Shown piece after piece: positions 1 to 64,000 of a stretch of DNA of 64,000 nucleotides. Every line of letters starts with the position of its first letter. Position 1 is the first letter of the stretch. A program made the position numbers and the translations under genes. Source of the DNA: Acidobacteriota bacterium (GTDB taxonomy: Bacteria; Acidobacteriota; Vicinamibacteria; Vicinamibacterales; JAKQTR01); contig JAPKZO010000023.1 of the NCBI GenBank assembly GCA_026393755.1, positions 1 through 64,000 of the forward strand, given 5' to 3'. Under the pieces are notes generated by a model, which was not told the DNA's origin, did not search any database, and saw nothing but the letters and a program-made list of their open reading frames with translations.

Positions 1-141
1 TGCCCGTCGGAATCGGCCCCGCGACCACCGGCGTCGGCTGCGCCTGGCCACGCCCGCCCTGCCCCCGACCGGGCGGCGGCTGCCCGCCCTGCTGAAAGGC
101 CAGCAGCGAATGCTCTTCCCAACTGTAGACCGCGGCCGTTG
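1..141. repeat. 141-bp exact direct repeat, copy 1
   Basis: Every base from 1 to 141 matches 7155-7295 in the same orientation. Identity stops abruptly after the shared cgcggccgttg. The left limit is set only by the window edge, so the true repeat could be longer. Both copies encode the mature N-terminus of the Tat-exported TIM-barrel-like protein. Confidence 0.95.
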
Positions 142-202
142 TCGCGGCCAGCGTGCCGGCTGTCCTGATGAAACCACGACGACTGACCTTTTTCCCTGCC
201 AT
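1..202 (-). CDS. Tat-signal TIM-barrel-like secreted protein, N-terminal part (runs off left edge)
   Basis: The gene starts at an ATG at 202 and runs off the left edge, so about 67 residues are visible. The N-terminus is a twin-arginine signal (SRRGFIRTAGTLAATTAA) followed by YSWEEHSLLAFQQGG and a Gly/Gln/Pro-rich linker. The region from TAAVYSW onward is identical to the start of the TIM-barrel-like protein at 6289-7347, so this is either a paralogue or the same gene seen twice. Unlike that second copy, the reading frame here is unbroken from the Tat motif into the linker. The TonB-dependent receptor lies 83 bp upstream on the same strand, so the two could be co-transcribed. The enzymatic role is unknown. 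Confidence 0.7.
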   Translation of the reverse strand, partial: MAGKKVSRRGFIRTAGTLAATTAAVYSWEEHSLLAFQQGGQPPPGRGQGGRGQAQPTPVVAGPIPTG

Positions 203-285
203 AGAAGTCTCCTCACCAAGAAGGCAATTCCACTCTCGTCAAGACACCAAGTCAGGGCTTCCTGGAGCCGCCCCGACCACTGGCG

Positions 286-3200
286 TCAGAAGCTGAATCG
301 CGCCGTGAACTGCATCGACCGCGCTGTCTGATAGCCAGTCGCCACGCCGAACCCTGCTCCGCGCGGCTTGGACTTCGAGTCGATAACGTTGCCACTCGCA
401 TCGAACGGCAGGTTCGTGATCGTTGTCGGAGTACTCGGGCTGTTCAGGTTCATCGTCGTGTTGCGGCCGGTGATGTTGCCAAAGTTGGGGGCGTTGAAGA
501 TATCGAGACGAAGCTGGACGTTCCTGCGCCCACCCAGCGAAATCGTCTTGTTGATCGACAGGTCCAGACTCTGCTGGAAGCATCCGTACACGTAGTTGTT
601 CCCGGATTCCAGACCGACGCTGCCGACAGCCGGACCCTGGAATGCGGCCGCGTTGAACTGCCGGAGGGGGTCCGAACTGCAGCCCTGGCCGGGGTCGCCG
701 ATGACGAGCACGCGCGCCGCGAAGTCGGGCGATCCCGTCAGATTGAGATTGCCGCCACCGCTGGTGTAGTTGGGGGTGATGGTGTAGGGCGTTGCGGTGA
801 TCCCGGTCCAGATGCCCGACACTTGCCAGTCGTTGACGAAGCCCCCCAGGATCTTCTGCCCGAGAGACCCACCCGTCTTCATGCGCGGCAACTCGTAGAT
901 GAAGTTCACCTTCATCTGGTGGGTTGATGGGTTCTGGTTCCCGAGGAGCGCTTGCGCCTGAGCCTGGTCGGTGCGATCGGTGACCGTCCGGTTCGCGTAG
1001 TCATGCTGAAAGCGATCGCTGATCTTGGCCCGGTCGTAGAGCTGGATGGTGTCGACGAATCCGAACGCCAGGTGGTTCCTCATGCGCCTTTGCAGCGAGA
1101 TCTGGATCGAGTGAAACTTCTCCCACTGGTTGAATGTGATTTGCGTAATCGCCCCGTACCCCTTGTAGAAACGGACCTGGTTGGGATTCGTGCTGACCAG
1201 CGAGCCCGCGACGCCTGTGGTCGTTGACGACGGATCCTGGAGGGCCGGATCGAACCCCGCCCCAATGTCGATGCTGTTGATGTTCTGCGACGAGGTCCAC
1301 TTGTTCCACGCGTACGAGCCGGTGTACGACGCGTCCAGCGTCATGGCCCATGGCAACACCATCTGCACGCCGCCGTTCCACTGCAGCGCCGTCGGGACCT
1401 TCGGCGTGTATTCGAAGGTTCGCAGGGCGGAAGGCGAGACGGTGGCCAGGCCGGTGGCGCTCAAGTCCTGCAAATAGCCGTAGCGCACCGTGACCGTCTG
1501 CGAGGTGGGAGGGTTGTTGACAACGGTATAGGACTCCTGGGTCTGCGTCCGATCGTAGAAGATTCCTCCGCCGCCTCGCACCACGAACTTCTGCTGTCCG
1601 GTGACGTCCCACGCCACGCCCCACCGCGGTCCGAGGACGAGCGAGGGGAACTTGTAGTACGTCTTCGCGATGTCGGTTCCCGGAATGTGCAGGCCGTTCA
1701 GGGCGTTGCCAGTATTCGGCACGAGGGTGCCGACGATGACGCTCGCCTGGGCGCTCGTGCCGACCTGCTGGCCGGTGAGCGGGTTGATGGCCACACGGTT
1801 CGTACCTGAGCACGGGTACACGCCGTTGGCGCACCCATACTGATAGAGGGCCGGTGCCTTGGAGGCGTCATACGTGTTGGGCAGGAAGTTCGAGCCCTGG
1901 CCGCGCTCATCGAAGACGGCCCGGTAGTTGCTGAACCGCATGCCGAAGTCGAGCGTCAGGTTCGGCTTGATCTTCCAGTTGTCCTGGAGGTACCCCTCCA
2001 TGGTCCTCGAGTTGTTCGCGCCTTCAGTCCATCGCGACGTCTGGGTGATATTGCTGAAGACGCCCAGCGCCGCGTTGGAAAAGCCGAATTGGCTGTCGAG
2101 CGGATTGAGGGTGTCGTTACCGAACGTGTAGGTCCCTTGCATACTCGACCGGCCATCCGTCTGCACGCTCTGGATGAAACTGAAACCGGCCTTCATCGTG
2201 TGGCGCCCTTTGACCTTGGTCACGCTCGCGTTGGCGCCGTTGGTGATCTGGGTCTGGATGAACTGCGCCCACGCGATGTTCGGCGGCGCATTGGTGACGC
2301 GGCTGCCCCACGCAAACGAGGGCACCATGTGGGCAGTTGTGCCGTCCCACCACGGCACGTCGACAGAGTTGAGGACTTGATACGCCCAGTACGATGGGTC
2401 GATGTTGAAGGCGTCGGGAAATATATACGGAAGGTCTCCCATGCCGTTATCGTTGCGGTTGGATTTCGGACTGGTCGCAAGCCCGCCCTGCGAGCCGCAG
2501 AAGGTCGGCGAACCCCCTGGAACCGAGCAGCCCGACTGGGCGTGGCTGTTCCGGCTGTAGTTGACCTCGACGTAGGTCGTCGAATTGACGCTCCAGTTGA
2601 CGTTGTACATCTGCCCGTAGATGCCAATGTTGTTTACCGTGATGTCGGTGAAGCCGGGGATGTTCTGCGGGAAGTCCCTGGTCGGCTGCTGATAGATCGC
2701 GACCCGGGCCGAGGCGCGCAGATTACTTAACGCCTGGTAGTCGAGCTTCAAGACGGGCGCGTAGCCGTTCGCATCGACTTTGGGCGTCAGGGTTTGATAG
2801 TTGTACGCCACGCCCGCGACCGTCGGCAGGTTCGGTTCCGGATACCACTTCAGGATATTCAGACCCGTCTGGTAGAGCCGGTTCGCCGGGATCTTGCCCA
2901 GCACGCCGCCGTCCTTGAAGCAGGCCGTGGTGTTCGCGGCAGAGCAGGTGCCCGAGATGAGCGGGTCCTTGATGTACGGATACAGGTTGCCGTTGTTGTC
3001 CAAGGTCTGGGAAAAGTCGCCTTGCCGCTCCAGCAGCGTGGGCATGCGATAGCTGACGACCGAGCCGGCCCTAGTCCGCGGGTTGAACTCCAGGTTGAAG
3101 AAGAAGAACAGCTTGTTGTTGTGGCCGGGTTTGCCGACCGGGCCGCCGAGCGACCCGCCATAATCCTTCTCATTACTCAGCGGCTTCGGGTCACCATTGA

Positions 3201-4053
3201 GGATGTTGGTCTTGCTGTTGGAGTTCCAATCGGAGTTCCGTGCCACGTAATACAACCCGCCGCGCAAGTCGTTGGTCCCGCTCTTGGTGACGACGTTTAC
3301 CTGCATTCCGGCGGACCGGCCGTACTCCGCCTGATAGCTGGACGTGACGGCCTTGACTTCACTCACCGAGTCGACGCTGACTTTCATCGACTGGCGATTG
3401 ATGCCCGGGTCCATGTTGACCGCCCCGTCAACCATGAAGGTCGTTTGGCCCGCGCCACCCAGGACCTGCACCGTGGTCAACGTATCGGTTGATACCTGGA
3501 CGCCAGGCGTCAGCTGGAGCAGCGCGCCAAAGTCGCGGCCCAGGATTGGAAGGGACGCCATCTGCTGGTTGGTCACCGTAAACGACTTTTCACCGCTCAC
3601 GGCCTGAACCAGCGAGACCTCGCCTTTCACGATGACGGTCTCTGCGGCTCCGCCGATCTCGATGGTCAGCTTGCCAATGCTCGTGACCGGCCCGGAGCTG
3701 ATGTCGAAGCCCGACTTCTGCAGCTTCTTGAACGACGGTATCTCGACCGTCACCGTATACCTGTCCGGGGGGAGGTTCGGGAACACGAACACCCCCGCCC
3801 CACTGGTGACAGTTGTGCCGAGCGTGGTACCTTTCGTCTCGCTGGAGAGGACAACGGTGGCTCCAGGAATCGCTCCTCCCTGGGTGTCCACCACGGAACC
3901 CGTCAAGCCGCCCGTGGCCTGTGCCGATGCGGAAGCCGCCATCGTCAGTACGAAGAGCGCGACGGCGACACCGGTGCTGATCAACGGCTTGACGTGCCCG
4001 CCCAGGTCTTCAGGCGCCGTACTCGCGATGCGCCGAGAGTGTGTCCACTTCAT
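286..4053 (-). CDS. Oar-like TonB-dependent receptor with N-terminal carboxypeptidase-regulatory domain
   Basis: This is a 1255-residue outer-membrane beta-barrel protein. A cationic leader with a hydrophobic stretch (ISTGVAVALFVLTMAASASAQ) is the export signal. Residues about 45-125 form a carboxypeptidase-regulatory-like beta-sandwich (GGLTGSVVDTQGGAIPGATVVL). A plug domain follows (LPILGRDFGALLQLTPGV, VDGAVNMDPGINRQ, QAEYGRSAGMQVNVVTKSGTN), then a long barrel ending in the aromatic terminus FTARFSF. This architecture is expanded in Acidobacteriota and is generally linked to uptake of large substrates, often glycans; no substrate can be named here. A Shine-Dalgarno-like GGTGAGGC lies just before the ATG. 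The gene is complete. Confidence 0.93.
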   Translation of the reverse strand: MKWTHSRRIASTAPEDLGGHVKPLISTGVAVALFVLTMAASASAQATGGLTGSVVDTQGGAIPGATVVLSSETKGTTLGTTVTSGAGVFVFPNLPPDRYTVTVEIPSFKKLQKSGFDISSGPVTSIGKLTIEIGGAAETVIVKGEVSLVQAVSGEKSFTVTNQQMASLPILGRDFGALLQLTPGVQVSTDTLTTVQVLGGAGQTTFMVDGAVNMDPGINRQSMKVSVDSVSEVKAVTSSYQAEYGRSAGMQVNVVTKSGTNDLRGGLYYVARNSDWNSNSKTNILNGDPKPLSNEKDYGGSLGGPVGKPGHNNKLFFFFNLEFNPRTRAGSVVSYRMPTLLERQGDFSQTLDNNGNLYPYIKDPLISGTCSAANTTACFKDGGVLGKIPANRLYQTGLNILKWYPEPNLPTVAGVAYNYQTLTPKVDANGYAPVLKLDYQALSNLRASARVAIYQQPTRDFPQNIPGFTDITVNNIGIYGQMYNVNWSVNSTTYVEVNYSRNSHAQSGCSVPGGSPTFCGSQGGLATSPKSNRNDNGMGDLPYIFPDAFNIDPSYWAYQVLNSVDVPWWDGTTAHMVPSFAWGSRVTNAPPNIAWAQFIQTQITNGANASVTKVKGRHTMKAGFSFIQSVQTDGRSSMQGTYTFGNDTLNPLDSQFGFSNAALGVFSNITQTSRWTEGANNSRTMEGYLQDNWKIKPNLTLDFGMRFSNYRAVFDERGQGSNFLPNTYDASKAPALYQYGCANGVYPCSGTNRVAINPLTGQQVGTSAQASVIVGTLVPNTGNALNGLHIPGTDIAKTYYKFPSLVLGPRWGVAWDVTGQQKFVVRGGGGIFYDRTQTQESYTVVNNPPTSQTVTVRYGYLQDLSATGLATVSPSALRTFEYTPKVPTALQWNGGVQMVLPWAMTLDASYTGSYAWNKWTSSQNINSIDIGAGFDPALQDPSSTTTGVAGSLVSTNPNQVRFYKGYGAITQITFNQWEKFHSIQISLQRRMRNHLAFGFVDTIQLYDRAKISDRFQHDYANRTVTDRTDQAQAQALLGNQNPSTHQMKVNFIYELPRMKTGGSLGQKILGGFVNDWQVSGIWTGITATPYTITPNYTSGGGNLNLTGSPDFAARVLVIGDPGQGCSSDPLRQFNAAAFQGPAVGSVGLESGNNYVYGCFQQSLDLSINKTISLGGRRNVQLRLDIFNAPNFGNITGRNTTMNLNSPSTPTTITNLPFDASGNVIDSKSKPRGAGFGVATGYQTARSMQFTARFSF

Positions 4054-4647
4054 GATTGTGCCTCACCCATGCGATGGTTGATATTATTCCGTCGACCTTC
4101 CTGGCCTTCCGCTGATCGAATAGTGTTCTTCGAACTTCTCGGCGCAAAACTGCGCGGCCCTCTCTAGACGCGCGAAGTCACGGGAAACCGGAGTCGCTGG
4201 CGACGAACCGCTTCAGCAGGGTAACGAACTTTTAATGCCGGCAAGGTAGCGCCGACTTCACTGAATTCAAAGTGTTTAACGGTACTGCTACGGTATCGCG
4301 CCACTGGCCGAGAAGAGAGGGGTCTCAACTCAGCCCTCTACTCACGGCAGGCTCGCATGGAAATGTGCGCCGCAGCGCGTCGCGCCACCTGTCGGACTGT
4401 AACCGTGACGGTACCGTTAACTGCGGCGCGCTTCGGCCTGGCCGACTTAGACTGACCCGCTGGCCGCCTGACTCCGTAAGAACGCCCTGCTGTGAGAACT
4501 GGACGTCACAACGCGGCGTGGCCAGGGCCTTGAATGGCGGGGGCCACCGCTACCCGTGGAGGTGCCGTACTCTTTCGGCACGCTTTGGCAGCGTCCAGGG
4601 GAAGATCGCATGTCGTTGGAGAAGCTTGCTGCCCTCAAGGAGGCGCC
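4054..4647. promoter_or_regulatory. Divergent intergenic region with ACGGTA-type repeats
   Basis: No convincing gene lies in these ~590 bases between the receptor (minus) and the BNR protein (plus). For the receptor, a TAATAT box on the minus strand (complement of 4081-4086) could be a -10 element. The region holds ACGGTA direct repeats 11 bp apart (4279-4284 and 4290-4295) and a cluster TAACCGTGACGGTACCGTT at 4400-4418. TTAACGGTAC at 4276-4285 and GTACCGTTAA at 4411-4420 form an exact 10-bp inverted repeat. Similar CGGTAACCGT-type sequences occur in other intergenic regions here, so these are candidate operator sites; the binding factor is unknown. Confidence 0.45.
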
Positions 4648-6198
4648 ATGAAACGACTCGTCCGTCAAGCGACCCTTGCGCTGATGGTGGGTTCCATCGT
4701 GTTGGCGACAGCGGCCCTCTTGGCCCAACGAGGCCCTGGCGGGTCGGCGGAACCGCTCCCGCTGCCGAAGGCCGAGGAGTTCCTGCTCTTTGGCAACTCC
4801 CTCCGTGGCGCCGGCGAGCCGATGGTCGCCGTCGATCCGTCGGATCCGAGGCACGTGATCGCCGTCGCGATGGGGAATCTACACGTGATCGACGGAAAGC
4901 ACACGACCGGCAACTCGGTCCATCACGGCGTCGCGAACTCCACGATCAACTGGCTTGCAGTGAGCCATGACGGGGGGCAAACGTTTGCCGTAAGGGAGCA
5001 GCCGATTCTCTCCGGCAAGCTGACGCGTTGTCCCGATGCCATTGCCGACGTCATGAAGGACGGAACGTTTCTCGCCGGTTGCGAGCCGCGCGAAACGGCG
5101 AGCGGCCCGGATTACTTCGGAATGTCGGCCCTGATGGTCTCGCGCGACCATGGCGAAAGCTGGGGCCCCGTCGTCCAGTTGATCAGCGATTACGAACTCA
5201 ACCGATTCGCACCCGGCCTCAGGCCCGTATCGGGCGGATTTCCCAAGGGCGCGCCGAATCGCGTGGCGAGCAATTCTCCCTGGGATCGTCCGTACACCGA
5301 AATCGACGATTCGAGCGGCGTGATCTACGCCGCCGCGCAGGGCGGCTCGGCGTATGCCGATGAGTCGGGGGCGCAACGGCGGTCGCAGGCCTACATCACG
5401 GCGTCGACGGATGGCGGCAAGAACTTCGGCACGGTGTACTCCTGGGATTCGCCGGAGTACGTCCAGTCGAGCCGCGGCGTCGGCCAGGCCGCCGCATTTG
5501 GCGTTGTCGCGGTGGTGTTCACCGCCAGCAAGGTGCCGGCGAGCGAGGGCTTCACGTGCCCGTGTCCGGTCTGGGGTCTCAGCCGCGACCGTGGCAAGAC
5601 GTTTACCTATCATGTCCTCAAACACCTGATGCCGCCGGGGGGGCCGCTGCCGGCTCCCGCTCCTGCCCCGCCGCCTCCGGGAGCCGCGGGCCGTGTGGGA
5701 CAGGGCAGCGGACGCGGGCCGGCCGGTCCCACGCCGGGATCAATTTCCGCAGACCACACCAAGGCCGGTCGCTTCGCCATGTTGAAGACGGAAGGCCCGC
5801 GGTACAGCATCGCCGTCAGCGAAGATTACGGGCGCACGTGGGGTCCGTACATCACCGCTGGAACGGTACCCGATGCCATCAGCTTCACCAAGCCGCGGTT
5901 CGAATTCTCCCGCGATGGCGTGATCGGCCTCATGTGGCGCGCCGTCTATGCCGACCGCTCGTACGACATCTGGGCGTCCATCTCGCGCGACAGCGGCAGA
6001 ACGTACAGCAAGCCGCTGCGGGTGAGCCACGCGAAATCGCCTGCGCGCGATGCGTTCCGGGACGGGGGCGGGTTTGGCGACGATATCCAGGATCTGTCGA
6101 TGGACAAGCAGATCATGCACTTGGTGTGGGGCGACTCGCGCGCCGGGTTCCAGGGCGTGTGGTACGGCCGTGTGCAGTTGAGCACGTTTGAATTCTGA
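4648..6198 (+). CDS. Secreted BNR/sialidase-fold beta-propeller protein
   Basis: This 516-residue protein starts with a signal peptide (MKRLVRQATLALMVGSIVLATAALLAQ). Repeated Asp-box-like segments follow, such as VSHDGGQTFAV, VSRDHGESWGPV, ASTDGGKNFGTV, LSRDRGKTFTY, VSEDYGRTWGPY and ISRDSGRTYSKP, which mark a BNR/sialidase-type beta-propeller. A Pro/Ala-rich linker interrupts the repeats at about residues 330-360. I chose the ATG at 4648 because AGGAGG sits immediately upstream and the signal peptide begins there; the longer in-frame extension to 4534 has neither. No catalytic Arg triad or Tyr of true sialidases can be assigned, so the role (glycan binding, glycosidase or surface protein) is open. 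Confidence 0.82.
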   Translation: MKRLVRQATLALMVGSIVLATAALLAQRGPGGSAEPLPLPKAEEFLLFGNSLRGAGEPMVAVDPSDPRHVIAVAMGNLHVIDGKHTTGNSVHHGVANSTINWLAVSHDGGQTFAVREQPILSGKLTRCPDAIADVMKDGTFLAGCEPRETASGPDYFGMSALMVSRDHGESWGPVVQLISDYELNRFAPGLRPVSGGFPKGAPNRVASNSPWDRPYTEIDDSSGVIYAAAQGGSAYADESGAQRRSQAYITASTDGGKNFGTVYSWDSPEYVQSSRGVGQAAAFGVVAVVFTASKVPASEGFTCPCPVWGLSRDRGKTFTYHVLKHLMPPGGPLPAPAPAPPPPGAAGRVGQGSGRGPAGPTPGSISADHTKAGRFAMLKTEGPRYSIAVSEDYGRTWGPYITAGTVPDAISFTKPRFEFSRDGVIGLMWRAVYADRSYDIWASISRDSGRTYSKPLRVSHAKSPARDAFRDGGGFGDDIQDLSMDKQIMHLVWGDSRAGFQGVWYGRVQLSTFEF

Positions 6199-6222
6199 GT
6201 CTCCGGGCGAACGGCGGGAAGA

Positions 6223-6263
6223 CACGAACGGCCGCAAAGTGAAGTGCTTTGCGGCCGTTCGTG
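6223..6263. terminator. 17-bp stem-loop between convergent genes
   Basis: CACGAACGGCCGCAAAG (6223-6239) is perfectly complementary to CTTTGCGGCCGTTCGTG (6247-6263), with a 7-base loop. It lies between the convergent BNR gene and the Tat TIM-barrel gene. There is no T-tract on either side, so it would be an atypical, bidirectional terminator or an mRNA 3'-end stabiliser. Confidence 0.75.
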
Positions 6264-6288
6264 GGCTTTCGCCGTGGCTCTTGTCGCC

Positions 6289-7347
6289 CTAGGCCAGCCA
6301 GGGCCGGGTTCTGCCGAGCTTGTCCTTGTCCAGGAGGATCTGCTTGGCGACGTTCGTGTTGTCGGCGACTTGAAAATCGTACATACCCGCGACCACGAAA
6401 TCGCAGCCGTTCTGGAAGCAGAACTTGAAGGCATCCCGTGGGGCAATCGCGCCCGCCGCCAAGACCTTGAATCCAATCCACGGAACCTTGACGCTCGCCA
6501 TGAACGCGGCGGTCTGCTTCGGGGTCGTGTCCCACAGGTTGTTGTGGCTGCCCCATGACCCCAGTTCCGCCTGCGCCAGTTCCGTGTCCGAGGGCTTCCA
6601 CTTGGGATCCGGTTCCTTGGGCGGGCCCGCACTCCAGTAATTGCCACTGTTGAACGTCTTGACATAGAAATCCGGGTGGATGCCCGCCTTTTCGAGCGCC
6701 ATCGGCACATCGATCAGGTGGCAGCAGACCCCGGACACGAGACCGGCCTTCCTCATGCCCTCCAGAGACTTGCCAATTACGTCAATCCGTTTGGACTTGA
6801 AGAGCCCATCGGCTGAGTTCCCGTGGACGTACCCCAGCTTGGCCCCCATATCGAGCGCCATGTCGAGGTCGCGCGTCTGGTCCTGTTCGCTCACACTGAG
6901 CCCCGCAAACCACTGCAACTTCCCGCCGCGCTCCTTCATATACTTCTTGACGGGGTTGACCATCTGCGGCGCCATCCGGGCAAAAGAGGCGTTGATGCCC
7001 TGCTTCTCGTACATCGCAAACGTCTCGAGAATCTTCTCCTCGGTGAAATACGCCCGGAGCAGCTGGGACGTATACAGCAGGTCCCGCGAGTGCGCCTGGC
7101 CGACCACCAGGTTGTGCCCCGCGATCAGCCGCGTGATCTCCAGATTCCCCAGCTTGCCCGTCGGAATCGGCCCCGCGACCACCGGCGTCGGCTGCGCCTG
7201 GCCACGCCCGCCCTGCCCCCGACCGGGCGGCGGCTGCCCGCCCTGCTGAAAGGCCAGCAGCGAATGCTCTTCCCAACTGTAGACCGCGGCCGTTGGCCGT
7301 AGCAACTTTCTTGAAGAAACTGCGGCGGTTCACCTTGTCCGGACTCA
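6289..7347 (-). pseudogene. Tat-signal TIM-barrel-like secreted protein, frame-broken near the N-terminus
   Basis: The start ATG at 7347 follows a strong AGGAGG and encodes a Tat signal (MSPDKVNRRSFFKKVATA). The reading frame then shifts at about 7295. The body of the protein (TAAVYSWEEHSLLAFQQGG onward, about 330 residues, stop at 6289) is in another frame. The body has a Gly/Pro/Gln-rich linker, then an alpha/beta protein with LEITRLIAGHNLVVGQAHSRDLLY, LQWFAGLSV, VCCHLIDVPMALEKAG and PWIGFKVLAAGAIAPRDAF, which suggests a TIM-barrel fold related to secreted proteins of Planctomycetes and Acidobacteriota; the function is not known. The break coincides exactly with the end of the 141-bp repeat shared with 1-141, so the N-terminus may be chimeric. 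Confidence 0.72.
7155..7295. repeat. 141-bp exact direct repeat, copy 2
   Basis: Identical to 1-141 over its whole length. The right boundary (7295/7296) is the point where the Tat TIM-barrel gene loses its reading frame. Confidence 0.95.
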
Positions 7348-7473
7348 TAGATGCCTCCTGGTGAATGCTGCCTGAATGGCAGTCGAGCCCATCAAAATGG
7401 CCGAATCGAGGGGCCGGCTCGGCACCCCCAGAACGGGTCTTCCCATCGTGTCGGCGATCTCCACAACGCCCCC

Positions 7474-8082
7474 TCACTTTGAGGGAGCAACGTACCGGAC
7501 TTCAACGTCTCGAACGAACTGATCGGTCACGGCCAGCTTTCCCGGCCCATAGGCGATCTCTATCTTGGCCTGGGCGTTGGCGGGGCCGACTGCGATTTGT
7601 CCATAGTGCAGCACATTGTACTGCTCGGTGATGTGGACCTGAAACTTGAACTGGTAGGTGCCTGGCGGCACTCCGAGCGCAGCGAGGTCAAAGATCTTTT
7701 CCTCCGCCCCGACGTTCGGAGTCGGCGCCGTAACCGCATCTACCTCGGGCTTTGGCGCCTTCTCCCAGTGAGCCAGCTTTACCCAGTCTGGGCAGGCCTG
7801 TCCGAGCTTGTACTCGCCATTTGACAGCTCCTGACTTACAAACAGCGTCTTGACCAATCTCCCCTGCATGTCCTCCAGCCACATTGCCGTATGGTAGGTG
7901 GGTTCTACGCTTGTCGGCGGCAGATAAAAATAGGCCACGTACAACGTCCCCGAGGCCGCCAGCGGCTGCGCTGCCCGCTGCGGCACGGCCTGTCCATTCA
8001 GAGACGGCCCACACGCGAACAGCAGCAGCAACCCTGCCGTCCACCGCACCGGCGTGATGACACGCCTCATCGTCATGAACAT
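7474..8082 (-). CDS. Secreted DUF2271-like protein
   Basis: This is a 202-residue predicted periplasmic protein. The start ATG at 8082 has GAGGGGAGG just upstream. The N-terminus is a signal peptide ending near LLLLFACGPSLNGQA, possibly a lipoprotein type because a Cys follows the hydrophobic core. The body (GTLYVAYFYLPPT, YHTAMWLEDMQGRLVKTLFVS, FKFQVHITEQYNVLHYGQIAVG) resembles DUF2271, a predicted periplasmic domain often encoded near ApbE flavinyltransferases; an apbE lies 5.4 kb away. The frame is open upstream into the larE remnant without a stop, so a 394-residue LarE-DUF2271 read-through product is formally possible, but the internal start with its own ribosome binding site and signal peptide is far more likely. 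Confidence 0.72.
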   Translation of the reverse strand: MFMTMRRVITPVRWTAGLLLLFACGPSLNGQAVPQRAAQPLAASGTLYVAYFYLPPTSVEPTYHTAMWLEDMQGRLVKTLFVSQELSNGEYKLGQACPDWVKLAHWEKAPKPEVDAVTAPTPNVGAEEKIFDLAALGVPPGTYQFKFQVHITEQYNVLHYGQIAVGPANAQAKIEIAYGPGKLAVTDQFVRDVEVRYVAPSK

Positions 8083-8170
8083 TGTTATCGCCCTCCCCTC
8101 CGCCGATATGAACCGACCGCCAATGCTCTCCGCGAATCCGCTCCAGCGCCCGCCCAATGTCGCCCCATGG

Positions 8171-8658
8171 TCACGTACGAAGGACGATGACGGTAGGTTC
8201 GTCGTTCTCGGTCTCCCGCCGAAACCCAGCCAGGTCCAGCGTGACGTACCGATACCCGGCCGATCGTCCCCGAGATCGCTTGCGTTGTTTCCATCGACGA
8301 TGCAGTCGAATCTCCCGGCCGACTGGATATCAACCAGGTGATCGTACAGATTCGCCTTGCAGTAGAAACAGCGGTCGCCGGCGTTGGCGAGGTAGTTCGA
8401 ATCCAGATGCTCGGTGGTATCGACGATCCGGTACGGAACTCCAAGCTTCTCGGTGAGTTCGACGGCATCGCGCATCTCGCGTAGCGGGTAGCTGGGGGAA
8501 GCTCCGATGCAGGCCAGAGACCGTTCGCCAAGCTCCTGGTGGGCAACAGTCATTGCCAGTGCGCTATCGACTCCGCCGGAATACGCAACGATGACCGATC
8601 GCATCTCCCGAAGAAGTTCGCGCAAGCGGGCGAGTTTGTCGAGGAGGGCTGGTGTCAT
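8171..8658 (-). pseudogene. larE: larE remnant: ATP-dependent sacrificial sulfur transferase with internal deletion
   Basis: LarE thiolates pyridinium-3,5-biscarboxylate mononucleotide during nickel-pincer cofactor synthesis. The first 134 residues are typical: a PP-loop SGGVDS at 27-32, CFYCK near 98, and DGNNASDLGDDRPG. At about 8256 the frame stops making LarE sense. One frame over, the C-terminus of the family appears at once (8257-8174, YRYVTLDLAGFRRE and on to a TGA at 8171-8173). About 100 residues are therefore missing between the two parts, including the segment that usually carries the sulfur-donating cysteine, and the junction is out of frame. The gene cannot make active LarE as sequenced. 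It lies downstream of larB on the same strand. Confidence 0.82.
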
Positions 8659-8957
8659 TCATCTCCAGCGCGGAGGCCACTGCTCGGGCCACGGGAAGAT
8701 CGACATCGTCGCCGGCCGAGTGATACTCCCCCAGTATGCCGCGAGACGAGAAATCACGTCGAAGTGTACGGTAGCCGCACGGTTACAGCCCGCGAACCCA
8801 GACTACTCCGAGTCGCTCATCGGCGTGAAGTCCGACCTTCTCGGGCGGAGCAGCCAGGCCGTTCTGTGGGGCTCGGAACTCAAGAGGCGCGGGCCTGACG
8901 CAACCGTGCCAGACACGCACCAGCGCACGTTGTCGTGTGACCCGCCCGGGGCGCGTC

Positions 8958-9770
8958 TTAGACAGTGGCTCGTCGTGCGACGTGTTCCGTCGTACCGCCG
9001 ACGATCCGGCGGTTGATGCTGGCCGCCAGGTACCCGGCGCCGAACCCATTGTCGATGTTGACCACCGCGACACCAGGTGAGCACGAGTTCAACATCGCAA
9101 ACAAGGCCGTGAACCCGCCAACGCTGGTTCCGTACCCGACGCTGGTCGGCACGGCCACGACGGGAGCCGAAGTCAAACCGCCGACGACACTGGCGAGGGC
9201 GCCTTCCATGCCCGCCACGACGATGACGACGTTCGCGCGCTGGATGGTTCGCGTGTGCCGCACCAACCTGTGGAGCCCGGCCACCCCGACGTCGTAGATG
9301 CGTTCAGGCTGGTGTCCGAGCACGTCGAGCGTACGCGCGGCTTCTTCCGCGATGGGCAGATCCGCCGTGCCGGCCGACATCAGCACGACGCCGGGAACCA
9401 GAGGATTCCGGCGCGGCGCGTCGATCCACAGCGTGCGTGCCAGCTCGTCGTACTTGACGGCACGGCAACGCCGCCTGGCAGCCCGAAACTGCGCCGGTGT
9501 CGCGCGGGTCCCGAGCACAGCCTGTCCCGTGCTGGCGAGCCGGATGAAGATTTCGGCAACCTGGGCCGGCGTCTTGTTTTGGCAGAAGACCACTTCGGGG
9601 AATCCCTTGCGCAACGTCCGGTGATGGTCCAGGCTCGCGAACCCAAGCTCCTCGACGGGCAGGGCGCGCAGGTCGCCGACGGCTTCGTCGATCGAAATGG
9701 TCCCCTTGCTGACGCGCTCGAGCAGGAACCGGATGTCTCGTTCGGAGCAGGGCGTGATGTTCCGCTTCAT
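8958..9770 (-). CDS. larB: Pyridinium-3,5-biscarboxylic acid mononucleotide synthase LarB
   Basis: LarB carboxylates and hydrolyses nicotinate adenine dinucleotide, the first step of nickel-pincer cofactor synthesis. The protein is 270 residues. The N-terminal helical region (FLLERVSKGTISIDEAVGDLR, FPEVVFCQNKTPAQV) is typical of the family, and the C-terminal half is an AIR-carboxylase-like domain (MSAGTADLPIAEEAA, DVGVAGLHRL, VAGMEGALASVVGGL, PVVAVPTSVGYG, VNIDNGFGAGYLAA). The ATG at 9770 is preferred over the longer frame to 9956 because GAGG precedes it and homology begins there. The larE remnant follows 299 bp downstream; I see nothing in that gap. Low doubt about the family. Confidence 0.92.
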   Translation of the reverse strand: MKRNITPCSERDIRFLLERVSKGTISIDEAVGDLRALPVEELGFASLDHHRTLRKGFPEVVFCQNKTPAQVAEIFIRLASTGQAVLGTRATPAQFRAARRRCRAVKYDELARTLWIDAPRRNPLVPGVVLMSAGTADLPIAEEAARTLDVLGHQPERIYDVGVAGLHRLVRHTRTIQRANVVIVVAGMEGALASVVGGLTSAPVVAVPTSVGYGTSVGGFTALFAMLNSCSPGVAVVNIDNGFGAGYLAASINRRIVGGTTEHVARRATV

Positions 9771-10230
9771 CGCTATATCCTCGAGATGTATCGCAAGTGT
9801 TCCGGCAGCCCCGGGGCCCCGGAAGCCCGGCGGTCGCTGTGCTGCCGTCTTACCGAATGCTATCGCCGATCGTGGCGTCGATCGAGCAAGTGGCCGACTC
9901 ACGCCGCCAGTCGTTGACGCGAGCGATATCAGGACATTCGTGGCCCAGAATGGCACCCTGCCGCTTACTGTTCAGCTGGTCCGACAATCGCCAGGCAGTT
10001 CAATCCAGTGCAGAGTGGGTCCCACCAAGATGGCCCGCAAACTAGCATTGTTGGAACATGACGACAATGCGGTTACCGTGTCGCTACAGTAACAAGTGTC
10101 TACGGGTGGGCCGGATCGACATAATCATCACGTCCCACTGCTTCGCCCCTCCGGACGGGGAGCGGTTCGGCGAGTTCTGCAACATTGAGGTTTTCTAGTA
10201 TCGACTGGAACGGGGGAGGATTACCGATTC
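9771..10230. other. Non-coding divergent region between larB and the ThDP enzyme
   Basis: I see no gene in these 460 bases. They contain GGTTACCGTG at 10071-10080 followed by CTACAGTAAC, which resembles the CGGTAACCGT-type motif found in other intergenic regions of the window. GGGAGG at about 10213-10218 is the probable ribosome binding site of the following gene. Confidence 0.5.
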
Positions 10231-12000
10231 ATGTCCACAACGATTTCGACCAACACCAACGCCGTTGCGACACCACCGGGAACACGCATTGCCGCCTACC
10301 AACTCACCGAGTACCTCGAGCGGATTGGCGTCGAAGTTATCTTTGGCCTGTGCGGCCACACGATCATCGCGCTGCTCCACGCGCTCAGCCAGAGCAAGAT
10401 CAAGTTCATCGGGACGCGCCATGAGCAACTGGCCGCCCACGCGGCCGAAGGCTACGCGCGCGCCACGGGCAAGGTGGGCGTGATGCTCTGCCACCTCGGG
10501 CCCGGCCTGACGAACGCCGTCACGGGCGTGGCCAACGCCGCCCTCGATTCGACCCCGATGGTCGTGATCGCCGGCGACGTCCCCTCGCATTACTTCGGTC
10601 GGCACGCGCACCAGGAAGTGCAGATGCACGCCGATGGCGACCAGAGCCAGATCTACCGGCCGTTCTGCAAGCGCGTCTACCGGGTCGATCGGCCCCAGGA
10701 TCTACCCCGGATCATCGAACGGGCGTTCCATCTTGCGCAGACAGGCCGGAAGGGCCCGGTCCTGGTCGACGTCCCTATGGACGTGTTCTCGGCGGACCTG
10801 CCCGTCGGCGCCTTCAACAAGGCGCCGGCTCCCATGACCAGGCCGATGATCGACGCCGACACCACGGCGGGGATCGTAGACGCGCTCGCCAACGCCGCGC
10901 GTCCGGTTCTCTACGCCGGAGGCGGCGTGCTGTCGTCCCGCGCGACCGCGGAGTTGGCCACCCTCGCCGAAGCCCTTGAGATTCCCGTCGCCCACTCACT
11001 CATGGGCAAGGGGTGCCTGCCGCACGATCATCCGTTCTTGATGGGCATGACCGGCTACTGGGGCACGCCGCTCTCAAACGAGAAGTGCCGGACCGCCGAC
11101 TTGATCGTGGCGATCGGGACACGATTCGGCGAATGCAACTCCAGTTCGTGGTATACGGACTATACGTTCCAGATGCCGCCCACCCGGCTGATCCACATTG
11201 ATGCGGACCCGGCCGAGATCGGGCGTAACTACCCGACCGAACTCGGAGTGGTGGCCGATGCGAAGCTCGCGCTGACCGCGCTGGCGAAGGCTGCCAAGGG
11301 CCAGACTCACAAGGACCGTGGTTCGCTGCGGACCGAGATTGCCAAGGCCCGCGCCGAGTACGTTGCGCGTTTTGCCGCGCAGTGGGAGTCGGACCAGTTC
11401 CCGATGCGCCCTGAGCGAATCCTGAGCGAGTTGAGGAAGGCCCTGCCCGAGGACGGCATCATCGTCACCGACGTGGGCTGGAACAAGAACGGCCTCGCCC
11501 AGCAGTTCCCGATTAGCATCCCGGGCACCTTCATCACGACGAGCGGCCTGGCGACGATGGGATTCGGGCCGGCCGCCGCTCTTGGCGTCAAGTGCGCGCT
11601 CCCGAACCGCCCGGTCGTGGCTCTGACCGGTGACGGCGGCTTTGGTGCGAATCCATCCGTCATCGCGACGGCGATGGAAGCGAACATCCCCGTAGTCTGG
11701 CTCGTCATGGACAACGCGCAGTTCGGCGTCATTGCCGGCTTGGAGAAGGGGCAGTACGACACGACGTTCGGCTGCGTCTTCCTGCGCAACGACGAGTCGT
11801 ATCGAGTGGACTGGGCTCAGGTCGCGAAGGGCTACGGCGCCGAGGGGATGTACCTCCAGTCTGCCGATGAGCTCGGGCCTGCGCTGAAGAAGGCTCTAGC
11901 GTCAGGGTTGCCGACGGTCATCCAGGCTCCGATGGAGAACGTTCCCACGCCGACTCCGGGGTACTGGAACATCCACGACATCTACCGCAAGGGTTGCTGA
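10231..12000 (+). CDS. Thiamine-diphosphate-dependent enzyme (acetolactate synthase-like family)
   Basis: This 589-residue protein has the three-domain layout of the acetolactate synthase/carboligase/decarboxylase family. The N-terminal Pyr domain has GLCGHTIIALLHAL and the catalytic Glu in GTRHEQLAAHAAEGYAR; a central Rossmann-like domain follows (PVLYAGGGVL, TADLIVAIGTRFGE). The C-terminal PP domain carries the ThDP-Mg motif GDGGFGANPSVIATAMEANI, then VVWLVMDNAQFG. It is not obviously a housekeeping IlvB. Possible reactions are a 2-oxoacid decarboxylase, a carboligase such as Gcl, or sulfoacetaldehyde acetyltransferase. An MFS transporter starts 3 bp after its stop, so the pair probably imports and metabolises an organic acid; the substrate cannot be named. 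Confidence 0.85.
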   Translation: MSTTISTNTNAVATPPGTRIAAYQLTEYLERIGVEVIFGLCGHTIIALLHALSQSKIKFIGTRHEQLAAHAAEGYARATGKVGVMLCHLGPGLTNAVTGVANAALDSTPMVVIAGDVPSHYFGRHAHQEVQMHADGDQSQIYRPFCKRVYRVDRPQDLPRIIERAFHLAQTGRKGPVLVDVPMDVFSADLPVGAFNKAPAPMTRPMIDADTTAGIVDALANAARPVLYAGGGVLSSRATAELATLAEALEIPVAHSLMGKGCLPHDHPFLMGMTGYWGTPLSNEKCRTADLIVAIGTRFGECNSSSWYTDYTFQMPPTRLIHIDADPAEIGRNYPTELGVVADAKLALTALAKAAKGQTHKDRGSLRTEIAKARAEYVARFAAQWESDQFPMRPERILSELRKALPEDGIIVTDVGWNKNGLAQQFPISIPGTFITTSGLATMGFGPAAALGVKCALPNRPVVALTGDGGFGANPSVIATAMEANIPVVWLVMDNAQFGVIAGLEKGQYDTTFGCVFLRNDESYRVDWAQVAKGYGAEGMYLQSADELGPALKKALASGLPTVIQAPMENVPTPTPGYWNIHDIYRKGC

Positions 12001-12003
12001 GAC

Positions 12004-13338
12004 GTGTCGCAAGACGTCACGTCGCCCACCGCGTCCGCTGCCGCGCACGGCGGGAAAGGGTTCCCGCCGTCGCTGCTCTCGTCGTTCGTCTGGGGAATCG
12101 CCGCGTTCTTCTATCTGGCGGCATTCTACCTCCGCACACAGCCCGCCGTGATGACGACGGAGCTGATGCGCGATTTCGGGATGAACGCGAGTCAACTTGG
12201 CGTACTGGCGGCGTTCTTCTTCTACGCCTACGTCGCGATGCAGATCCCGACAGGAGTGCTGGTGGACTCCTGGGGAGCGCGGCGCCTCCTCGTGGCCGGG
12301 TCCATCATGGCCGCCGTGGGCTCTATCTTGTTTGGGGCGACGACCAGCTTCGGTCTCGCCGCCCTCGCTCGTGCGATCACGGGCGCCGCCACTGCCGTTG
12401 GGTGGGTGGTGACGCTGAAGCTGGCCACACACTGGTTCCCGTCCAAGCGCTTCGCCACGCTGTCGGGGCTTGGCCTCTTCATCGGGAATTTGGGAGCCCT
12501 GGTGGCACAAGTGCCGCTGCGCCTGCTTGTTGACAGCTTCGGTTGGCGTTCAGTGTCAATCGTCTCCGGCGCCGTGATGGCGGGCGTGGCTGTCCTCGCG
12601 TGGACGGGAATCCGGGACGACCCGAGCGAACGCGGCTACGACACCTACGCGCCCAAGACGGCGCAGTCGGCGAGTCACGTTCCCGTGCTGCAGTTGTTGA
12701 AGGGATTCAAGGAGGTCTTCCGATACCGAAACACCTGGCTGATATTCCTCGCCCAAGGCTCCTTCGTCGGATCCATCCTCTCGTTCACCGGCCTCTGGGG
12801 TGCGCCCTTCCTGAAGGCTCGCTTCGGGGTTTCCGGGACCACGGCCGCCGGCGTGTGTTCAGTGATGATCGTCTCTTGGGCGGTGGCGAGCCTCACGTGC
12901 GGCTACCTGTCGGACCGCACTGGCCAGCGGAAACCCGTGTACCTCACGGGAGCCGTCGTGGCCGCGGCGGGCTGGTCGGTGTTGTTCTACATGCCAGGCC
13001 TTTCGCTCTCGGTGTTCGTCGTTATCGCCGCTGTGACAAGCTTCGCCTGCGGAGCAGTCGTCCTCGGGTTCGCGTATGGGAAGGAATCCGTGCCGGCGAG
13101 GTATCTCGGCACCATCTCCGGCGCCATCAACGTCGGGAACATGATCGGGCCGACGTTGCTCCAGCCTGGTATCGGCTGGGTTCTGGATCGACAGTGGGCC
13201 GGGCAGACAGTCAACGGGCTGCGGGTCTATGACGTCTCCGCATTTCAGACGGCATTCCTGCTCGTGATCGTGTGGTCCCTGGTGGGATCGGTGCTCATTG
13301 CGTTGACCACGGACACGCACTGCAAGCAATCGGCGTGA
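12004..13338 (+). CDS. MFS transporter (anion/organic acid symporter-like)
   Basis: This 444-residue protein has about 12 hydrophobic segments. The loop between helices 2 and 3 reads GVLVDSWGARRLL, the signature of the major facilitator superfamily, and a second half-repeat appears as GYLSDRTGQRKPVYL. It starts with GTG at 12004, directly after the ThDP enzyme's stop, and is surely co-transcribed with it. The closest general class appears to be the sugar-phosphate/organic-anion permease group, so a carboxylate or phosphorylated substrate that feeds the ThDP enzyme is a reasonable inference. Confidence 0.87.
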   Translation: MSQDVTSPTASAAAHGGKGFPPSLLSSFVWGIAAFFYLAAFYLRTQPAVMTTELMRDFGMNASQLGVLAAFFFYAYVAMQIPTGVLVDSWGARRLLVAGSIMAAVGSILFGATTSFGLAALARAITGAATAVGWVVTLKLATHWFPSKRFATLSGLGLFIGNLGALVAQVPLRLLVDSFGWRSVSIVSGAVMAGVAVLAWTGIRDDPSERGYDTYAPKTAQSASHVPVLQLLKGFKEVFRYRNTWLIFLAQGSFVGSILSFTGLWGAPFLKARFGVSGTTAAGVCSVMIVSWAVASLTCGYLSDRTGQRKPVYLTGAVVAAAGWSVLFYMPGLSLSVFVVIAAVTSFACGAVVLGFAYGKESVPARYLGTISGAINVGNMIGPTLLQPGIGWVLDRQWAGQTVNGLRVYDVSAFQTAFLLVIVWSLVGSVLIALTTDTHCKQSA

Positions 13339-13465
13339 CGGGCCGGGACACCGGCGTGCGGATGCGGTCGCGACGACGCTCGAACATGTCCAGGAGGGCT
13401 GGCGTGGTTGCCTGTCTGGCCTGACCGCGGGCGGACGGCCAGCGGCTCCACACCCGGCCGGCCGT

Positions 13466-14509
13466 CTACCTCTTAACGTGAACGGGCGTCTCCACGTCAC
13501 GAGAGAATGTGCCCTTCGACCACGGGGTGGTCCAGGTTGCGCCGCCACTCTCGCACGCTCCCTCAACCCGCAGAATGTGAATCTTTCGACGTTCGCCGAG
13601 CAGTGCAATCAACGTTTCCCGCGGCAGGATGAAGGCGGCCTTGGTCAGCGCGTCGGATTCCGTTGCGGTGTCCGCCGTGAGGCTCACTTGGCACATGTTC
13701 TCGACCGGCTCGCCGCTCCTCGGATCGAAGATGTGCCCGTAACGGTGCCCATCGATCTGGACCGACTTTTCGGAAACGCCGGATGTCGAAAGCGCGTTAT
13801 CTCGAAGAAGCACGAACCGAAGGAACGTCGTTGGCTTCGAGGGATCCCTCACACCCACTTTCCATCCCTCGCCATCCGGCGGGCGTCCCAGCGCGTACAA
13901 CGTGCTGCCCCCCGCGCTGACCAGCGCGGACGAGATTCCGAGACTGCGGAGAACCGAGACCGCCCGGTCGGCCGCGTAACCCTTGCCGATACCTCCTGGA
14001 TCCAATTCGAGCCCTTCGACCGCGTACGACACGGTTTGAGAGACGTCGTCGAGCCGCACCTTGTCGAAACCCGACCGTGCCTTCGCGGCCGCGGCATCCG
14101 ACGGAGAAGGCCGGGCCGGGCGCGGCGAGAAGAATCCCCACGCGCGCACGACCATGCCCATCGTCGGATCGAAGGTGCCGAGCGTCTCGTCGAAATAGCT
14201 TCGGCACCGCTTCACGAAGTCGTACAGCTCGCGCGACGCTCTGAATGGCGCCTTCGCCGCCCCGGTGTTCATTCTGCTCAGTTCGCTGTCAGGCCGGTAG
14301 TTGCTGAGCAGACCGTCGACGCGTTGCATCTCATCGAGCGCCGCACCGATGGCGCGTTCCGCCAGCTCGCCGTCGGCGTGGTACACCTGAATCTCAGCCA
14401 GCGACCCCATCACTCGACGAGACTGACGATGGAGTGTCTGTTGCGGGATACCCGTGGATCCGAGCGCGAAGACGGCACACGCCAGTACGGCAATCGAGAT
14501 TCGCTTCAT
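13466..14509 (-). CDS. apbE: FAD:protein FMN transferase ApbE
   Basis: ApbE covalently attaches FMN from FAD to Thr/Ser of exported proteins. The protein is 347 residues with a signal peptide (MKRISIAVLACAVFALGSTGI). Family motifs are visible: RRVMGSLAEIQVYH, MQRVDGLLSNYRPDSELSRMN, GTFDPTMGMVVRAWGF, LDPGGIGKGYAADRAV, SALVSAGGSTLYALG, ALSTSG and a GHIFDPRSGEPV segment followed by TADTATESDALTKAAF. The ATG at 14509 was chosen because the signal peptide starts there; the frame stays open to 14902 without support. It is divergent from larC. The DUF2271-like protein at 7474-8082 is a typical genomic companion of ApbE, but no flavinylation target such as an FMN-binding domain is visible in the window. 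Confidence 0.92.
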   Translation of the reverse strand: MKRISIAVLACAVFALGSTGIPQQTLHRQSRRVMGSLAEIQVYHADGELAERAIGAALDEMQRVDGLLSNYRPDSELSRMNTGAAKAPFRASRELYDFVKRCRSYFDETLGTFDPTMGMVVRAWGFFSPRPARPSPSDAAAAKARSGFDKVRLDDVSQTVSYAVEGLELDPGGIGKGYAADRAVSVLRSLGISSALVSAGGSTLYALGRPPDGEGWKVGVRDPSKPTTFLRFVLLRDNALSTSGVSEKSVQIDGHRYGHIFDPRSGEPVENMCQVSLTADTATESDALTKAAFILPRETLIALLGERRKIHILRVEGACESGGATWTTPWSKGTFSRDVETPVHVKR

Positions 14510-14625
14510 GGCGGGCTTCTCTCTCCCCAAGTCCCTCGTCCAGCACGCAGATGTTATCACCCGTGGCGGGATGTGTTGCCTCGGTTCCACTATTCTCCTG
14601 TTAGAGTGTCGAATTGGAGTCGCAG

Positions 14626-15834
14626 ATGATTGGCTACTTTGATCTCGCGTCAGGAATCTCCGGCGACATGATGCTCGGATGCCTTGTCGATGCGGGGTGG
14701 GGTGTCGAGGAGCTGTGCGGTGTCGTGACTCGTCTGCACCTCGATCCTGCAGAATGGTCAGTGTCGGCTCGGCCAGTGACACGCGGCGCCCTCCGTGCGA
14801 CCCTGGTAGAGGTGTCGGCAGCGGAGAGCCATCATCAGCGTCACCTCGGTGACATCCAGCGACTGCTGGAATCTTCGTCACTGCCCGCGACTGTGGTGTC
14901 ACGAGCCTCTTCGGTATTCGGGCGTTTGGCGCGGGCCGAGGCGAAGGTGCACAACACCACCCCCGACCGTATCCACTTCCACGAGGTCGGTGCGGTGGAC
15001 GCGATCATCGACATTGTCGGCACGATTGCCGGCCTTGAAGCCCTTGATATTTCGCAGGTCTTCTCATCGCCCCTACCACTCGGTGGCGGCTGGATAGAGT
15101 CCGCACATGGTGTTCTCCCATTGCCCGCCCCCGCAACACTGGAACTCCTGAGTGCTGCAAGTGCTCCGACCACCGCCGCCTTGGGTCCAGGGGAGTGGGT
15201 GACGCCAACTGGTGCGGCACTCGTGGCCGAACTGGCCGGATTCTCGCAGCCGGCATTCACCCTTGCACGTGTGGGCGTAGGGGCTGGTCACCGAGACGCG
15301 GCATGGCCCAACGTCGCCCGGCTATGGATCGGAGAACCGCTCACGACTGGCGGGCTTGTTCAGGTCGATACCAACATCGACGACATGAACCCGCAACTCT
15401 ATGGCGCGGTCTCCGAACGCCTGTTCGCCGCCGGGGCCAAAGACGTGTGGCTCACGCCGGTCCAGATGAAGAAGGGACGGCCGGGCGTCGTGCTGAGCGT
15501 CATTGCCTCGGCCTCGTCTGAGGGCGCTATTGCCGATGTCGTGCTGCGGGAGACCACGACCCTCGGCGTTCGTGTCCACCGACTGACCGGCCGCCACGAG
15601 GTCCGTCATGAGAAGCGAATCGTGGACACCCTCTACGGCCCGATAGGCGTGAAGGTGAAATGGCTGGAGAACACTCCAATTGGGGCGACTCCCGAGTACG
15701 AAGAGTGTGCCGCGCTTGCCCGCGGCCGGTCGGCGAGCGTCAAGGCTGTCGTCGAAGCGGCCGCGGCGGCCGCGCACGGGCTCCTCGCGGAATTGTCTGC
15801 CGGTCGGCGTCCGTCTCTCTCGAGCGGTTCGTGA
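14626..15834 (+). CDS. larC: Nickel-pincer cofactor nickel-insertion protein LarC
   Basis: LarC is the CTP-dependent cyclometallase that inserts nickel into the pyridinium-dithio cofactor. The 402-residue protein has the DUF111 family N-terminus (YFDLASGISGDMMLGCLVDAG), HFHEVGAVDAIIDIVGTIAGLEAL, PLPLGGGWIESAHGVLPLPAP and the C-terminal DTNIDDMNPQLYGAVSERLF. It is one continuous frame, whereas in Lactobacillus plantarum LarC is made by a ribosomal frameshift. The ATG at 14626 is preceded by GGAG with good spacing; the upstream TTG at 14614 is not needed. With larB and the larE remnant it forms a dispersed lar locus; no larA-like racemase is visible in the window. Confidence 0.93.
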   Translation: MIGYFDLASGISGDMMLGCLVDAGWGVEELCGVVTRLHLDPAEWSVSARPVTRGALRATLVEVSAAESHHQRHLGDIQRLLESSSLPATVVSRASSVFGRLARAEAKVHNTTPDRIHFHEVGAVDAIIDIVGTIAGLEALDISQVFSSPLPLGGGWIESAHGVLPLPAPATLELLSAASAPTTAALGPGEWVTPTGAALVAELAGFSQPAFTLARVGVGAGHRDAAWPNVARLWIGEPLTTGGLVQVDTNIDDMNPQLYGAVSERLFAAGAKDVWLTPVQMKKGRPGVVLSVIASASSEGAIADVVLRETTTLGVRVHRLTGRHEVRHEKRIVDTLYGPIGVKVKWLENTPIGATPEYEECAALARGRSASVKAVVEAAAAAAHGLLAELSAGRRPSLSSGS

Positions 15835-15948
15835 CAGTGACGTCGACCAGATACGTTCTGACGCTCGATACCGACGGAGCCAGGAACCACGGATCTCCGA
15901 TCGCACGACAGGTGGGCGGGCTGCCCCTTCCCGGTCCTGATCTAACAT

Positions 15949-16257
15949 ATGGGCATGTCGAAGACACGAACCGATGCTGCGCTCGGCCAGGGCTGGGAAC
16001 CACAGGTCCGGCAGCAATTGGATCGAATCCTCGCGGGGACGACGTTCCAGCAGGTCGACCGCTTGCGGCGATTCCTGAGCTTCGTGGTGCTCGAATCCAT
16101 CGCCGGCCACTGGGATGAACTGAAGGAGTACGTCGTCGGCATCCAGGTCTTCGGAAAGGAGGCGTCTTTCGACCCCCGGTCCGATCCGGTGGTCCGCGTT
16201 CAGGCCAGACGCCTCCGCGCGAGGATCGTCCGGTATTACGCGGAAGAGGGCCAATGA
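15949..16257 (+). CDS. N-terminal winged-helix-like half of a split TPR regulator
   Basis: This encodes 102 residues (99 if translation starts at the second ATG, 15955). It contains LDRILAGTTFQQVDRLRRFLSFVV, ELKEYVVGIQVFGKEASFDPRSDPVVRV and a closing QARRLRARIVRYYAEEGQ. In related Acidobacteriota proteins this region is the N-terminus of one long protein that continues with an IELPKGGYAPVF-type strand, a TolB-like domain and TPRs. Here the frame ends at a TGA that overlaps the ATG of the next gene by four bases (ATGA). It is either a translationally coupled two-gene version or a frameshifted gene. A TAACAT hexamer six bases before the second ATG may be a promoter of a near-leaderless mRNA. 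Confidence 0.72.
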   Translation: MGMSKTRTDAALGQGWEPQVRQQLDRILAGTTFQQVDRLRRFLSFVVLESIAGHWDELKEYVVGIQVFGKEASFDPRSDPVVRVQARRLRARIVRYYAEEGQ

Positions 16258-17756
16258 TCGAACTGCCCAAGGGTGGATACGCCCCGGTCTTCACGCGCCG
16301 CGAGGTCGGCGCGGCTCGGCGGCGCTCACTCAGTTCCTCCATTGTGAATCGCAATACGGCTTGCGTCCTGGCGTTCGCCGATCACAGTCCCGCGGGCGAC
16401 CTGGCGTATTTCTGCCGGGGGTTAAGGGAGGAGATCATTCACCACCTGTCTTCTCTGGCGAACCTTCGGGTACTGGCCTGGGACGGGAGCGATCTCCCAA
16501 ACCGACCGGGCGGCCAACCGAGTACGAGCGACGCGGCGGTGATCATCAGCGGGAGTGTGCGCAGGGCTGGCGGACTCGTGCGTGTGACCACGCAGTTCCT
16601 GAACGGCGCGACTGGCTGCTATCTCTGGTCCACGTCGGTCGACGGAGCGATCGTGGACATGTTCGACCTGCAGGAGCGTGTGGCCAGGGCGGTGGCTGAC
16701 AAGCTCGGATCCGAACTCATCGACATCTCCACCGCCGGAAGTAACCGGCCGGGAACAGTGAACCTGGCGGCCTACAATTTGTACCTGCAGGGCCGCTATC
16801 ACTTGAGCCAGAGGACCGAGGAGGGACTACTGAAGGCCGTTGAGTTCTTCGAGAAGTCCCTCGCTGAAGATGCCGAGTACGGGCGCGCACACGCGGGCTT
16901 GTCAGATGCCTACGCGCTGCTCGCGCATTATGGGGTCCTCGGGCCGGCCGACGTCTGGACCAAGATCGCTGCGACCGCGGCATCGGCGGTCATGCTCGAC
17001 GGAACCTCCGCGGAGGCCCACACCTCGCTCGCTCACGCCAAGGCCACACAGGACTGGGACTGGCAGGGCGCCGAGCAGGCTTTTCGGAGGGCCATCGCGC
17101 TCGATCCACGATACGCGACGGCGCCTCACTGGTACTCCACGACGGTGCTGGTTCCGACAGGGAGGCTTGACGAAGCGATCGCCCGGCTGCTCGTCGCGCA
17201 GTCGCTTGATCCCGTGTCGACGATCATCGCCCGCGACGTCGCGATGATGTATTACTACAAACAGGATTACGACTCGGCCCTTGAACGTTGTGACAGCGCC
17301 ATCGAACTGAATCCCCACTTCCCACCCGCCTACCTGACACTGGCCTTCGTCCAGGAGCAACGGAACGATCTCGACGAATCAGAAGCGGCGCTCGAGCGCG
17401 CGGTACGCCTTGCACCGCTGAGCCCGCGGTCCACTGGGGCGCTGGGCCGGCTCTTTGCAATCACAAACAGGCGGCGGCAAGCCTTCAAGCTGCTGCACGA
17501 CTTGAAGGCGCTGGCGAAAGACCGCTATGTGACACCTTTTGAGTTCGCGTCACTTCACTTTCATCTGGGCCAGATTGACGAGAGCGTCAAATGGCTCTCA
17601 AAGGCCGTCGACGATCGCAGCTTCGAATTGCTGTCGATCAAGGCTGATCCACGATTCGCGTCCCTCAGGACCCATCCCAGTCTGGTCCCGATCATCGCAC
17701 GTGTCGGAGTCGTGGCGCCGCCGGCCGACTCGATCTTTCACGCGCCCGGCCGGTAA
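16254..17756 (+). CDS. TolB-like/TPR-repeat protein, C-terminal part of split regulator
   Basis: This 500-residue protein opens with MIELPKGGYAPVFTRR, which in homologues is internal. A TolB N-terminal-like domain follows (LAYFCRGLREEIIHHLSSL, LRVLAWDGS, VIISGSVRRAGGLVRVTTQFLNGATGCYLWS). From about residue 160 several tetratricopeptide repeats are visible (YNLYLQGRYHLSQRTEEGLLKAVEFFEKSL, AEQAFRRAIALDPRYA, DSALERCDSAIELNPHFPPAYLTLAFV, SEAALERAVRLAPLSP). Such proteins are thought to act as transcriptional or signalling adaptors. No membrane segment is evident. GGAAGAGGG, part of the upstream coding sequence, can serve as its ribosome binding site, consistent with translational coupling to the preceding half. 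Confidence 0.8.
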   Translation: MIELPKGGYAPVFTRREVGAARRRSLSSSIVNRNTACVLAFADHSPAGDLAYFCRGLREEIIHHLSSLANLRVLAWDGSDLPNRPGGQPSTSDAAVIISGSVRRAGGLVRVTTQFLNGATGCYLWSTSVDGAIVDMFDLQERVARAVADKLGSELIDISTAGSNRPGTVNLAAYNLYLQGRYHLSQRTEEGLLKAVEFFEKSLAEDAEYGRAHAGLSDAYALLAHYGVLGPADVWTKIAATAASAVMLDGTSAEAHTSLAHAKATQDWDWQGAEQAFRRAIALDPRYATAPHWYSTTVLVPTGRLDEAIARLLVAQSLDPVSTIIARDVAMMYYYKQDYDSALERCDSAIELNPHFPPAYLTLAFVQEQRNDLDESEAALERAVRLAPLSPRSTGALGRLFAITNRRRQAFKLLHDLKALAKDRYVTPFEFASLHFHLGQIDESVKWLSKAVDDRSFELLSIKADPRFASLRTHPSLVPIIARVGVVAPPADSIFHAPGR

Positions 17757-17780
17757 CCGTAACAACACGGTAACCGTTGG
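17751..17780. repeat. Tandem CGGTAACCGT motif
   Basis: CGGTAACCGT at 17751-17760 and again at 17768-17777, the second followed by TGG. The first copy includes the stop codon of the TPR gene. They lie about 120 bp before the ThuA-esterase gene and resemble motifs at 4279-4418, 10071-10092 and 27516-27530. A regulatory role is possible. Confidence 0.45.
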
Positions 17781-17895
17781 CGTCTCGGCGTAGCACCGGT
17801 GGTATCCTTCCCCGCCGAGGGGCAGCGACACGTCGTCGGTCCACGGTTCCCTCCTCCCCGGGTTGCCGGCCCCTCACCTTCCCTCAGGGATTCTC

Positions 17896-19593
17896 ATGAT
17901 GAACCGGCAGTCGGATAGGACCTCGCGTATTCCCACTGCCATTGTCTTGGCGATCACCGTCGCGGCGGCATTCGCCGCGTTCCTCGACGCCAGGCAAGGC
18001 GCGCCAGTGAAACGGCCGCTTAAGCATGTCCTGGCTTGGGGAGATGTGCGGGCCGGCTACCAGCACGACTCGATCTCCCACGCCTTTGCCGTCATCGAGC
18101 GTCTCGGACGCGAATCTGGGCTCTTCGACACGTTCATCAGGACCGATTCGCAGACGATCACGAAGCGGCCCCTGGATTTCGGTGACGCCCAAATCGCACT
18201 GGGGGAATCGTTTCTCTACCGCAATCTCAGCTACTTTGATGCCATCGTGTTCTACGGCGTCAGGGAGGTCCCGCTCGGGCCCGATCAGAAGGCCGACTTG
18301 ATGTCGTTCATCAAGGAGGATGGCAAGGGGTTTGTGGTCATCCACGCCGGAGGCAATGCGTTCATGTCATGGCCCGAATTCGGGGACATGATCGGCGGTC
18401 GATTCGACGAACACCCCTGGGGTATTGCGGACGCGTCGATCATCGTCGAGGACCCGTTGTTCCCCGGAATGGAGGACTTCCCCTCCGGCACGGTGATCAA
18501 CTCCGAACACTACCAGATGAAGGGTTTCTCCCGGGACAAGCTGCGGGTACTCGCCCACCTGGACGCCAGCAAGCTCGACCTCACCGCTCCGATGGTACAC
18601 AGAAAGGACGGTGACTTCCCTGTCGCGTGGGCAAAGTTGCACGGCAAGGGTCGCGTCTACTACTCCAACCTGGGTCATGGGGAGGATGAGTGGGATCTTC
18701 CGGTGGTCCAGCGGATGTACCTGGGAGCCATCAAATGGGCGTTGCGGTTGGTCGATGCCGATGTGTCGCCGCAACCCCGTCCGGCAACGCCGGATCTCGC
18801 GATGACGACCAAGAAAGTCGAGGTGGCCGCGCCGCGCCCGCAGGGCGACCAGAAACGCCGCTACCGGTTTGCTGAGGCCAACACGGACGTTCCCTACCGG
18901 CTCTTCATTCCTCAGAGATGGGACGGCCGGCAGAAGCTGCCGCTCGTCGTCATGTTGCACGGAGGGGCCGCTGACGAGAACGGACCGTTCGACCGAGAAC
19001 CCGCCGAACTGAAAGGGGTTGTGTTCCGAGAGGCCGAGAAACACGGTTTCATCCTGGTGTCGCCAGCAGGCTACGGCGGACGGTACGGCGCCACGCTCCA
19101 GCCCAAGGCGGCCGACGGCGCCCCGGCGTCCGTCGCTCTGCGCCCCGAAGCCGACCCGAGCCAGGAAGAACGTGAGCGTCGCAACGGCCTGAGCGAAAAA
19201 GACGTCATGAATGTCATCGAACTGGTCGCACGGGAGTACGACGTCGATCGTCAGCGGATCTACCTGATGGGCAACTCGATGGGCATGATTGGGACGCTAC
19301 ACCTGGCGGCAAAGTACCCGCACATCTGGGCCGCGATAGCGCCTAGCGATGGTCCGACCGACCCGGCAGCCTATCCCTATGAGCGGATCACGGGCATTCC
19401 AGGCATCCGGATTGTGCACGGCGAGCAGGACACGATCACGTCGATCGACGCCAGCCGGGAGATCGTGAGTCGCATGCAGGCGGTCGGCGCCAACGCGACA
19501 TTCGCGCGTGTCAGAAATGGAACCCACGACACTGCCTGGTACATCGCGCTGCCGGAGACGTTCGATTTCCTGGAGAAATACCGACGTCACTGA
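17896..19593 (+). CDS. Secreted ThuA-domain / esterase fusion protein
   Basis: This 565-residue protein begins with an N-terminal hydrophobic export signal (AIVLAITVAAAFAAFLDARQ). Residues about 30-290 form a ThuA/trehalose-utilisation type glutamine-amidotransferase-like domain (HVLAWGDVRAGYQHDSISHAF, FDAIVFYG, FVVIHAGGNAF, GRVYYSNLGHGEDEW). From about 315 a second enzyme follows: a PHB-depolymerase/feruloyl-esterase-like alpha/beta hydrolase with LPLVVMLHGGAADENG, nucleophile motif GNSMG, IVHGEQDTI (acid) and NGTHDTAWY (His). In many relatives these are separate secreted proteins, so the fusion is notable. The ATG at 17896 is chosen because AGGGA lies just upstream. A role in carbohydrate breakdown is likely but the substrate is unknown. 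Confidence 0.82.
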   Translation: MMNRQSDRTSRIPTAIVLAITVAAAFAAFLDARQGAPVKRPLKHVLAWGDVRAGYQHDSISHAFAVIERLGRESGLFDTFIRTDSQTITKRPLDFGDAQIALGESFLYRNLSYFDAIVFYGVREVPLGPDQKADLMSFIKEDGKGFVVIHAGGNAFMSWPEFGDMIGGRFDEHPWGIADASIIVEDPLFPGMEDFPSGTVINSEHYQMKGFSRDKLRVLAHLDASKLDLTAPMVHRKDGDFPVAWAKLHGKGRVYYSNLGHGEDEWDLPVVQRMYLGAIKWALRLVDADVSPQPRPATPDLAMTTKKVEVAAPRPQGDQKRRYRFAEANTDVPYRLFIPQRWDGRQKLPLVVMLHGGAADENGPFDREPAELKGVVFREAEKHGFILVSPAGYGGRYGATLQPKAADGAPASVALRPEADPSQEERERRNGLSEKDVMNVIELVAREYDVDRQRIYLMGNSMGMIGTLHLAAKYPHIWAAIAPSDGPTDPAAYPYERITGIPGIRIVHGEQDTITSIDASREIVSRMQAVGANATFARVRNGTHDTAWYIALPETFDFLEKYRRH

Positions 19594-19694
19594 TCCGCCG
19601 GCAACCGGCGCAGGCGCGAGGATCGTGACGCGAGCGCACAAGGCACCAACCCGTTCCGCTCTACCGCGCTCCTTCATCGATCCATCCTGGTTGC

Positions 19695-20570
19695 TCACGT
19701 TCGTCTCTCCGCGGCCGCTGGACTGTCGAATTGGGCCTCAAGAAACTGCCTGATCAAGCTCGGCACCGCCGGGTCGCTGAATCGTCCGTGGCCGCCGCCC
19801 TTCACCGTGTAGAACGTCACCGGCACGCCAGCCGCCTTCAGCGCATGCGCCAGCATCTCGCTCTGGTGGTGCGGCACCAGCCGATCGGAATCGCCGTGGA
19901 CGATTAAGAACGGCGGCGCCTCAGCCGACACGTATTCAACCGGGTTGGCGAGCGCCACCTTTTCCACATTCTCCCGGATCGGCCCGCCAATCACGCGCGA
20001 CTCCGGTGAGTCCGGCGAATCATGCTCGAGCCCGCCCGGAAGACGGTGAGCATCCATCTGCAGGAAATCGGTCGGACCGAAGAAGTCGATGACGACCGCC
20101 ACCCGACTCGATACGCCGAGGTGGTCCCCGACATCGAACGCGTTGGCGCCGCCCGCCGTCCCTAGCAGCGCGGCCAGGTGCCCGCCAGCCGACTCGCCCC
20201 ACGCCGCGATCCGTTCGCCGTCAATCCCGTACTGTCCGGCGTTCGCCCGCAGCCAGCGCACCGCCGCCTTGCAATCCTCTATCTGCGCCGGGAACACCGC
20301 CTGTCGACTCAGGCGGTAATTGATCGATGCGACGGAGTAGCCCTCATCCAGGAGCCACAACGGAACGTTCTGGGCCTTGCTCCCCTTCTGGAATTCGCCC
20401 CCGTGAATCCACACGACCAGCGGCACACCTTCGTCAGGCGCTCCGAGCAGGAACAAATCCAACTGCTGCGGCGGCCCGCCCCCAGCGACGTACGGAACAT
20501 CGATGTGCACCCTGGTGCCAGGGGGAACCACCGATCGCACGGGTATTCGCAACATATGCCGGGCACGCAC
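19695..20570 (-). CDS. Alpha/beta hydrolase (BD-FAE/carboxylesterase-like), no signal peptide
   Basis: This protein of about 291 residues has a complete catalytic set: oxyanion motif VWIHGGEFQKGSK, nucleophile in AAWGESAGGHLAALLG, acid in IVHGDSDRLVP and His in KGGGHGRF. Relatives act on carboxylic esters, often acetylated or feruloylated glycans, and are usually exported, yet no signal peptide is present here. The frame starts at GTG 20570, with an alternative ATG at 20555; neither has a clear ribosome binding site, so the N-terminus may be truncated. It follows the S1C protease gene by 29 bp on the same strand and is probably co-transcribed with it. Confidence 0.83.
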   Translation of the reverse strand: MRARHMLRIPVRSVVPPGTRVHIDVPYVAGGGPPQQLDLFLLGAPDEGVPLVVWIHGGEFQKGSKAQNVPLWLLDEGYSVASINYRLSRQAVFPAQIEDCKAAVRWLRANAGQYGIDGERIAAWGESAGGHLAALLGTAGGANAFDVGDHLGVSSRVAVVIDFFGPTDFLQMDAHRLPGGLEHDSPDSPESRVIGGPIRENVEKVALANPVEYVSAEAPPFLIVHGDSDRLVPHHQSEMLAHALKAAGVPVTFYTVKGGGHGRFSDPAVPSLIRQFLEAQFDSPAAAERRT

Positions 20571-20599
20571 CGCCGAAGGCCAGTCACCTCACCCCGAGG

Positions 20600-21514
20600 C
20601 TACAGTTGAAGCCTCCAGGGCTTGACCGTCACCGCCTGAAGCCGCCCTTGCCGCACCAGGTCGACGACAGTCGAGCGGCCAATACAGTCGGCGTTCAGTA
20701 CGCCAAACAGCGCTGGCGGATCAGGCATGGGCGTCCCGCCCACCCGCAGGATGAAATCGCCGACCTTCAGCGCCTGTCCCCGCTCCCGCGTGAGGCGGAC
20801 CACTTCGAGGCCGCGGACTGGTTCTCCGCCCACCTCGCGTGTTCGGCCTCTGATCGACACTCCGATCGTCGCTCTGATGACGCAGCCGTGATTCATCAAG
20901 TCCGGGACGACGTCCCTGACGGTCTCGACAGGGATGGCCAGACCAATGTCATCCGACTCCGCGTCGATCAGCGTCGTCACACCAATCACGCGGCCACGCA
21001 CATCGACCAGCGGCCCGCCAGAGTTGCCCTCGTGAATCCCGCAGTCCGTCTGCAGCAGGTGATAGTGCGGCCGGCCGGGTCCGGCGACCGCCGTCCGCGC
21101 CAGGCCAGACACGACGCCAATCGTCACGGTTTCCGGGTAACGCCCGAGCGGATTCCCCGCCGCCAGACACAACTCTCCGGCACGCGCCGCCGAGCGCCGA
21201 AGCGGCAGCGTGTGCTTCCACGTACCGTCAAGCTTGAGCACAGCCAGGTCGGAGATGAGATCGACCCCAACGATACCTGCCAGAGCGGTGGAGCCACCCT
21301 GCATGGTCACCGACACCGGCGGTTCCATCCCGGCGACGACGTGATGATTCGTGACGATGTGACCGCGAGTGTCGATGAAGAAGCCTGACCCGCTGCTGCC
21401 GCCGTCCGGCGTCGGACCCGATATGGCGACCGTCGCACGCAGCACGCGGGCCGTGAGTTCAGCCAGTTCGTCGCTCAGCCGATCAAGCACCCGTCCGACG
21501 GCCACCTCAGGCAT
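20600..21514 (-). CDS. HtrA/Deg-type serine protease (S1C) with C-terminal PDZ
   Basis: This 304-residue protein has a trypsin-like domain with the catalytic triad His (IVTNHHVV), Asp (ISDLAVLKLDG) and Ser (IHEGNSGGPLVD), then a PDZ-like domain (TIGVSIRGRTREVGGEPVRGLEV, KVGDFILRVGGTPMP). HtrA-type proteases degrade or refold damaged proteins. No signal peptide or transmembrane segment precedes the catalytic domain, so it may be cytoplasmic, which is unusual for the family. The ATG at 21514 overlaps the stop region of the YbjN-like gene by 8 bp, implying translational coupling. The frame is open upstream to 21676, but only in antisense-like, low-quality sequence. Confidence 0.88.
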   Translation of the reverse strand: MPEVAVGRVLDRLSDELAELTARVLRATVAISGPTPDGGSSGSGFFIDTRGHIVTNHHVVAGMEPPVSVTMQGGSTALAGIVGVDLISDLAVLKLDGTWKHTLPLRRSAARAGELCLAAGNPLGRYPETVTIGVVSGLARTAVAGPGRPHYHLLQTDCGIHEGNSGGPLVDVRGRVIGVTTLIDAESDDIGLAIPVETVRDVVPDLMNHGCVIRATIGVSIRGRTREVGGEPVRGLEVVRLTRERGQALKVGDFILRVGGTPMPDPPALFGVLNADCIGRSTVVDLVRQGRLQAVTVKPWRLQL

Positions 21515-21953
21515 CCACGGCCTCCTCGTCGTCGTCCTGGTCGGCCCTGGCCGTCTTGCCGCCAAACTTCTTCGACAGAAGGGTATCGAGCCTGTCGGCC
21601 GCCTCGGCAAAACGCATGCAGATGTCGTGGAACTGCCGGTCGTCGAGCGTATCGGCCGGCACCTCCCACGCAGCAATGATCAGATCTTCGTACTTGAAGA
21701 GCCGGATCGCGAGTTCGGAAGCATTGGCGCTGTTCAGCGCTTCGAGGAGCCGGGCCTTCTTCCTCGGCTTCGAGACCAGCACCGAGGAAAACTGGAGCAT
21801 GGGAAACGGATCGTCGAGCAACCGCAGACTGATATCCGCGCTGCCGTGGGGAAACACGTACTCGCCGCTCGCGTCGGGCGCGACTTTGTCGCTCCCGATC
21901 AGGGCCGCCAGGTTCTTCTCGACGAACGGTCTCAACACATCGATGCGGGACAT
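21507..21953 (-). CDS. YbjN-like (secretion-chaperone fold) protein
   Basis: This is a 148-residue soluble protein. The ATG at 21953 has GGGAGG nine bases upstream, so it is preferred over the longer frame to 22025. The sequence (LRPFVEKNLAAL, DISLRLLDDPFPMLQFSSVLVS, KKARLLEALNSANASELAIRLFKYEDLIIAAWEVPADTL split over the domain) resembles YbjN/type III secretion chaperone-like domains, which bind other proteins. The C-terminus is highly acidic. Its stop overlaps the start of the HtrA-type protease, so it may be an adaptor or regulator of that protease; this is inferred only from the coupling. Confidence 0.6.
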   Translation of the reverse strand: MSRIDVLRPFVEKNLAALIGSDKVAPDASGEYVFPHGSADISLRLLDDPFPMLQFSSVLVSKPRKKARLLEALNSANASELAIRLFKYEDLIIAAWEVPADTLDDRQFHDICMRFAEAADRLDTLLSKKFGGKTARADQDDDEEAVDA

Positions 21954-22118
21954 GCCGCCTCCCGAATTGCGGGTGATCGCCAACCACAGGGGCGCGCCGT
22001 CTCCGGCCATCCGGACTGGGTCCATGACCGGCCGGGGCGCGGCGGAAAAGTCAGCCTATGTTATCGTGTCGCGGGCCGGCCGTGGTCGACCAACCTACTT
22101 TTCTGAGGATTGCAGGCG

Positions 22119-22451
22119 ATGGACCTTCAACTGATTGACTGGGTTATCGTTGTCGTCTCCCTGCTGATCTGTTTTGTTCCCGCCTTGTTCTTCGCCAAGC
22201 GAGCTGGAAAGAGCACGTCCGAGTTCTTTGCGTCCGGTCGCGCGGTGCCTTGGTGGCTGGCCGGGCTGTCGATGGTCGCCACGACGTTCAGCAGCGACAC
22301 CCCCAACCTGGTCACCGACATCGTGCGCCGCAACGGCGTCGCGGGAGACTGGGTGTGGTGGGCGTTTGCCCTGACGGGCGTCTCGACCGTGTTCTTCTAT
22401 GCGCGGTTGTGGCGGGGATCGAGCGCGGCTGAAGAAGCACTCCCGGAGTGA
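22119..22451 (+). pseudogene. Truncated sodium:solute symporter (SSS family)
   Basis: About 100 residues match the N-terminus of SSS-family transporters: a first membrane helix (DWVIVVVSLLICFVPALFFA), the typical AGKSTSEFFASGRAVPWWLAGLSM loop-helix, FSSDTPNLVTDIVRRNG and VWWAFALTGVSTVFFYARLW. The family is normally 500-600 residues with about 13 helices; here the homology ends after two to three helices with an unrelated tail and a TGA at 22449-22451. The protein cannot be a functional transporter. The lost part may have been removed by an internal deletion, as in larE. A TTG at 22110 is an alternative start. Confidence 0.8.
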
Positions 22452-22462
22452 CGATCCTCCGG

Positions 22463-22491
22463 GTGAGGCCGGCCGGCGAGACCGGCCTCAC
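22463..22491. terminator. Bidirectional hairpin between convergent genes
   Basis: GTGAGGCCGG (22463-22472) pairs perfectly with CCGGCCTCAC (22482-22491) across a 9-base loop. It lies between the symporter remnant and the M16 peptidase gene, which converge here. No T-tract is present. Confidence 0.6.
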
Positions 22492-22500
22492 TCGCGTCTG

Positions 22501-24201
22501 TTACTTCAGCGTCACGATGTGCACGGTGCCATCGCCGAGCTTCTTGGCGAGGCCGTCGATCGTCCGCCCGCCGTACTTGGCTGCCATCGCGTCGATGGCG
22601 CCCTGGTTCGGCAGCGTCTTGTCGGCGCCGGCCCTGCACTCATCGATATATCCAGTCACCAGCACGACCATCTTGTCCGGCTGCAGGTACTTCTTCGCGA
22701 CCCGCTTGACGTCGGCCAGCGTCACCTTCTGGTAACGATCCAGATAGGTGTCGTAGTAGTCGCGCGGACGGCTCTCGAGTTCGAGCCGCGCGAAGTTGCC
22801 GATGTTGCCGAACACCGTCGAGAACATCGACGGGAACGCGTTCACCCGTGCCGACTTGGCGAACCGCAGATCCTTCTCGGTGACGTCGCCGCTGTACATC
22901 CGCTCGATCTCGTTCATGATGAGCTGTGACGCGAAGACGACCGTCGAGTTCTTGGTCTGGGTGAAGCCGGCGAAGGCGCCCGGATAGTGCAGGTCGGCAC
23001 CGACGCTCGAGCTTGCTGAGTAGGCCAGCCCGTTGTCGTTGCGTACGATCTGGGTGATCCGCGACGAGAACGATCCCCCGCCAAGGGTGTAGTTCATCAG
23101 GTCGACCGCCGCGTAGTCCGGGTCATCCTGCGTGAGACTGATTGTGCCAATCCGGATGACGCCCTGGTTCGGCGTCGCGCCGAGCGGCTGGACCATGTAG
23201 AGCCCTGGCTTGGCCGCCATGCCCGTCACCTTCGGGTAGTTCGGCACGGCCTTCGCCTCGGCTGGCTTCCACTTGCCGAAGGTGCCCTCGAGCTTCTGCA
23301 GCATCTCGGCCTTCGTGAAGTCGCCGGCAACGACCAGGATGGCGTTGTTGGCGCCCCAGTACTTCTTGTGCCACGCCACGACATCGCCGCGGGTGATGTT
23401 GTTGATCGTGGCCTCGGTGACCTCGGCGGTGATCGGCGAGTCCTCGCCGTACATCAGCTTCTCCCACGTTGTCGTGGCCACGCCGCCGAGATTGCGGTTG
23501 CGGTTGCGCAGCGGCTGCGCCATCGACTCCTTCTCGCGCCTGATCCGATCCTCTGGAAACGCCGGATTCGTCAGGATGTCGAGCCAGAGCTTCAGCACCT
23601 CGTCCACGTGGCGCTTGTGGACGGACATCGAGGTCGGCGAAACACTGCCGGCCAGGAATTCCATCCGTTCGTTGATCTGGTCGGCCGTCATCGAGGTGGT
23701 GCCGCCCGATCGCATCACCGAGCCGCAGATGTTCTGGATGCCCAGTTTGTCTGCCGGTTCGAGAAACGAGCGCGCACCGCCGCCGCCGCCGCCCCGCCCC
23801 TGCGGCGCGTCTGCGTAGAGGCCTTCGACCACACCGCGGCCGCGGCCGCCGCCTCCACCGCCGCCGGCCACCGGTGTCAGCAATGTCGCCTCGACCCACG
23901 GGATCTCGTGGTCCTCGGCGATGTAGACCACCAGGCCGTTGGAGAGCGTGGTACGGAACTCGGCCGGCTTGGGCGGCTTGAAGCCCAGTGGCGGAAACTT
24001 CCCAAGGAACTGCTCGGGCCTGGGGCCCTGGGCGGCTTTCGCCGCGGGCGCAGCCGCTGTGCCTGGCGCGGGAGCGGCCTTGGCGGCCGCTGCCGGCGTC
24101 GTGCCCTGCGGTTTCGACGTCGCCTGCTCGGTGGCGTAGACCAACGCCACGAGCACTGGAAGCATCACGATCAAAGCCGAAATTCGTTTCAGCATCTTCA
24201 T
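22501..24201 (-). CDS. M16 family peptidase-like subunit lacking the zinc-binding motif
   Basis: This 566-residue secreted protein has a signal peptide (ALIVMLPVLVALVYATEQATS) and an Ala/Pro-rich linker, then an M16 (pitrilysin/insulinase) fold: FRTTLSNGLVVYIAEDHEIPWVEATLL, MSVHKRHVDEVLKLWLDILTNPAFPEDRI, VVAGDFTKAEMLQKLEGTFG and the C-terminal YTLGGGSFSSRITQIVRNDNGLAYS region. The HxxEH zinc motif is absent: the equivalent region reads LGIQNICGSVMRSGGTTSM after a Gly-rich insert. It is therefore probably the non-catalytic partner of the active M16 protein encoded 35 bp upstream. AAGGA precedes the ATG at 24201. Confidence 0.88.
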   Translation of the reverse strand: MKMLKRISALIVMLPVLVALVYATEQATSKPQGTTPAAAAKAAPAPGTAAAPAAKAAQGPRPEQFLGKFPPLGFKPPKPAEFRTTLSNGLVVYIAEDHEIPWVEATLLTPVAGGGGGGGRGRGVVEGLYADAPQGRGGGGGGARSFLEPADKLGIQNICGSVMRSGGTTSMTADQINERMEFLAGSVSPTSMSVHKRHVDEVLKLWLDILTNPAFPEDRIRREKESMAQPLRNRNRNLGGVATTTWEKLMYGEDSPITAEVTEATINNITRGDVVAWHKKYWGANNAILVVAGDFTKAEMLQKLEGTFGKWKPAEAKAVPNYPKVTGMAAKPGLYMVQPLGATPNQGVIRIGTISLTQDDPDYAAVDLMNYTLGGGSFSSRITQIVRNDNGLAYSASSSVGADLHYPGAFAGFTQTKNSTVVFASQLIMNEIERMYSGDVTEKDLRFAKSARVNAFPSMFSTVFGNIGNFARLELESRPRDYYDTYLDRYQKVTLADVKRVAKKYLQPDKMVVLVTGYIDECRAGADKTLPNQGAIDAMAAKYGGRTIDGLAKKLGDGTVHIVTLK

Positions 24202-24236
24202 GTCCTTTTCCTTCTCGACCTGGCGCGCGGGCGCCG

Positions 24237-25781
24237 CTACTTCTCGCGCTCCATCACACCGGTGACGCAGTTGTCGCGGGTGAAGTACTTCTTCGCCACG
24301 CGCATCATGTCGTCGGGCGTCACGGCCATGCGCGCCTTGAACTCGTCTTCGAGATGCTGCCACGTGTAGGCGACCTCCATCCGCGCCAGCGAGCCGGCGA
24401 TGCCGGTGCCCGCGAGGCTCTGGAGGTACTGCGCCTCGGTCGAATTCTTGATCCGCTGGAGCAGTTGGGCGTCGGCGGGCGTCGTCTTGGCGTCCTCGAG
24501 GTACGACCAGAGTTCCTTCTCAATCTGTTCGAGCGGCACGGTGAGCGCGCCCTGCACCTCTCGGCCAGTCGCGCTCATGCGGAACGATCCGTCGTACATC
24601 GAGTTCGACGCGCTCGCGTTGACGCCGGCCACGTGTTGCTGCTTGTCGACCAGGTCCATGTACATCTTCCCCGTGCGCGCGCTCATCACTCGGCCCAGCA
24701 TGAACAGCGCCGGCACGTCGTCGTGCCACAGCGGCGGAATGTGGAACATGATCGTCACCGCCGGGTTGCTGGCCGCGCGGCCCAGCACACGCTTCTCGAT
24801 GTACGGCGGCTTGAAATTCGCGCTGATCGTTCGCCGGTAGTACTCGGGCGAGGGCTCCTCAGTCCGCACGCGCGGGGACTTCCCCTTCGCCTTGATCGCG
24901 CCGAAGTACTTCGTCACGAGCGACATCACCTTGTCCGGGTCGAGGTCGCCCGCCAGCACCAGGGTCGCGTTGTCCGGGCGGTAGAACTTCTCGCGGTACT
25001 CGATCAACTCCTGCTTGGTCACCCGGCTGATGTCCGACATCCAGCCCACCACGCTCCAGCTGTAGGGACTCGCGGCATAGAACGTCGCGTTCAGCTGCTC
25101 CTGGAAGAAGAAGCCGGCGCCGTTCTCGCTCTGTCGGCGCTCCTCCGTGATGACGTCACGCTCCGAGTAGAACTCGCGGAAGACCGGGTTCACCATCCGG
25201 TCGGCCTCGAGCGCCAGGTACAGCTCCAGGGCGTTCTTCGGCAGCGTCACGTAGTACTGCGTCATCTCCTGGCCGGTGGACGCGTTGATGCCCGTGCCGC
25301 CGGCCTCCTGGTACGCGCCCCAGATCTCCTCGCTGGCGATCGTCTCCTTCTTCTCCCTGTCGATCAGTTCCGATACCTGCTTCTTCAGTGCCGCGATCTT
25401 CGCGACGTCACGTCCCTTGACCTTGGCGTCTTCAGCCGCGACCTGCTCCATCAGCGCGTCAATCTGGCGGTTGTACTCATCGTCTTTCGCGAGCGTGCCC
25501 GCCTTGATGCCCATGGACCGTGTGCCCTTGAACATCATGTGCTCGTGCAAATGTGAGATCCCGGTGATACCAGGGCGCTCGTTGACCGAGCCAACCCGGT
25601 AGGCCAGGATGCAGCGGATCAGGGGGGCCTCGGGTCTCTTGACCATCAGCACCTTGAGGCCGTTCGGCAGCGTCCGCTCGATGACCTGGCCGGTCAGGCT
25701 CAACTCCTGCGCATGCGTCGGGATAAACCAGACGCCGGCGAGCAGGAGAAGGCCGAGGCAGACGAACAATCGATGTTTCAT
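24237..25781 (-). CDS. M16 family zinc metallopeptidase, catalytic subunit
   Basis: This 514-residue secreted protease has a signal peptide (LFVCLGLLLLAGVWFIPTHAQ). The inverted zinc motif HxxEH is intact in ISHLHEHMMFKGT, and the distal zinc ligand probably lies in the NGAGFFFQEQLNATFYAAS region or the helix before it. A lysine/glutamate-rich helical insertion (residues about 100-150, DALMEQVAAEDAKVKGRDV) follows the motif. It is the first gene of a two-gene operon with the zinc-less M16 protein, matching the paired alpha/beta arrangement seen for processing-peptidase-like M16B enzymes. It likely cleaves peptides in the periplasm. Confidence 0.9.
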   Translation of the reverse strand: MKHRLFVCLGLLLLAGVWFIPTHAQELSLTGQVIERTLPNGLKVLMVKRPEAPLIRCILAYRVGSVNERPGITGISHLHEHMMFKGTRSMGIKAGTLAKDDEYNRQIDALMEQVAAEDAKVKGRDVAKIAALKKQVSELIDREKKETIASEEIWGAYQEAGGTGINASTGQEMTQYYVTLPKNALELYLALEADRMVNPVFREFYSERDVITEERRQSENGAGFFFQEQLNATFYAASPYSWSVVGWMSDISRVTKQELIEYREKFYRPDNATLVLAGDLDPDKVMSLVTKYFGAIKAKGKSPRVRTEEPSPEYYRRTISANFKPPYIEKRVLGRAASNPAVTIMFHIPPLWHDDVPALFMLGRVMSARTGKMYMDLVDKQQHVAGVNASASNSMYDGSFRMSATGREVQGALTVPLEQIEKELWSYLEDAKTTPADAQLLQRIKNSTEAQYLQSLAGTGIAGSLARMEVAYTWQHLEDEFKARMAVTPDDMMRVAKKYFTRDNCVTGVMEREK

Positions 25782-25871
25782 GTCCGGATCTCCGTCCTTC
25801 GATGTGAGAAGAAGCTCATAGCGTGAAGTGATCCACGAGAGGGGCGGTCAAGGATAGCACGGGCGGGCGGT

Positions 25872-26420
25872 CTAAATCAGGCGGGCAGCAAGCGATTCAT
25901 GCAGCGTCACGGCGCGCAGCGCCGCCTCGACCCATCCGTCCCGGTCCCTCGCGTCGAGGCGCAGATGATCGACCTTCTTCTCCGCCAGCAGCGTGTCGAC
26001 CAACTGATCGATCGAGCGCACGAAGAACTCGTCGGTATCGCGGACCCCGTCAGCCGATGCTTCGCCGACGATGGGCACCTTGATCAGGACGTCGTACGAC
26101 TTCATCCAGTGATCGACAAACCGCTCGATCGCTCTCTGGCGGCCGGTTGCGAACATCAGGTACGCGTAGTTGTCGAGCACGCTCCGATCGCAGACGACGA
26201 TGTCGTGCACGCTGGCAGACCGAATCTCCTCGGCCACCTGCGTCATCAGAATCCAGGTCTGAGCATCGAGCGACGTCTTCCGATTGATCGGCAGCGGCGA
26301 GAGCCTCGCCACCTCCTTGACCATGTCTGCATTCTGTCCCTGGCGCTTGAGCGCGGCGGTCAGGTCGTAGCAAAGCGTGGTCTTGCCCGTGCCGTGGGTG
26401 CCGATAAACGCGACTTTCAT
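25872..26420 (-). CDS. P-loop ATPase/kinase-like protein (AAA_28 type)
   Basis: This 182-residue protein has a Walker A motif at the very N-terminus ([18 protein letters not shown]) and a Walker B-like segment ([18 protein letters not shown]). The arrangement resembles small nucleoside-kinase-like or NadR C-terminal-type P-loop proteins grouped as AAA_28. The substrate is unknown. The ATG at 26420 overlaps the stop of the aldo/keto reductase gene by four bases (ATGA), so the two are translationally coupled; a shared metabolic role is possible but unproven. Confidence 0.75.
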
Positions 26421-27421
26421 GCGATTGGGGTCTTCATCCACGGTGCCGTATTGTGGAAATTGGCGACAACGCCTCCGGGCGGGACCAGCGCGTCGCACGC
26501 GATCCGCTCGGCGGGAGTGATGGACATGTCGAGCACCGGCAGCAGCTCGGTCAACTGTTCCATCGTGCGGGGACCGAGTACCGGCGAGGTCACGCCAGGT
26601 TGGTCCTTGCACCAGAGCAGCGCGAGTTGCCCCGGCGTCCTTCCATGCTCCCGGGCGACGACGGCGAAACGCCGACCAATCTCGATACCGGCCGGCGTGA
26701 CCCGATTCGCGTAGCTGTTGTTGGGGCCGGGACACTGGATCATCCGTGAGTCGTTCGGAATCGTCTTCGCATCCGGATAACGTCCCGCCAAGACTCCTTG
26801 CGCGATGGGCGCCCACGGCAGAATCGCCAGGTCGTAGCGCAGCGCCAGCGGAATCAGCTCGTTTTCAATCCGGCGGTCGAGCAGGTTGTAGGGCGGCTGC
26901 TCACTGACGTAGCGCGCCAGGCCGAGCCGCTCACTGACGGCCAGCGCTTCCATCACCATCCACGCGGGATGCGTCGAACACCCGATGTAGCGCACCTTGC
27001 CTGCCCGCACCAGATCAGTGAGCGCGCCGAGCGTCTCGTCGATCGGAATCTCCGGGCTGGGGCGATGGACCTGGTAGAGATCGATATAGTCGGTCCCGAG
27101 CCGTCTCAACGACTCCTCACAGGCCTTGAGGATATGGAGTCGCGAGCCCCCGAAGTCGTTCGGGCCGTCACCCACGCGCCATTGCACCTTCGTCGCCAGC
27201 ACGACCCGTCCGCGTCGATCCGCGAGCGCCTTGCCGACAATCCGCTCGGATTCGCCCCCATGATAGTTATTGGCGGTATCAACGAGGTTGATGCCCGCAT
27301 CGAGCGCCGCGTGGGTCATCCGGACCGCATCGGCCTCACTGGTGCCGCCGCCAAAATTCAAGGTCCCGAGGCAGAGTGGCGACACGCGAACGCCGGTGCG
27401 GCCGAGCAGACGGTATTCCAT
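26417..27421 (-). CDS. Aldo/keto reductase
   Basis: This 334-residue NADP(H)-dependent oxidoreductase of the AKR superfamily has a TIM barrel with [19 protein letters not shown] at the start, [19 protein letters not shown] (catalytic Asp and Tyr), VVLATKVQW (Lys) and [15 protein letters not shown] (His). The cofactor end includes [13 protein letters not shown]. It is a general short-chain carbonyl reductase or dehydrogenase of the YajO/general stress 69 type; the substrate is not predictable. It is the first gene of a pair with the P-loop protein and is divergent from the DUF457 gene. Confidence 0.9.
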
Positions 27422-27515
27422 GCTTCTGCGTCTTGCGCGACAGAGAGATGCTTGCCTCGCACGTCCGCGTCAACTCCAGGTCTCGAGCGTGACGCCGGGC
27501 CCAATCTCCCCCATC

Positions 27516-27601
27516 GTACCGTTACGTTGGCGTTCCGGCAACCCTCTGTCGAAAATGAGACTGGAGTCTCATCCTCGACGGCGTTCGACGTCGGGTAGAA
27601 T
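27516..27601 (+). promoter_or_regulatory. Divergent promoter region with TAGAAT box close to start codon
   Basis: TAGAAT at 27596-27601 lies 10 bp before the ATG of the DUF457 gene, with TCGACG near 27575-27580 as a weak -35. No Shine-Dalgarno sequence lies between box and ATG, so the mRNA may be nearly leaderless. GTACCGTTACGTTGG at 27516-27530 resembles the CGGTAACCGT motif seen upstream of other genes. Confidence 0.4.
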
Positions 27602-27611
27602 CAACCGACAC

Positions 27612-28733
27612 ATGGAACCCCTTGCCCACACCCTTGCCGGCGCCTGCCTCGCCGAGACCGGCCTCAAGCGGGTCACGCCGCTGGCCGCCTCGACCCTCGT
27701 CATCGCGGCCAATCTGGCCGACGTGGATGGTGCCTGTTATCTGCGCAGCGCCGACCTCGCGTTTGGCTTCCGACGCGGATTGACGCACGGCGTGCTGGCC
27801 TGGTTCCTCCTCCCCGTCCTCTTGACCGCCGCCATGGTGGCATTCGATCGTCTCGTGAGACGGCGAATCCGACCCGGCGCCAGTCCAGTCCGACCGGTCC
27901 CGCTGTTCTGGCTTTCGGTGGCCGGCGTGCTGTCGCATCCCTTTCTCGACTGGCTGAACACGTACGGCGTGCGCCTGCTGATGCCCTTTTCCGACCGCTG
28001 GTTCTACGGCGACACGCTGTTCATTTTGGATCCGTGGCTGTGGATCATTCTTGGCAGCGTCGTGATGATCGCGTGGACGGTGACGCGGCCAGGCGTGCTG
28101 CTCTGGACGATCATCGGGATCGGAACCACGCTGCTCGTCGCCCTGAACCCCCTCGTGCCTGCGTGGGCCCGATTCGCGTGGTTCGTCTCGCTCGCGGTCC
28201 TCATTGGCGCCCGCCTGCTCCTGCCGGCGGCCGCCCGCCCGAGGGCTGCGGTGGGCGCACTGGTGGTCGCGGTCGTCTACATCGCGGCGATGTACGGAGG
28301 GTCGAGAGCGGCCGAACGCCAGGTGCGTGCCCTCGCCGCCGACCGCGGCTGGCAGGTTGACCGGGTTGCAGCCATGCCGGTGCCGGCTGAGCCGACACGC
28401 CGTGTCGTCATTGCCGAAACGCCCACGCGGTACCTGCTCGTCCCGCTCGACTGGACGCGCGGTCCGGCCGCGGACGTCGAGCCGGCCGTGGTTGAGCGCG
28501 GCGTACCCCATCCCGCCATCGACGCGGCGCTCAACCTGCCCACGCTCCAAGGCACGCGCCGATGGCTCCGCTTTCCAAGCTACGAAGTGGTGCCCGGGCC
28601 AGAAGGCGGTTATCGGGTGATCATTCGCGACGCGCGGTTCTCGGTGGGCACCCCAAAAGGATTCGGCGTCATTGCAATCGTCGATCTGGATCGACAACTG
28701 AGGCCGGTCGTCGCGCCTGCGGAGAAACAATGA
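27612..28733 (+). CDS. Membrane-bound metal-dependent hydrolase-like protein (DUF457/YdjM family)
   Basis: This 373-residue integral membrane protein carries the YdjM-type N-terminus MEPLAHTLAGACLAETGL with conserved His, then LVIAANLADVDGACYL, RGLTHGVLAWFLLPVLL and VAGVLSHPFLDWLNTYGVRLLMPFSDRWFYGD, whose His/Asp residues are the putative metal ligands. Four to five membrane helices follow, then a soluble domain of about 140 residues. In bacteria such proteins are predicted phospholipid or glycolipid hydrolases. Its stop overlaps the start of the acyltransferase/acyl-ligase gene (ATGA), consistent with a joint role in lipid metabolism. Confidence 0.85.
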   Translation: MEPLAHTLAGACLAETGLKRVTPLAASTLVIAANLADVDGACYLRSADLAFGFRRGLTHGVLAWFLLPVLLTAAMVAFDRLVRRRIRPGASPVRPVPLFWLSVAGVLSHPFLDWLNTYGVRLLMPFSDRWFYGDTLFILDPWLWIILGSVVMIAWTVTRPGVLLWTIIGIGTTLLVALNPLVPAWARFAWFVSLAVLIGARLLLPAAARPRAAVGALVVAVVYIAAMYGGSRAAERQVRALAADRGWQVDRVAAMPVPAEPTRRVVIAETPTRYLLVPLDWTRGPAADVEPAVVERGVPHPAIDAALNLPTLQGTRRWLRFPSYEVVPGPEGGYRVIIRDARFSVGTPKGFGVIAIVDLDRQLRPVVAPAEKQ

Positions 28734-31402
28734 CCCGTCTTGCCCTCTACCTGCTCGGCTGCGCCATCGCCTTCGCCGCACGTCCGCTCATCGCGCTCAG
28801 ATATCGCATCGAGTTCAAGGGCCTCGAGACGCTCGCCAAGGCGGATGCTCGCGGCATCCTCTTTCTGCCGAATCACGCCGCCCTGGTCGATCCCGTCATT
28901 CTCGTCGCGTGGTTGTTTCCCCGTTTCAAGCTGCGCCCGCTCGCCGACGAGTACCAGGTCGGTCGCACGGCGCTCGGGAAAGTCGTGAAAGTCTTCGGCA
29001 CCCGCATTCTGCCCAACATGGAACTCAGGGGAGCTGCCGCGCGCGAGGGCATGAAGAAGGCCGTCGCTGATCTGATCGACGGACTCCGGTCAGGGGAGCG
29101 CATCTTGCTCTACCCCGCCGGGCGGATCAAGCGGCAACTCCTCGAGGATCTCGGGAGCGCCAGTGGTGTTGAGACGATCGTCAAGGCCATTCCGGACGTC
29201 CGGATCATCCTGATGCGCCACGACGGCCTCTGGGGCAGCTCGTTCAGCTGGGCGGCGACGGGCCGCGTTCCCCCGTTTGGCACGATCCTCATGGAAGGGG
29301 TGAAGCACCTGCTGAAGAACGGCATCTTCTTCATGCCCCGGCGCCGCGTGACGATCGAGTGCGTCGAACCGGCCGATTTTCCGCGGCGGGGCAGCCGGTC
29401 GGCGATGAATCGGTACATGGAAGCGTTCTACAACGCGAAGACGTCCCGCAACACGTATGTTCCCTACCGATTCTGGGAATCCGGCGGGCCGCAGATCCGG
29501 CCCGAGCCGGTTCACGAGCTGCCACGGGCTGACGCCTCGCCGGTCGCGCCCGTCGTCAGGAACGCGGTACTCGCGCATCTGGCCGAGATGTCGGGACGCC
29601 AGGACCTCACCATGTCGCACGTGCTGGCGCGCGATGTCGGCCTCGACAGCCTCGCGCTCGCCGAACTGGTCACGTGGATTCAAGCCGAGTTTGGCTTCTC
29701 TGTCGGCACGCCGGAGAGCCTGGTGACGGTCGGCGATGTGGCGCTGGCGGCCGCCGGACGCGGTGTGTCGGCCGTCGTACCGGCGGACCTGCCGCCGATG
29801 GCCGCGAACTGGTTCACCGACGCCGACAACCGCACGCGGCTCGCGCTGCCGGCGAGCCGCACCCTGATGGACGCGTTCCTCGTCCAGGTCTCCGCGCGGC
29901 CGAGGCAGCCGATCGTGGCCGACCAGAAGAGCGGCGTCCGGACTTACCGGGATCTGGTCACGGCGATCTTTGCGCTGAAGCCGATCATCGAGAAGCTGCC
30001 GGGCGAGTACGTCGGCATCATGATGCCCGCCTCGGTCGGCGCCGCGGTGCTCACGCTGACGACGCTCGCGTGCGGCAAGACGGCGGTGATGGTCAACTGG
30101 ACCGCCGGCATGCGCACGATTCGTCAGTCGCTCGACTCGCTGGGTGTCGGCACGGTGATCACACCGCGGGAGCTGACGACCAAGCTGACCGGACTCGGCA
30201 CCGACCTGACGGAGATTCAGGACCGGCTCCTGTATGTCGAAGATCTGATCGCGTCGCTCGGTCCGCTGGACAAGCTCATCGCGGCCATTCGCGGATCCGT
30301 CGGCCGTCGGTCGCTCGCCAGGGTGCCGCAGCGAGAGGTCGCCGTCGTGCTGTTTACGAGCGGTTCGGAGAACGTCCCCAAGGCGGTGCCGCTGACGCAC
30401 GCCAACCTGCTCACCAATGTCGGCGACATCCTGACCATGGGACAGCTGGAGGAACGGGACGTGCTGCTGGGATTACTGCCGCCGTTCCATTCATTCGGCC
30501 TGACGGCCACGCTGCTGCTTCCGCTCTGCATCGGCATGCGCACCGCCTATCACCCCAATCCGACCGAGGCGGCGCTCATCGCGCAAAAGATCGACGCCGC
30601 CCGCGCCACCGTGATCTTCGCGACGCCGACGTTTCTCGCCGGCATCGTCCGGGCGGCGGGGCCGCGACAGCTCGACTCGCTTCGGCTCGCGGTCACCGGC
30701 GCCGAGAAGTGTCCGACCCAGCTGTACGACGCGCTGCGCACGCGAGTGCCGGGCGCGATCATTCTCGAAGGATATGGCATCACGGAATGTTCGCCGGTCG
30801 TCTCGGTGACCCCGATGGACGCGCCCGTGCCCGGCAGCGTCGGACGGCTCTTGCCGAGGGTCGAGGGCGTCGTGGTCAATCTCGACGTCACCCGGCGCGC
30901 GGCTCCCGACGAGACCGGAATGCTGCTGGTTCGCGGTCCGAGCGTGTTTGGCGGGTACCTGCATTACACCGGCGAATCGCCGTTTGTGGAGTTCGAGGGC
31001 CGCTCATGGTACCGCACGGGCGACCTGGTGAGCGCGACCGCCGACGGCACGCTCTACTTCCAGGGACGCCTCAAGCGCTTCGTCAAGCTGGGTGGAGAGA
31101 TGATCTCGCTGCCGGCGATTGAGTCGGCCCTGCAGAAGCACTTTGCCCAGCCAGGCGATGAGGGCCCGGTCATTGCCATCGATGCACTCGGCGACCCCGA
31201 GAGCCCGGACATCGCACTCTTCACGCGCGCGCCGGCGGATCGGTCGCACGTCAACGCACTCATCAAGGAGGCTGGCCTGAGCGCGCTCCACAACATCCGG
31301 CAGATCGTGCAGGTCGACGCGATTCCCGTGCTCGGCACCGGGAAGACCGACTACCGCACGTTGAGAGCCCAACACTCCGGATATCATCACTCCCAGAGTT
31401 GA
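28730..31402 (+). CDS. Trifunctional lipid enzyme: PlsC acyltransferase + ACP domain + acyl-AMP ligase
   Basis: This 890-residue protein has three domains in order. Residues about 30-220 are a PlsC/LPLAT domain with the catalytic NHAALVDP and a substrate segment LLYPAGRIKRQ. Residues about 255-345 form an acyl-carrier domain with the phosphopantetheine serine in GLDSLALAELV. Residues about 370-880 are an ANL-family acyl-AMP ligase (LFTSGSENVPKAV, EGYGITECSPVVSVTP, YRTGDLVS, GTGKTDYRTL). This resembles the E. coli Aas acyltransferase/acyl-ACP synthetase but with a built-in carrier domain, so it could activate a fatty acid, load it on itself and acylate a lysolipid. The ATG at 28730 overlaps the upstream stop by 4 bp. 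Confidence 0.9.
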   Translation: MTRLALYLLGCAIAFAARPLIALRYRIEFKGLETLAKADARGILFLPNHAALVDPVILVAWLFPRFKLRPLADEYQVGRTALGKVVKVFGTRILPNMELRGAAAREGMKKAVADLIDGLRSGERILLYPAGRIKRQLLEDLGSASGVETIVKAIPDVRIILMRHDGLWGSSFSWAATGRVPPFGTILMEGVKHLLKNGIFFMPRRRVTIECVEPADFPRRGSRSAMNRYMEAFYNAKTSRNTYVPYRFWESGGPQIRPEPVHELPRADASPVAPVVRNAVLAHLAEMSGRQDLTMSHVLARDVGLDSLALAELVTWIQAEFGFSVGTPESLVTVGDVALAAAGRGVSAVVPADLPPMAANWFTDADNRTRLALPASRTLMDAFLVQVSARPRQPIVADQKSGVRTYRDLVTAIFALKPIIEKLPGEYVGIMMPASVGAAVLTLTTLACGKTAVMVNWTAGMRTIRQSLDSLGVGTVITPRELTTKLTGLGTDLTEIQDRLLYVEDLIASLGPLDKLIAAIRGSVGRRSLARVPQREVAVVLFTSGSENVPKAVPLTHANLLTNVGDILTMGQLEERDVLLGLLPPFHSFGLTATLLLPLCIGMRTAYHPNPTEAALIAQKIDAARATVIFATPTFLAGIVRAAGPRQLDSLRLAVTGAEKCPTQLYDALRTRVPGAIILEGYGITECSPVVSVTPMDAPVPGSVGRLLPRVEGVVVNLDVTRRAAPDETGMLLVRGPSVFGGYLHYTGESPFVEFEGRSWYRTGDLVSATADGTLYFQGRLKRFVKLGGEMISLPAIESALQKHFAQPGDEGPVIAIDALGDPESPDIALFTRAPADRSHVNALIKEAGLSALHNIRQIVQVDAIPVLGTGKTDYRTLRAQHSGYHHSQS

Positions 31403-31418
31403 TGACTCCCGGAGTGAT
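31386..31418. terminator. Inverted repeat after the acyl-ligase gene
   Basis: ATCACTCC (31386-31393) and GGAGTGAT (31411-31418) can pair, and a smaller ACTCC/GGAGT hairpin nests at the right side. The repeat straddles the stop codon of the acyl-ligase gene, in the short space before the convergent nucleotidyltransferase gene. Confidence 0.35.
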
Positions 31419-31445
31419 TAGGACATTCGCCGGATTGAGGCACCA

Positions 31446-32261
31446 CTACAGTGTCACCTGGACGCCGGCGAGCCGGCTGGCCACGCGGCTGATGTCGCCT
31501 CGGCTGGACAGGTCGAGCACGCCGGCGCGCATCCGTGCCACGGCAAACCTGACGCCCGCGTCGCGCTGCGCAAGGCGCACGGCGTCAGGAATCTCGAGCT
31601 CGCCCCGCGATGAGGGCTTCACCCGCCGGCACGCGTCCAGCACGTCGCGGGTGAACCGCCAGCAATTCATGCTGAGAAACACTTCGCCGCCGGACGACGC
31701 CAGCGTGGCTTCGTCCGGCTTCTCGATCACGTCCACCAGCGAATCGTCAGGCGCGATACGCACGATGGCGAACTGGCGAACGCGGTCGGCCTCAACATTG
31801 CTTTCGCGGACCATTGCGTCCCGCTCGAATGCCACCAATCCGGCTCCCTGCATGCGGACGAGCGCGCGGAATGCGTCCACCGGGTAGTAGTTGTCGGAAT
31901 TCAGCACCAGGAAGTCTTCGTTCCCGACGATCGGCGCGGCGGCTGTCACGGCGTCGGCTGTGCCGAGCGGCCGCTCCTGGACGGCGAAGCTGATGCGAAC
32001 GCGGGTCGGCGCCACGGTCTCGGTGTAGTAGCGCCGCACGGCGTCGTGCTCGGGCCCAATCACCAGACAGACGTGGCGCACCCCGGCGTCGGCCAGCGCA
32101 CTCAGGACAAAGTCGAGAAACGGCCGGCCGATCGGGATCATCGCCTTGACGCCCGTCGCGGCGACGCGCGACTGTTCGTCTCCCACTCCCTCCGCGTGTT
32201 CGTCTCGACGCATCCGCGTCCCGAGGCCGCGCGCCAGAATCACCGCGCATGGTGGTGTCAT
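31446..32261 (-). CDS. Sugar-1-phosphate nucleotidyltransferase-like protein
   Basis: This 271-residue protein is of the NTP_transferase family. The N-terminal activation motif is AVILARGLGTRMRR, a variant of GGxGTRM in which the first Gly of the pair is Arg. KAMIPIGRPFLDFVL and LGTADAV follow, and LVLNSDNYYPVDAF holds the metal-binding Asp. ELEIPDAVRLA is the C-terminal product-binding segment. It probably forms an NDP-sugar for envelope polysaccharide. The ATG at 32261 was chosen over the GTG at 32276 because GGAG lies about 12 bases ahead and homology starts there. Confidence 0.85.
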   Translation of the reverse strand: MTPPCAVILARGLGTRMRRDEHAEGVGDEQSRVAATGVKAMIPIGRPFLDFVLSALADAGVRHVCLVIGPEHDAVRRYYTETVAPTRVRISFAVQERPLGTADAVTAAAPIVGNEDFLVLNSDNYYPVDAFRALVRMQGAGLVAFERDAMVRESNVEADRVRQFAIVRIAPDDSLVDVIEKPDEATLASSGGEVFLSMNCWRFTRDVLDACRRVKPSSRGELEIPDAVRLAQRDAGVRFAVARMRAGVLDLSSRGDISRVASRLAGVQVTL

Positions 32262-32289
32262 CAGCGGGTTCTCCACAAATGGCCTGTCG

Positions 32290-32760
32290 TTACCGGCCGT
32301 CTGCCGGCGTGAGCCGCCGGCACATCAGTCGTTCCGACGCGCCCTCGATGATGAAATCCGGCAGCTCGCCCACCTGCACGAATCCCTCGCGCTCGTACAG
32401 GGCTTTCGCCCGGAGGTTGAACGACGACACGCAGAGGAACAGATGCCGGGCACGCGTCGCGAAGCGCTTCGCGACAAACGCGATCATGGCTCGGCCCACG
32501 CCGCGCGACCGGAACGCGTCGGCAACCGCGATCGAGACGACGTAGGGGGCGCCGGCGATTCCCTGCGGGCGAACCAGGACGAATCCGCACCGCCCACCGT
32601 CGATTTCGGCAATATGCAGTTCGTCCAGAGGATGCCAGCACGATGCCAGGCAGGCGTCGTACGGGCGCCGCAGCGTCAACCAGGGCTCCGATGCCGCCAT
32701 CAAGGAGGCGGCCCATTCCCGGTCGCCATCACGAGCGCTCCTGATAGCCATGTTGTCCAT
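32290..32760 (-). CDS. GNAT family N-acetyltransferase
   Basis: This 156-residue protein has the GNAT fold: VVSIAVADAFRSRGVGRAMIAFV carries the acetyl-CoA-binding R/QxxGxG/A motif and LFLCVSSFNLRAKALYEREGF is motif B. The substrate is unknown. The ATG at 32760 is preferred; the frame runs upstream to 32913 without family similarity. It lies 28 bp before the nucleotidyltransferase gene on the same strand, so acetylation of a sugar made in the same pathway is possible. Confidence 0.85.
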   Translation of the reverse strand: MDNMAIRSARDGDREWAASLMAASEPWLTLRRPYDACLASCWHPLDELHIAEIDGGRCGFVLVRPQGIAGAPYVVSIAVADAFRSRGVGRAMIAFVAKRFATRARHLFLCVSSFNLRAKALYEREGFVQVGELPDFIIEGASERLMCRRLTPADGR

Positions 32761-32878
32761 GAGCACTCCGACGCCACACCAGACCGTGTCCGCCCGACTA
32801 TAATCTGCGACGGAGTCCGTCGCGTCTCGCGCGCCGGCGTCGGGGGCGCAACGCGCACGCGCAAAAGGAGGCCAGTCG

Positions 32879-33307
32879 ATGGGACGTCCGCCACAAGTGA
32901 CCGGTTCGGGCATCGCGCCGCGCCGCAGGATACCCTATTCGCGGGCCTGGAACATCATTGCGCGAACGGTTCATCTTGCGGCCACCGGCACGCTGCTCGG
33001 GGGGCACGTCTTCGGTGTGCCGGCCCTCCGCCTCGAGACGGCGCTGTGGCTGGCCATCGGCAGTGGCGCGGCAATGATTGCGCTCGAAATGTGGGCATCG
33101 GTCCACTGGGCGCATCAGGGATGCGCGCTGATGCTCTACGCGAAGCTGGGGCTGCTCTGCCTGATTCCGTGGTGGTGGAGCTATCGGGTGCCCATCCTGC
33201 TGGCGGTCGTCGTCATCGCGTCGATCGGCGCACACGCGCCGCGGACGATTCGCCACTACTCCATCATCTTCCGGCGCGTGATGGCCGAGCCTACTTCTTC
33301 AGTTTGA
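32879..33307 (+). CDS. Small membrane protein of unknown function
   Basis: This 142-residue protein has four likely membrane helices (ARTVHLAATGTLLGGHVFGV, ALWLAIGSGAAMIALEMWASV, LYAKLGLLCLIPWWWSY, ILLAVVVIASIGAHA). Several His residues sit in or next to helices, which could bind heme or metal, but I do not recognise the family. A TATAAT at 32799-32804 may be its promoter. Its 3' end overlaps the convergent korB gene by 17 bp. Confidence 0.65.
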   Translation: MGRPPQVTGSGIAPRRRIPYSRAWNIIARTVHLAATGTLLGGHVFGVPALRLETALWLAIGSGAAMIALEMWASVHWAHQGCALMLYAKLGLLCLIPWWWSYRVPILLAVVVIASIGAHAPRTIRHYSIIFRRVMAEPTSSV

Positions 33308-34187
33308 ACAGATCCAGCACCTGGGCCCGCGGCCGTGTTCCGGCACCGAGCTCCTGCTGTCTGGCGCGGGCGGTTCCCTCGAACGTCGGGCTCGGCGTGC
33401 CTTTTCTGTAGAAGACGCCCGTATAGAGCTTTTCGCCGTATTGCTGCGCCAGCCCCATCGCCGCCAGGCTGTTCGACGCATCGTGGTTCAGCGATTCCAG
33501 CGGCTGCATCAGCGCCTTCTGCGCCTTGAGCTGCTGATCGTCCATGCCATAGGTGACGCACGGAGACTGGACGTTGATGAAGGCGAATCCGGGGAAGCGG
33601 ATCCCCTCTTCGATCACCTTCGCCAGGCCGCTCATGTCGGCCGGCGTGCCCTGCGCCACGAACTCCGCGCCGTAGCCGAGCACGTAGAGCAGCGGGTTGA
33701 CGGGCGCTTCGATCGAGCCGTACATGGATGTCACCGAGACCAGCCCCCGCCGTGAGGTCGGCGAGAGCTGCCCCTTGGTGAGGCCGTAGATCTGGTTGTC
33801 CATCACGATGTAGGTGAGATCGACATTGCGGCGAATCGCATGCGCGACGTGTCCGCCGCCGATCGAGAAGCCGTCACCGTCGCCGCCGGCCACCAGCACG
33901 AGCAGATCCGGGTTGGCGAGCTTGATGCCCTGCGCGATCGGCAGCGCCCGTCCGTGCACGGTGTTGAACCCGTACGCGGTCGTGTAGCCGGGAATCCGGC
34001 TGGAACATCCGATGCCTGACACGAACGCGATCTCGTGCGGCGGGCGGCCGATGTTCGCCAGCGCGCGATAGATGGCCTGCACCACGCCGAAGTCGCCGCA
34101 GCCCGGACACCAGATGGGCTTCAGGTCGCTCTTGTAGTTCTTGGCCGTATAGTCCTGAATCGGTCTCGTCGTTGCTGTCGTGCTCAT
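33291..34187 (-). CDS. korB: 2-oxoacid:ferredoxin oxidoreductase, beta subunit
   Basis: This 298-residue ThDP-binding subunit has IWCPGCGDFGVVQAIYRAL at the N-terminus, SGIGCSSRIPGY, the ThDP-Mg motif GGDGDGFSIGGGHVAHAIRRN and VMDNQIYGLTKGQLSPT. Together with the alpha/gamma subunit encoded 39 bp upstream it oxidatively decarboxylates a 2-oxoacid (2-oxoglutarate is the common substrate for this two-subunit layout) to an acyl-CoA while reducing ferredoxin. No ferredoxin-like delta subunit is encoded nearby, as is usual for aerobic-type KorAB. Confidence 0.92.
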   Translation of the reverse strand: MSTTATTRPIQDYTAKNYKSDLKPIWCPGCGDFGVVQAIYRALANIGRPPHEIAFVSGIGCSSRIPGYTTAYGFNTVHGRALPIAQGIKLANPDLLVLVAGGDGDGFSIGGGHVAHAIRRNVDLTYIVMDNQIYGLTKGQLSPTSRRGLVSVTSMYGSIEAPVNPLLYVLGYGAEFVAQGTPADMSGLAKVIEEGIRFPGFAFINVQSPCVTYGMDDQQLKAQKALMQPLESLNHDASNSLAAMGLAQQYGEKLYTGVFYRKGTPSPTFEGTARARQQELGAGTRPRAQVLDLFKLKK

Positions 34188-34226
34188 ACCGAGGTCCTCT
34201 CTCCGAAACGTCCTTCGCCGAAATCC

Positions 34227-36011
34227 CTACACCTCTGACGGTTCGCGGTCCTTGCCCTGCTGAAGCGCCAGCGTGATCTGTTTGAGACGGTCGACCACTT
34301 CGAGCGGTGTGATCGGATTCGACCCGCTCTTGGCCAGTGTCTGCATGCCGGACGGTACATCGACGAACATGCGAATCAGGCGGAACAGCTGCGCCTGGTG
34401 GTTCTGCTCCACCACCAGACCCCGTTTGACCGACAGGAAAAAGTCCGCGTAGATGGCTTCCGACACCGGGTACATCAGCTTCGGCACCAGCAGCTTGACC
34501 TTCAGGCCCTGCTGCTGGGCGATCTGCAGTGCCTCGATGGCGACGCCTGCCACGCTGCCCCAGCTGATGAGCGCAATGGGCGCATCCGGCGGGCCGTCGA
34601 TGATGAACAGGTCCCGCCGATCGAGCAGCGGCCGGAACTTCCGGAGACGCTTCTCGTTCATCCTGGAGTGCATCTCGCCGCTGGCAGTCGGCGCGCCAGG
34701 TTCATTGTGCTCGATGCCCGACGCGAGGTAGTTTCCGCCGGGCATGCCCGGATGGCTGATGGGACTGATGCCCGATTCGGTGAACCGGAATCGCACGTAC
34801 TTCTCGAGTTCCTGGGCACCGGGGACCCGACGATTGATGATGTGCACCTGGCTGGCATCGATCGGCTCGGCCGTCTCCTTGCGCTGGCCCACTTCCTGGT
34901 CCGACAGGATGATGACCGGGCTCTGGTACTGCTCGGCGATATTGAAGGCCTCGATGGTGATGCCGTACATGTCCTCGGCGCTGACTGGCGCCAGCACCGG
35001 TCGGATCACGTCGCCGTGGGCGGAAAATACGGCCTGAAACAGATCGGACTGCTCGGCCTTGGTGGGAATGCCGGTCGATGGGCCGCCTCGCTGCACATTG
35101 ACGCACACCAGCGGCAGTTCGGCGATGCTGGCCAGACCCAGCATCTCGGTCTTGAGCGACATGCCCGGCCCCGACGTCGCCGTCATCGCCTTCTTGCCCG
35201 CGAACGACGCGCCAACCACCGCGCCGATACCCGCGATCTCGTCTTCGGCCTGCATCACCGTCCCGCCGTACTTCCAGATTTCGCGCGAAAGGAACTGCAT
35301 GATTTCGGTCGAGGGCGTAATCGGGTACCCCGCGAAGAAATCACAACCCGCCACGATCGCCGCCGCGGCGCAGAGGTCGTTTCCGTCCACCACGAATTTC
35401 GCCGACGCCTTGGCGGGCGGCGCCATCTTCCGATCCGAGGTCAGCGGGTGCGCCGACGCATATTCGAAACCGGCGTGAAACGCCTTGACGGCCTTGTCGA
35501 TGATCTCGGCGTCCTTCTTGGCAAGACGCTTGCGGATGCCCGCCATCATCGGCTCGCGCGCGATGCCGAGCCACCCGGCCATCAGTCCGAGGACGACGGT
35601 GTTCTTCGCGCGTTCGCTGCCGCCAGTCTCGCGCGCCATCTGTTCGATCGGCACGGCGAGCACTTCGATCGGCTGGACACCCACGAGCGGAATCCTGTCG
35701 ATCGGCACCTTCGTGATGCTGTCGTAGACCACCGTGGTGTGCCCCCCAACCGGGAGCTCTCCGCCGAAGCGGAGGAAATCGTCCCAGCTGAGCGCGACCG
35801 CGATATCGAGCGTGCCGCCGGTGTTCAACATCTTGGTGGTCGACAGGCGCAGGCGGAAGCTCGATTCGCCTCCGCGGATCTGGGGGCCGAAGCTCTTGGC
35901 GAGCACGCCGTGATACCCCTCAATCGCCGCTGCCGTCAACAGCGACTCACCAGCCGACACGATGCCGTCTCCGCCGGAGCCGGCCATACCAATTACGAGA
36001 TCCGTGTTCAT
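34227..36011 (-). CDS. korA: 2-oxoacid:ferredoxin oxidoreductase, fused gamma-alpha subunit
   Basis: This 594-residue protein joins the gamma domain (residues 1-190: VIGMAGSGGDGIVSAGESLLTAA, GPQIRGGESSFRLRLS) to the alpha domain (FVVDGNDLCAAAAIVAGCDFFAGYPITPSTEIMQ split over the start, TATSGPGMSLKTEMLGLA, VNVQRGGPSTGIPTKAEQSDL, IILSDQEVGQR). The alpha domain supplies the pyrimidine side of the ThDP site. The ATG at 36011 has AGGA upstream; an extension to 36122 has no support. It is the first gene of the korAB operon, with a 176-bp leader region upstream in which I see no clear motif. Confidence 0.93.
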   Translation of the reverse strand: MNTDLVIGMAGSGGDGIVSAGESLLTAAAIEGYHGVLAKSFGPQIRGGESSFRLRLSTTKMLNTGGTLDIAVALSWDDFLRFGGELPVGGHTTVVYDSITKVPIDRIPLVGVQPIEVLAVPIEQMARETGGSERAKNTVVLGLMAGWLGIAREPMMAGIRKRLAKKDAEIIDKAVKAFHAGFEYASAHPLTSDRKMAPPAKASAKFVVDGNDLCAAAAIVAGCDFFAGYPITPSTEIMQFLSREIWKYGGTVMQAEDEIAGIGAVVGASFAGKKAMTATSGPGMSLKTEMLGLASIAELPLVCVNVQRGGPSTGIPTKAEQSDLFQAVFSAHGDVIRPVLAPVSAEDMYGITIEAFNIAEQYQSPVIILSDQEVGQRKETAEPIDASQVHIINRRVPGAQELEKYVRFRFTESGISPISHPGMPGGNYLASGIEHNEPGAPTASGEMHSRMNEKRLRKFRPLLDRRDLFIIDGPPDAPIALISWGSVAGVAIEALQIAQQQGLKVKLLVPKLMYPVSEAIYADFFLSVKRGLVVEQNHQAQLFRLIRMFVDVPSGMQTLAKSGSNPITPLEVVDRLKQITLALQQGKDREPSEV

Positions 36012-36187
36012 AAGAGTCCTGGAATCGAAGGTGGTTCCAACCGTCTGCGAAGCTCTTGGGCTGTGGGGGCCGAACGCCGAGCCTGCAGCAACTACCGTGG
36101 ACAACCCCGGATGGGCCGACACGCGGGAACGTTAATAGCATAGCAAAGAATGTCGGCGTCGCGCACGCGGTCGATCAAAGATCGGGA

Positions 36188-37102
36188 CTATTTGGCTGCG
36201 TCATCCGCCGGCCACAGCCACGCGGCACCGCGGACGCCGCTCGCATCCCCATGCTTCGGAGGCAGCACTTTCGTGTCGACGCGATCGGTAAATACCCACC
36301 GACCCAGCAGCGGCGGAACGTGCGCATACAGTCGCTCGAGTTTCGACACTCCCCCGCCGAGCACGATGACATCAGGATCCAGCAGGTTGATCACCCCGGA
36401 GAGCGCTCGGGCCATCCGCTCTTCGTAGCGCTGCAGCGTGGCCTCGGCGGCGGCGTCCGATCGGCGGGCCCGCTCGACAATCGTCTCGGCCGAGACGCAT
36501 TCACCGGTGTAGCACTCATGGTCCCTGGCCAACCCCGGACCGGACAGAAAGCTCTCGATGCACCCGTGGCGCCCGCAATAACACGGCGGCCCTGGCCATT
36601 CGTCCGGCATCGGCCACGGCATCGGATTGTGCCCCCACTCCCCCGCGACCGCGTTCGGCCCCGTCACGACCCGGCCGTGCACCACGATGCCGCCGCCGGT
36701 CCCGGTGCCCACGATCACACCGAAGACGACAGCTGCCCCGGCGCCTGCGCCATCCGACGCTTCCGACAGCGCGAAGCAGTTCGCGTCATTGGCGAGACGG
36801 ACCCGGCGGCCCAGCCGCGCGGCAAGGTCCTGCTCAAACGGCCGGCCGATCAGCCAGACCGAATTGGCGTTCTTGATCAACCCGGTTGCCGGAGAAATCG
36901 TACCGGGAATCCCGACGCCGACTGTGCCGGGCTCCCCGGCTTCCTGCTCGAGACCGGCCACCAGATCGGCAATCGCCGCCACTGTCCCCGGATAGTCGCC
37001 GCGGGGAGTGGGAACTCGGCGGCGGGCCAGCACGCCGCCATCCCGGCCGAGTGCAATCCCCTCGATCTTAGTCCCGCCCATATCGATCCCGAGCCGAATC
37101 AT
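36188..37102 (-). CDS. ROK family sugar kinase (Mak/glucokinase-like)
   Basis: This 304-residue kinase has an ATP-binding phosphate motif at the N-terminus (LGIDMGGTKIEGIAL), the sugar/catalytic region NDANCFALSEA, VGTGTGGGIVVHGRV, and the ROK zinc motif CYCGRHGCIESFLSG with AGEWGHNPMPW before it. The Pro-rich EWGHNP segment resembles fructokinase Mak-type ROK proteins. It phosphorylates a hexose, probably fructose or glucose. GGAGG precedes the ATG at 37102. No DNA-binding domain is present, so it is a kinase and not a repressor. Confidence 0.91.
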   Translation of the reverse strand: MIRLGIDMGGTKIEGIALGRDGGVLARRRVPTPRGDYPGTVAAIADLVAGLEQEAGEPGTVGVGIPGTISPATGLIKNANSVWLIGRPFEQDLAARLGRRVRLANDANCFALSEASDGAGAGAAVVFGVIVGTGTGGGIVVHGRVVTGPNAVAGEWGHNPMPWPMPDEWPGPPCYCGRHGCIESFLSGPGLARDHECYTGECVSAETIVERARRSDAAAEATLQRYEERMARALSGVINLLDPDVIVLGGGVSKLERLYAHVPPLLGRWVFTDRVDTKVLPPKHGDASGVRGAAWLWPADDAAK

Positions 37103-37176
37103 GCGTCCTCCATGGCACCGGTCCGAACCCGATCCGCGAGCCACCCTGGATCCGGCGCTCCTGCTATGATACGAGT

Positions 37177-37512
37177 ATGGCGCTCAGCGAGCGGGACTTC
37201 TACATCGAGAAACCAGAGACCAAGCCGGCCGCTTACACGTGTCCTCACTGCAAGCGGCGGAACGAATACCAGCTGCGGTGGATTCGACGGATCAAGAAGG
37301 ACCGGTTGCCGCCTGGCGCCGACGAACGCGATCGCGCGATGTTCCCCAAACTGCGCAGCTACATGATCCGCACCGACGACCTGATCGTGTGCAGCACGTG
37401 CCGGCGCAGGTTCGAAGTCCCCTCCCATCAGTCGCTTGTCTTCCTGTCGGATAGCCAGATGCCGTCCGGGAAGCCGCTCGACCCCGACGACGACAATTTC
37501 GGCAACCGGTAG
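37177..37512 (+). CDS. Small zinc-ribbon protein of unknown function
   Basis: This 111-residue protein has two CxxC pairs, CPHCKRR near residue 22 and CSTCRRRF near 72, consistent with a zinc ribbon. No other family is recognised. A TATGAT box at 37165-37170 ends six bases before the ATG and there is no Shine-Dalgarno sequence, so the mRNA may start at or near the ATG. It is divergent from the ROK kinase gene. Confidence 0.68.
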   Translation: MALSERDFYIEKPETKPAAYTCPHCKRRNEYQLRWIRRIKKDRLPPGADERDRAMFPKLRSYMIRTDDLIVCSTCRRRFEVPSHQSLVFLSDSQMPSGKPLDPDDDNFGNR

Positions 37513-37513
37513 T

Positions 37514-37590
37514 TCGGGCGCGATGAATCGCGCCGCTCCGATCAACGCCCTCACGGTCACCCGTAGGGGCGCAATTCATTGCGCTCGTCC
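37514..37590. repeat. REP-like pair of palindromes
   Basis: GGCGCGAT/ATCGCGCC (37517-37534) and GCGCAAT/ATTGCGC (about 37570-37585) are two perfect short hairpins about 35 bp apart, each beside GTAGGGGCG- or CGCTC-like flanks. They lie between convergent genes, and the second overlaps the 3' end of the plsC gene. The form matches the paired palindromes of REP-type interspersed elements; it could also work as a terminator. Confidence 0.5.
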
Positions 37591-38304
37591 GAGCATCTTC
37601 TCCATTCGCCGCCGCACGTCGGCCGCCAGCCGGTCGCGATCTTCGAATCCAAGCCCCGTGGTCGGCACCGGCTCGCCAATCCTGACGAGAACGCGGCCCG
37701 GCGTCGCATAGAACCGTCCCCGCGGCATCGCACGATCCGACCCGATAATGGCAATCGGCACCACCGGCACCTGCGCCTTGATCGCCATCACGAAGCCGCC
37801 CTTCTTGAACGGCAGCATCTGGTCGGTCCGGCTGCGCGTCCCTTCGGGAGCGAGCAAGAACGACTCTCCCGCCTTGAGATGCTCAACCGCCAGATCGACG
37901 GCCTCAATGGCGCGATCGCGCCTGGTCCGCTCGACCGGCACGAAGCCGGCCGTCCGAAGCACCATCCCGAGAACAGGAATCCTGTTCAGCTCGGCTTTGT
38001 AGAGGGCGCGTAACTTCGGGCAGTTCGGCAGGATCAGCTCAAACACGATCATGTCCACGTGGCTGCGGTGGTTGATGCAGTACACCGAGGGCCGGTCGGC
38101 CCGCACATGATCGAGGCCTTCGACCGTCACGCGGATGCCAAAGATCTGGCGGGCGGTCATCGCGGCAAACCGCCCGAGCACCGGCAGGGGGCGGACCCAT
38201 CCAGTCGCCCAGGCCAACAGCAGCGCCGGCGGGCCGATCAGTCCGACGAAGAGGCACAGGTAGACGTAGGCCGCACACGAGCGAAACCAGGCAACAAGGA
38301 TCAT
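37576..38304 (-). CDS. plsC: 1-acyl-sn-glycerol-3-phosphate acyltransferase PlsC
   Basis: This 242-residue membrane-associated enzyme adds the second acyl chain in phosphatidic acid synthesis. It has an N-terminal hydrophobic region (YVYLCLFVGLIGPPALLLAWATG), the catalytic HX4D motif INHRSHVDMIVF, a segment VERTRRDRA (motif II), the phosphate-binding FLLAPEGTRSRTD (motif III) and VVPIAIIGS (motif IV). The C-terminal 15 residues overlap a palindromic element. It is divergent from nfnA, with 250 bp between them in which I see no distinct motif. Confidence 0.92.
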   Translation of the reverse strand: MILVAWFRSCAAYVYLCLFVGLIGPPALLLAWATGWVRPLPVLGRFAAMTARQIFGIRVTVEGLDHVRADRPSVYCINHRSHVDMIVFELILPNCPKLRALYKAELNRIPVLGMVLRTAGFVPVERTRRDRAIEAVDLAVEHLKAGESFLLAPEGTRSRTDQMLPFKKGGFVMAIKAQVPVVPIAIIGSDRAMPRGRFYATPGRVLVRIGEPVPTTGLGFEDRDRLAADVRRRMEKMLGRAQ

Positions 38305-38554
38305 GGCGAATCACCAGCGTGCACCAGCCGGCACGTGGCCGGCATGTTACTTCACTTACGGACTCCGGCTTCTTCGGATCCATCGACATCCGGATCCATC
38401 GAGCACGACTGACGGGAATCGGTCACGCCCGGCTCGATCAGGACCCATGCCACGTGGTATCGTCTTTGCTAGGTACGCAAGCCGTCCGGCTGGACCGCCA
38501 AGTTCCCGGCAGTGCTGGCCTCTAACCATTCCCGTTGTCTCCGGAGCCTCACCC

Positions 38555-39403
38555 GTGCACCGAATCTTGAGCAAGGACATTCTGGCCCCAGATGTGGCGC
38601 GATTCTGGATCGAGGGCGCCCACATCGCCCGCAAGCGAAAGCCCGGGCAGTTCGTGATTGTCAGAACATCCGAGGACGGCGAACGCATCCCGCTCACCAT
38701 CGCGGACGTCGACAAGCAGCGCGGGGCGATTTCCATCATCGTCCAGGGCGTGGGCAAGTCGACCAAGCAATTGAACGCGCTGAACGTCGGCGATGCCATT
38801 CTCGACGTGGCGGGTCCGCTCGGCAGGGGCACCGAGATCCATCCCAACGCCAGGGTCTGCTGCATCGGCGGCGGGATCGGCACGGCGGTGGTTTATCCCA
38901 TCGCGTGCGGGGCCAAAGCGCTGCACGGTCAGGTGGTGGCGATCGTCGGCGGCCGGACAAAGGATTTCGTCATCCTCGAGAAGGAGCTCCGCGCGGTAGT
39001 CGATCGCGTCATCGTCACGACCGACGATGGGTCCGCCGGCGCCAAGGGGCTGGTGACCGACGCCCTGCGGGGACTGCTCGCCGAGGGCGCGACCTTCGAC
39101 GAGGTAGTCGCGGTGGGTCCTCTGCCGATGATGAAGGCTGTCGTCGCGCTGACCAAGCCGCTCGGCATCAAGACCACGGTGAGTCTGAATCCGCTGATGG
39201 TGGATGGCACGGGCATGTGTGGCGGGTGCCGCGTCTCGGTCGGCGGCGAACAGAAGTTCGTCTGCGTCGACGGCCCCGAATTCAACGGGCACCTGGTGGA
39301 CTTTGACGAACTGGGCGCGCGGCTGCGGGCGTACCGCGAGCAGGAAGCCGAATCGCTCAGACTCTACAATGAACGCGTGGCCTGCCAGGCCATCTCGAAC
39401 TGA
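38555..39403 (+). CDS. nfnA: Sulfide dehydrogenase/NfnA-type ferredoxin-NADP reductase subunit alpha
   Basis: This 282-residue protein is the FAD- and [2Fe-2S]-containing small subunit of the NADH-dependent reduced ferredoxin:NADP oxidoreductase. An N-terminal flavin-binding barrel (RKPGQFVIVRTSEDGERIPLTIAD), an NAD-binding domain with CCIGGGIGTAVVYPIACGAK, and a C-terminal cluster with MCGGCRVSV and VCVDGPEFNGHLVDFDEL are visible. I chose the GTG at 38555 because GGAG lies upstream and homology starts with RILSKDILAP; the frame is open to 38303. It is followed after 51 bp by nfnB, so the pair forms the electron-bifurcating transhydrogenase. Confidence 0.9.
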   Translation: MHRILSKDILAPDVARFWIEGAHIARKRKPGQFVIVRTSEDGERIPLTIADVDKQRGAISIIVQGVGKSTKQLNALNVGDAILDVAGPLGRGTEIHPNARVCCIGGGIGTAVVYPIACGAKALHGQVVAIVGGRTKDFVILEKELRAVVDRVIVTTDDGSAGAKGLVTDALRGLLAEGATFDEVVAVGPLPMMKAVVALTKPLGIKTTVSLNPLMVDGTGMCGGCRVSVGGEQKFVCVDGPEFNGHLVDFDELGARLRAYREQEAESLRLYNERVACQAISN

Positions 39404-39454
39404 CCCCCGTGGCCGCGCTTCAGGCGGGCCCTCTTTGACGAGCGTTGCTGTTCC

Positions 39455-40888
39455 ATGGCCAAGAAGATTACGCAGAAGACAAAGAATGCGATGCCGCTGC
39501 AGGATGCGGTCGCGCGCGCCCACAACTTCGAGGAGGTCGCCCTGGGCTACCCGGTCGACCTGGCGGTGCTCGAGGCGCAGCGTTGCATCCAGTGCAAGAA
39601 CTACCCGTGTGTCTCCGGCTGCCCGGTCGAGATCGACATCCCGAAGTTCATTCAGGAGGTCGCGGAGCGCAACTTCGAGGGCGCCTTCAAGACCCTCATG
39701 GACCGCAATGTGCTGCCCGCGATCTGCGGCCGCGTCTGCCCGCAGGAAGAACAGTGCGAGGTCAAGTGCACGCTGGGTGTGAAGTTCGAGCCCGTCGCCA
39801 TCGGCCGGATTGAGCGGTTCGTCGCCGACTACGCGTCGCTGTTAAAGTTTGCCGACGACACGCCGCCGGCGCCGCCGACCGGCCACAAGGTCGCGGTGGT
39901 GGGATCCGGGCCGGCCGGCCTCACGGTGGCCGCCGACCTCGCCAAGATGGGCCACGGCGTCACGATCTTCGAGGCGCTGCACAAGGCGGGCGGGGTGCTC
40001 GTTTACGGCATCCCCGAATTCAGGCTGCCGAAGGCGATCGTCGCGGGCGAAATTGAAGCATTGAAGCGCATCGGCGTGGAGATCAAGACCAATCACGTCA
40101 TCGGCCAGATCTTCACGGTCGACGAACTGTTCACCGAACTCGGGTTCGAGGCGGTCTTTATCGCGACCGGCGCGGGCCTGCCGACGTTTCCGAAAATCCC
40201 CGGCATCAACCTGATCGGCGTGTACTCGGCCAACGAGTACCTCACCCGCTCGAATCTGATGAAGGCGTACCTGTTCCCCGTCTCGGACACACCGACGATT
40301 CGGGGAAAGAACGTGGCGGTCATCGGAGGAGGCAATACGGCCATGGACGCGGTGCGCACGGCCCTGCGGCTGGGGGCGGACAACGCGTATCTGGTCTACC
40401 GCCGCACGCGCCGGGAGATGCCGGCCCGCCGAGAAGAAGTCGAGCACGCCGAGGAAGAGGGCGTCCAGATCATGATGCTCGCCGCGCCGACGGCGATTCT
40501 CGCCGACGAACATTCGCGGGTGCGCGCCATGCGCTGCATCAGGATGGAGCTGGGCGAGCCGGATTCCTCGGGCAGGCGCAGCCCGGTGCCGCAGAAGGGC
40601 TCGGAATTCGACATCGAGGTCGATACCGTCGTCTTCGCGATCGGCCAGGGGGCCAACCCGTTGATCCGCAATACCACGCCGGATCTTCCGGTCAACAAGT
40701 GGGGCAACATCCTCGCCGACGATGCGACGGGAGCGACGCAGAAGCCGGGCGTCTTCGCGGGTGGTGACATTGTCACCGGCGGTGCGACCGTGATTTCGGC
40801 GATGGGGGCGGGACGCAAAGCGGCACGGGCAATCGACCGGTATCTGAAGAACCCTTCGGCTGACGGCTATTCGCCGACGGACGTGTAA
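39455..40888 (+). CDS. nfnB: NfnB / glutamate-synthase-beta-like NADPH oxidoreductase subunit
   Basis: This 477-residue subunit carries the N-terminal [4Fe-4S] region (CIQCKNYPCVSGCPVEIDIP and ICGRVCPQEEQCEVKC), an FAD-binding GxGxxG (VAVVGSGPAGLTVAADLA), an NAD(P)-binding motif (VAVIGGGNTAMDAVRTALRLG) and the C-terminal FAD-closing GVFAGGDIVTGGATVISAMGAG. Alone it could be GltD, but its partner here is NfnA and no large glutamate synthase subunit is nearby, which favours NfnAB. Together they couple NADH and reduced ferredoxin oxidation to NADPH formation. Confidence 0.92.
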   Translation: MAKKITQKTKNAMPLQDAVARAHNFEEVALGYPVDLAVLEAQRCIQCKNYPCVSGCPVEIDIPKFIQEVAERNFEGAFKTLMDRNVLPAICGRVCPQEEQCEVKCTLGVKFEPVAIGRIERFVADYASLLKFADDTPPAPPTGHKVAVVGSGPAGLTVAADLAKMGHGVTIFEALHKAGGVLVYGIPEFRLPKAIVAGEIEALKRIGVEIKTNHVIGQIFTVDELFTELGFEAVFIATGAGLPTFPKIPGINLIGVYSANEYLTRSNLMKAYLFPVSDTPTIRGKNVAVIGGGNTAMDAVRTALRLGADNAYLVYRRTRREMPARREEVEHAEEEGVQIMMLAAPTAILADEHSRVRAMRCIRMELGEPDSSGRRSPVPQKGSEFDIEVDTVVFAIGQGANPLIRNTTPDLPVNKWGNILADDATGATQKPGVFAGGDIVTGGATVISAMGAGRKAARAIDRYLKNPSADGYSPTDV

Positions 40889-41169
40889 CTGCGCTGAACA
40901 GCGAGACGAGGATGAGGCACCAAGGTGCTTCGCTCCGCGTCCCCGCTCACTCAAGCGCACCAAAAGGCACCTTGCCGGGGCTCGTCGCCGGCCTTACGGT
41001 TGCGCTCTTCGCGCCGACAGTCCCGGCCCTCACGGTGCGTCTTGCGAACTGACGCTGTCGGCTTGGTTCGAGGGGCCGCTTCGCAAATCACCTTGGTACC
41101 TACTCTCCTCCTCGCTTGTCACTTCTCACTTCTCTGACCCGCTTCCCCGACCTGTCGTACAATCTCCCC
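40889..41169. other. Intergenic region with 9-bp inverted repeat ends
   Basis: I see no gene here. ACCAAGGTG (40919-40927) and CACCTTGGT (41089-41097) are inverted and enclose about 160 bp of non-coding sequence. The near end of this region also holds the yqgE promoter. The enclosed DNA could be a small non-autonomous element, but no target-site duplication or second copy is apparent in the window. Confidence 0.35.
41134..41163 (+). promoter_or_regulatory. Probable sigma-70-type promoter of yqgE, leaderless
   Basis: CTGACC (41134-41139) and TACAAT (41158-41163) are separated by 18 bp. The -10 box ends six bases before the yqgE ATG at 41170, so transcription would start at or next to the start codon. 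No Shine-Dalgarno sequence is present. Confidence 0.5.
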
Positions 41170-41736
41170 ATGGATGACGACCGCCCGCCATCGCCGAAAC
41201 TGGCGCCGAAGCTGCTGCTGTCGATGCCGCAGTTGATCGAGCCGGATTTCCGCCATACCGTCATCCTGTTGTGTGAGCACAGCGAGGATGGCGCGTGGGG
41301 ACTCGTGCTCAACCGCCCGACGGGCAAGACGGCGGCCAGCGTGGTCGATTTCGTGCCGCCGCTCGCTGGAGACAGTGGCATCGAAGTCTGGCTCGGGGGA
41401 CCCGTGGAGCCAGAGCGCGGTGCACTGCTGCTTCCCGAAGAGCCTCCGGGAGGGGACGTGTTCGAGGTGAGCACCGGCGTCTTCGTGTCGTCGTCGGCCG
41501 AACTGCTGAGGGAGCTGATCGAAGGGCCGCCAGTGGCCAATGCCCGCCTGCTGATGGGCTACGCCGGATGGGGGCCGCAGCAGCTGGACCGCGAACTGAC
41601 CGAGTCGTCGTGGCTCATCAGCGATGTCACGCGCGACATCGTCTTCGACACCAGGCCCGCCGAGATGTGGGAGGCCGCGATTCGACGGCTGGGCGTTGAT
41701 CCGGCGGCGCTTCAGACCAGTTCTGGCATTCACTAG
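41170..41736 (+). CDS. yqgE: YqgE/AlgH family protein (DUF179)
   Basis: This 188-residue cytoplasmic protein has the family segments LLLSMPQLIEPDFRHTVILLCEH, GLVLNRPTGK, WLGGPVEPERGALLL and LLMGYAGWGPQQLDREL. The function of the family is unknown despite the AlgH (alginate regulation) name. The ATG at 41170 fits the start of homology. It stands alone between nfnB and the acyl-CoA synthetase. Confidence 0.92.
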   Translation: MDDDRPPSPKLAPKLLLSMPQLIEPDFRHTVILLCEHSEDGAWGLVLNRPTGKTAASVVDFVPPLAGDSGIEVWLGGPVEPERGALLLPEEPPGGDVFEVSTGVFVSSSAELLRELIEGPPVANARLLMGYAGWGPQQLDRELTESSWLISDVTRDIVFDTRPAEMWEAAIRRLGVDPAALQTSSGIH

Positions 41737-41780
41737 GCCAAGCTGTTCTGCGACGTCATCCCTGCCCCCTGAAAGGATTC

Positions 41781-43910
41781 GTGGACGTCATGCCGCCTCA
41801 AGACCGGATGGCCGCCAGTTCGGTCGACCCGATTTTTCGTCCAAAGTCGATTGCCGTGATCGGCGCTTCGCGCCAGAAACATTCGATCGGATGGGAGATC
41901 CTGCACAACCTGCTCCTCTGCGAATTTCAGGGCGAGGTCGCGCCGGTCAATCCGGCCACGCCGGTCGTGCATAGCCTGCGGTGCCACACCTCGGTCGAGC
42001 AGATTCCCGGTCCCGTTGATCTGGCCATTCTGGTGGTGCCAAGCCGGTTTGCCCTCGAGGCGATGGAGTCGTGCGGCCGGAAGGGCGTCAAGGGCGTCAT
42101 CGTGATCACCGCCGGCTTCAAGGAAGTCGGCGAGGCGGGCGCCCGACTGGAGCATGAGCTGTTTGGCATCGCCAGGAAGTACGGCATGCGCGTGGTCGGC
42201 CCGAACTGCATGGGTGTGATCAACACCGATCCGCTGGTGCGGCTGCAGGCGACGTTCTCGGCGACCGAACCGCTGCCGGGCAACATCGCGTTCTCGTCGC
42301 AGTCAGGCGCGCTCGGCGAAGCCGTGCTCGCGTCGATGCGGGACCTCGGGCTCGGTCTGTCGATGTTCGTCTCGCTCGGGAACAAGGTCGACGTGTCGGG
42401 CAACGACATGCTCGAGTACTGGGAGCACGATCCGCGGACCAAAGTCATCCTGATGTACCTGGAGAGCTTTGGCAACCCGAGTCGTTTCGTCGAAATCGCG
42501 CGGCGGGTGACCGCGACCAAGCCGATTCTCGCCGTGAAGTCAGGTCGGACGGCCGCCGGCGCGCGGGCGGCGGCGTCGCACACCGGGTCGCTGGCCGGCG
42601 CCGATATCGCCGTCGAGTCATTGCTCGCGCAGTGCGGCGTCATCCGCGCGGCGTCGATTAAGGAGTTGTTTGTCTACGCGTCGGCGTTTGCCACGCAGCC
42701 CGTGCCCCGGGGCGATCGGGTCGCAATCCTCACAAATTCGGGCGGCCCTGGCATTCTCGCGACAGACGCCTGCGTGCAGCTCGGCCTTCGGATGACCGCG
42801 CTGGCGCCTGAGACGCAGGAACGGATGCGCCGAGTACTCGCGCCGGAGGCCAGCGTCGCCAACCCGGTTGACATGATCGCCAGCGCCACGCCGCAGAGTT
42901 ATGAAGCCTGCCTTCGCGCGCTGGTCGGTGATCCGAATGTCGACGCCATCATCACGATCTTCACGTCGCTCGAGATGTTCGACAATGTCGGCGTCGCGAC
43001 CGCGATCCTGAGGGGCCTCGAGGGCAGCAACAAGCCCGTCCTCGTCGTGTTCATGGGAAAAGCCGGCGCCGAGGATGCCGTCGACCTGCTGAAGCGGGCG
43101 GGCCTTCCGGTGTATACGTTCCCCGAAGACGCGTCGCATGCGCTCTCGGCCCTGGTGAGGTACCGGCGGTGGCTGGAACGGCCTGTCGGGCGCGCGGTGG
43201 TTTTCACCGACTTCCACCATGCGCGCATCAAGGACATCCTCGATCCCTGCAGAGCCGCGGGCCGGCACCAGTTGACGCTCGTCGAGGCGCAGCAGGTGCT
43301 GGAGGGGGCGGGGATTCGGGTCGCGCCCTGGCACGAGGCGCGGGATCCCGAACAGGCCGTGGTCGTCGCCACTCAGCTTGGGTTCCCCGTGGCCCTGAAG
43401 ATCAGCTCGTCGGCCATCATTCACAAGTCCGACGTGGGGGGCGTCCGGCTCAAGGTGCGCACGCCGGAGGAGGTGCACCGCCTCGCCGCCGAATTGCTGC
43501 GGGCGGCCACGGCTGCCGACCCTCTCGCGACGCTCGTGGTGCAGCGGATGGTCGGCGGCACCGAGACGATCTTCGGCGTGTCTGTCGATCCGAAGTTCGG
43601 GCCGCTGATGATGTTCGGCCTCGGCGGCATCTTCGTCGAGATTCTCAAGGACGTCGCGTTCCGCGTGCATCCGATCTCGGATGTCGACGCGGCGGAAATG
43701 GTGCGGTCGATCAAGGCGTTTCCGATTCTCGCCGGTGCGCGAGGCGGAGAACACGTCCACCTGCCCGCGCTGGAGCAGACGCTGCTGCGCCTGGGTCAAC
43801 TGCTGACGGCCTTTCCAGAAATTCGCGAACTCGACATCAACCCGTTCTTCGCGTCCGCCGATCCGGCCGGCTGCTTCGCCGCCGACGCCCGGATCACGCT
43901 GGGGGACTGA
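41781..43910 (+). CDS. NDP-forming acyl-CoA synthetase (acetate-CoA ligase type)
   Basis: This 709-residue fused alpha/beta enzyme interconverts an acyl-CoA and ADP+Pi with free acid, CoA and ATP. The alpha part has a CoA-binding domain (IFRPKSIAVIGASRQKHSIGW), SQSGALGEAV, and the phospho-His region AAASHTGSLAGADIAVESLL. The beta part is an ATP-grasp domain (GFPVALKISSSAIIHKSDVGGVRLKV, VQRMVGGTETIFGVSVDPKFG, ELDINPFF). The start is GTG 41781 or ATG 41790; AAAGGA upstream allows either. With KorAB and PFOR it could conserve energy from acyl-CoA products. It could also be a protein-acetyltransferase relative, but no GNAT domain is attached. Confidence 0.9.
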   Translation: MDVMPPQDRMAASSVDPIFRPKSIAVIGASRQKHSIGWEILHNLLLCEFQGEVAPVNPATPVVHSLRCHTSVEQIPGPVDLAILVVPSRFALEAMESCGRKGVKGVIVITAGFKEVGEAGARLEHELFGIARKYGMRVVGPNCMGVINTDPLVRLQATFSATEPLPGNIAFSSQSGALGEAVLASMRDLGLGLSMFVSLGNKVDVSGNDMLEYWEHDPRTKVILMYLESFGNPSRFVEIARRVTATKPILAVKSGRTAAGARAAASHTGSLAGADIAVESLLAQCGVIRAASIKELFVYASAFATQPVPRGDRVAILTNSGGPGILATDACVQLGLRMTALAPETQERMRRVLAPEASVANPVDMIASATPQSYEACLRALVGDPNVDAIITIFTSLEMFDNVGVATAILRGLEGSNKPVLVVFMGKAGAEDAVDLLKRAGLPVYTFPEDASHALSALVRYRRWLERPVGRAVVFTDFHHARIKDILDPCRAAGRHQLTLVEAQQVLEGAGIRVAPWHEARDPEQAVVVATQLGFPVALKISSSAIIHKSDVGGVRLKVRTPEEVHRLAAELLRAATAADPLATLVVQRMVGGTETIFGVSVDPKFGPLMMFGLGGIFVEILKDVAFRVHPISDVDAAEMVRSIKAFPILAGARGGEHVHLPALEQTLLRLGQLLTAFPEIRELDINPFFASADPAGCFAADARITLGD

Positions 43911-43922
43911 GTGTGGTCGAGG

Positions 43923-43928
43923 TACAAT
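43923..43928 (+). promoter_or_regulatory. Probable -10 box of ispH close to start codon
   Basis: TACAAT lies 11 bases before the ispH ATG, in the 29-bp space after the acyl-CoA synthetase gene. No clear -35 hexamer and no Shine-Dalgarno sequence are visible, so a nearly leaderless transcript is suggested. Confidence 0.4.
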
Positions 43929-43939
43929 AGTCGCACCCC

Positions 43940-45127
43940 ATGTCATCTCTCATCTTTCGAAGAGGTCTCGACCTGAAGGCGGCGGTGGCCGGTGAGCTCG
44001 ATCTGGACTACCGAAGTTCGCTGGTGGAGGAACTCAAGAGCGGGGATTTCACCTATCGGTCTGGCCGCCTCACGGTGCACCTCGCCCGGGAGTTCGGATT
44101 CTGTTATGGCGTCGATCGGGCGGTCGACTACGCCTATCAGACGCGCCGGAAGTTCCCGCGCGCCCGCGTCTACCTGGCCGGCGAGATCATCCACAACCCG
44201 CACGTCAACGACAAGCTCAGGACGAGCGGCATCCGGTTTCTCGATGCGCCAGGTGAATCGATTGACGCTCTCGGCCCCGATGCGGTCGTGATTCTGCCCG
44301 CTTTCGGGGTGAGCCTCGACATGCTGCAGCGGCTCGACCGGCGGGGCTGCACGCTGGTGGACACGACGTGCGGGTCGGTGCTGAACGTCTGGAAGAACGT
44401 GCGCCGCTATGCCGCCGACGGCTTTACCTCCCTCATCCACGGCAAGGTGCACCATGAGGAAACCCGGGCGACCGCCTCGCAGGCGATTCACACGCCTCTC
44501 GGGCGGTACCTGGTCGTACTGAATCGCGACGAGGCCGAAGTCGTGTGCCGCTACATTGCCGGCCGCGTGGACCGCGCGACGTTCGTGGCCCGCTTCGAGG
44601 GGGCGTGTTCGGAAGGGTTCGATCCGGAGCGCGATCTGGTTCGTATCGGACTGGCCAACCAGACGACCATGCTCATGACGGAATCGCTCGAAATCAGCGA
44701 CATGCTGAAGGCGGCGATGGCCGCCCGTTACGGCACCAGGGCGCTGGCCAGCCATTTTCGGGCGTTCGACACGATCTGCAGCGCGACGCAGGACCGTCAG
44801 GACGCGGTGCTGGCCTTGTTGAACCAGTTCCCGCTCGATTTGATGCTGGTGATCGGCGGCTACAACAGCAGCAACACCGCCAATCTCGCTCGGATCTGCG
44901 CCGAACGGGTTCCCACGTACCATGTCGCCGACGATCGGGCATTGACCTCGCCGACCGAACTGCGGCACAAGCCGGTGGGGTCGAAGACGGAAGTCACAAC
45001 CGTCGGGTGGCTTCCGCTGTCCGACCCGATCCGGATTGGCTTGACCGCGGGAGCGTCGACCCCGGATAACCAGGTGGGCGCGGTGGTCCTGAAGTTGGCC
45101 GAATTTACGGCGGATTCTGCTCCCTGA
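43940..45127 (+). CDS. ispH: 4-hydroxy-3-methylbut-2-enyl diphosphate reductase IspH
   Basis: IspH is the last enzyme of the non-mevalonate isoprenoid pathway, making IPP and DMAPP. The 395-residue protein is the long form. Cluster Cys residues are in GFCYGVDRAV, VDTTCGSVLNVW and DTICSATQDRQDAV, and substrate residues in AGEIIHNPHVN, GKVHHEETRATAS and GGYNSSNTANLARI. The extra N-terminal 50 residues and the loop between the second and third Cys are typical of the long branch. The gene is complete. Confidence 0.95.
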   Translation: MSSLIFRRGLDLKAAVAGELDLDYRSSLVEELKSGDFTYRSGRLTVHLAREFGFCYGVDRAVDYAYQTRRKFPRARVYLAGEIIHNPHVNDKLRTSGIRFLDAPGESIDALGPDAVVILPAFGVSLDMLQRLDRRGCTLVDTTCGSVLNVWKNVRRYAADGFTSLIHGKVHHEETRATASQAIHTPLGRYLVVLNRDEAEVVCRYIAGRVDRATFVARFEGACSEGFDPERDLVRIGLANQTTMLMTESLEISDMLKAAMAARYGTRALASHFRAFDTICSATQDRQDAVLALLNQFPLDLMLVIGGYNSSNTANLARICAERVPTYHVADDRALTSPTELRHKPVGSKTEVTTVGWLPLSDPIRIGLTAGASTPDNQVGAVVLKLAEFTADSAP

Positions 45128-45328
45128 GGTGCTGTCTCCGTTGGAGGGCACTTTCGACTCCAGGACGTCAGCCTGTGACCCGGGGCCGTCGTTCAGGCGG
45201 CACACCTGCCTACGACCACGGCCGAGCGGGCCTGAACACCAATCGTCACCCTCTCTGGCTCATTTCTGGTAAACGTCCGGCTTTCGCCTGTCGTAATTCA
45301 TTCCAGAAGGTGGAGGTGCAGGTCCGCC

Positions 45329-45868
45329 ATGAAGTACAGGTGGTACGGTTTCATATTGGCAGTCGTGTTCTGCGTCGGTTTGTCCGCGGTGGCCGCCGCT
45401 CAAGAGACTGCTCAGGGGACTCCTCCTCAGGGCGGAGCCCCGCCGCGGTCTGGTGTGCTGCAGCAGGCGTTTTCATTCAAGTGGTGGCAGGACGCCCGAT
45501 TCAAGACTGAACTTGGTCTGACGCCGGATCAGTGCAAGCGGGCCGAGGACGTGTACCAGGAGATCTTGCCGCGGATGACGACGGACAAGGAAGAACTGGA
45601 TCGACTCGAGAAACGGCTTTCAGAAGTGGTCGCCGCGGGCGTGCTCCCCGAGGCGGACGTGGTCAGGCTGATTGATCAGGTCGAGACCGCCCGGGCCCAG
45701 TTGGGGAAGGATCGCACCCTGATGATCTATCGGTTGCGGCAGATGCTGACGCCGGATCAGCGGGCCAAGATGAAGGCCATGCACGATGCCCGGGAGAAAG
45801 AGCGGCGTCAAGGCCCGGTGGTGCGGAAGCGGCTCGAAGGGATGCCGCGCGAGGGAGGACTTTTGTGA
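45329..45868 (+). CDS. Periplasmic LTxxQ-motif (Spy/CpxP-like) protein
   Basis: This 179-residue exported protein has a signal peptide (GFILAVVFCVGLSAVAAAQE), a helical body rich in charged residues and two LTxxQ motifs (LGLTPDQCKRAEDV and MLTPDQRAKMKAM). Family members are periplasmic chaperones or sensors of envelope stress. Its stop overlaps the GTG start of the tolC-family gene by four bases (GTGA). It heads the efflux operon, so a role in sensing or buffering envelope stress for that system is plausible. The 200 bp upstream hold no recognisable gene. Confidence 0.87.
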   Translation: MKYRWYGFILAVVFCVGLSAVAAAQETAQGTPPQGGAPPRSGVLQQAFSFKWWQDARFKTELGLTPDQCKRAEDVYQEILPRMTTDKEELDRLEKRLSEVVAAGVLPEADVVRLIDQVETARAQLGKDRTLMIYRLRQMLTPDQRAKMKAMHDAREKERRQGPVVRKRLEGMPREGGLL

Positions 45869-47565
45869 AGAGGCGAGGTTACCTTACCGTTGGCATCATG
45901 ATCGCGGGCGCCATTGTGATGTGCCCGTTTGGCGTGGCCGCCCAGTCGTCACCCGAATCGAAGGCCGCGGCCGACAAGCTGCGGATCGAGGAGTTGACGA
46001 AGTACGCGCGGACCACGTACGACCAGGCCACGCAGCAGACGGCTCCCCAGCGGCCGACACTCGAAGAACGGGCGCAGGCGCGGCCGGTCATCAAGTTGAC
46101 GCAGGACGAGGCCGTCAAGCGGGCGCTCGACAACAACATCGACCTGACCGTCGCGCGGATGAACCCGCAACTGCAGGATATGTCGCTGAGCTCGTTCTAT
46201 GCGGCGTACCTGCCCACGGTGACGTCGTTGGTCAATTCGACATCCAGCAATCCTCTGCCGACCTCGCTGCTCAACGGCGGCACCAACGTGACCAACCAGT
46301 CGCAGGCCTTCAATGCGGGAGTCACCAAGTTGATGCCGTGGTACGGCGGGAACTTAAGCGTCGGCTTCAACAACACCCGCACAAATACGAACAGCACATT
46401 TGCGACCCTCAATCCACAGTACACGTCGCAGCTCACGGCCACATACACGCAGCCGCTGTGGCGCAACTTCAAGATCGACTCGACGCGTCTTTCGATCCTG
46501 ACCGGGAAGATCACGCGCGAACTGACGGACGTTCAGCTGAAATCGACCATCATCAATACACAGGCGAACACCCGAAACGCGTACTGGAACCTGGTCTACT
46601 CAATTCAGGCCCTCGAAGCTGCGAAGCAGTCGCTGGCGCTGGCGGAACGGCTGGTTCAGGACAACCAGACGCGCGTCGAGGTGGGCACGCTGGCCCCGAT
46701 GGACGTGATCAGCGCGCAGGCGGAGGCAGCCACGAGGCGGCAGACGTTGACGTCGGCCGAGGCCACCCGCCGGACGGCCGAAATCACGCTCAAACGCCTG
46801 ATTGTGAGTGGGACCGAAGACGTCATGTGGAATTCGACGATCGAGCCAGTCGATCGAGTGAACGTCGAGCGTACACCGGTCAATCTGGAAGCGGCCATCA
46901 AAGTCGCTCTTACCCAGCGCACGGATCTCGTGCAGGCCCGGCGCACGATGGATAGTAGCGACATCACCATCAACTACCTCAATAATCAGTTCAAGCCTCA
47001 GCTGGATCTGGTGGCCACCTATGGCACGCGCGGGCTGGGCGGTAACACGTTCATCTTCGACTCGACCAGGACCAACGTGATCGGCACGGTCCCCGGTAAC
47101 TGGGTCGACGCCGCAAAGATGCTTTCAAAGGTCCAGTACCCGAACTGGACCGTCCAGTTGAACTTCTCGTACCCGATTGGCAACAGCACGGCCGACATCG
47201 CATATGCCAAGGCAAAGGTTCAGTACAAGCAGTCGCAGATCCAGTTGCGCGCGACGGAACTCCAGGTGGCGACCGACGTGACCAACGCGGCGCTGAATGT
47301 GGAGAGCACCTTCAGGCGGTACGAGGCGGCAATCGCCGCACGGCAGCTGTCGGAGAAGCGCCTCGAGGCCGAGCAAAGCAAGTTCGAGGTCGGCATGTCG
47401 TACAACTACCTCGTGGTTCAGGCTCAGCGCGATCTGAATGACGCCCGGAACACGGAGCTCAGAGCGGCACTGGATTATCGAATTGCGCTGACCGAGTTCG
47501 ATCGCGTGCAGATTACGCCTTCGTCGGGCGGCTCCGGTGGCGTCACCGCGGTGACGGGCAGATAG
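45865..47565 (+). CDS. TolC-family outer-membrane efflux protein
   Basis: This 566-residue protein has a signal peptide (TVGIMIAGAIVMCPFGVAAQ) and an N-terminal extension of about 60 residues. Two outer-membrane-efflux repeats follow: LTQDEAVKRALDNNIDLTVARM, IINTQANTRNAYWNLVYSIQALEAAKQSLALAE and, in the second half, VDRVNVERTPVNLEAAIKVALTQRTDLVQARR then LQVATDVTNAALNVESTFRRYEAAIAARQLSEKRLEAEQSKFEVG. It starts with GTG. It forms the outer channel for the MacA/MacB proteins encoded directly downstream. Confidence 0.92.
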   Translation: MKRRGYLTVGIMIAGAIVMCPFGVAAQSSPESKAAADKLRIEELTKYARTTYDQATQQTAPQRPTLEERAQARPVIKLTQDEAVKRALDNNIDLTVARMNPQLQDMSLSSFYAAYLPTVTSLVNSTSSNPLPTSLLNGGTNVTNQSQAFNAGVTKLMPWYGGNLSVGFNNTRTNTNSTFATLNPQYTSQLTATYTQPLWRNFKIDSTRLSILTGKITRELTDVQLKSTIINTQANTRNAYWNLVYSIQALEAAKQSLALAERLVQDNQTRVEVGTLAPMDVISAQAEAATRRQTLTSAEATRRTAEITLKRLIVSGTEDVMWNSTIEPVDRVNVERTPVNLEAAIKVALTQRTDLVQARRTMDSSDITINYLNNQFKPQLDLVATYGTRGLGGNTFIFDSTRTNVIGTVPGNWVDAAKMLSKVQYPNWTVQLNFSYPIGNSTADIAYAKAKVQYKQSQIQLRATELQVATDVTNAALNVESTFRRYEAAIAARQLSEKRLEAEQSKFEVGMSYNYLVVQAQRDLNDARNTELRAALDYRIALTEFDRVQITPSSGGSGGVTAVTGR

Positions 47566-47762
47566 CGACGCCGCCGCCAGCCGAGGGCGGAGGCGGCCAT
47601 ACGAGTTTTCCCCGGTGTGACGGTTGGTTGACGGAGGGGTCCGGCGCGCGAGACCCCCGGGTCGAAGCCCCGGGACAGGATAGACGCGGTCGGGCGGCAG
47701 ATGAACGCAGGAGGTTCCGCGAACGCGCCGGCGATGCCGGTGCCAACGTGGCCGGATCAAAC

Positions 47763-49586
47763 ATGAAGAAACTGACTATTACTCTCATCGTATTGGTTGT
47801 GATCGCCGGTTCTGTCGGCGCCTACTACAAGTACGGCCGTCCCGAGGAAGTGACCAAGTTCACGTACCTCGCCGTCACCCGGGGCGACGTGGTCGAGTCG
47901 GTCGGCGCCACCGGCACCCTGCAAGCCGTCAGGACGGTCATGGTCGGCAGCCAGGTGTCCGGCCAAATCAAGTCACTCCGCAATGTCGACTTCAATTCCA
48001 TCGTCCTGCAGGGTCAGGTCGTGGCCGAACTCGATCCGTCACTGTTCCAGACGCAGGTCGAGCAGGCCCAGGCGAACGTGACGCGGTCACAGACCGACCG
48101 CGATCGGCTCAAGATCACGGTCGAAGACAGCCGCAACAAGCTGACGCGGACGCAGAGCCTGTTCGATCGGAAGATTGCGACCCAGCAGGATCTGGAAACG
48201 GCCCAGGTCAACGTGCGCTCCGCCGAGGCGTCGCTCAAGTCGTCCGAGTCCTCGATTGTCCAGGCGCAGGCGTCGCTCAATCAGGCGCAGGTCAGCCTCG
48301 AGCATACGATTATCACGGCGCCCATCACCGGCATCGTGATCTCGCGCAATGTGGACGTGGGCCAGACGGTCGCGGCGAGCATGAACGCCCCGACCATTTT
48401 CATCATCGCCGGCGATTTGACTCAGATGCAGGTGCTCGCCAACGTGGACGAGTCCGATGTGGGCCGCATACGACCAAACCAGGTCGTACGGTTCAAGGTC
48501 GATGCGTTCCCGACTGAGGAGTTCTACGGATCGGTGTCACAGGTCAGGCTCAATCCCATCGTGTCGCAGAACGTTGTCACCTATGCGACCGTCATCGACG
48601 TGCCGAACCCGCTACTCAAGTTGAAGCTGGGCATGACGGCCAACGTGACCATCGAGATCGCCAAGAAGACCGACGTGCTGCGGATCCCGAATGCGGCGTA
48701 CAGGTACCGCCCGACCAAGGACGTCTTCGATGCGCTGAAGTTGCCGTTCCCGGCCGAGTTGGCGCCGCGCGCCGCCGGCGCGCGCGGTGGCCCAGGTGGG
48801 GGAAGCGGTGGTGGCACTCGAGGTCAGGCCAACGGTGCGCGCGGGGAGGCTGACCAGAACGCTGTCGCGGTACCAGGTGCGGCGCCTGCCGGCGGCGCCC
48901 CACGCCCGTCAGCGGCTACACCGGCGTCCACGCCAGCGCCGGCACGGCCCGCCGAGGCGCCCAGTACGAGTGCGGCCCAGACGAGGGGACAGCGCGGCAA
49001 CCGGCAACCCGGCGAGGCCGGATCTGGCGGTGGACGCGGAGGCGGCCGGCAGAGCATGCAGGAGCGCATGGCCAACATGACTCCGGCCGAGCGCGAAGCG
49101 TTTATCGCGAGGATGAAGGAGCGCGGCATCGATCCGAACAACCCGAGCGCGGGCCGCGGGGCCGGCGGTGGACGCGGTGGCGGCGGCATGACTGGCAGCC
49201 AGCCGGGTCGCGCAGGTGCGGCTCAACCGGCGCGCGCTGGGATCTCCGCGATCGCGGCCTCCAAGCCTGGCGCACAGACGATTGATCAGCTGTTCGGCGC
49301 GCTGCCACCGACGATGACGCGAGGCCGCGCCTGGATCTATGTCGGCGGACAACTCAAGTCCGTGCAACTTCGGCTCGGCATCTCTGATGGCACCTGGACC
49401 GAACTGCTTGGCGAGGAGCTGAAAGAAGGTCAGGAACTGGTCACCAACATCGTGACGCCCGCGATGGCAGCGGCGGCCGCCGCTCGACCGAGCGGCCAGC
49501 CCAATCAGAACCAGCAGCAGGGACGCGGCGCCAACCCGTTCCAGGGCGGCGGCGGCGGCGGGCGTGGCCCCGGTGGGGGGCGCTAG
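47763..49586 (+). CDS. macA: MacA-like periplasmic adaptor with Gly/Ala-rich insertion
   Basis: This 607-residue HlyD-family membrane-fusion protein has an N-terminal anchor helix (LTITLIVLVVIAGSVGAYY). The lipoyl/barrel parts (VTRGDVVESVGATGTLQAVRTVMVGSQVSGQI, LEHTIITAPITGIVISRNVDVGQTVAASMNAPTIFII) flank a coiled-coil hairpin of about 90 residues. From about 335 to 510 comes a low-complexity Gly/Ala/Pro/Arg segment with one helical stretch (QERMANMTPAEREAFIARMKERGID), after which the membrane-proximal domain resumes (MTRGRAWIYVGGQLKSVQLRLG). A Gly-rich tail ends the protein. Ordinary MacA is about 370-400 residues, so the insert is unusual. The ATG at 47763 has only a weak ribosome binding site. 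Confidence 0.9.
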   Translation: MKKLTITLIVLVVIAGSVGAYYKYGRPEEVTKFTYLAVTRGDVVESVGATGTLQAVRTVMVGSQVSGQIKSLRNVDFNSIVLQGQVVAELDPSLFQTQVEQAQANVTRSQTDRDRLKITVEDSRNKLTRTQSLFDRKIATQQDLETAQVNVRSAEASLKSSESSIVQAQASLNQAQVSLEHTIITAPITGIVISRNVDVGQTVAASMNAPTIFIIAGDLTQMQVLANVDESDVGRIRPNQVVRFKVDAFPTEEFYGSVSQVRLNPIVSQNVVTYATVIDVPNPLLKLKLGMTANVTIEIAKKTDVLRIPNAAYRYRPTKDVFDALKLPFPAELAPRAAGARGGPGGGSGGGTRGQANGARGEADQNAVAVPGAAPAGGAPRPSAATPASTPAPARPAEAPSTSAAQTRGQRGNRQPGEAGSGGGRGGGRQSMQERMANMTPAEREAFIARMKERGIDPNNPSAGRGAGGGRGGGGMTGSQPGRAGAAQPARAGISAIAASKPGAQTIDQLFGALPPTMTRGRAWIYVGGQLKSVQLRLGISDGTWTELLGEELKEGQELVTNIVTPAMAAAAAARPSGQPNQNQQQGRGANPFQGGGGGGRGPGGGR

Positions 49587-49590
49587 CGCC

Positions 49591-50391
49591 ATGGCTGTCA
49601 TCTCGGTTCGGAATCTGAAGAAGACCTATGTCGTGGGCGACATCCAGGTGCATGCCCTGCGAGGCGTGGCCGCGGACGTCGAGCAAGGCGAGTTTCTGGC
49701 GGTCACAGGACCGTCGGGTTCGGGCAAGTCCACGTTCATGCACATCCTGGGCTGCCTGGATCGCCCGACATCGGGCCAGTACATTCTGGATGGCCAGGAC
49801 GTCTCGAAGATGTCGAGGGACGACCTGGCCAAGGTCCGGAACCACCGCATCGGGTTCGTCTTCCAGGGATTCAACCTGCTCTCGCGCACGAGCGCGATTG
49901 AGAATGTCGAACTGCCGCTGCTCTACAGCCGCGACCACATCAAGGCTGCGGAACGGCGCAAGCGCGCCATGGCGTCGTTGGAGATTGTCGGACTGCTGGA
50001 GCGGTCGCATCACCATCCGAACCAGTTGTCCGGCGGTCAGCAGCAGCGGGTCGCCATCGCACGGGCGCTGATCAACAACCCGTCGATCCTGCTGGCCGAC
50101 GAACCGACCGGCAACCTCGACACCCGCACCAGCATCGAGGTGATGGACGTGTTCCAACGCCTCAATATCGAGCGGGGGATCACGATCCTGCTGATCACCC
50201 ACGAGCACGACATCGCGGAATACGGCACGCGAACCGTCTCGTTTCGCGATGGCCATATCGTGCTCGATAGCAAGAACATCAAACGCCGGATGGCCAAGGA
50301 CGAACTGGCTGCCCTGCCGTCCCGCGAGGCGGCGGAGGCGGCGGACGCAGCGGCGGCCGCATCGGTGTCGGCCAAGTTGGCGGCGGGGTAA
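49591..50391 (+). CDS. macB: MacB-type ABC transporter ATPase
   Basis: This 266-residue ATPase has Walker A GPSGSGKSTFMHILG, the Q-loop in GFVFQGFNLLSR, the signature LSGGQQQRVAIARAL, Walker B SILLADEPTGNLDTRTS and the H-loop in LITHEHDIAEYG. The C-terminus has an Ala-rich tail. In E. coli MacB the ATPase and permease are fused; here they are separate genes 5 bp apart, the LolD-like arrangement. It starts 4 bp after macA. Confidence 0.93.
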   Translation: MAVISVRNLKKTYVVGDIQVHALRGVAADVEQGEFLAVTGPSGSGKSTFMHILGCLDRPTSGQYILDGQDVSKMSRDDLAKVRNHRIGFVFQGFNLLSRTSAIENVELPLLYSRDHIKAAERRKRAMASLEIVGLLERSHHHPNQLSGGQQQRVAIARALINNPSILLADEPTGNLDTRTSIEVMDVFQRLNIERGITILLITHEHDIAEYGTRTVSFRDGHIVLDSKNIKRRMAKDELAALPSREAAEAADAAAAASVSAKLAAG

Positions 50392-50396
50392 TCACC

Positions 50397-51620
50397 ATGA
50401 TGCGATTGTTCATGATTTTCCGGGTGGCCTTCAAGGCGCTCGGACGCAACAAGATGCGGACGGCGCTGACCATGCTCGGCATGATCATCGGCGTCGCGGC
50501 CGTCATCGCGATGGTGGCCCTCGGCAGGGGCGCGCAGGAGGGCATCGAGACGTCGATCCAGGCGGCCGGCACGAATTTGATCAACGTGTACGCCGGTAAT
50601 TTCTCGATGGGCGGCGTGCGCCAGGGATCAGGTGCGGCCCAGACCCTGACGCTCGAGGATGCCGCAGCGATTCGCAACGAGGTATCTGGCATCCAGTATA
50701 TGTCGGTGGGCGTCAACACGCGGCAGACGGTCGTCGCCGCCAATCAGAACTGGCAGACGCGCATCAATGGCATCGATGTCGAGTGGCCGCAGATCCGCTC
50801 CTGGGCCGTCAAGTACGGGGCATTTTTCGGTCAGCAGGATGTCACCAGTTCGGCCAAGGTGGCGGTGCTCGGGTCGACCGTATCGAACAATCTGTTCGGC
50901 GAGGAGGCGGATCCCACCGGCCAGATCATCAGGATCAAGAACCAGCCATTCAGAGTGATTGGCGTGATGACCAGCAAGGGCGCCAGTACCGGCGGCGACG
51001 ACCAGGATGACAGCATCCTGATCCCGTACACCACGTGCCAGAAGAAATTGATGGGAATCCAGCACATCCAGAACATGACCATCTCGGCCACCTCAGCCGA
51101 CGAGGTGCCGCTGGTGAAAAGCCGCGTGGAGACCTTGATGCGGACGCGTCACAACATCTTCCCGGGCGACAACGACGACTTCATGCTCCGCACGCTCGAA
51201 GAGATGACGGCCATGCGCACCGAGACGACCAGGACCATGACGGCTCTGCTGTCGGGGATCGCAGGCGTGTCGCTGCTGGTCGGCGGCATCGGCATCATGA
51301 ACATCATGCTGGTGTCGGTTACGGAGCGCACGCGCGAGATTGGCCTTCGGATGGCCATCGGCGCCAAGGGTCGGGACGTCCTTATGCAATTCCTGGTAGA
51401 GGCCGTCGTCTTGAGCCTGTTTGGCGGCGGGATAGGCATCGCGTGTGGATTCGGGCTGGCCAAGATCGTCACGCAGGTGTGGGCGTATCCCACGGCGATT
51501 TCGCCCGATTCGATCGTGCTGGCCTTTGCCTTTTCGGCTATCACCGGCATCTTCTTTGGATTCTATCCGGCCACCAAGGCCGCCAAGCTCGACCCGATTG
51601 AAGCACTGAGGTTCGAGTAA
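50397..51620 (+). CDS. MacB/FtsX-type ABC transporter permease
   Basis: This 407-residue permease has an N-terminal membrane helix after MIFRVAFKALGRNKMRTALTMLG, a large periplasmic MacB-PCD domain (about residues 50-270) and three C-terminal helices in the FtsX domain (GIAGVSLLVGGIGIMNIMLVSVTERTREIGLRMAIGAKG split over the region, GFYPATKAAKLDPIEALRFE at the end). Together with the ATPase, MacA-like adaptor and TolC-like channel it would drive export of a macrolide-like compound, peptide or lipoprotein from the periplasm. Confidence 0.93.
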   Translation: MMRLFMIFRVAFKALGRNKMRTALTMLGMIIGVAAVIAMVALGRGAQEGIETSIQAAGTNLINVYAGNFSMGGVRQGSGAAQTLTLEDAAAIRNEVSGIQYMSVGVNTRQTVVAANQNWQTRINGIDVEWPQIRSWAVKYGAFFGQQDVTSSAKVAVLGSTVSNNLFGEEADPTGQIIRIKNQPFRVIGVMTSKGASTGGDDQDDSILIPYTTCQKKLMGIQHIQNMTISATSADEVPLVKSRVETLMRTRHNIFPGDNDDFMLRTLEEMTAMRTETTRTMTALLSGIAGVSLLVGGIGIMNIMLVSVTERTREIGLRMAIGAKGRDVLMQFLVEAVVLSLFGGGIGIACGFGLAKIVTQVWAYPTAISPDSIVLAFAFSAITGIFFGFYPATKAAKLDPIEALRFE

Positions 51621-51651
51621 CGTCACGTCAACCACAAGGAGTAACGGCAAC

Positions 51652-52113
51652 ATGACAAGAAGGTTTGCATTTCTCGCGATTCTCCTGGCCGTCGCATTGG
51701 CGGTCCCCTCGTTTGCCCAGGCCCCGAAGATCGACTTCTCGGGCAAGTGGATCCAGGACATGGAGAAGAGTGATCCGGCTCCGGCCGGCCGTGGTGGTGG
51801 TGCAGCTAACCCCCAGCAGATCACGATCACCCAGACGCCCACCGAACTCACCATTGAGCGCACAACGGGCCAGGGCACGCAGAAGACCGTCTACAAGCTG
51901 GACGGCAGCGAGAGCTCCAATGCGGGTCGCGGTGGCGACGTGAAGAGCAAGACGAACTGGGACGGCCCCAAGCTGGTCACCAAGTACCAGCAGACGATGG
52001 GCGAGAATACCGTTGACGTCACCGAGACGCGCAGTCTCGAGACCGACGGCACGCTCAAGGTCGTGACGGCGCGCGGGACCAACACGCGCACGGTCGTCTT
52101 CAAGAAGGGCTAA
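51652..52113 (+). CDS. Small secreted protein, lipocalin-like
   Basis: This 153-residue protein has a signal peptide (FAFLAILLAVALAVPSFAQ) and the motif IDFSGKWIQDMEKSDPAP followed by beta-strand-rich sequence (QQITITQTPTELTIERTTG, TKYQQTMGENTVDVTETRSLETDGTLKVVT). Similar FSGTW-type secreted proteins are common in Acidobacteriota and have no established role. It lies 31 bp after the permease gene on the same strand and may be part of the efflux operon. Confidence 0.72.
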   Translation: MTRRFAFLAILLAVALAVPSFAQAPKIDFSGKWIQDMEKSDPAPAGRGGGAANPQQITITQTPTELTIERTTGQGTQKTVYKLDGSESSNAGRGGDVKSKTNWDGPKLVTKYQQTMGENTVDVTETRSLETDGTLKVVTARGTNTRTVVFKKG

Positions 52114-52358
52114 CCGTCGAGCGCCTTCAGTTCAGCATCGAGCGCCGCGAGCGCCCGCTCCAGCATCAGCCGCCGGGCGGGCGCCGTGGCGTCGGTCAGA
52201 TCGGCCGCTGTCCTTTTCCGCGCAAGTTCCAGCGTCGCGCGACGCGTGGAGCGGGCGCGTTCCTCCTCGGACAGCGGTCGATCTCTCTTTTCGGCGCGGC
52301 CTCGCGCGGCCTCTTCCTGCTGCGATTCAACAGACTTGCTTTCCCAGCCTCTGGCCAT
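52110..52358 (-). CDS. Small charged hypothetical protein
   Basis: This 82-residue hydrophilic protein is rich in Arg, Glu and Ala, mostly helical, with MARGWESKSVESQQEEAARG at the start and a helical C-terminus (LMLERALAALDAELKAL). I recognise no family. Its 3' end overlaps the convergent secreted-protein gene by 4 bp. It is the last gene of the dksA-folK cluster, 41 bp after the amidohydrolase. Confidence 0.6.
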   Translation of the reverse strand: MARGWESKSVESQQEEAARGRAEKRDRPLSEEERARSTRRATLELARKRTAADLTDATAPARRLMLERALAALDAELKALDG

Positions 52359-52399
52359 ATCAATCCGGGGATTCCCGCCTTCGCTGACGTCTCACTCCA

Positions 52400-53254
52400 T
52401 CAGCTTCGGCGTGGCAAGCGGGGTTCGGGATTCGGCATCAGAAGATTCGGGATGAGGTCCGCGCGCCTGTCCCTCAAGAACAGCTTCCGCGCGTGGCAGT
52501 CAGCCAACGTCGAGTAGTCCACCTCAGCATACAGTATGACCTCTTCCCCGGCCGCCGCCCGCGCGGTCACCCGCCCGGCCGGATCACAGACAAACGACTC
52601 CCCCGCAAATTCCATATCCGGCTCGGCACCGACGCGATTGGCGAGCGCCGTGAAATAGCCGTTCTGGAACGCCGCCACCCGCAACTCAGCTTCGTACAGT
52701 CCGTCGGGCCACTCCCCCACCATCCCGGCCTGCGGCACCACGACAAGATCGGCGCCGTGCAGCGCCAGGCTCCGCATCACTTCCGGATAGTGCCGGTCGT
52801 AGCAGATCGCCACGCCAATTCTCCCGGCGGCCGTGTCGTACACGGGCATGCCGTGGTCGCCAGGCGTGTAATAGTCCTGCTCAAAGAAGCGGGGCATCTG
52901 CGCAATGTGCAGCATCCGGGTGGTGCCCAGTAGCCGGCCATCAGCATCAATCACGGGCGAACTGTCATAGGCCCGATCCTGCTCACGCTCATAGAGATTG
53001 AGCACGACGACGACCCCCAGTCTTGCGGCGAGGCTGGAGAACGCGTCAGTGGTGGGGCCTGGCACCGTCTCCCCCAGCGCTGCCGGAACCGGTCCGCCGG
53101 GGCGACAGCATGGGAAGAAGGGTGTGAACGCCAACTCCGGAAACGCCACCAGTCTCGCGCCGCCCGAGGCCGCCTCTGCGACCGCCTCGAGTCCTCTCGC
53201 GACGTTGGCGGTCAGGTCTGGTCCGGCCCGATGTTGGACTATGGCGATGCGCAC
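52400..53254 (-). CDS. Carbon-nitrogen hydrolase (nitrilase superfamily) lacking the usual lysine
   Basis: This 284-residue protein has the catalytic Glu in FPELAFTPFF (E40) and the nucleophile Cys in AICYDRHYPEVM (C151), with the second conserved Glu in RFFEQDYYTPGDHG. The position where nitrilase-superfamily enzymes have the catalytic Lys (R-K-M-H in close relatives) reads R-M-L-H, with Met114 in its place. It would otherwise fit the N-carbamoylputrescine amidase-like group. The start is GTG at 53254, with GGAAGGAG seven bases upstream, overlapping folK by 16 bp. It may be a real subfamily with altered chemistry. Confidence 0.85.
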   Translation of the reverse strand: MRIAIVQHRAGPDLTANVARGLEAVAEAASGGARLVAFPELAFTPFFPCCRPGGPVPAALGETVPGPTTDAFSSLAARLGVVVVLNLYEREQDRAYDSSPVIDADGRLLGTTRMLHIAQMPRFFEQDYYTPGDHGMPVYDTAAGRIGVAICYDRHYPEVMRSLALHGADLVVVPQAGMVGEWPDGLYEAELRVAAFQNGYFTALANRVGAEPDMEFAGESFVCDPAGRVTARAAAGEEVILYAEVDYSTLADCHARKLFLRDRRADLIPNLLMPNPEPRLPRRS

Positions 53255-53721
53255 GCGTGATGCTCCTTCCACCGCTCGTACAGCTGGCCGACCGTCAGTC
53301 CCGTTGTCGGGTCACTCATGTCGGGTGCGATCTGGGCCAGGGGCCGCAGCACGAATTCGCGCTCCCGAAACCGCGGGTGCGGCACCGACAGCCCGGTCTC
53401 GTCGACAATCCGAGCGCCAAACAAGATCAGATCCAGGTCGAGCGTCCTGGGCGCGCCAGGATGGGGCCGATGTCGGCCGCACGCCTGTTCGATGGCGAGC
53501 AGGCGCTCGAGCAGCGATCGCGCGTCGAGGGCGCAAACCCCCGTCAACGCGCCATTCAGAAACCGGGGTTGTGGCTCGACGCCGACCGGTTCGGTCTCGA
53601 CCAGATCCGAGACGATCATGTCGGACAGTTCGCGTCGCAGCAGGACGATGGCGTGTCGGAGATGCGCTCTCCGCTCGCCGAGGTTGCTGCCGAGCGCTAT
53701 CGCGACGCGCTCCACGGGCAC
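53239..53721 (-). CDS. folK: 2-amino-4-hydroxy-6-hydroxymethyldihydropteridine pyrophosphokinase FolK
   Basis: This 160-residue enzyme makes the pyrophosphorylated pterin for folate synthesis. VAIALGSNLGERRAHLRHAI, VETEPVGVEPQPRFLNGAL, LAIEQACGRHRPHPGAPRTLDLDLILFG (metal-binding Asp residues) and LSVPHPRFREREFVLRPLAQIAP are all present. The start is GTG at 53721. The gene sits between a ferritin-like protein and the amidohydrolase in a tightly packed cluster. Confidence 0.95.
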   Translation of the reverse strand: MPVERVAIALGSNLGERRAHLRHAIVLLRRELSDMIVSDLVETEPVGVEPQPRFLNGALTGVCALDARSLLERLLAIEQACGRHRPHPGAPRTLDLDLILFGARIVDETGLSVPHPRFREREFVLRPLAQIAPDMSDPTTGLTVGQLYERWKEHHACASP

Positions 53722-53730
53722 GCGACCGGG

Positions 53731-54222
53731 TTAACCGATCCAGCGGGTCGACAATACGCCGCCGCCGGTCCCGGTGGTGTCGGGTCTGCGGCCGAGCAGG
53801 TCGTTCCGGCCGGTCGCCGCCAGTTCGAAAAAGCGCTGATGTTCAACCGCCTCACCCAGCATCAGGTCGAGCATCTTCCGGTGACGCGCATGGGTGATCG
53901 CCAGCACGCGAGGCCGCCAGCGCGCGACGAAATCGCGCTCGGCCGCCACGTCCGCCTCGAACAGCACCCGTGCGCCCGCTTCGCCTTTGGCAGGCACCGG
54001 CACGTCGGGAACCGTTACGTCGGCGTCGAACGGCTCACCCGCATCGCTGAGCGCCGCCCTCAGCCAGCACAGGTGGGTTTCTTCCCGCCCGATCACCTGC
54101 TGATAGGTGTTGTTGAAGTCATAGCTCGAGACCATCTGCGCAGCCCGCTCGTGACGGCGCATCAACGCCAGTTTGTCCCGGCAGACGTCCCGCAGCACGG
54201 TGACCAAATCCGTCGGCTTCAC
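53731..54222 (-). CDS. Ferritin-like helical protein
   Basis: This 163-residue mostly helical protein starts with GTG at 54222, which overlaps the stop of the dksA-like gene by four bases. Segments such as DKLALMRRHERAAQMVSSYDFNNTYQQVIGREETHLCWLRAAL and the C-terminal HRKMLDLMLGEAVEHQRFFELAATGR carry Glu and His residues spaced as in ferritin-like/rubrerythrin-like four-helix bundles. Iron binding is an inference. No close family can be named. Confidence 0.65.
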   Translation of the reverse strand: MKPTDLVTVLRDVCRDKLALMRRHERAAQMVSSYDFNNTYQQVIGREETHLCWLRAALSDAGEPFDADVTVPDVPVPAKGEAGARVLFEADVAAERDFVARWRPRVLAITHARHRKMLDLMLGEAVEHQRFFELAATGRNDLLGRRPDTTGTGGGVLSTRWIG

Positions 54223-54551
54223 GAGTTCTGCTTTTCCTTGCAGCCGATGCAGACACGGGTCCAGGGAATCGCGCTCAACCTTGGCGCCGAAATGGGCTCC
54301 CCGCAGTCCCGGCACACGCCGTACGTCCCCTTGTCGAGCCTGACCAGCGCCTCTTCGATCGCCTGCAGGATCTTCGCGTCGGTCTGTTTCAGCTTCAGCT
54401 GAATGTGGACTTCGTTGTTGCCATCCGCCTGATCGGCGAGATCGCCCTGTCGCGAGTTGGTCTCAATCGACGCCTGGAGGGGTCGGATGCCTCCCTGCGA
54501 CAGGAGTTCCATCCTCTTCCTCAGCAACGTCTCCCGGTTCGTGTCGGACAT
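54219..54551 (-). CDS. DksA/TraR-type zinc-finger protein
   Basis: This 110-residue protein has a helical N-terminus (a hairpin with ETLLRKRMELLSQGG and KLKQTDAKILQAIEEALVRLDKG) and a C-terminal four-Cys zinc finger in YGVCRDCGEPI and RVCIGCKEKQ. DksA-family proteins bind in the RNA polymerase secondary channel; the acidic tip of the coiled coil here (EVHIQ-KLKQTD) differs from the DxxDxA of classic DksA, so it is best called DksA/TraR-like. It heads an overlapping gene cluster. Confidence 0.88.
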   Translation of the reverse strand: MSDTNRETLLRKRMELLSQGGIRPLQASIETNSRQGDLADQADGNNEVHIQLKLKQTDAKILQAIEEALVRLDKGTYGVCRDCGEPISAPRLSAIPWTRVCIGCKEKQNS

Positions 54552-54775
54552 TCCTCACTCCTGCGTGCCCCAATGCCGAAATGCGCCCGTGCATCCCGAG
54601 CGACCGAATGGCCGATCATAGCACGTCCATTTCAATCAGGAAGCGGGCCGACTGACCGGTGGGAGTCTGGCGACTCCTCATCTTCGTCCATCGCCTGGCG
54701 GCGTCAACGGGGGGGGCGTGTAGATGTCGGCCGGCGGACCCCGGGCGTCTGGTTCGCCGGCCGGGCAGGCAGAGG

Positions 54776-55180
54776 CTACTTCTTGGCGTGCGGGCTTTTC
54801 ACCGACTCGTGGGTATGTTTCGCCTTGGTCACGAGCACCAGATAGCCGTCCTCTCCGGGGACCTGCAGTTCAGAGAGGTAGAGTTTGCCGTTGAGCTTGT
54901 CAAAGACCACTTCCGCATCTGTCAGGGCCTTGCGCTCGGAGATGCGCGTCTCAACCGGCAGGAGCACGCCGGCCTTCTTCACGTTCATCGGCTCCAGATT
55001 GAGGACATCGCGCGTGCCGTTCGCGACGAGGGAGTACGAGCCAGCCACGAAGGTCTGACCGCGTGCCACGAAATCGAAGGACGTCTGGAAATTGTACCGC
55101 TCCTGGGCGAGCGCCGGCCGACTGCCTGCCACGACCACGAGTGCGACTGCCACGACTCTGAGTAACCTGCGAAGTCTCAT
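54776..55180 (-). CDS. Small secreted protein with conserved upstream element
   Basis: This 134-residue protein has a signal peptide (LLRVVAVALVVVAGSRPALAQ) and a beta-rich mature part (YNFQTSFDFVARGQTFVAGSYSLVANG, LSELQVPGEDGYLVLVTKAKH). Such small exported proteins are frequent in Acidobacteriota and have no known role. AGGAGG precedes the ATG strongly. The promoter region holds the conserved 55222-55286 element shared with the STAS gene, and the two-component system lies directly upstream, so control by that response regulator is likely. The 224 bp after the gene (54552-54775) show no feature. Confidence 0.72.
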   Translation of the reverse strand: MRLRRLLRVVAVALVVVAGSRPALAQERYNFQTSFDFVARGQTFVAGSYSLVANGTRDVLNLEPMNVKKAGVLLPVETRISERKALTDAEVVFDKLNGKLYLSELQVPGEDGYLVLVTKAKHTHESVKSPHAKK

Positions 55181-55221
55181 AACTCACCTCCTGGCGCGTT
55201 CATCATCGCGCCGGTCTACTT

Positions 55222-55286
55222 GATGAGACGGCCGGCAGATGAGCCAGGGCCTTAAGCCAGGATTAATTGCGCTTAATTTTCTCGTG
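55222..55286 (-). promoter_or_regulatory. Conserved element A: GATGAGACG + TTAAT direct repeats
   Basis: On the plus strand GATGAGACG (55222-55230) is followed 38 bp further by GGATTAATTGCGCTTAAT (55260-55277) and TCGTG (55282-55286). TTAA boxes recur at 10-11-bp spacing (55252, 55263 and 55273), as in tandem sites of OmpR/PhoB-type regulators. The same layout with the same 38-bp spacing occurs at 58260-58325. It lies 42 bp upstream of the secreted-protein start codon at 55180. Confidence 0.65.
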
Positions 55287-55346
55287 ATTCGGGATGGACG
55301 CTGCCGGCGCGCCTGAAAGGCGCTCAACGGGCCGTCGCCGGGGTCG

Positions 55347-55377
55347 CCCCGGGGCTGTCGAGCGACAGCGGCCGGGG
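55347..55377 (-). terminator. Hairpin after the histidine kinase gene
   Basis: GCTGTCG/CGACAGC (55354-55369) forms a stem extended outwards by CCCCGG (55347-55352) and CCGGGG (55372-55377). It begins directly after the kinase stop codon on the minus strand and would end the two-component operon before the next gene. No T-tract is present. Confidence 0.55.
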
Positions 55378-56781
55378 TCAGGCTCGACCGACTGGCAACG
55401 TGACGGTAAACGTGGAGCCTTCACCGAGCCGGCTCTCGACACTCGCCGTCCCGCGGTGTTGTTCCGCAATCCATCTGACCAGGCTGAGGCCGAGTCCCGC
55501 ACCCTCAGTCGCGGGCGAACGGGCGCGATCGGCCCGAAAGAAGCGCTCGAACACATGTGGAGCATCTTCGATCGACAGACCGATGCCGGAGTCCTCCACG
55601 TCTATCCGGGCCATGTCGGCCTGCCGGGAGAGTCGCACCACCACCCGGCCATCCTCCTCGGTGAACTTCAGGGCGTTTCCAAGAAGGTTCAGCAGCAGCC
55701 GCCGGAGCCAGCCGGTGTCTCCGTCGACGATCACAATCCCTGACTTCTCGCAGCTCAACGAAATGGATCTCGCCTGAGCGACCGGTTCGAGCTGCTCAAC
55801 GAGAGAGGCTGCCAGATCTCCGAGATCGACCGGCGCAAACGTCAGTCGAATCTGTCCAGCCTCGGCGCGGGCCAGAGTCAGGATCTGATCGATCAATCGC
55901 GTCAGCCTGTCGATCTCCTCAATCTCGCTCGACAACACGCGCTGCTGTGCGTCGCTCGTGCCCGGAATCCGAAGGGCCAGCTCAATCTCGCCCCGTAGCG
56001 CCGCCAGCGGCGTGCGCAATTCGTGCGCCAGCGCGGCGCTGAACTGACGCATTTCTCCGACGGCGTGTTCCAGACGGCCGAGAGTCTCGTTGAACGCGTA
56101 CGCGACCCGATCGAGTTCATCGTCTGCTCCCCGAACAGGCAGACGGTAATCGAGGGTCGTCACGTCGATCTGTCGCGCTGCCCCAGCCATCCGCGAGAGG
56201 GGGCGCAAGGCTACACCGGAAAGCCACCACGCGCCGAACGCGGCGGCGAGCAGCGCTGCCGGCACGGGCCAGAGCAGCAGGTCTCGATAGCGCCCCAACG
56301 CGGCATCCATCGGGGCCAGGGGGACTCCCACCTGCAGGAGATACGCGGCGTGGCCCGGCAGCGTCCTCAGGCTGGAGGCCACGCGAAGCCGGCCATACGC
56401 GGTCTCGACATCGAATCGTGTCGGCTGAGCGCGAAACGCTCTGACCTCGGCGGGAGTCAGCTCGAGACCGAGAGACGTAAAGCCGCTCGACGTCGCAAGA
56501 CGACGCCCCGTCTCGACATCGTAGACCCGGAAGTACCTGGTCGCCTCGTGGACAAACGCCGCCTGGTCGTTGTCGCTGGCATCGAATGCGACCGAGGCGG
56601 TGTCGCCACCCAACTGCAGATACCCGTGAAGGCCGTCTGTCAATTGCGTGAGGCGTTCGGTGACGTCGGCGTCGAGCCACCGGTCCAGCAGTTGATAGGA
56701 CCCGATGCTGAATGCCGCGAGCACTACCCCGAACACGACCGTGGAGATCGCCGCCAGCCGGGCGCGCAACGACAGGATCAT
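55378..56781 (-). CDS. Sensor histidine kinase
   Basis: This 467-residue membrane kinase has an N-terminal membrane helix (LAAISTVVFGVVLAAFSIGSYQLL), a periplasmic sensor region of about 130 residues, a second helix (LLLWPVPAALLAAAFGAWWLSG), a HAMP-like linker, a HisKA dimerisation domain with phospho-His in ALAHELRTPLAALRG, and an HATPase domain with N box LLNLLGNALKFTEEDG, G1 DSGIGLSIEDA and G2 GAGLGLSLVRWIAEQH. It is translationally coupled to the response regulator (4-bp overlap). The signal is unknown. Confidence 0.93.
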   Translation of the reverse strand: MILSLRARLAAISTVVFGVVLAAFSIGSYQLLDRWLDADVTERLTQLTDGLHGYLQLGGDTASVAFDASDNDQAAFVHEATRYFRVYDVETGRRLATSSGFTSLGLELTPAEVRAFRAQPTRFDVETAYGRLRVASSLRTLPGHAAYLLQVGVPLAPMDAALGRYRDLLLWPVPAALLAAAFGAWWLSGVALRPLSRMAGAARQIDVTTLDYRLPVRGADDELDRVAYAFNETLGRLEHAVGEMRQFSAALAHELRTPLAALRGEIELALRIPGTSDAQQRVLSSEIEEIDRLTRLIDQILTLARAEAGQIRLTFAPVDLGDLAASLVEQLEPVAQARSISLSCEKSGIVIVDGDTGWLRRLLLNLLGNALKFTEEDGRVVVRLSRQADMARIDVEDSGIGLSIEDAPHVFERFFRADRARSPATEGAGLGLSLVRWIAEQHRGTASVESRLGEGSTFTVTLPVGRA

Positions 56782-57455
56782 GACGGCGAATCGGTGAGGA
56801 TGTAGCCCACGCCGCGGATGGTGCGAATCAGGGGAACGGCGAATCCCCTGTCAATCTTGTTTCGCAGCGAATTGATGTGCACTTCGACGACGTTGCTGAT
56901 GCTGTCGAAGTGGATGTCCCAGACGTGCTCGATGATCAGGGTCTTCGGCAGCGGCCGATCGGCGTGCTGCATCAGAAACTCGAGGAGCGCGTATTCCTTG
57001 GGTTTCAGGTCGATGGCGGTTCCGCCTCGCCGCACGCTCCGACGAACGGTGTCCAGTTCGAGGTCGGCGACGCGCAACACGCTCTCCCTGGGTTCTCCGC
57101 GCCTGAGCAGCGCCCGGAGGCGAGCCGACAGCTCAGCCAGCGCAAACGGCTTCGTCATGTAATCATCCGCGCCGGCATCCAGACCCGTCACGCGATCGTC
57201 CAGCGAGTCTTTCGCCGAGAGAATGATCACGGGAAGTGACGCCTTCCACGCGCGGATGTCGCGGAGCACCTGGAACCCGGACCGGCCCGGCAGCATCAAG
57301 TCGAGTACGACCGCGTCATAGTCGATCGTGCGAGCCTGCTCTCCGGCCCCGGCGCCGTCGTGAAGAAGGTCGACGGCGTAGCCCTCCTGCTCCAGGCCGG
57401 TCTGGATGAAGCTCGCAACTTTCCGATCGTCTTCAATCACCAGGACGCGCATCAT
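56778..57455 (-). CDS. OmpR/PhoB-family response regulator
   Basis: This 225-residue regulator has a receiver domain with acidic pocket IEDDRK, phosphoacceptor Asp52 in VVLDLMLPGRSG and Lys in ILSAKDSLDD. A winged-helix DNA-binding domain follows (LKPKEYALLEFLMQHADRP, NVVEVHINSLRNKIDRGF, LIRTIRGVGYIL). OmpR-type proteins bind direct repeats with 10-11-bp spacing, which matches the TTAA repeats in the two elements that flank this operon. The gene is first in the operon with the kinase. Confidence 0.94.
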   Translation of the reverse strand: MMRVLVIEDDRKVASFIQTGLEQEGYAVDLLHDGAGAGEQARTIDYDAVVLDLMLPGRSGFQVLRDIRAWKASLPVIILSAKDSLDDRVTGLDAGADDYMTKPFALAELSARLRALLRRGEPRESVLRVADLELDTVRRSVRRGGTAIDLKPKEYALLEFLMQHADRPLPKTLIIEHVWDIHFDSISNVVEVHINSLRNKIDRGFAVPLIRTIRGVGYILTDSPS

Positions 57456-57784
57456 CTACCCCGCGTTGGTTGGCGGATGCCGGGACGCTGGCCCACAGTC
57501 CTGCGGGAACCCGCTTTCACGCCCTCACAATACAGGGAGTGCGCCCTGGGCAACAAGTGGCTGCATCATCATCAGCCTGGCCTGCGGTGGGTCGGCTCGG
57601 CCGGACGCGGAGGTCGCGTACGCGCTCGTCCGACGCGGAATTCGAGCACCGCGTCGGGGACGGGCTCTTCTCGAGATGGACTGGCCAGATGAGGTGCCCG
57701 TGACCTCTCTGTTCACTCTTGAACACCTCCTGGTGCCGGTTCATCCCGGTCTGGCGCCATGCACCCGCGCACGCCCGGTGGCGC
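57456..57784. other. Non-coding gap between response regulator and STAS gene
   Basis: I see no gene in these ~330 bases; short frames here have no family features. The region contains the upstream sequence of the two-component operon and the 3' end of the STAS transcript. No distinct promoter or hairpin stands out. Confidence 0.4.
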
Positions 57785-58144
57785 TCAATGGGGCACGGTT
57801 GCCTGCTCAAAGCTGGCCAACGCCTCTGGTTCGTCCTCGAAGCAGTCGAACACCGTCACGAGCTTCGTCAACACCAGGAGATCGTTGAGCCGCTTGTTGA
57901 CGTTGACCAGCTTGACGGCCGCGCTCCGGTTCCGCGCGGCGGATTGCGCCTGGACGAGATCCCCGAGCCCGGCGCTATCCACATATCGCACGTGCCCGAG
58001 ATCGAGCACGAGACGGGTATGCCCTTCCTGAATGACGCGTCGAACGGTGTCCGCCACTCGAGGGACTCCGCTTCCAGTCATGGTGATGTCGCCCAGAATC
58101 GACAACACGACCACGTCTCCCACGGCCCGTTGCTGGATGTCCAT
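57785..58144 (-). CDS. STAS-domain protein (anti-sigma factor antagonist-like)
   Basis: This 119-residue single-domain protein has the STAS fold. The phosphorylatable Ser is in RYVDSAGLGDLVQ (S57), and strands around VVVLSILGDITMTG and AVKLVNVNKRLNDLL complete the family pattern. Such proteins bind an anti-sigma kinase and release a sigma factor when dephosphorylated. No anti-sigma kinase of the RsbW type is in the window, so the partner is elsewhere. The ATG at 58144 has a GAGGG upstream; an extension to 58243 is possible. It shares an upstream element with the secreted-protein gene. Confidence 0.85.
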   Translation of the reverse strand: MDIQQRAVGDVVVLSILGDITMTGSGVPRVADTVRRVIQEGHTRLVLDLGHVRYVDSAGLGDLVQAQSAARNRSAAVKLVNVNKRLNDLLVLTKLVTVFDCFEDEPEALASFEQATVPH

Positions 58145-58259
58145 GACACCCTCGCTCCCATGACGTGTGTCTTCCCGGAAGGACGGACCGCCCCGCGAAC
58201 CATGATGGTCGCCGCGGCGGTCCGCCACGCGCGCATTCGGCATCGTGCTCGTTCTATCC

Positions 58260-58325
58260 GATGAGACGATCGGTCCCCCGTCGGGGACATGAAGTCGGGA
58301 TTAATTGCACTTAATATTGATCGTG
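58260..58325 (-). promoter_or_regulatory. Conserved element B: GATGAGACG + TTAAT direct repeats, between STAS and PFOR genes
   Basis: GATGAGACG (58260-58268), GGATTAATTGCACTTAAT (58298-58315) and TCGTG (58321-58325) repeat the element at 55222-55286, with the same 38-bp distance between the first two parts. It lies 116 bp upstream of the STAS start codon in the 425-bp divergent region before the PFOR gene. No other gene is seen between 58145 and 58569; the PFOR frame remains open upstream to 58390 but without family similarity. Confidence 0.65.
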
Positions 58326-58569
58326 GTTCCGCCGCCGCGCGCGGGACTTCACAAAGGCGCGCCAGCGTAGTACGCTTTAAGGGAGATCGGTGAGCGGTTT
58401 GCCACCGGCGTGGGCGTCTGTTCAGTTCCCCCCGCTTGACCCTCGCGGCGCTATCCAACGTGTGGCCCCAGCGGCAGTTCGCACCCGACGCCGAGACGAG
58501 GCACATCGTGTGGCCGTGACGTCGGCACCGATAGTCTGCGCTCGAACCAATTCCGGAGACACGAAACAC

Positions 58570-62133
<3,564 letters not shown>

Positions 62134-62148
62134 TCGCCTTGCACATCT

Positions 62149-62176
62149 GCCCGGTCTCCCGTATCGGGAGCCGGGC
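62149..62176 (+). terminator. Hairpin between PFOR and DHOD-like genes
   Basis: GCCCGG(T)CTCCCG (62149-62161) pairs with CGGGAGCCGGGC (62165-62176) with one bulged T and a 3-base loop. It sits in the 57-bp gap before the DHOD-like gene and could attenuate read-through or protect the PFOR mRNA. No T-tract follows. Confidence 0.55.
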
Positions 62177-62190
62177 GTTGGAGAGCCCAC

Positions 62191-63186
62191 ATGGATCTGT
62201 CGACGACCTATCTCGGACTGAACCTGCCGCACCCGATCATGCCCGGCGCCTCACCGTTGGTGGACCACCTCGACGTGGTGAAGCAACTCGAGGACGCGGG
62301 CGCGGCGGCCATCACCATGCACTCGCTGTTCGAGGAGCAGATCACCCGCGAGCAGCAGGGCATGGTGTACCACATGGAGCTGGTCAACAACAGCCATGCC
62401 GAAGCCCTGTCCTACTTCCCGCAGGCCGATCAGTTCCGGCTCGGGCCGCACCAGTACCTCGAACAGATCCGCCTCATCAAGCAGGCGGTGAACATTCCGG
62501 TCATCGCGTCGCTGAACGGCACGACGGCGGAGGGCTGGATCAACTATGCCGCGCTGGTCGAACAGGCGGGCGCGAATGCGCTCGAACTGAACGTGTATCA
62601 CGTGGCCGCTGACCCGTCCGAGCCCGGCGCCGCCGTCGAACAACGGCTGCTCGACATCGTCCGGGCCGTCAAGGGTTCGGTCAAGCTGCCGATTGCCGTC
62701 AAGCTCTCGCCGTTCTACTCATCGGTCTCGCACCTCGCCGTCAAGCTCGACGCGCTGGGTGTGGATGCGCTGGTGCTCTTCAACCGCTTCTACCAGCCCG
62801 ACTTCGACATGAGCGTGCTCGAAGCCGTGCCGACGCTCCACCTGTCGAACTCCCATGATCTGCTCCTGCGGCTGAGGTGGCTCGCCGTGTTGTTTGGCCG
62901 CACGAAGGCTCGGCTGGCGGTGACGGGCGGAATCCACACGTCCGAGGACGCCTTGAAGGCCGTCATGGCGGGAGCGAGCGGCGTGCAGGTCGTGTCGAGT
63001 CTGCTGCAACACGGCCCCGGACACATCAAGACGCTGGTGAACGGGATGCGGACGTGGCTCGAAGAGCACGAGTACCACTCTCTCAAGCAGGCGTTGGGCA
63101 GCATGAGTCTTGAGCGGAGCCCAAGCCCGGCGGCGTTCGAGCGCGCCAACTACATGAAGGTGCTGGCGGCCTACCGGATGGAGTAG
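62191..63186 (+). CDS. Dihydroorotate dehydrogenase-like flavoprotein
   Basis: This 331-residue protein is a TIM-barrel flavoenzyme related to dihydroorotate dehydrogenase: LSTTYLGLNLPHPIMPGASPL at the start, VIASLNGTTAEGWINYAALVEQAGANALELNVY with the substrate-side Asn, LPIAVKLSPFYSS (Lys) and the C-terminal flavin-phosphate segments RLAVTGGIHTSEDALKAVMAGASGVQVVSSLL. Such DHOD-like proteins are often encoded next to PFOR in bacteria, and their reaction is not established. It is not clearly the pyrimidine-pathway enzyme, since the usual catalytic Cys/Ser loop is not apparent. Confidence 0.85.
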   Translation: MDLSTTYLGLNLPHPIMPGASPLVDHLDVVKQLEDAGAAAITMHSLFEEQITREQQGMVYHMELVNNSHAEALSYFPQADQFRLGPHQYLEQIRLIKQAVNIPVIASLNGTTAEGWINYAALVEQAGANALELNVYHVAADPSEPGAAVEQRLLDIVRAVKGSVKLPIAVKLSPFYSSVSHLAVKLDALGVDALVLFNRFYQPDFDMSVLEAVPTLHLSNSHDLLLRLRWLAVLFGRTKARLAVTGGIHTSEDALKAVMAGASGVQVVSSLLQHGPGHIKTLVNGMRTWLEEHEYHSLKQALGSMSLERSPSPAAFERANYMKVLAAYRME

Positions 63187-63193
63187 GCAGGAA

Positions 63194-63442
63194 CTAGGGA
63201 TTCAGCAGCGTCGCCACACGAGCCTTGGCTCTGGCCCGCACGGCGGCCGGCAGACGCGTGGCGCTGGCGTCCCGGCAGAGCGACACCGTGTGCCTCAGAC
63301 TCTCTTCCAGGCTGTGACAGCACGGACAGCGACGAAGGTGCGCCGTCAACGCCCGGCGCTCGGCGGCGCTCAGGTCGCCATCGATGTAACGGGACACCCG
63401 CTCCAGCAATTCACGACAGCGATCCGATCGGACGGACTTCAT
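63194..63442 (-). CDS. Anti-sigma factor, zinc-finger (HxxxCxxC) type
   Basis: This 82-residue protein has the zinc-binding anti-sigma motif HLRRCPCCHSLEES preceded by VSRYIDGDLSAAERRALTA. It has no transmembrane helix, so it is a short soluble ZAS-domain protein. The ATG at 63442 overlaps the stop of the sigma-factor gene by four bases (ATGA), the usual sigma/anti-sigma arrangement. Confidence 0.9.
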   Translation of the reverse strand: MKSVRSDRCRELLERVSRYIDGDLSAAERRALTAHLRRCPCCHSLEESLRHTVSLCRDASATRLPAAVRARAKARVATLLNP

Positions 63443-64000
63443 CGCGCCTCCAGTTGTTGACGCAAGAGTAACCGCGCTCGGTGCAACCTGGTCTTGACGT
63501 TGGCTTCTGAAATGCCCACGACCGTGGCGACGTCTCGGGTGGACAGCCCCTCGATTTCGCGCAAGAAGACAATGACCCGAAACTCGGGGGACAACGTCTG
63601 AAGCGCTCGCCGCAGTGTCCGTCGCAGGCGCGAATTCGCCACGACCTCGTCTGGCCTCGGTCCGCTGTCGGGTACGTCCATCGTCTGAACCGAGCCGTCC
63701 TGCCCGACCGCCAACTCGTCGAGCGACACCATGTGTGCGGGTTCGTGCACGCGCTTGCGCCGGCCGATCAGGCACGCGTTCTTCACAGTCCGGTACAGCC
63801 ACGTGCGGAATGCCGCCGGATCCTTGATCTGGCTGGCGAACCGATAGGTCTTCAGCAACGCCTCCTGCATGGCATCATCGGCGTCGTCGGCATGGCCGCA
63901 CACGAGGAGACTGAACCGGTACGCCACTTCCTGTGCCCGCATCAAGAGGCGTTCCATAGCCTGCTTGTCGCCAGTCTGCGCCGCCACCAGCAGCGCCTCG
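63439..64000 (-). CDS. ECF RNA polymerase sigma factor (N-terminus beyond right edge)
   Basis: About 187 residues are visible. Region 2 has YRFSLLVCGHADDADDAMQEALLKTYRFASQIKDPAAFRTWLYRTVKNACLIGRRKR split over its helices, and region 4 has LSPEFRVIVFLREIEGLSTRDVATVVGISEANVKTRLHRARLLLRQQL. The frame remains open to the window edge and reads EALLVAAQTGDKQAM, which is a typical sigma region-2 start, so the real start codon lies outside; the GTG at 63987 is probably internal. The zinc-type anti-sigma gene overlaps its 3' end. Confidence 0.92.
   Translation of the reverse strand, partial: EALLVAAQTGDKQAMERLLMRAQEVAYRFSLLVCGHADDADDAMQEALLKTYRFASQIKDPAAFRTWLYRTVKNACLIGRRKRVHEPAHMVSLDELAVGQDGSVQTMDVPDSGPRPDEVVANSRLRRTLRRALQTLSPEFRVIVFLREIEGLSTRDVATVVGISEANVKTRLHRARLLLRQQLEAR

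Follow-up and report, generated by a model that had tools for sequence, protein, structure and literature searches.

Class II activation of the PhoB type uses direct repeats, spaced by approximately one helical turn, at the place where a -35 element would otherwise be. The enterobacterial regulator PmrA (also called BasR) recognises the PmrA box, CTTAAG-N5-NTTAAT (PMC3973317). For Desulfovibrio vulgaris, response-regulator motifs have been mapped by DAP-chip and gel shift (PMC3333781); there, as at the locus described here, regulator, motif and targets are conserved together across species, our own case being made by comparison only.

We found no published description in the literature of the two-component system considered below. 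It is encoded in a 64,000-nt stretch of DNA (the window), by a response regulator (RR) and a histidine kinase (HK) gene that are flanked by two copies of a shared element. The minus-strand order is element 2-STAS, RR, HK, element 1-secreted protein, and all four genes are on the minus strand. Our main reading, derived from sequence comparison, is that each element is a promoter and that the response regulator whose gene lies between them activates both directly, in PhoB/PmrA style. We put the probability of this at about 0.88. The features are as follows.

54776..55180, minus strand: small secreted protein, 134 aa, with an N-terminal signal-like segment; proposed element 1 target.
55223..55277, minus strand: element 1, predicted secreted-protein promoter (sequence, weight matrix trained on other genomes, profile match); box 1 ATTAAG 55277-55272, box 2 ATTAAT 55267-55262, box 3 CTTAAG 55256-55251, -10-like TCTCAT 55228-55223.
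55378..56781, minus strand: HAMP histidine kinase, 467 aa, with a 4-bp overlap with the RR gene (Pfam HAMP/HisKA/HATPase_c; TIGR01386).
56778..57455, minus strand: response regulator of the OmpR/PhoB family, 225 aa, which is proposed to bind both elements (Pfam Response_reg and Trans_reg_C).
57527..57556, minus strand: candidate sigma70-like RR-HK promoter, TTGTTG-N18-TATTGT, picked by eye; weak, and absent from the consensus scan.
57785..58243, minus strand: STAS-domain protein, proposed element 2 target (Pfam STAS; homolog alignments).
58261..58315, minus strand: element 2, predicted STAS promoter (same evidence as element 1); box 1 ATTAAG 58315-58310, box 2 ATTAAT 58305-58300, box 3 CTTCAT 58294-58289, -10-like TCTCAT 58266-58261.

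The response regulator falls in the OmpR/PhoB family, with PF00072 and PF00486 both above cut-off. The STAS reading frame is probably over-extended; its start is more likely the ATG at 58144 than 58243, because most homologs align only from around residue 20-34. A start at 58144 leaves a leader of ~110 nt. The secreted protein has no Pfam or NCBIfam match, and relatives are found in 8 other genomes. No element lies directly upstream of the RR gene. Transcription of RR and HK by read-through from the STAS promoter, over a gap of 329 bp, is possible, and the candidate at 57556-57527 might be the operon's own promoter.

The original prediction was of one layout, occurring twice, with a fixed distance of 38 bp. 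Both copies are confirmed. GATGAGACG is at 55222-55230 and 58260-58268, while GGATTAATTGC(G/A)CTTAAT is at 55260-55277 and 58298-58315, each 38 bp after its GATGAGACG. Read on the minus strand, both elements are ATTAAG-N4-ATTAAT-N5-CTTMAK-N22-TCTCAT, with box 3 being CTTAAG in element 1 and CTTCAT in element 2. The half-sites are head to tail and about one helical turn apart, with steps of 10 and 11 bp, upstream of a -10-like hexamer; the same is true of the elements from other genomes. Element 1 also has a fourth half-site-like sequence, GCTCAT, one turn past box 3. The elements are directional, and the minus strand is that of the genes directly downstream, encoding the STAS and secreted proteins. 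PFOR, once suggested as a third target, is not supported: the element is directed to the minus strand, away from PFOR, whose likely ATG (58570, by eye) is ~255 bp off on the other strand. GATGAGACG had been taken as its own block of the element, but its reverse complement is the sequence around TCTCAT, and it corresponds to the apparent -10 region and not to an operator of its own. TCGTG is not supported as part of the motif: it recurs in both window copies, but the flank around it lacks conservation across 11 related genomes. Two further candidates were discarded. An ECF-sigma promoter reading of CGTCTCATC was dropped because at that place relatives have TCCAAT, TCAAAT, TGTAAT or TCTAAT, which are sigma70-like -10 sequences. 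A CtrA-type TTAA-N7-TTAA site does not fit the N6 spacing here, and the direct repeat continues into box 3.

How does this arrangement compare with the described systems? As for PmrA/BasR, an OmpR/PhoB-family regulator is paired with YTTAAK-like hexamers, head to tail, and has a similar recognition helix. The helix, SNVVEVHINSLRNKID, is near-invariant in all 13 orthologs described below; it is TNTLEVHIHNLREKIG in BasR/PmrA, with EVHI-x-x-LR-K common to both, and NTLDAFVRLLRQKVD takes its place in a paralog encoded in this genome. The published PmrA box is resembled by ATTAAT-N5-CTTAAG, in element 1, and by CTTAAT-N5-CTTAAT, in a more distant genome (G346). Note that, relative to the PmrA box, boxes 2 and 3 of element 1 have the half-sites in reverse order, and that box 3 of element 2 is CTTCAT. 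Unlike PmrA/BasR sites, the elements have three to four half-sites, with N4 rather than the canonical N5 between boxes 1 and 2. The targets also differ, and the regulator scores 197.2 bits against the NCBIfam PmrA equivalog NF007928, below the cut-off of 330, and by that criterion is not a PmrA/BasR ortholog. The heavy-metal systems CusRS, CopRS, SilRS and CzcRS are similar in other respects. The kinase only just passes the cut-off for the heavy-metal sensor kinase model TIGR01386 (293.8 bits against 292.55), and, among NCBIfam models, the regulator matches the heavy-metal response regulator model TIGR01387 best. However, the latter match is below cut-off (243.2 against 279.2), and no metal-efflux genes were recognised among element-led targets. 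With PhoB, the shared feature is direct repeats about one helical turn apart at the -35 place; the half-site here is different, and the mechanism is a predicted one.

The original prediction held that such spaced, repeated blocks are not expected by chance. Allowing up to 3 mismatches, the 18-mer matches only the two element sites in the window, and has no match in 100 dinucleotide shuffles. By itself, GATGAGACG is common enough (1.26 expected per window), and it is the fixed spacing that matters. Across the whole 4.43 Mb genome, only the two element sites are found by the 18-mer with up to 2 mismatches, by GATGAGACG-N25-33-GGATTA, or by ATTAAK-N4-ATTAAT-N5-CTTMAK at 0 mismatches. At 3 mismatches, the 18-mer has one additional match genome-wide, inside an unrelated tandem array (C5:178055). 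Separately, three AATCACTCCGGGAGTRATT palindromes lie in tandem beside a gene at ~1490-1570 of L003 (G000:C5), and resemble a separate operator array. Profile searches gave the same picture. A sequence-only profile built without this genome has the two elements as its sole genome-wide matches at E<=10 (6.8e-4 for element 1 and 0.0047 for element 2). A position weight matrix trained on 21 elements from other genomes scores element 2 at 40.3 bits and element 1 at 36.9; the next place in the window scores 8.4, and three control loci score at most 7.9. When one genome at a time was left out of training, its own sites were still the top matches. An exact-motif scan of contigs from other genomes gave 50 scattered matches, mostly in unrelated phyla, which we took as chance. 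The outcome that the original prediction named as refuting it, a motif widespread in the genome and unrelated to promoters, was therefore not observed: the motif is not common elsewhere in the genome, and its only two sites are both before the regulator's neighbours.

Searches of 162 genomes of the order, with the RR and with the HK, gave an identical set of 12 genomes, where HK was counted by full-length matches of at least 46% identity and RR is 74-82% identical or self. Matching architecture is near the RR/HK pair in 12 of these 12, with some sites a few kb off. Of the 12 genomes with the regulator, 10 have a strict pattern that is seen in 3 of the remaining 150 (Fisher p=7e-12); the figure of 10 is partly circular, because the ortholog loci in which the pattern was counted had also served to refine it. 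In addition, elements in other genomes were first picked by a search for repeats of the TTAA type, which leaves the counts in part dependent on the hypothesis; leave-one-genome-out scoring and the lack of other genome-wide matches lessen this circularity, without removing all of it. The remaining two regulator-bearing genomes, G023 and G096, have relaxed copies, whose departures from the pattern fall in box 1 or box 2. The strict-pattern matches without a regulator are in G081, G125 and G115. The first two have no full-profile score. That of G115 is weak (15.1 bits); this genome is of the same genus as G116, and the regulator may be missing from its incomplete assembly (87% complete).

Nearly all of the 21 elements from other genomes keep N4, N5 and then 21-22 bp to a TNNAAT-like hexamer, while the intervening bases vary; in one (G085, L145), both box 3 and the -10 are poor. 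Column conservation points to a fourth TCA at the next turn. Positions relative to the regulator differ. The element is downstream of the kinase in G060, G013, G051, G079, G096, G116 and G023; in G066 and G067, it is upstream of a small gene that itself lies ahead of the regulator; and it is divergent from the regulator in G096, G023 and G085. It is a few kb away in G065, and there are second sites elsewhere. Further element-like sites, in G085 and G116 (L145 ~676-730; L179 2459-2404, minus strand), are near similar large proteins containing PGWPGIEPRWTSSAKSGIGTALNRESRVWFT. Outside the order, 396 genomes were sampled from the phylum and yielded one further regulator, in G346 (RR 64% identical). 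Here, the 120-bp gap from HK to a DUF5666-like gene holds ATTAAT-N5-AATAAT-N5-CTTAAT-N5-CTTAAT; every step between hexamers is 11 bp, and at 21-22 bp no clear -10 is seen. Most branching in a tree of the 13 regulators is without resolution. The closest relative, G004, of the same genus, has neither the two-component system nor the elements; hence, the module is patchily distributed. None of the secreted-protein homologs that we read has an element upstream, so the element tracks the regulator and not the target family. Likewise, the STAS homologs read have none, except in G116, where STAS follows the kinase. Because the elements accompany the RR/HK pair in each related genome looked at that has it, and are found nowhere else in this genome, they are very probably landing sites of the regulator encoded between them. 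This co-conservation lends strong support to two parts of the original prediction: tandem OmpR/PhoB-type sites for that regulator, and a local regulon with the secreted-protein and STAS genes as targets.

We propose that, once phosphorylated by the kinase, regulator dimers would bind the head-to-tail half-sites VTTAAS-N4-VTTAAT-N5-NNTMA, which follow one another on the coding strand with a period of 10 and then 11 bp. Since box 3 ends 22 bp ahead of the -10 hexamer TCTCAT, near the usual -35 place, the regulator would recruit sigma70 RNA polymerase in the manner of PhoB or PmrA. For this genome, the predicted output is limited to two genes, those of STAS and the secreted protein. The whole looks like a small self-contained switch.

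The regulator might instead bind these sites and repress both promoters. Repression is known within the OmpR/PhoB family, and sites beside a -10 element could also block polymerase. However, no -35 hexamer is recognisable at the two element promoters, box 3 occupies nearly that place, and the 21-22 bp to the -10 element is kept across genomes. This fits activator-dependent promoters better, and we regard repression as unlikely. A consensus promoter scan found nothing, as would be expected of promoters that depend on an activator. Less credible again, and very improbable, is that another DNA-binding protein uses the repeats, with the two-component system a bystander. Such a protein might recognise the near-palindrome TTAAnYGCAnTTAA that boxes 1 and 2 form in the window copies, but the bases between boxes vary in relatives and box 3 is an extra direct repeat. 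Moreover, site presence tracks the RR/HK pair in the 162 genomes, and it is this pair that stays constant while downstream genes change. Least plausible of all is that the second copy arose by recent duplication of a promoter and has no regulatory meaning, or that it is a repeat-family remnant. The two copies are indeed alike over ~90 bp, but most differences are outside the boxes and -10, the genome has no third copy, and elements with equal spacing, otherwise of different sequence, occur in other families of the order.

If the regulator directly activates both promoters, its targets in relatives may hint at purpose. A small secreted DUF5666-like protein adjoins the system, or is behind an element, in 11 of the 12 genomes, all but this one; most such proteins are below the Pfam cut-off and were grouped by mutual similarity. 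One member also matches CusF, weakly. An element lies ahead of virJ-mprF in G079 and G085; in G065, the order is element, DUF5666-like gene, virJ-mprF. The virJ-mprF pairs, encoding a VirJ hydrolase and a lysyl-phosphatidylglycerol synthase, are at L153 6018-9316, L181 1003-4353 and L152 952-4042. The corresponding Agrobacterium operon, lpiA-acvB, is described as controlling lysyl-phosphatidylglycerol levels (PMC13197417). The STAS gene is element-led in two genomes, this one and G116, and G096 has an element-led protein weakly similar to the secreted protein (25% identity). Since the targets in relatives include the DUF5666-like protein and virJ-mprF, envelope stress is a reasonable guess at the purpose.

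The predicted regulon is new, and its kind is already known. Tentatively, and at rather less than even odds, RR, HK and box may form a compact, patchy module in which the DNA-binding code is kept across families and the controlled genes are swapped (a small secreted DUF5666/CusF-like protein in most, virJ-mprF, for lysyl-phosphatidylglycerol turnover, in three, STAS in two). It would then serve as a switch for envelope stress, acting in the way of PmrAB in bacteria far from the enterobacteria, and reduced here to two promoters. For a two-component system without a literature description that we could find, the analysis derives, from sequence alone, a binding code and the complete set of predicted targets. 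The recurring DUF5666-like and virJ-mprF targets offer a first guess at what the system is for, and a lead on function for a domain of unknown function.
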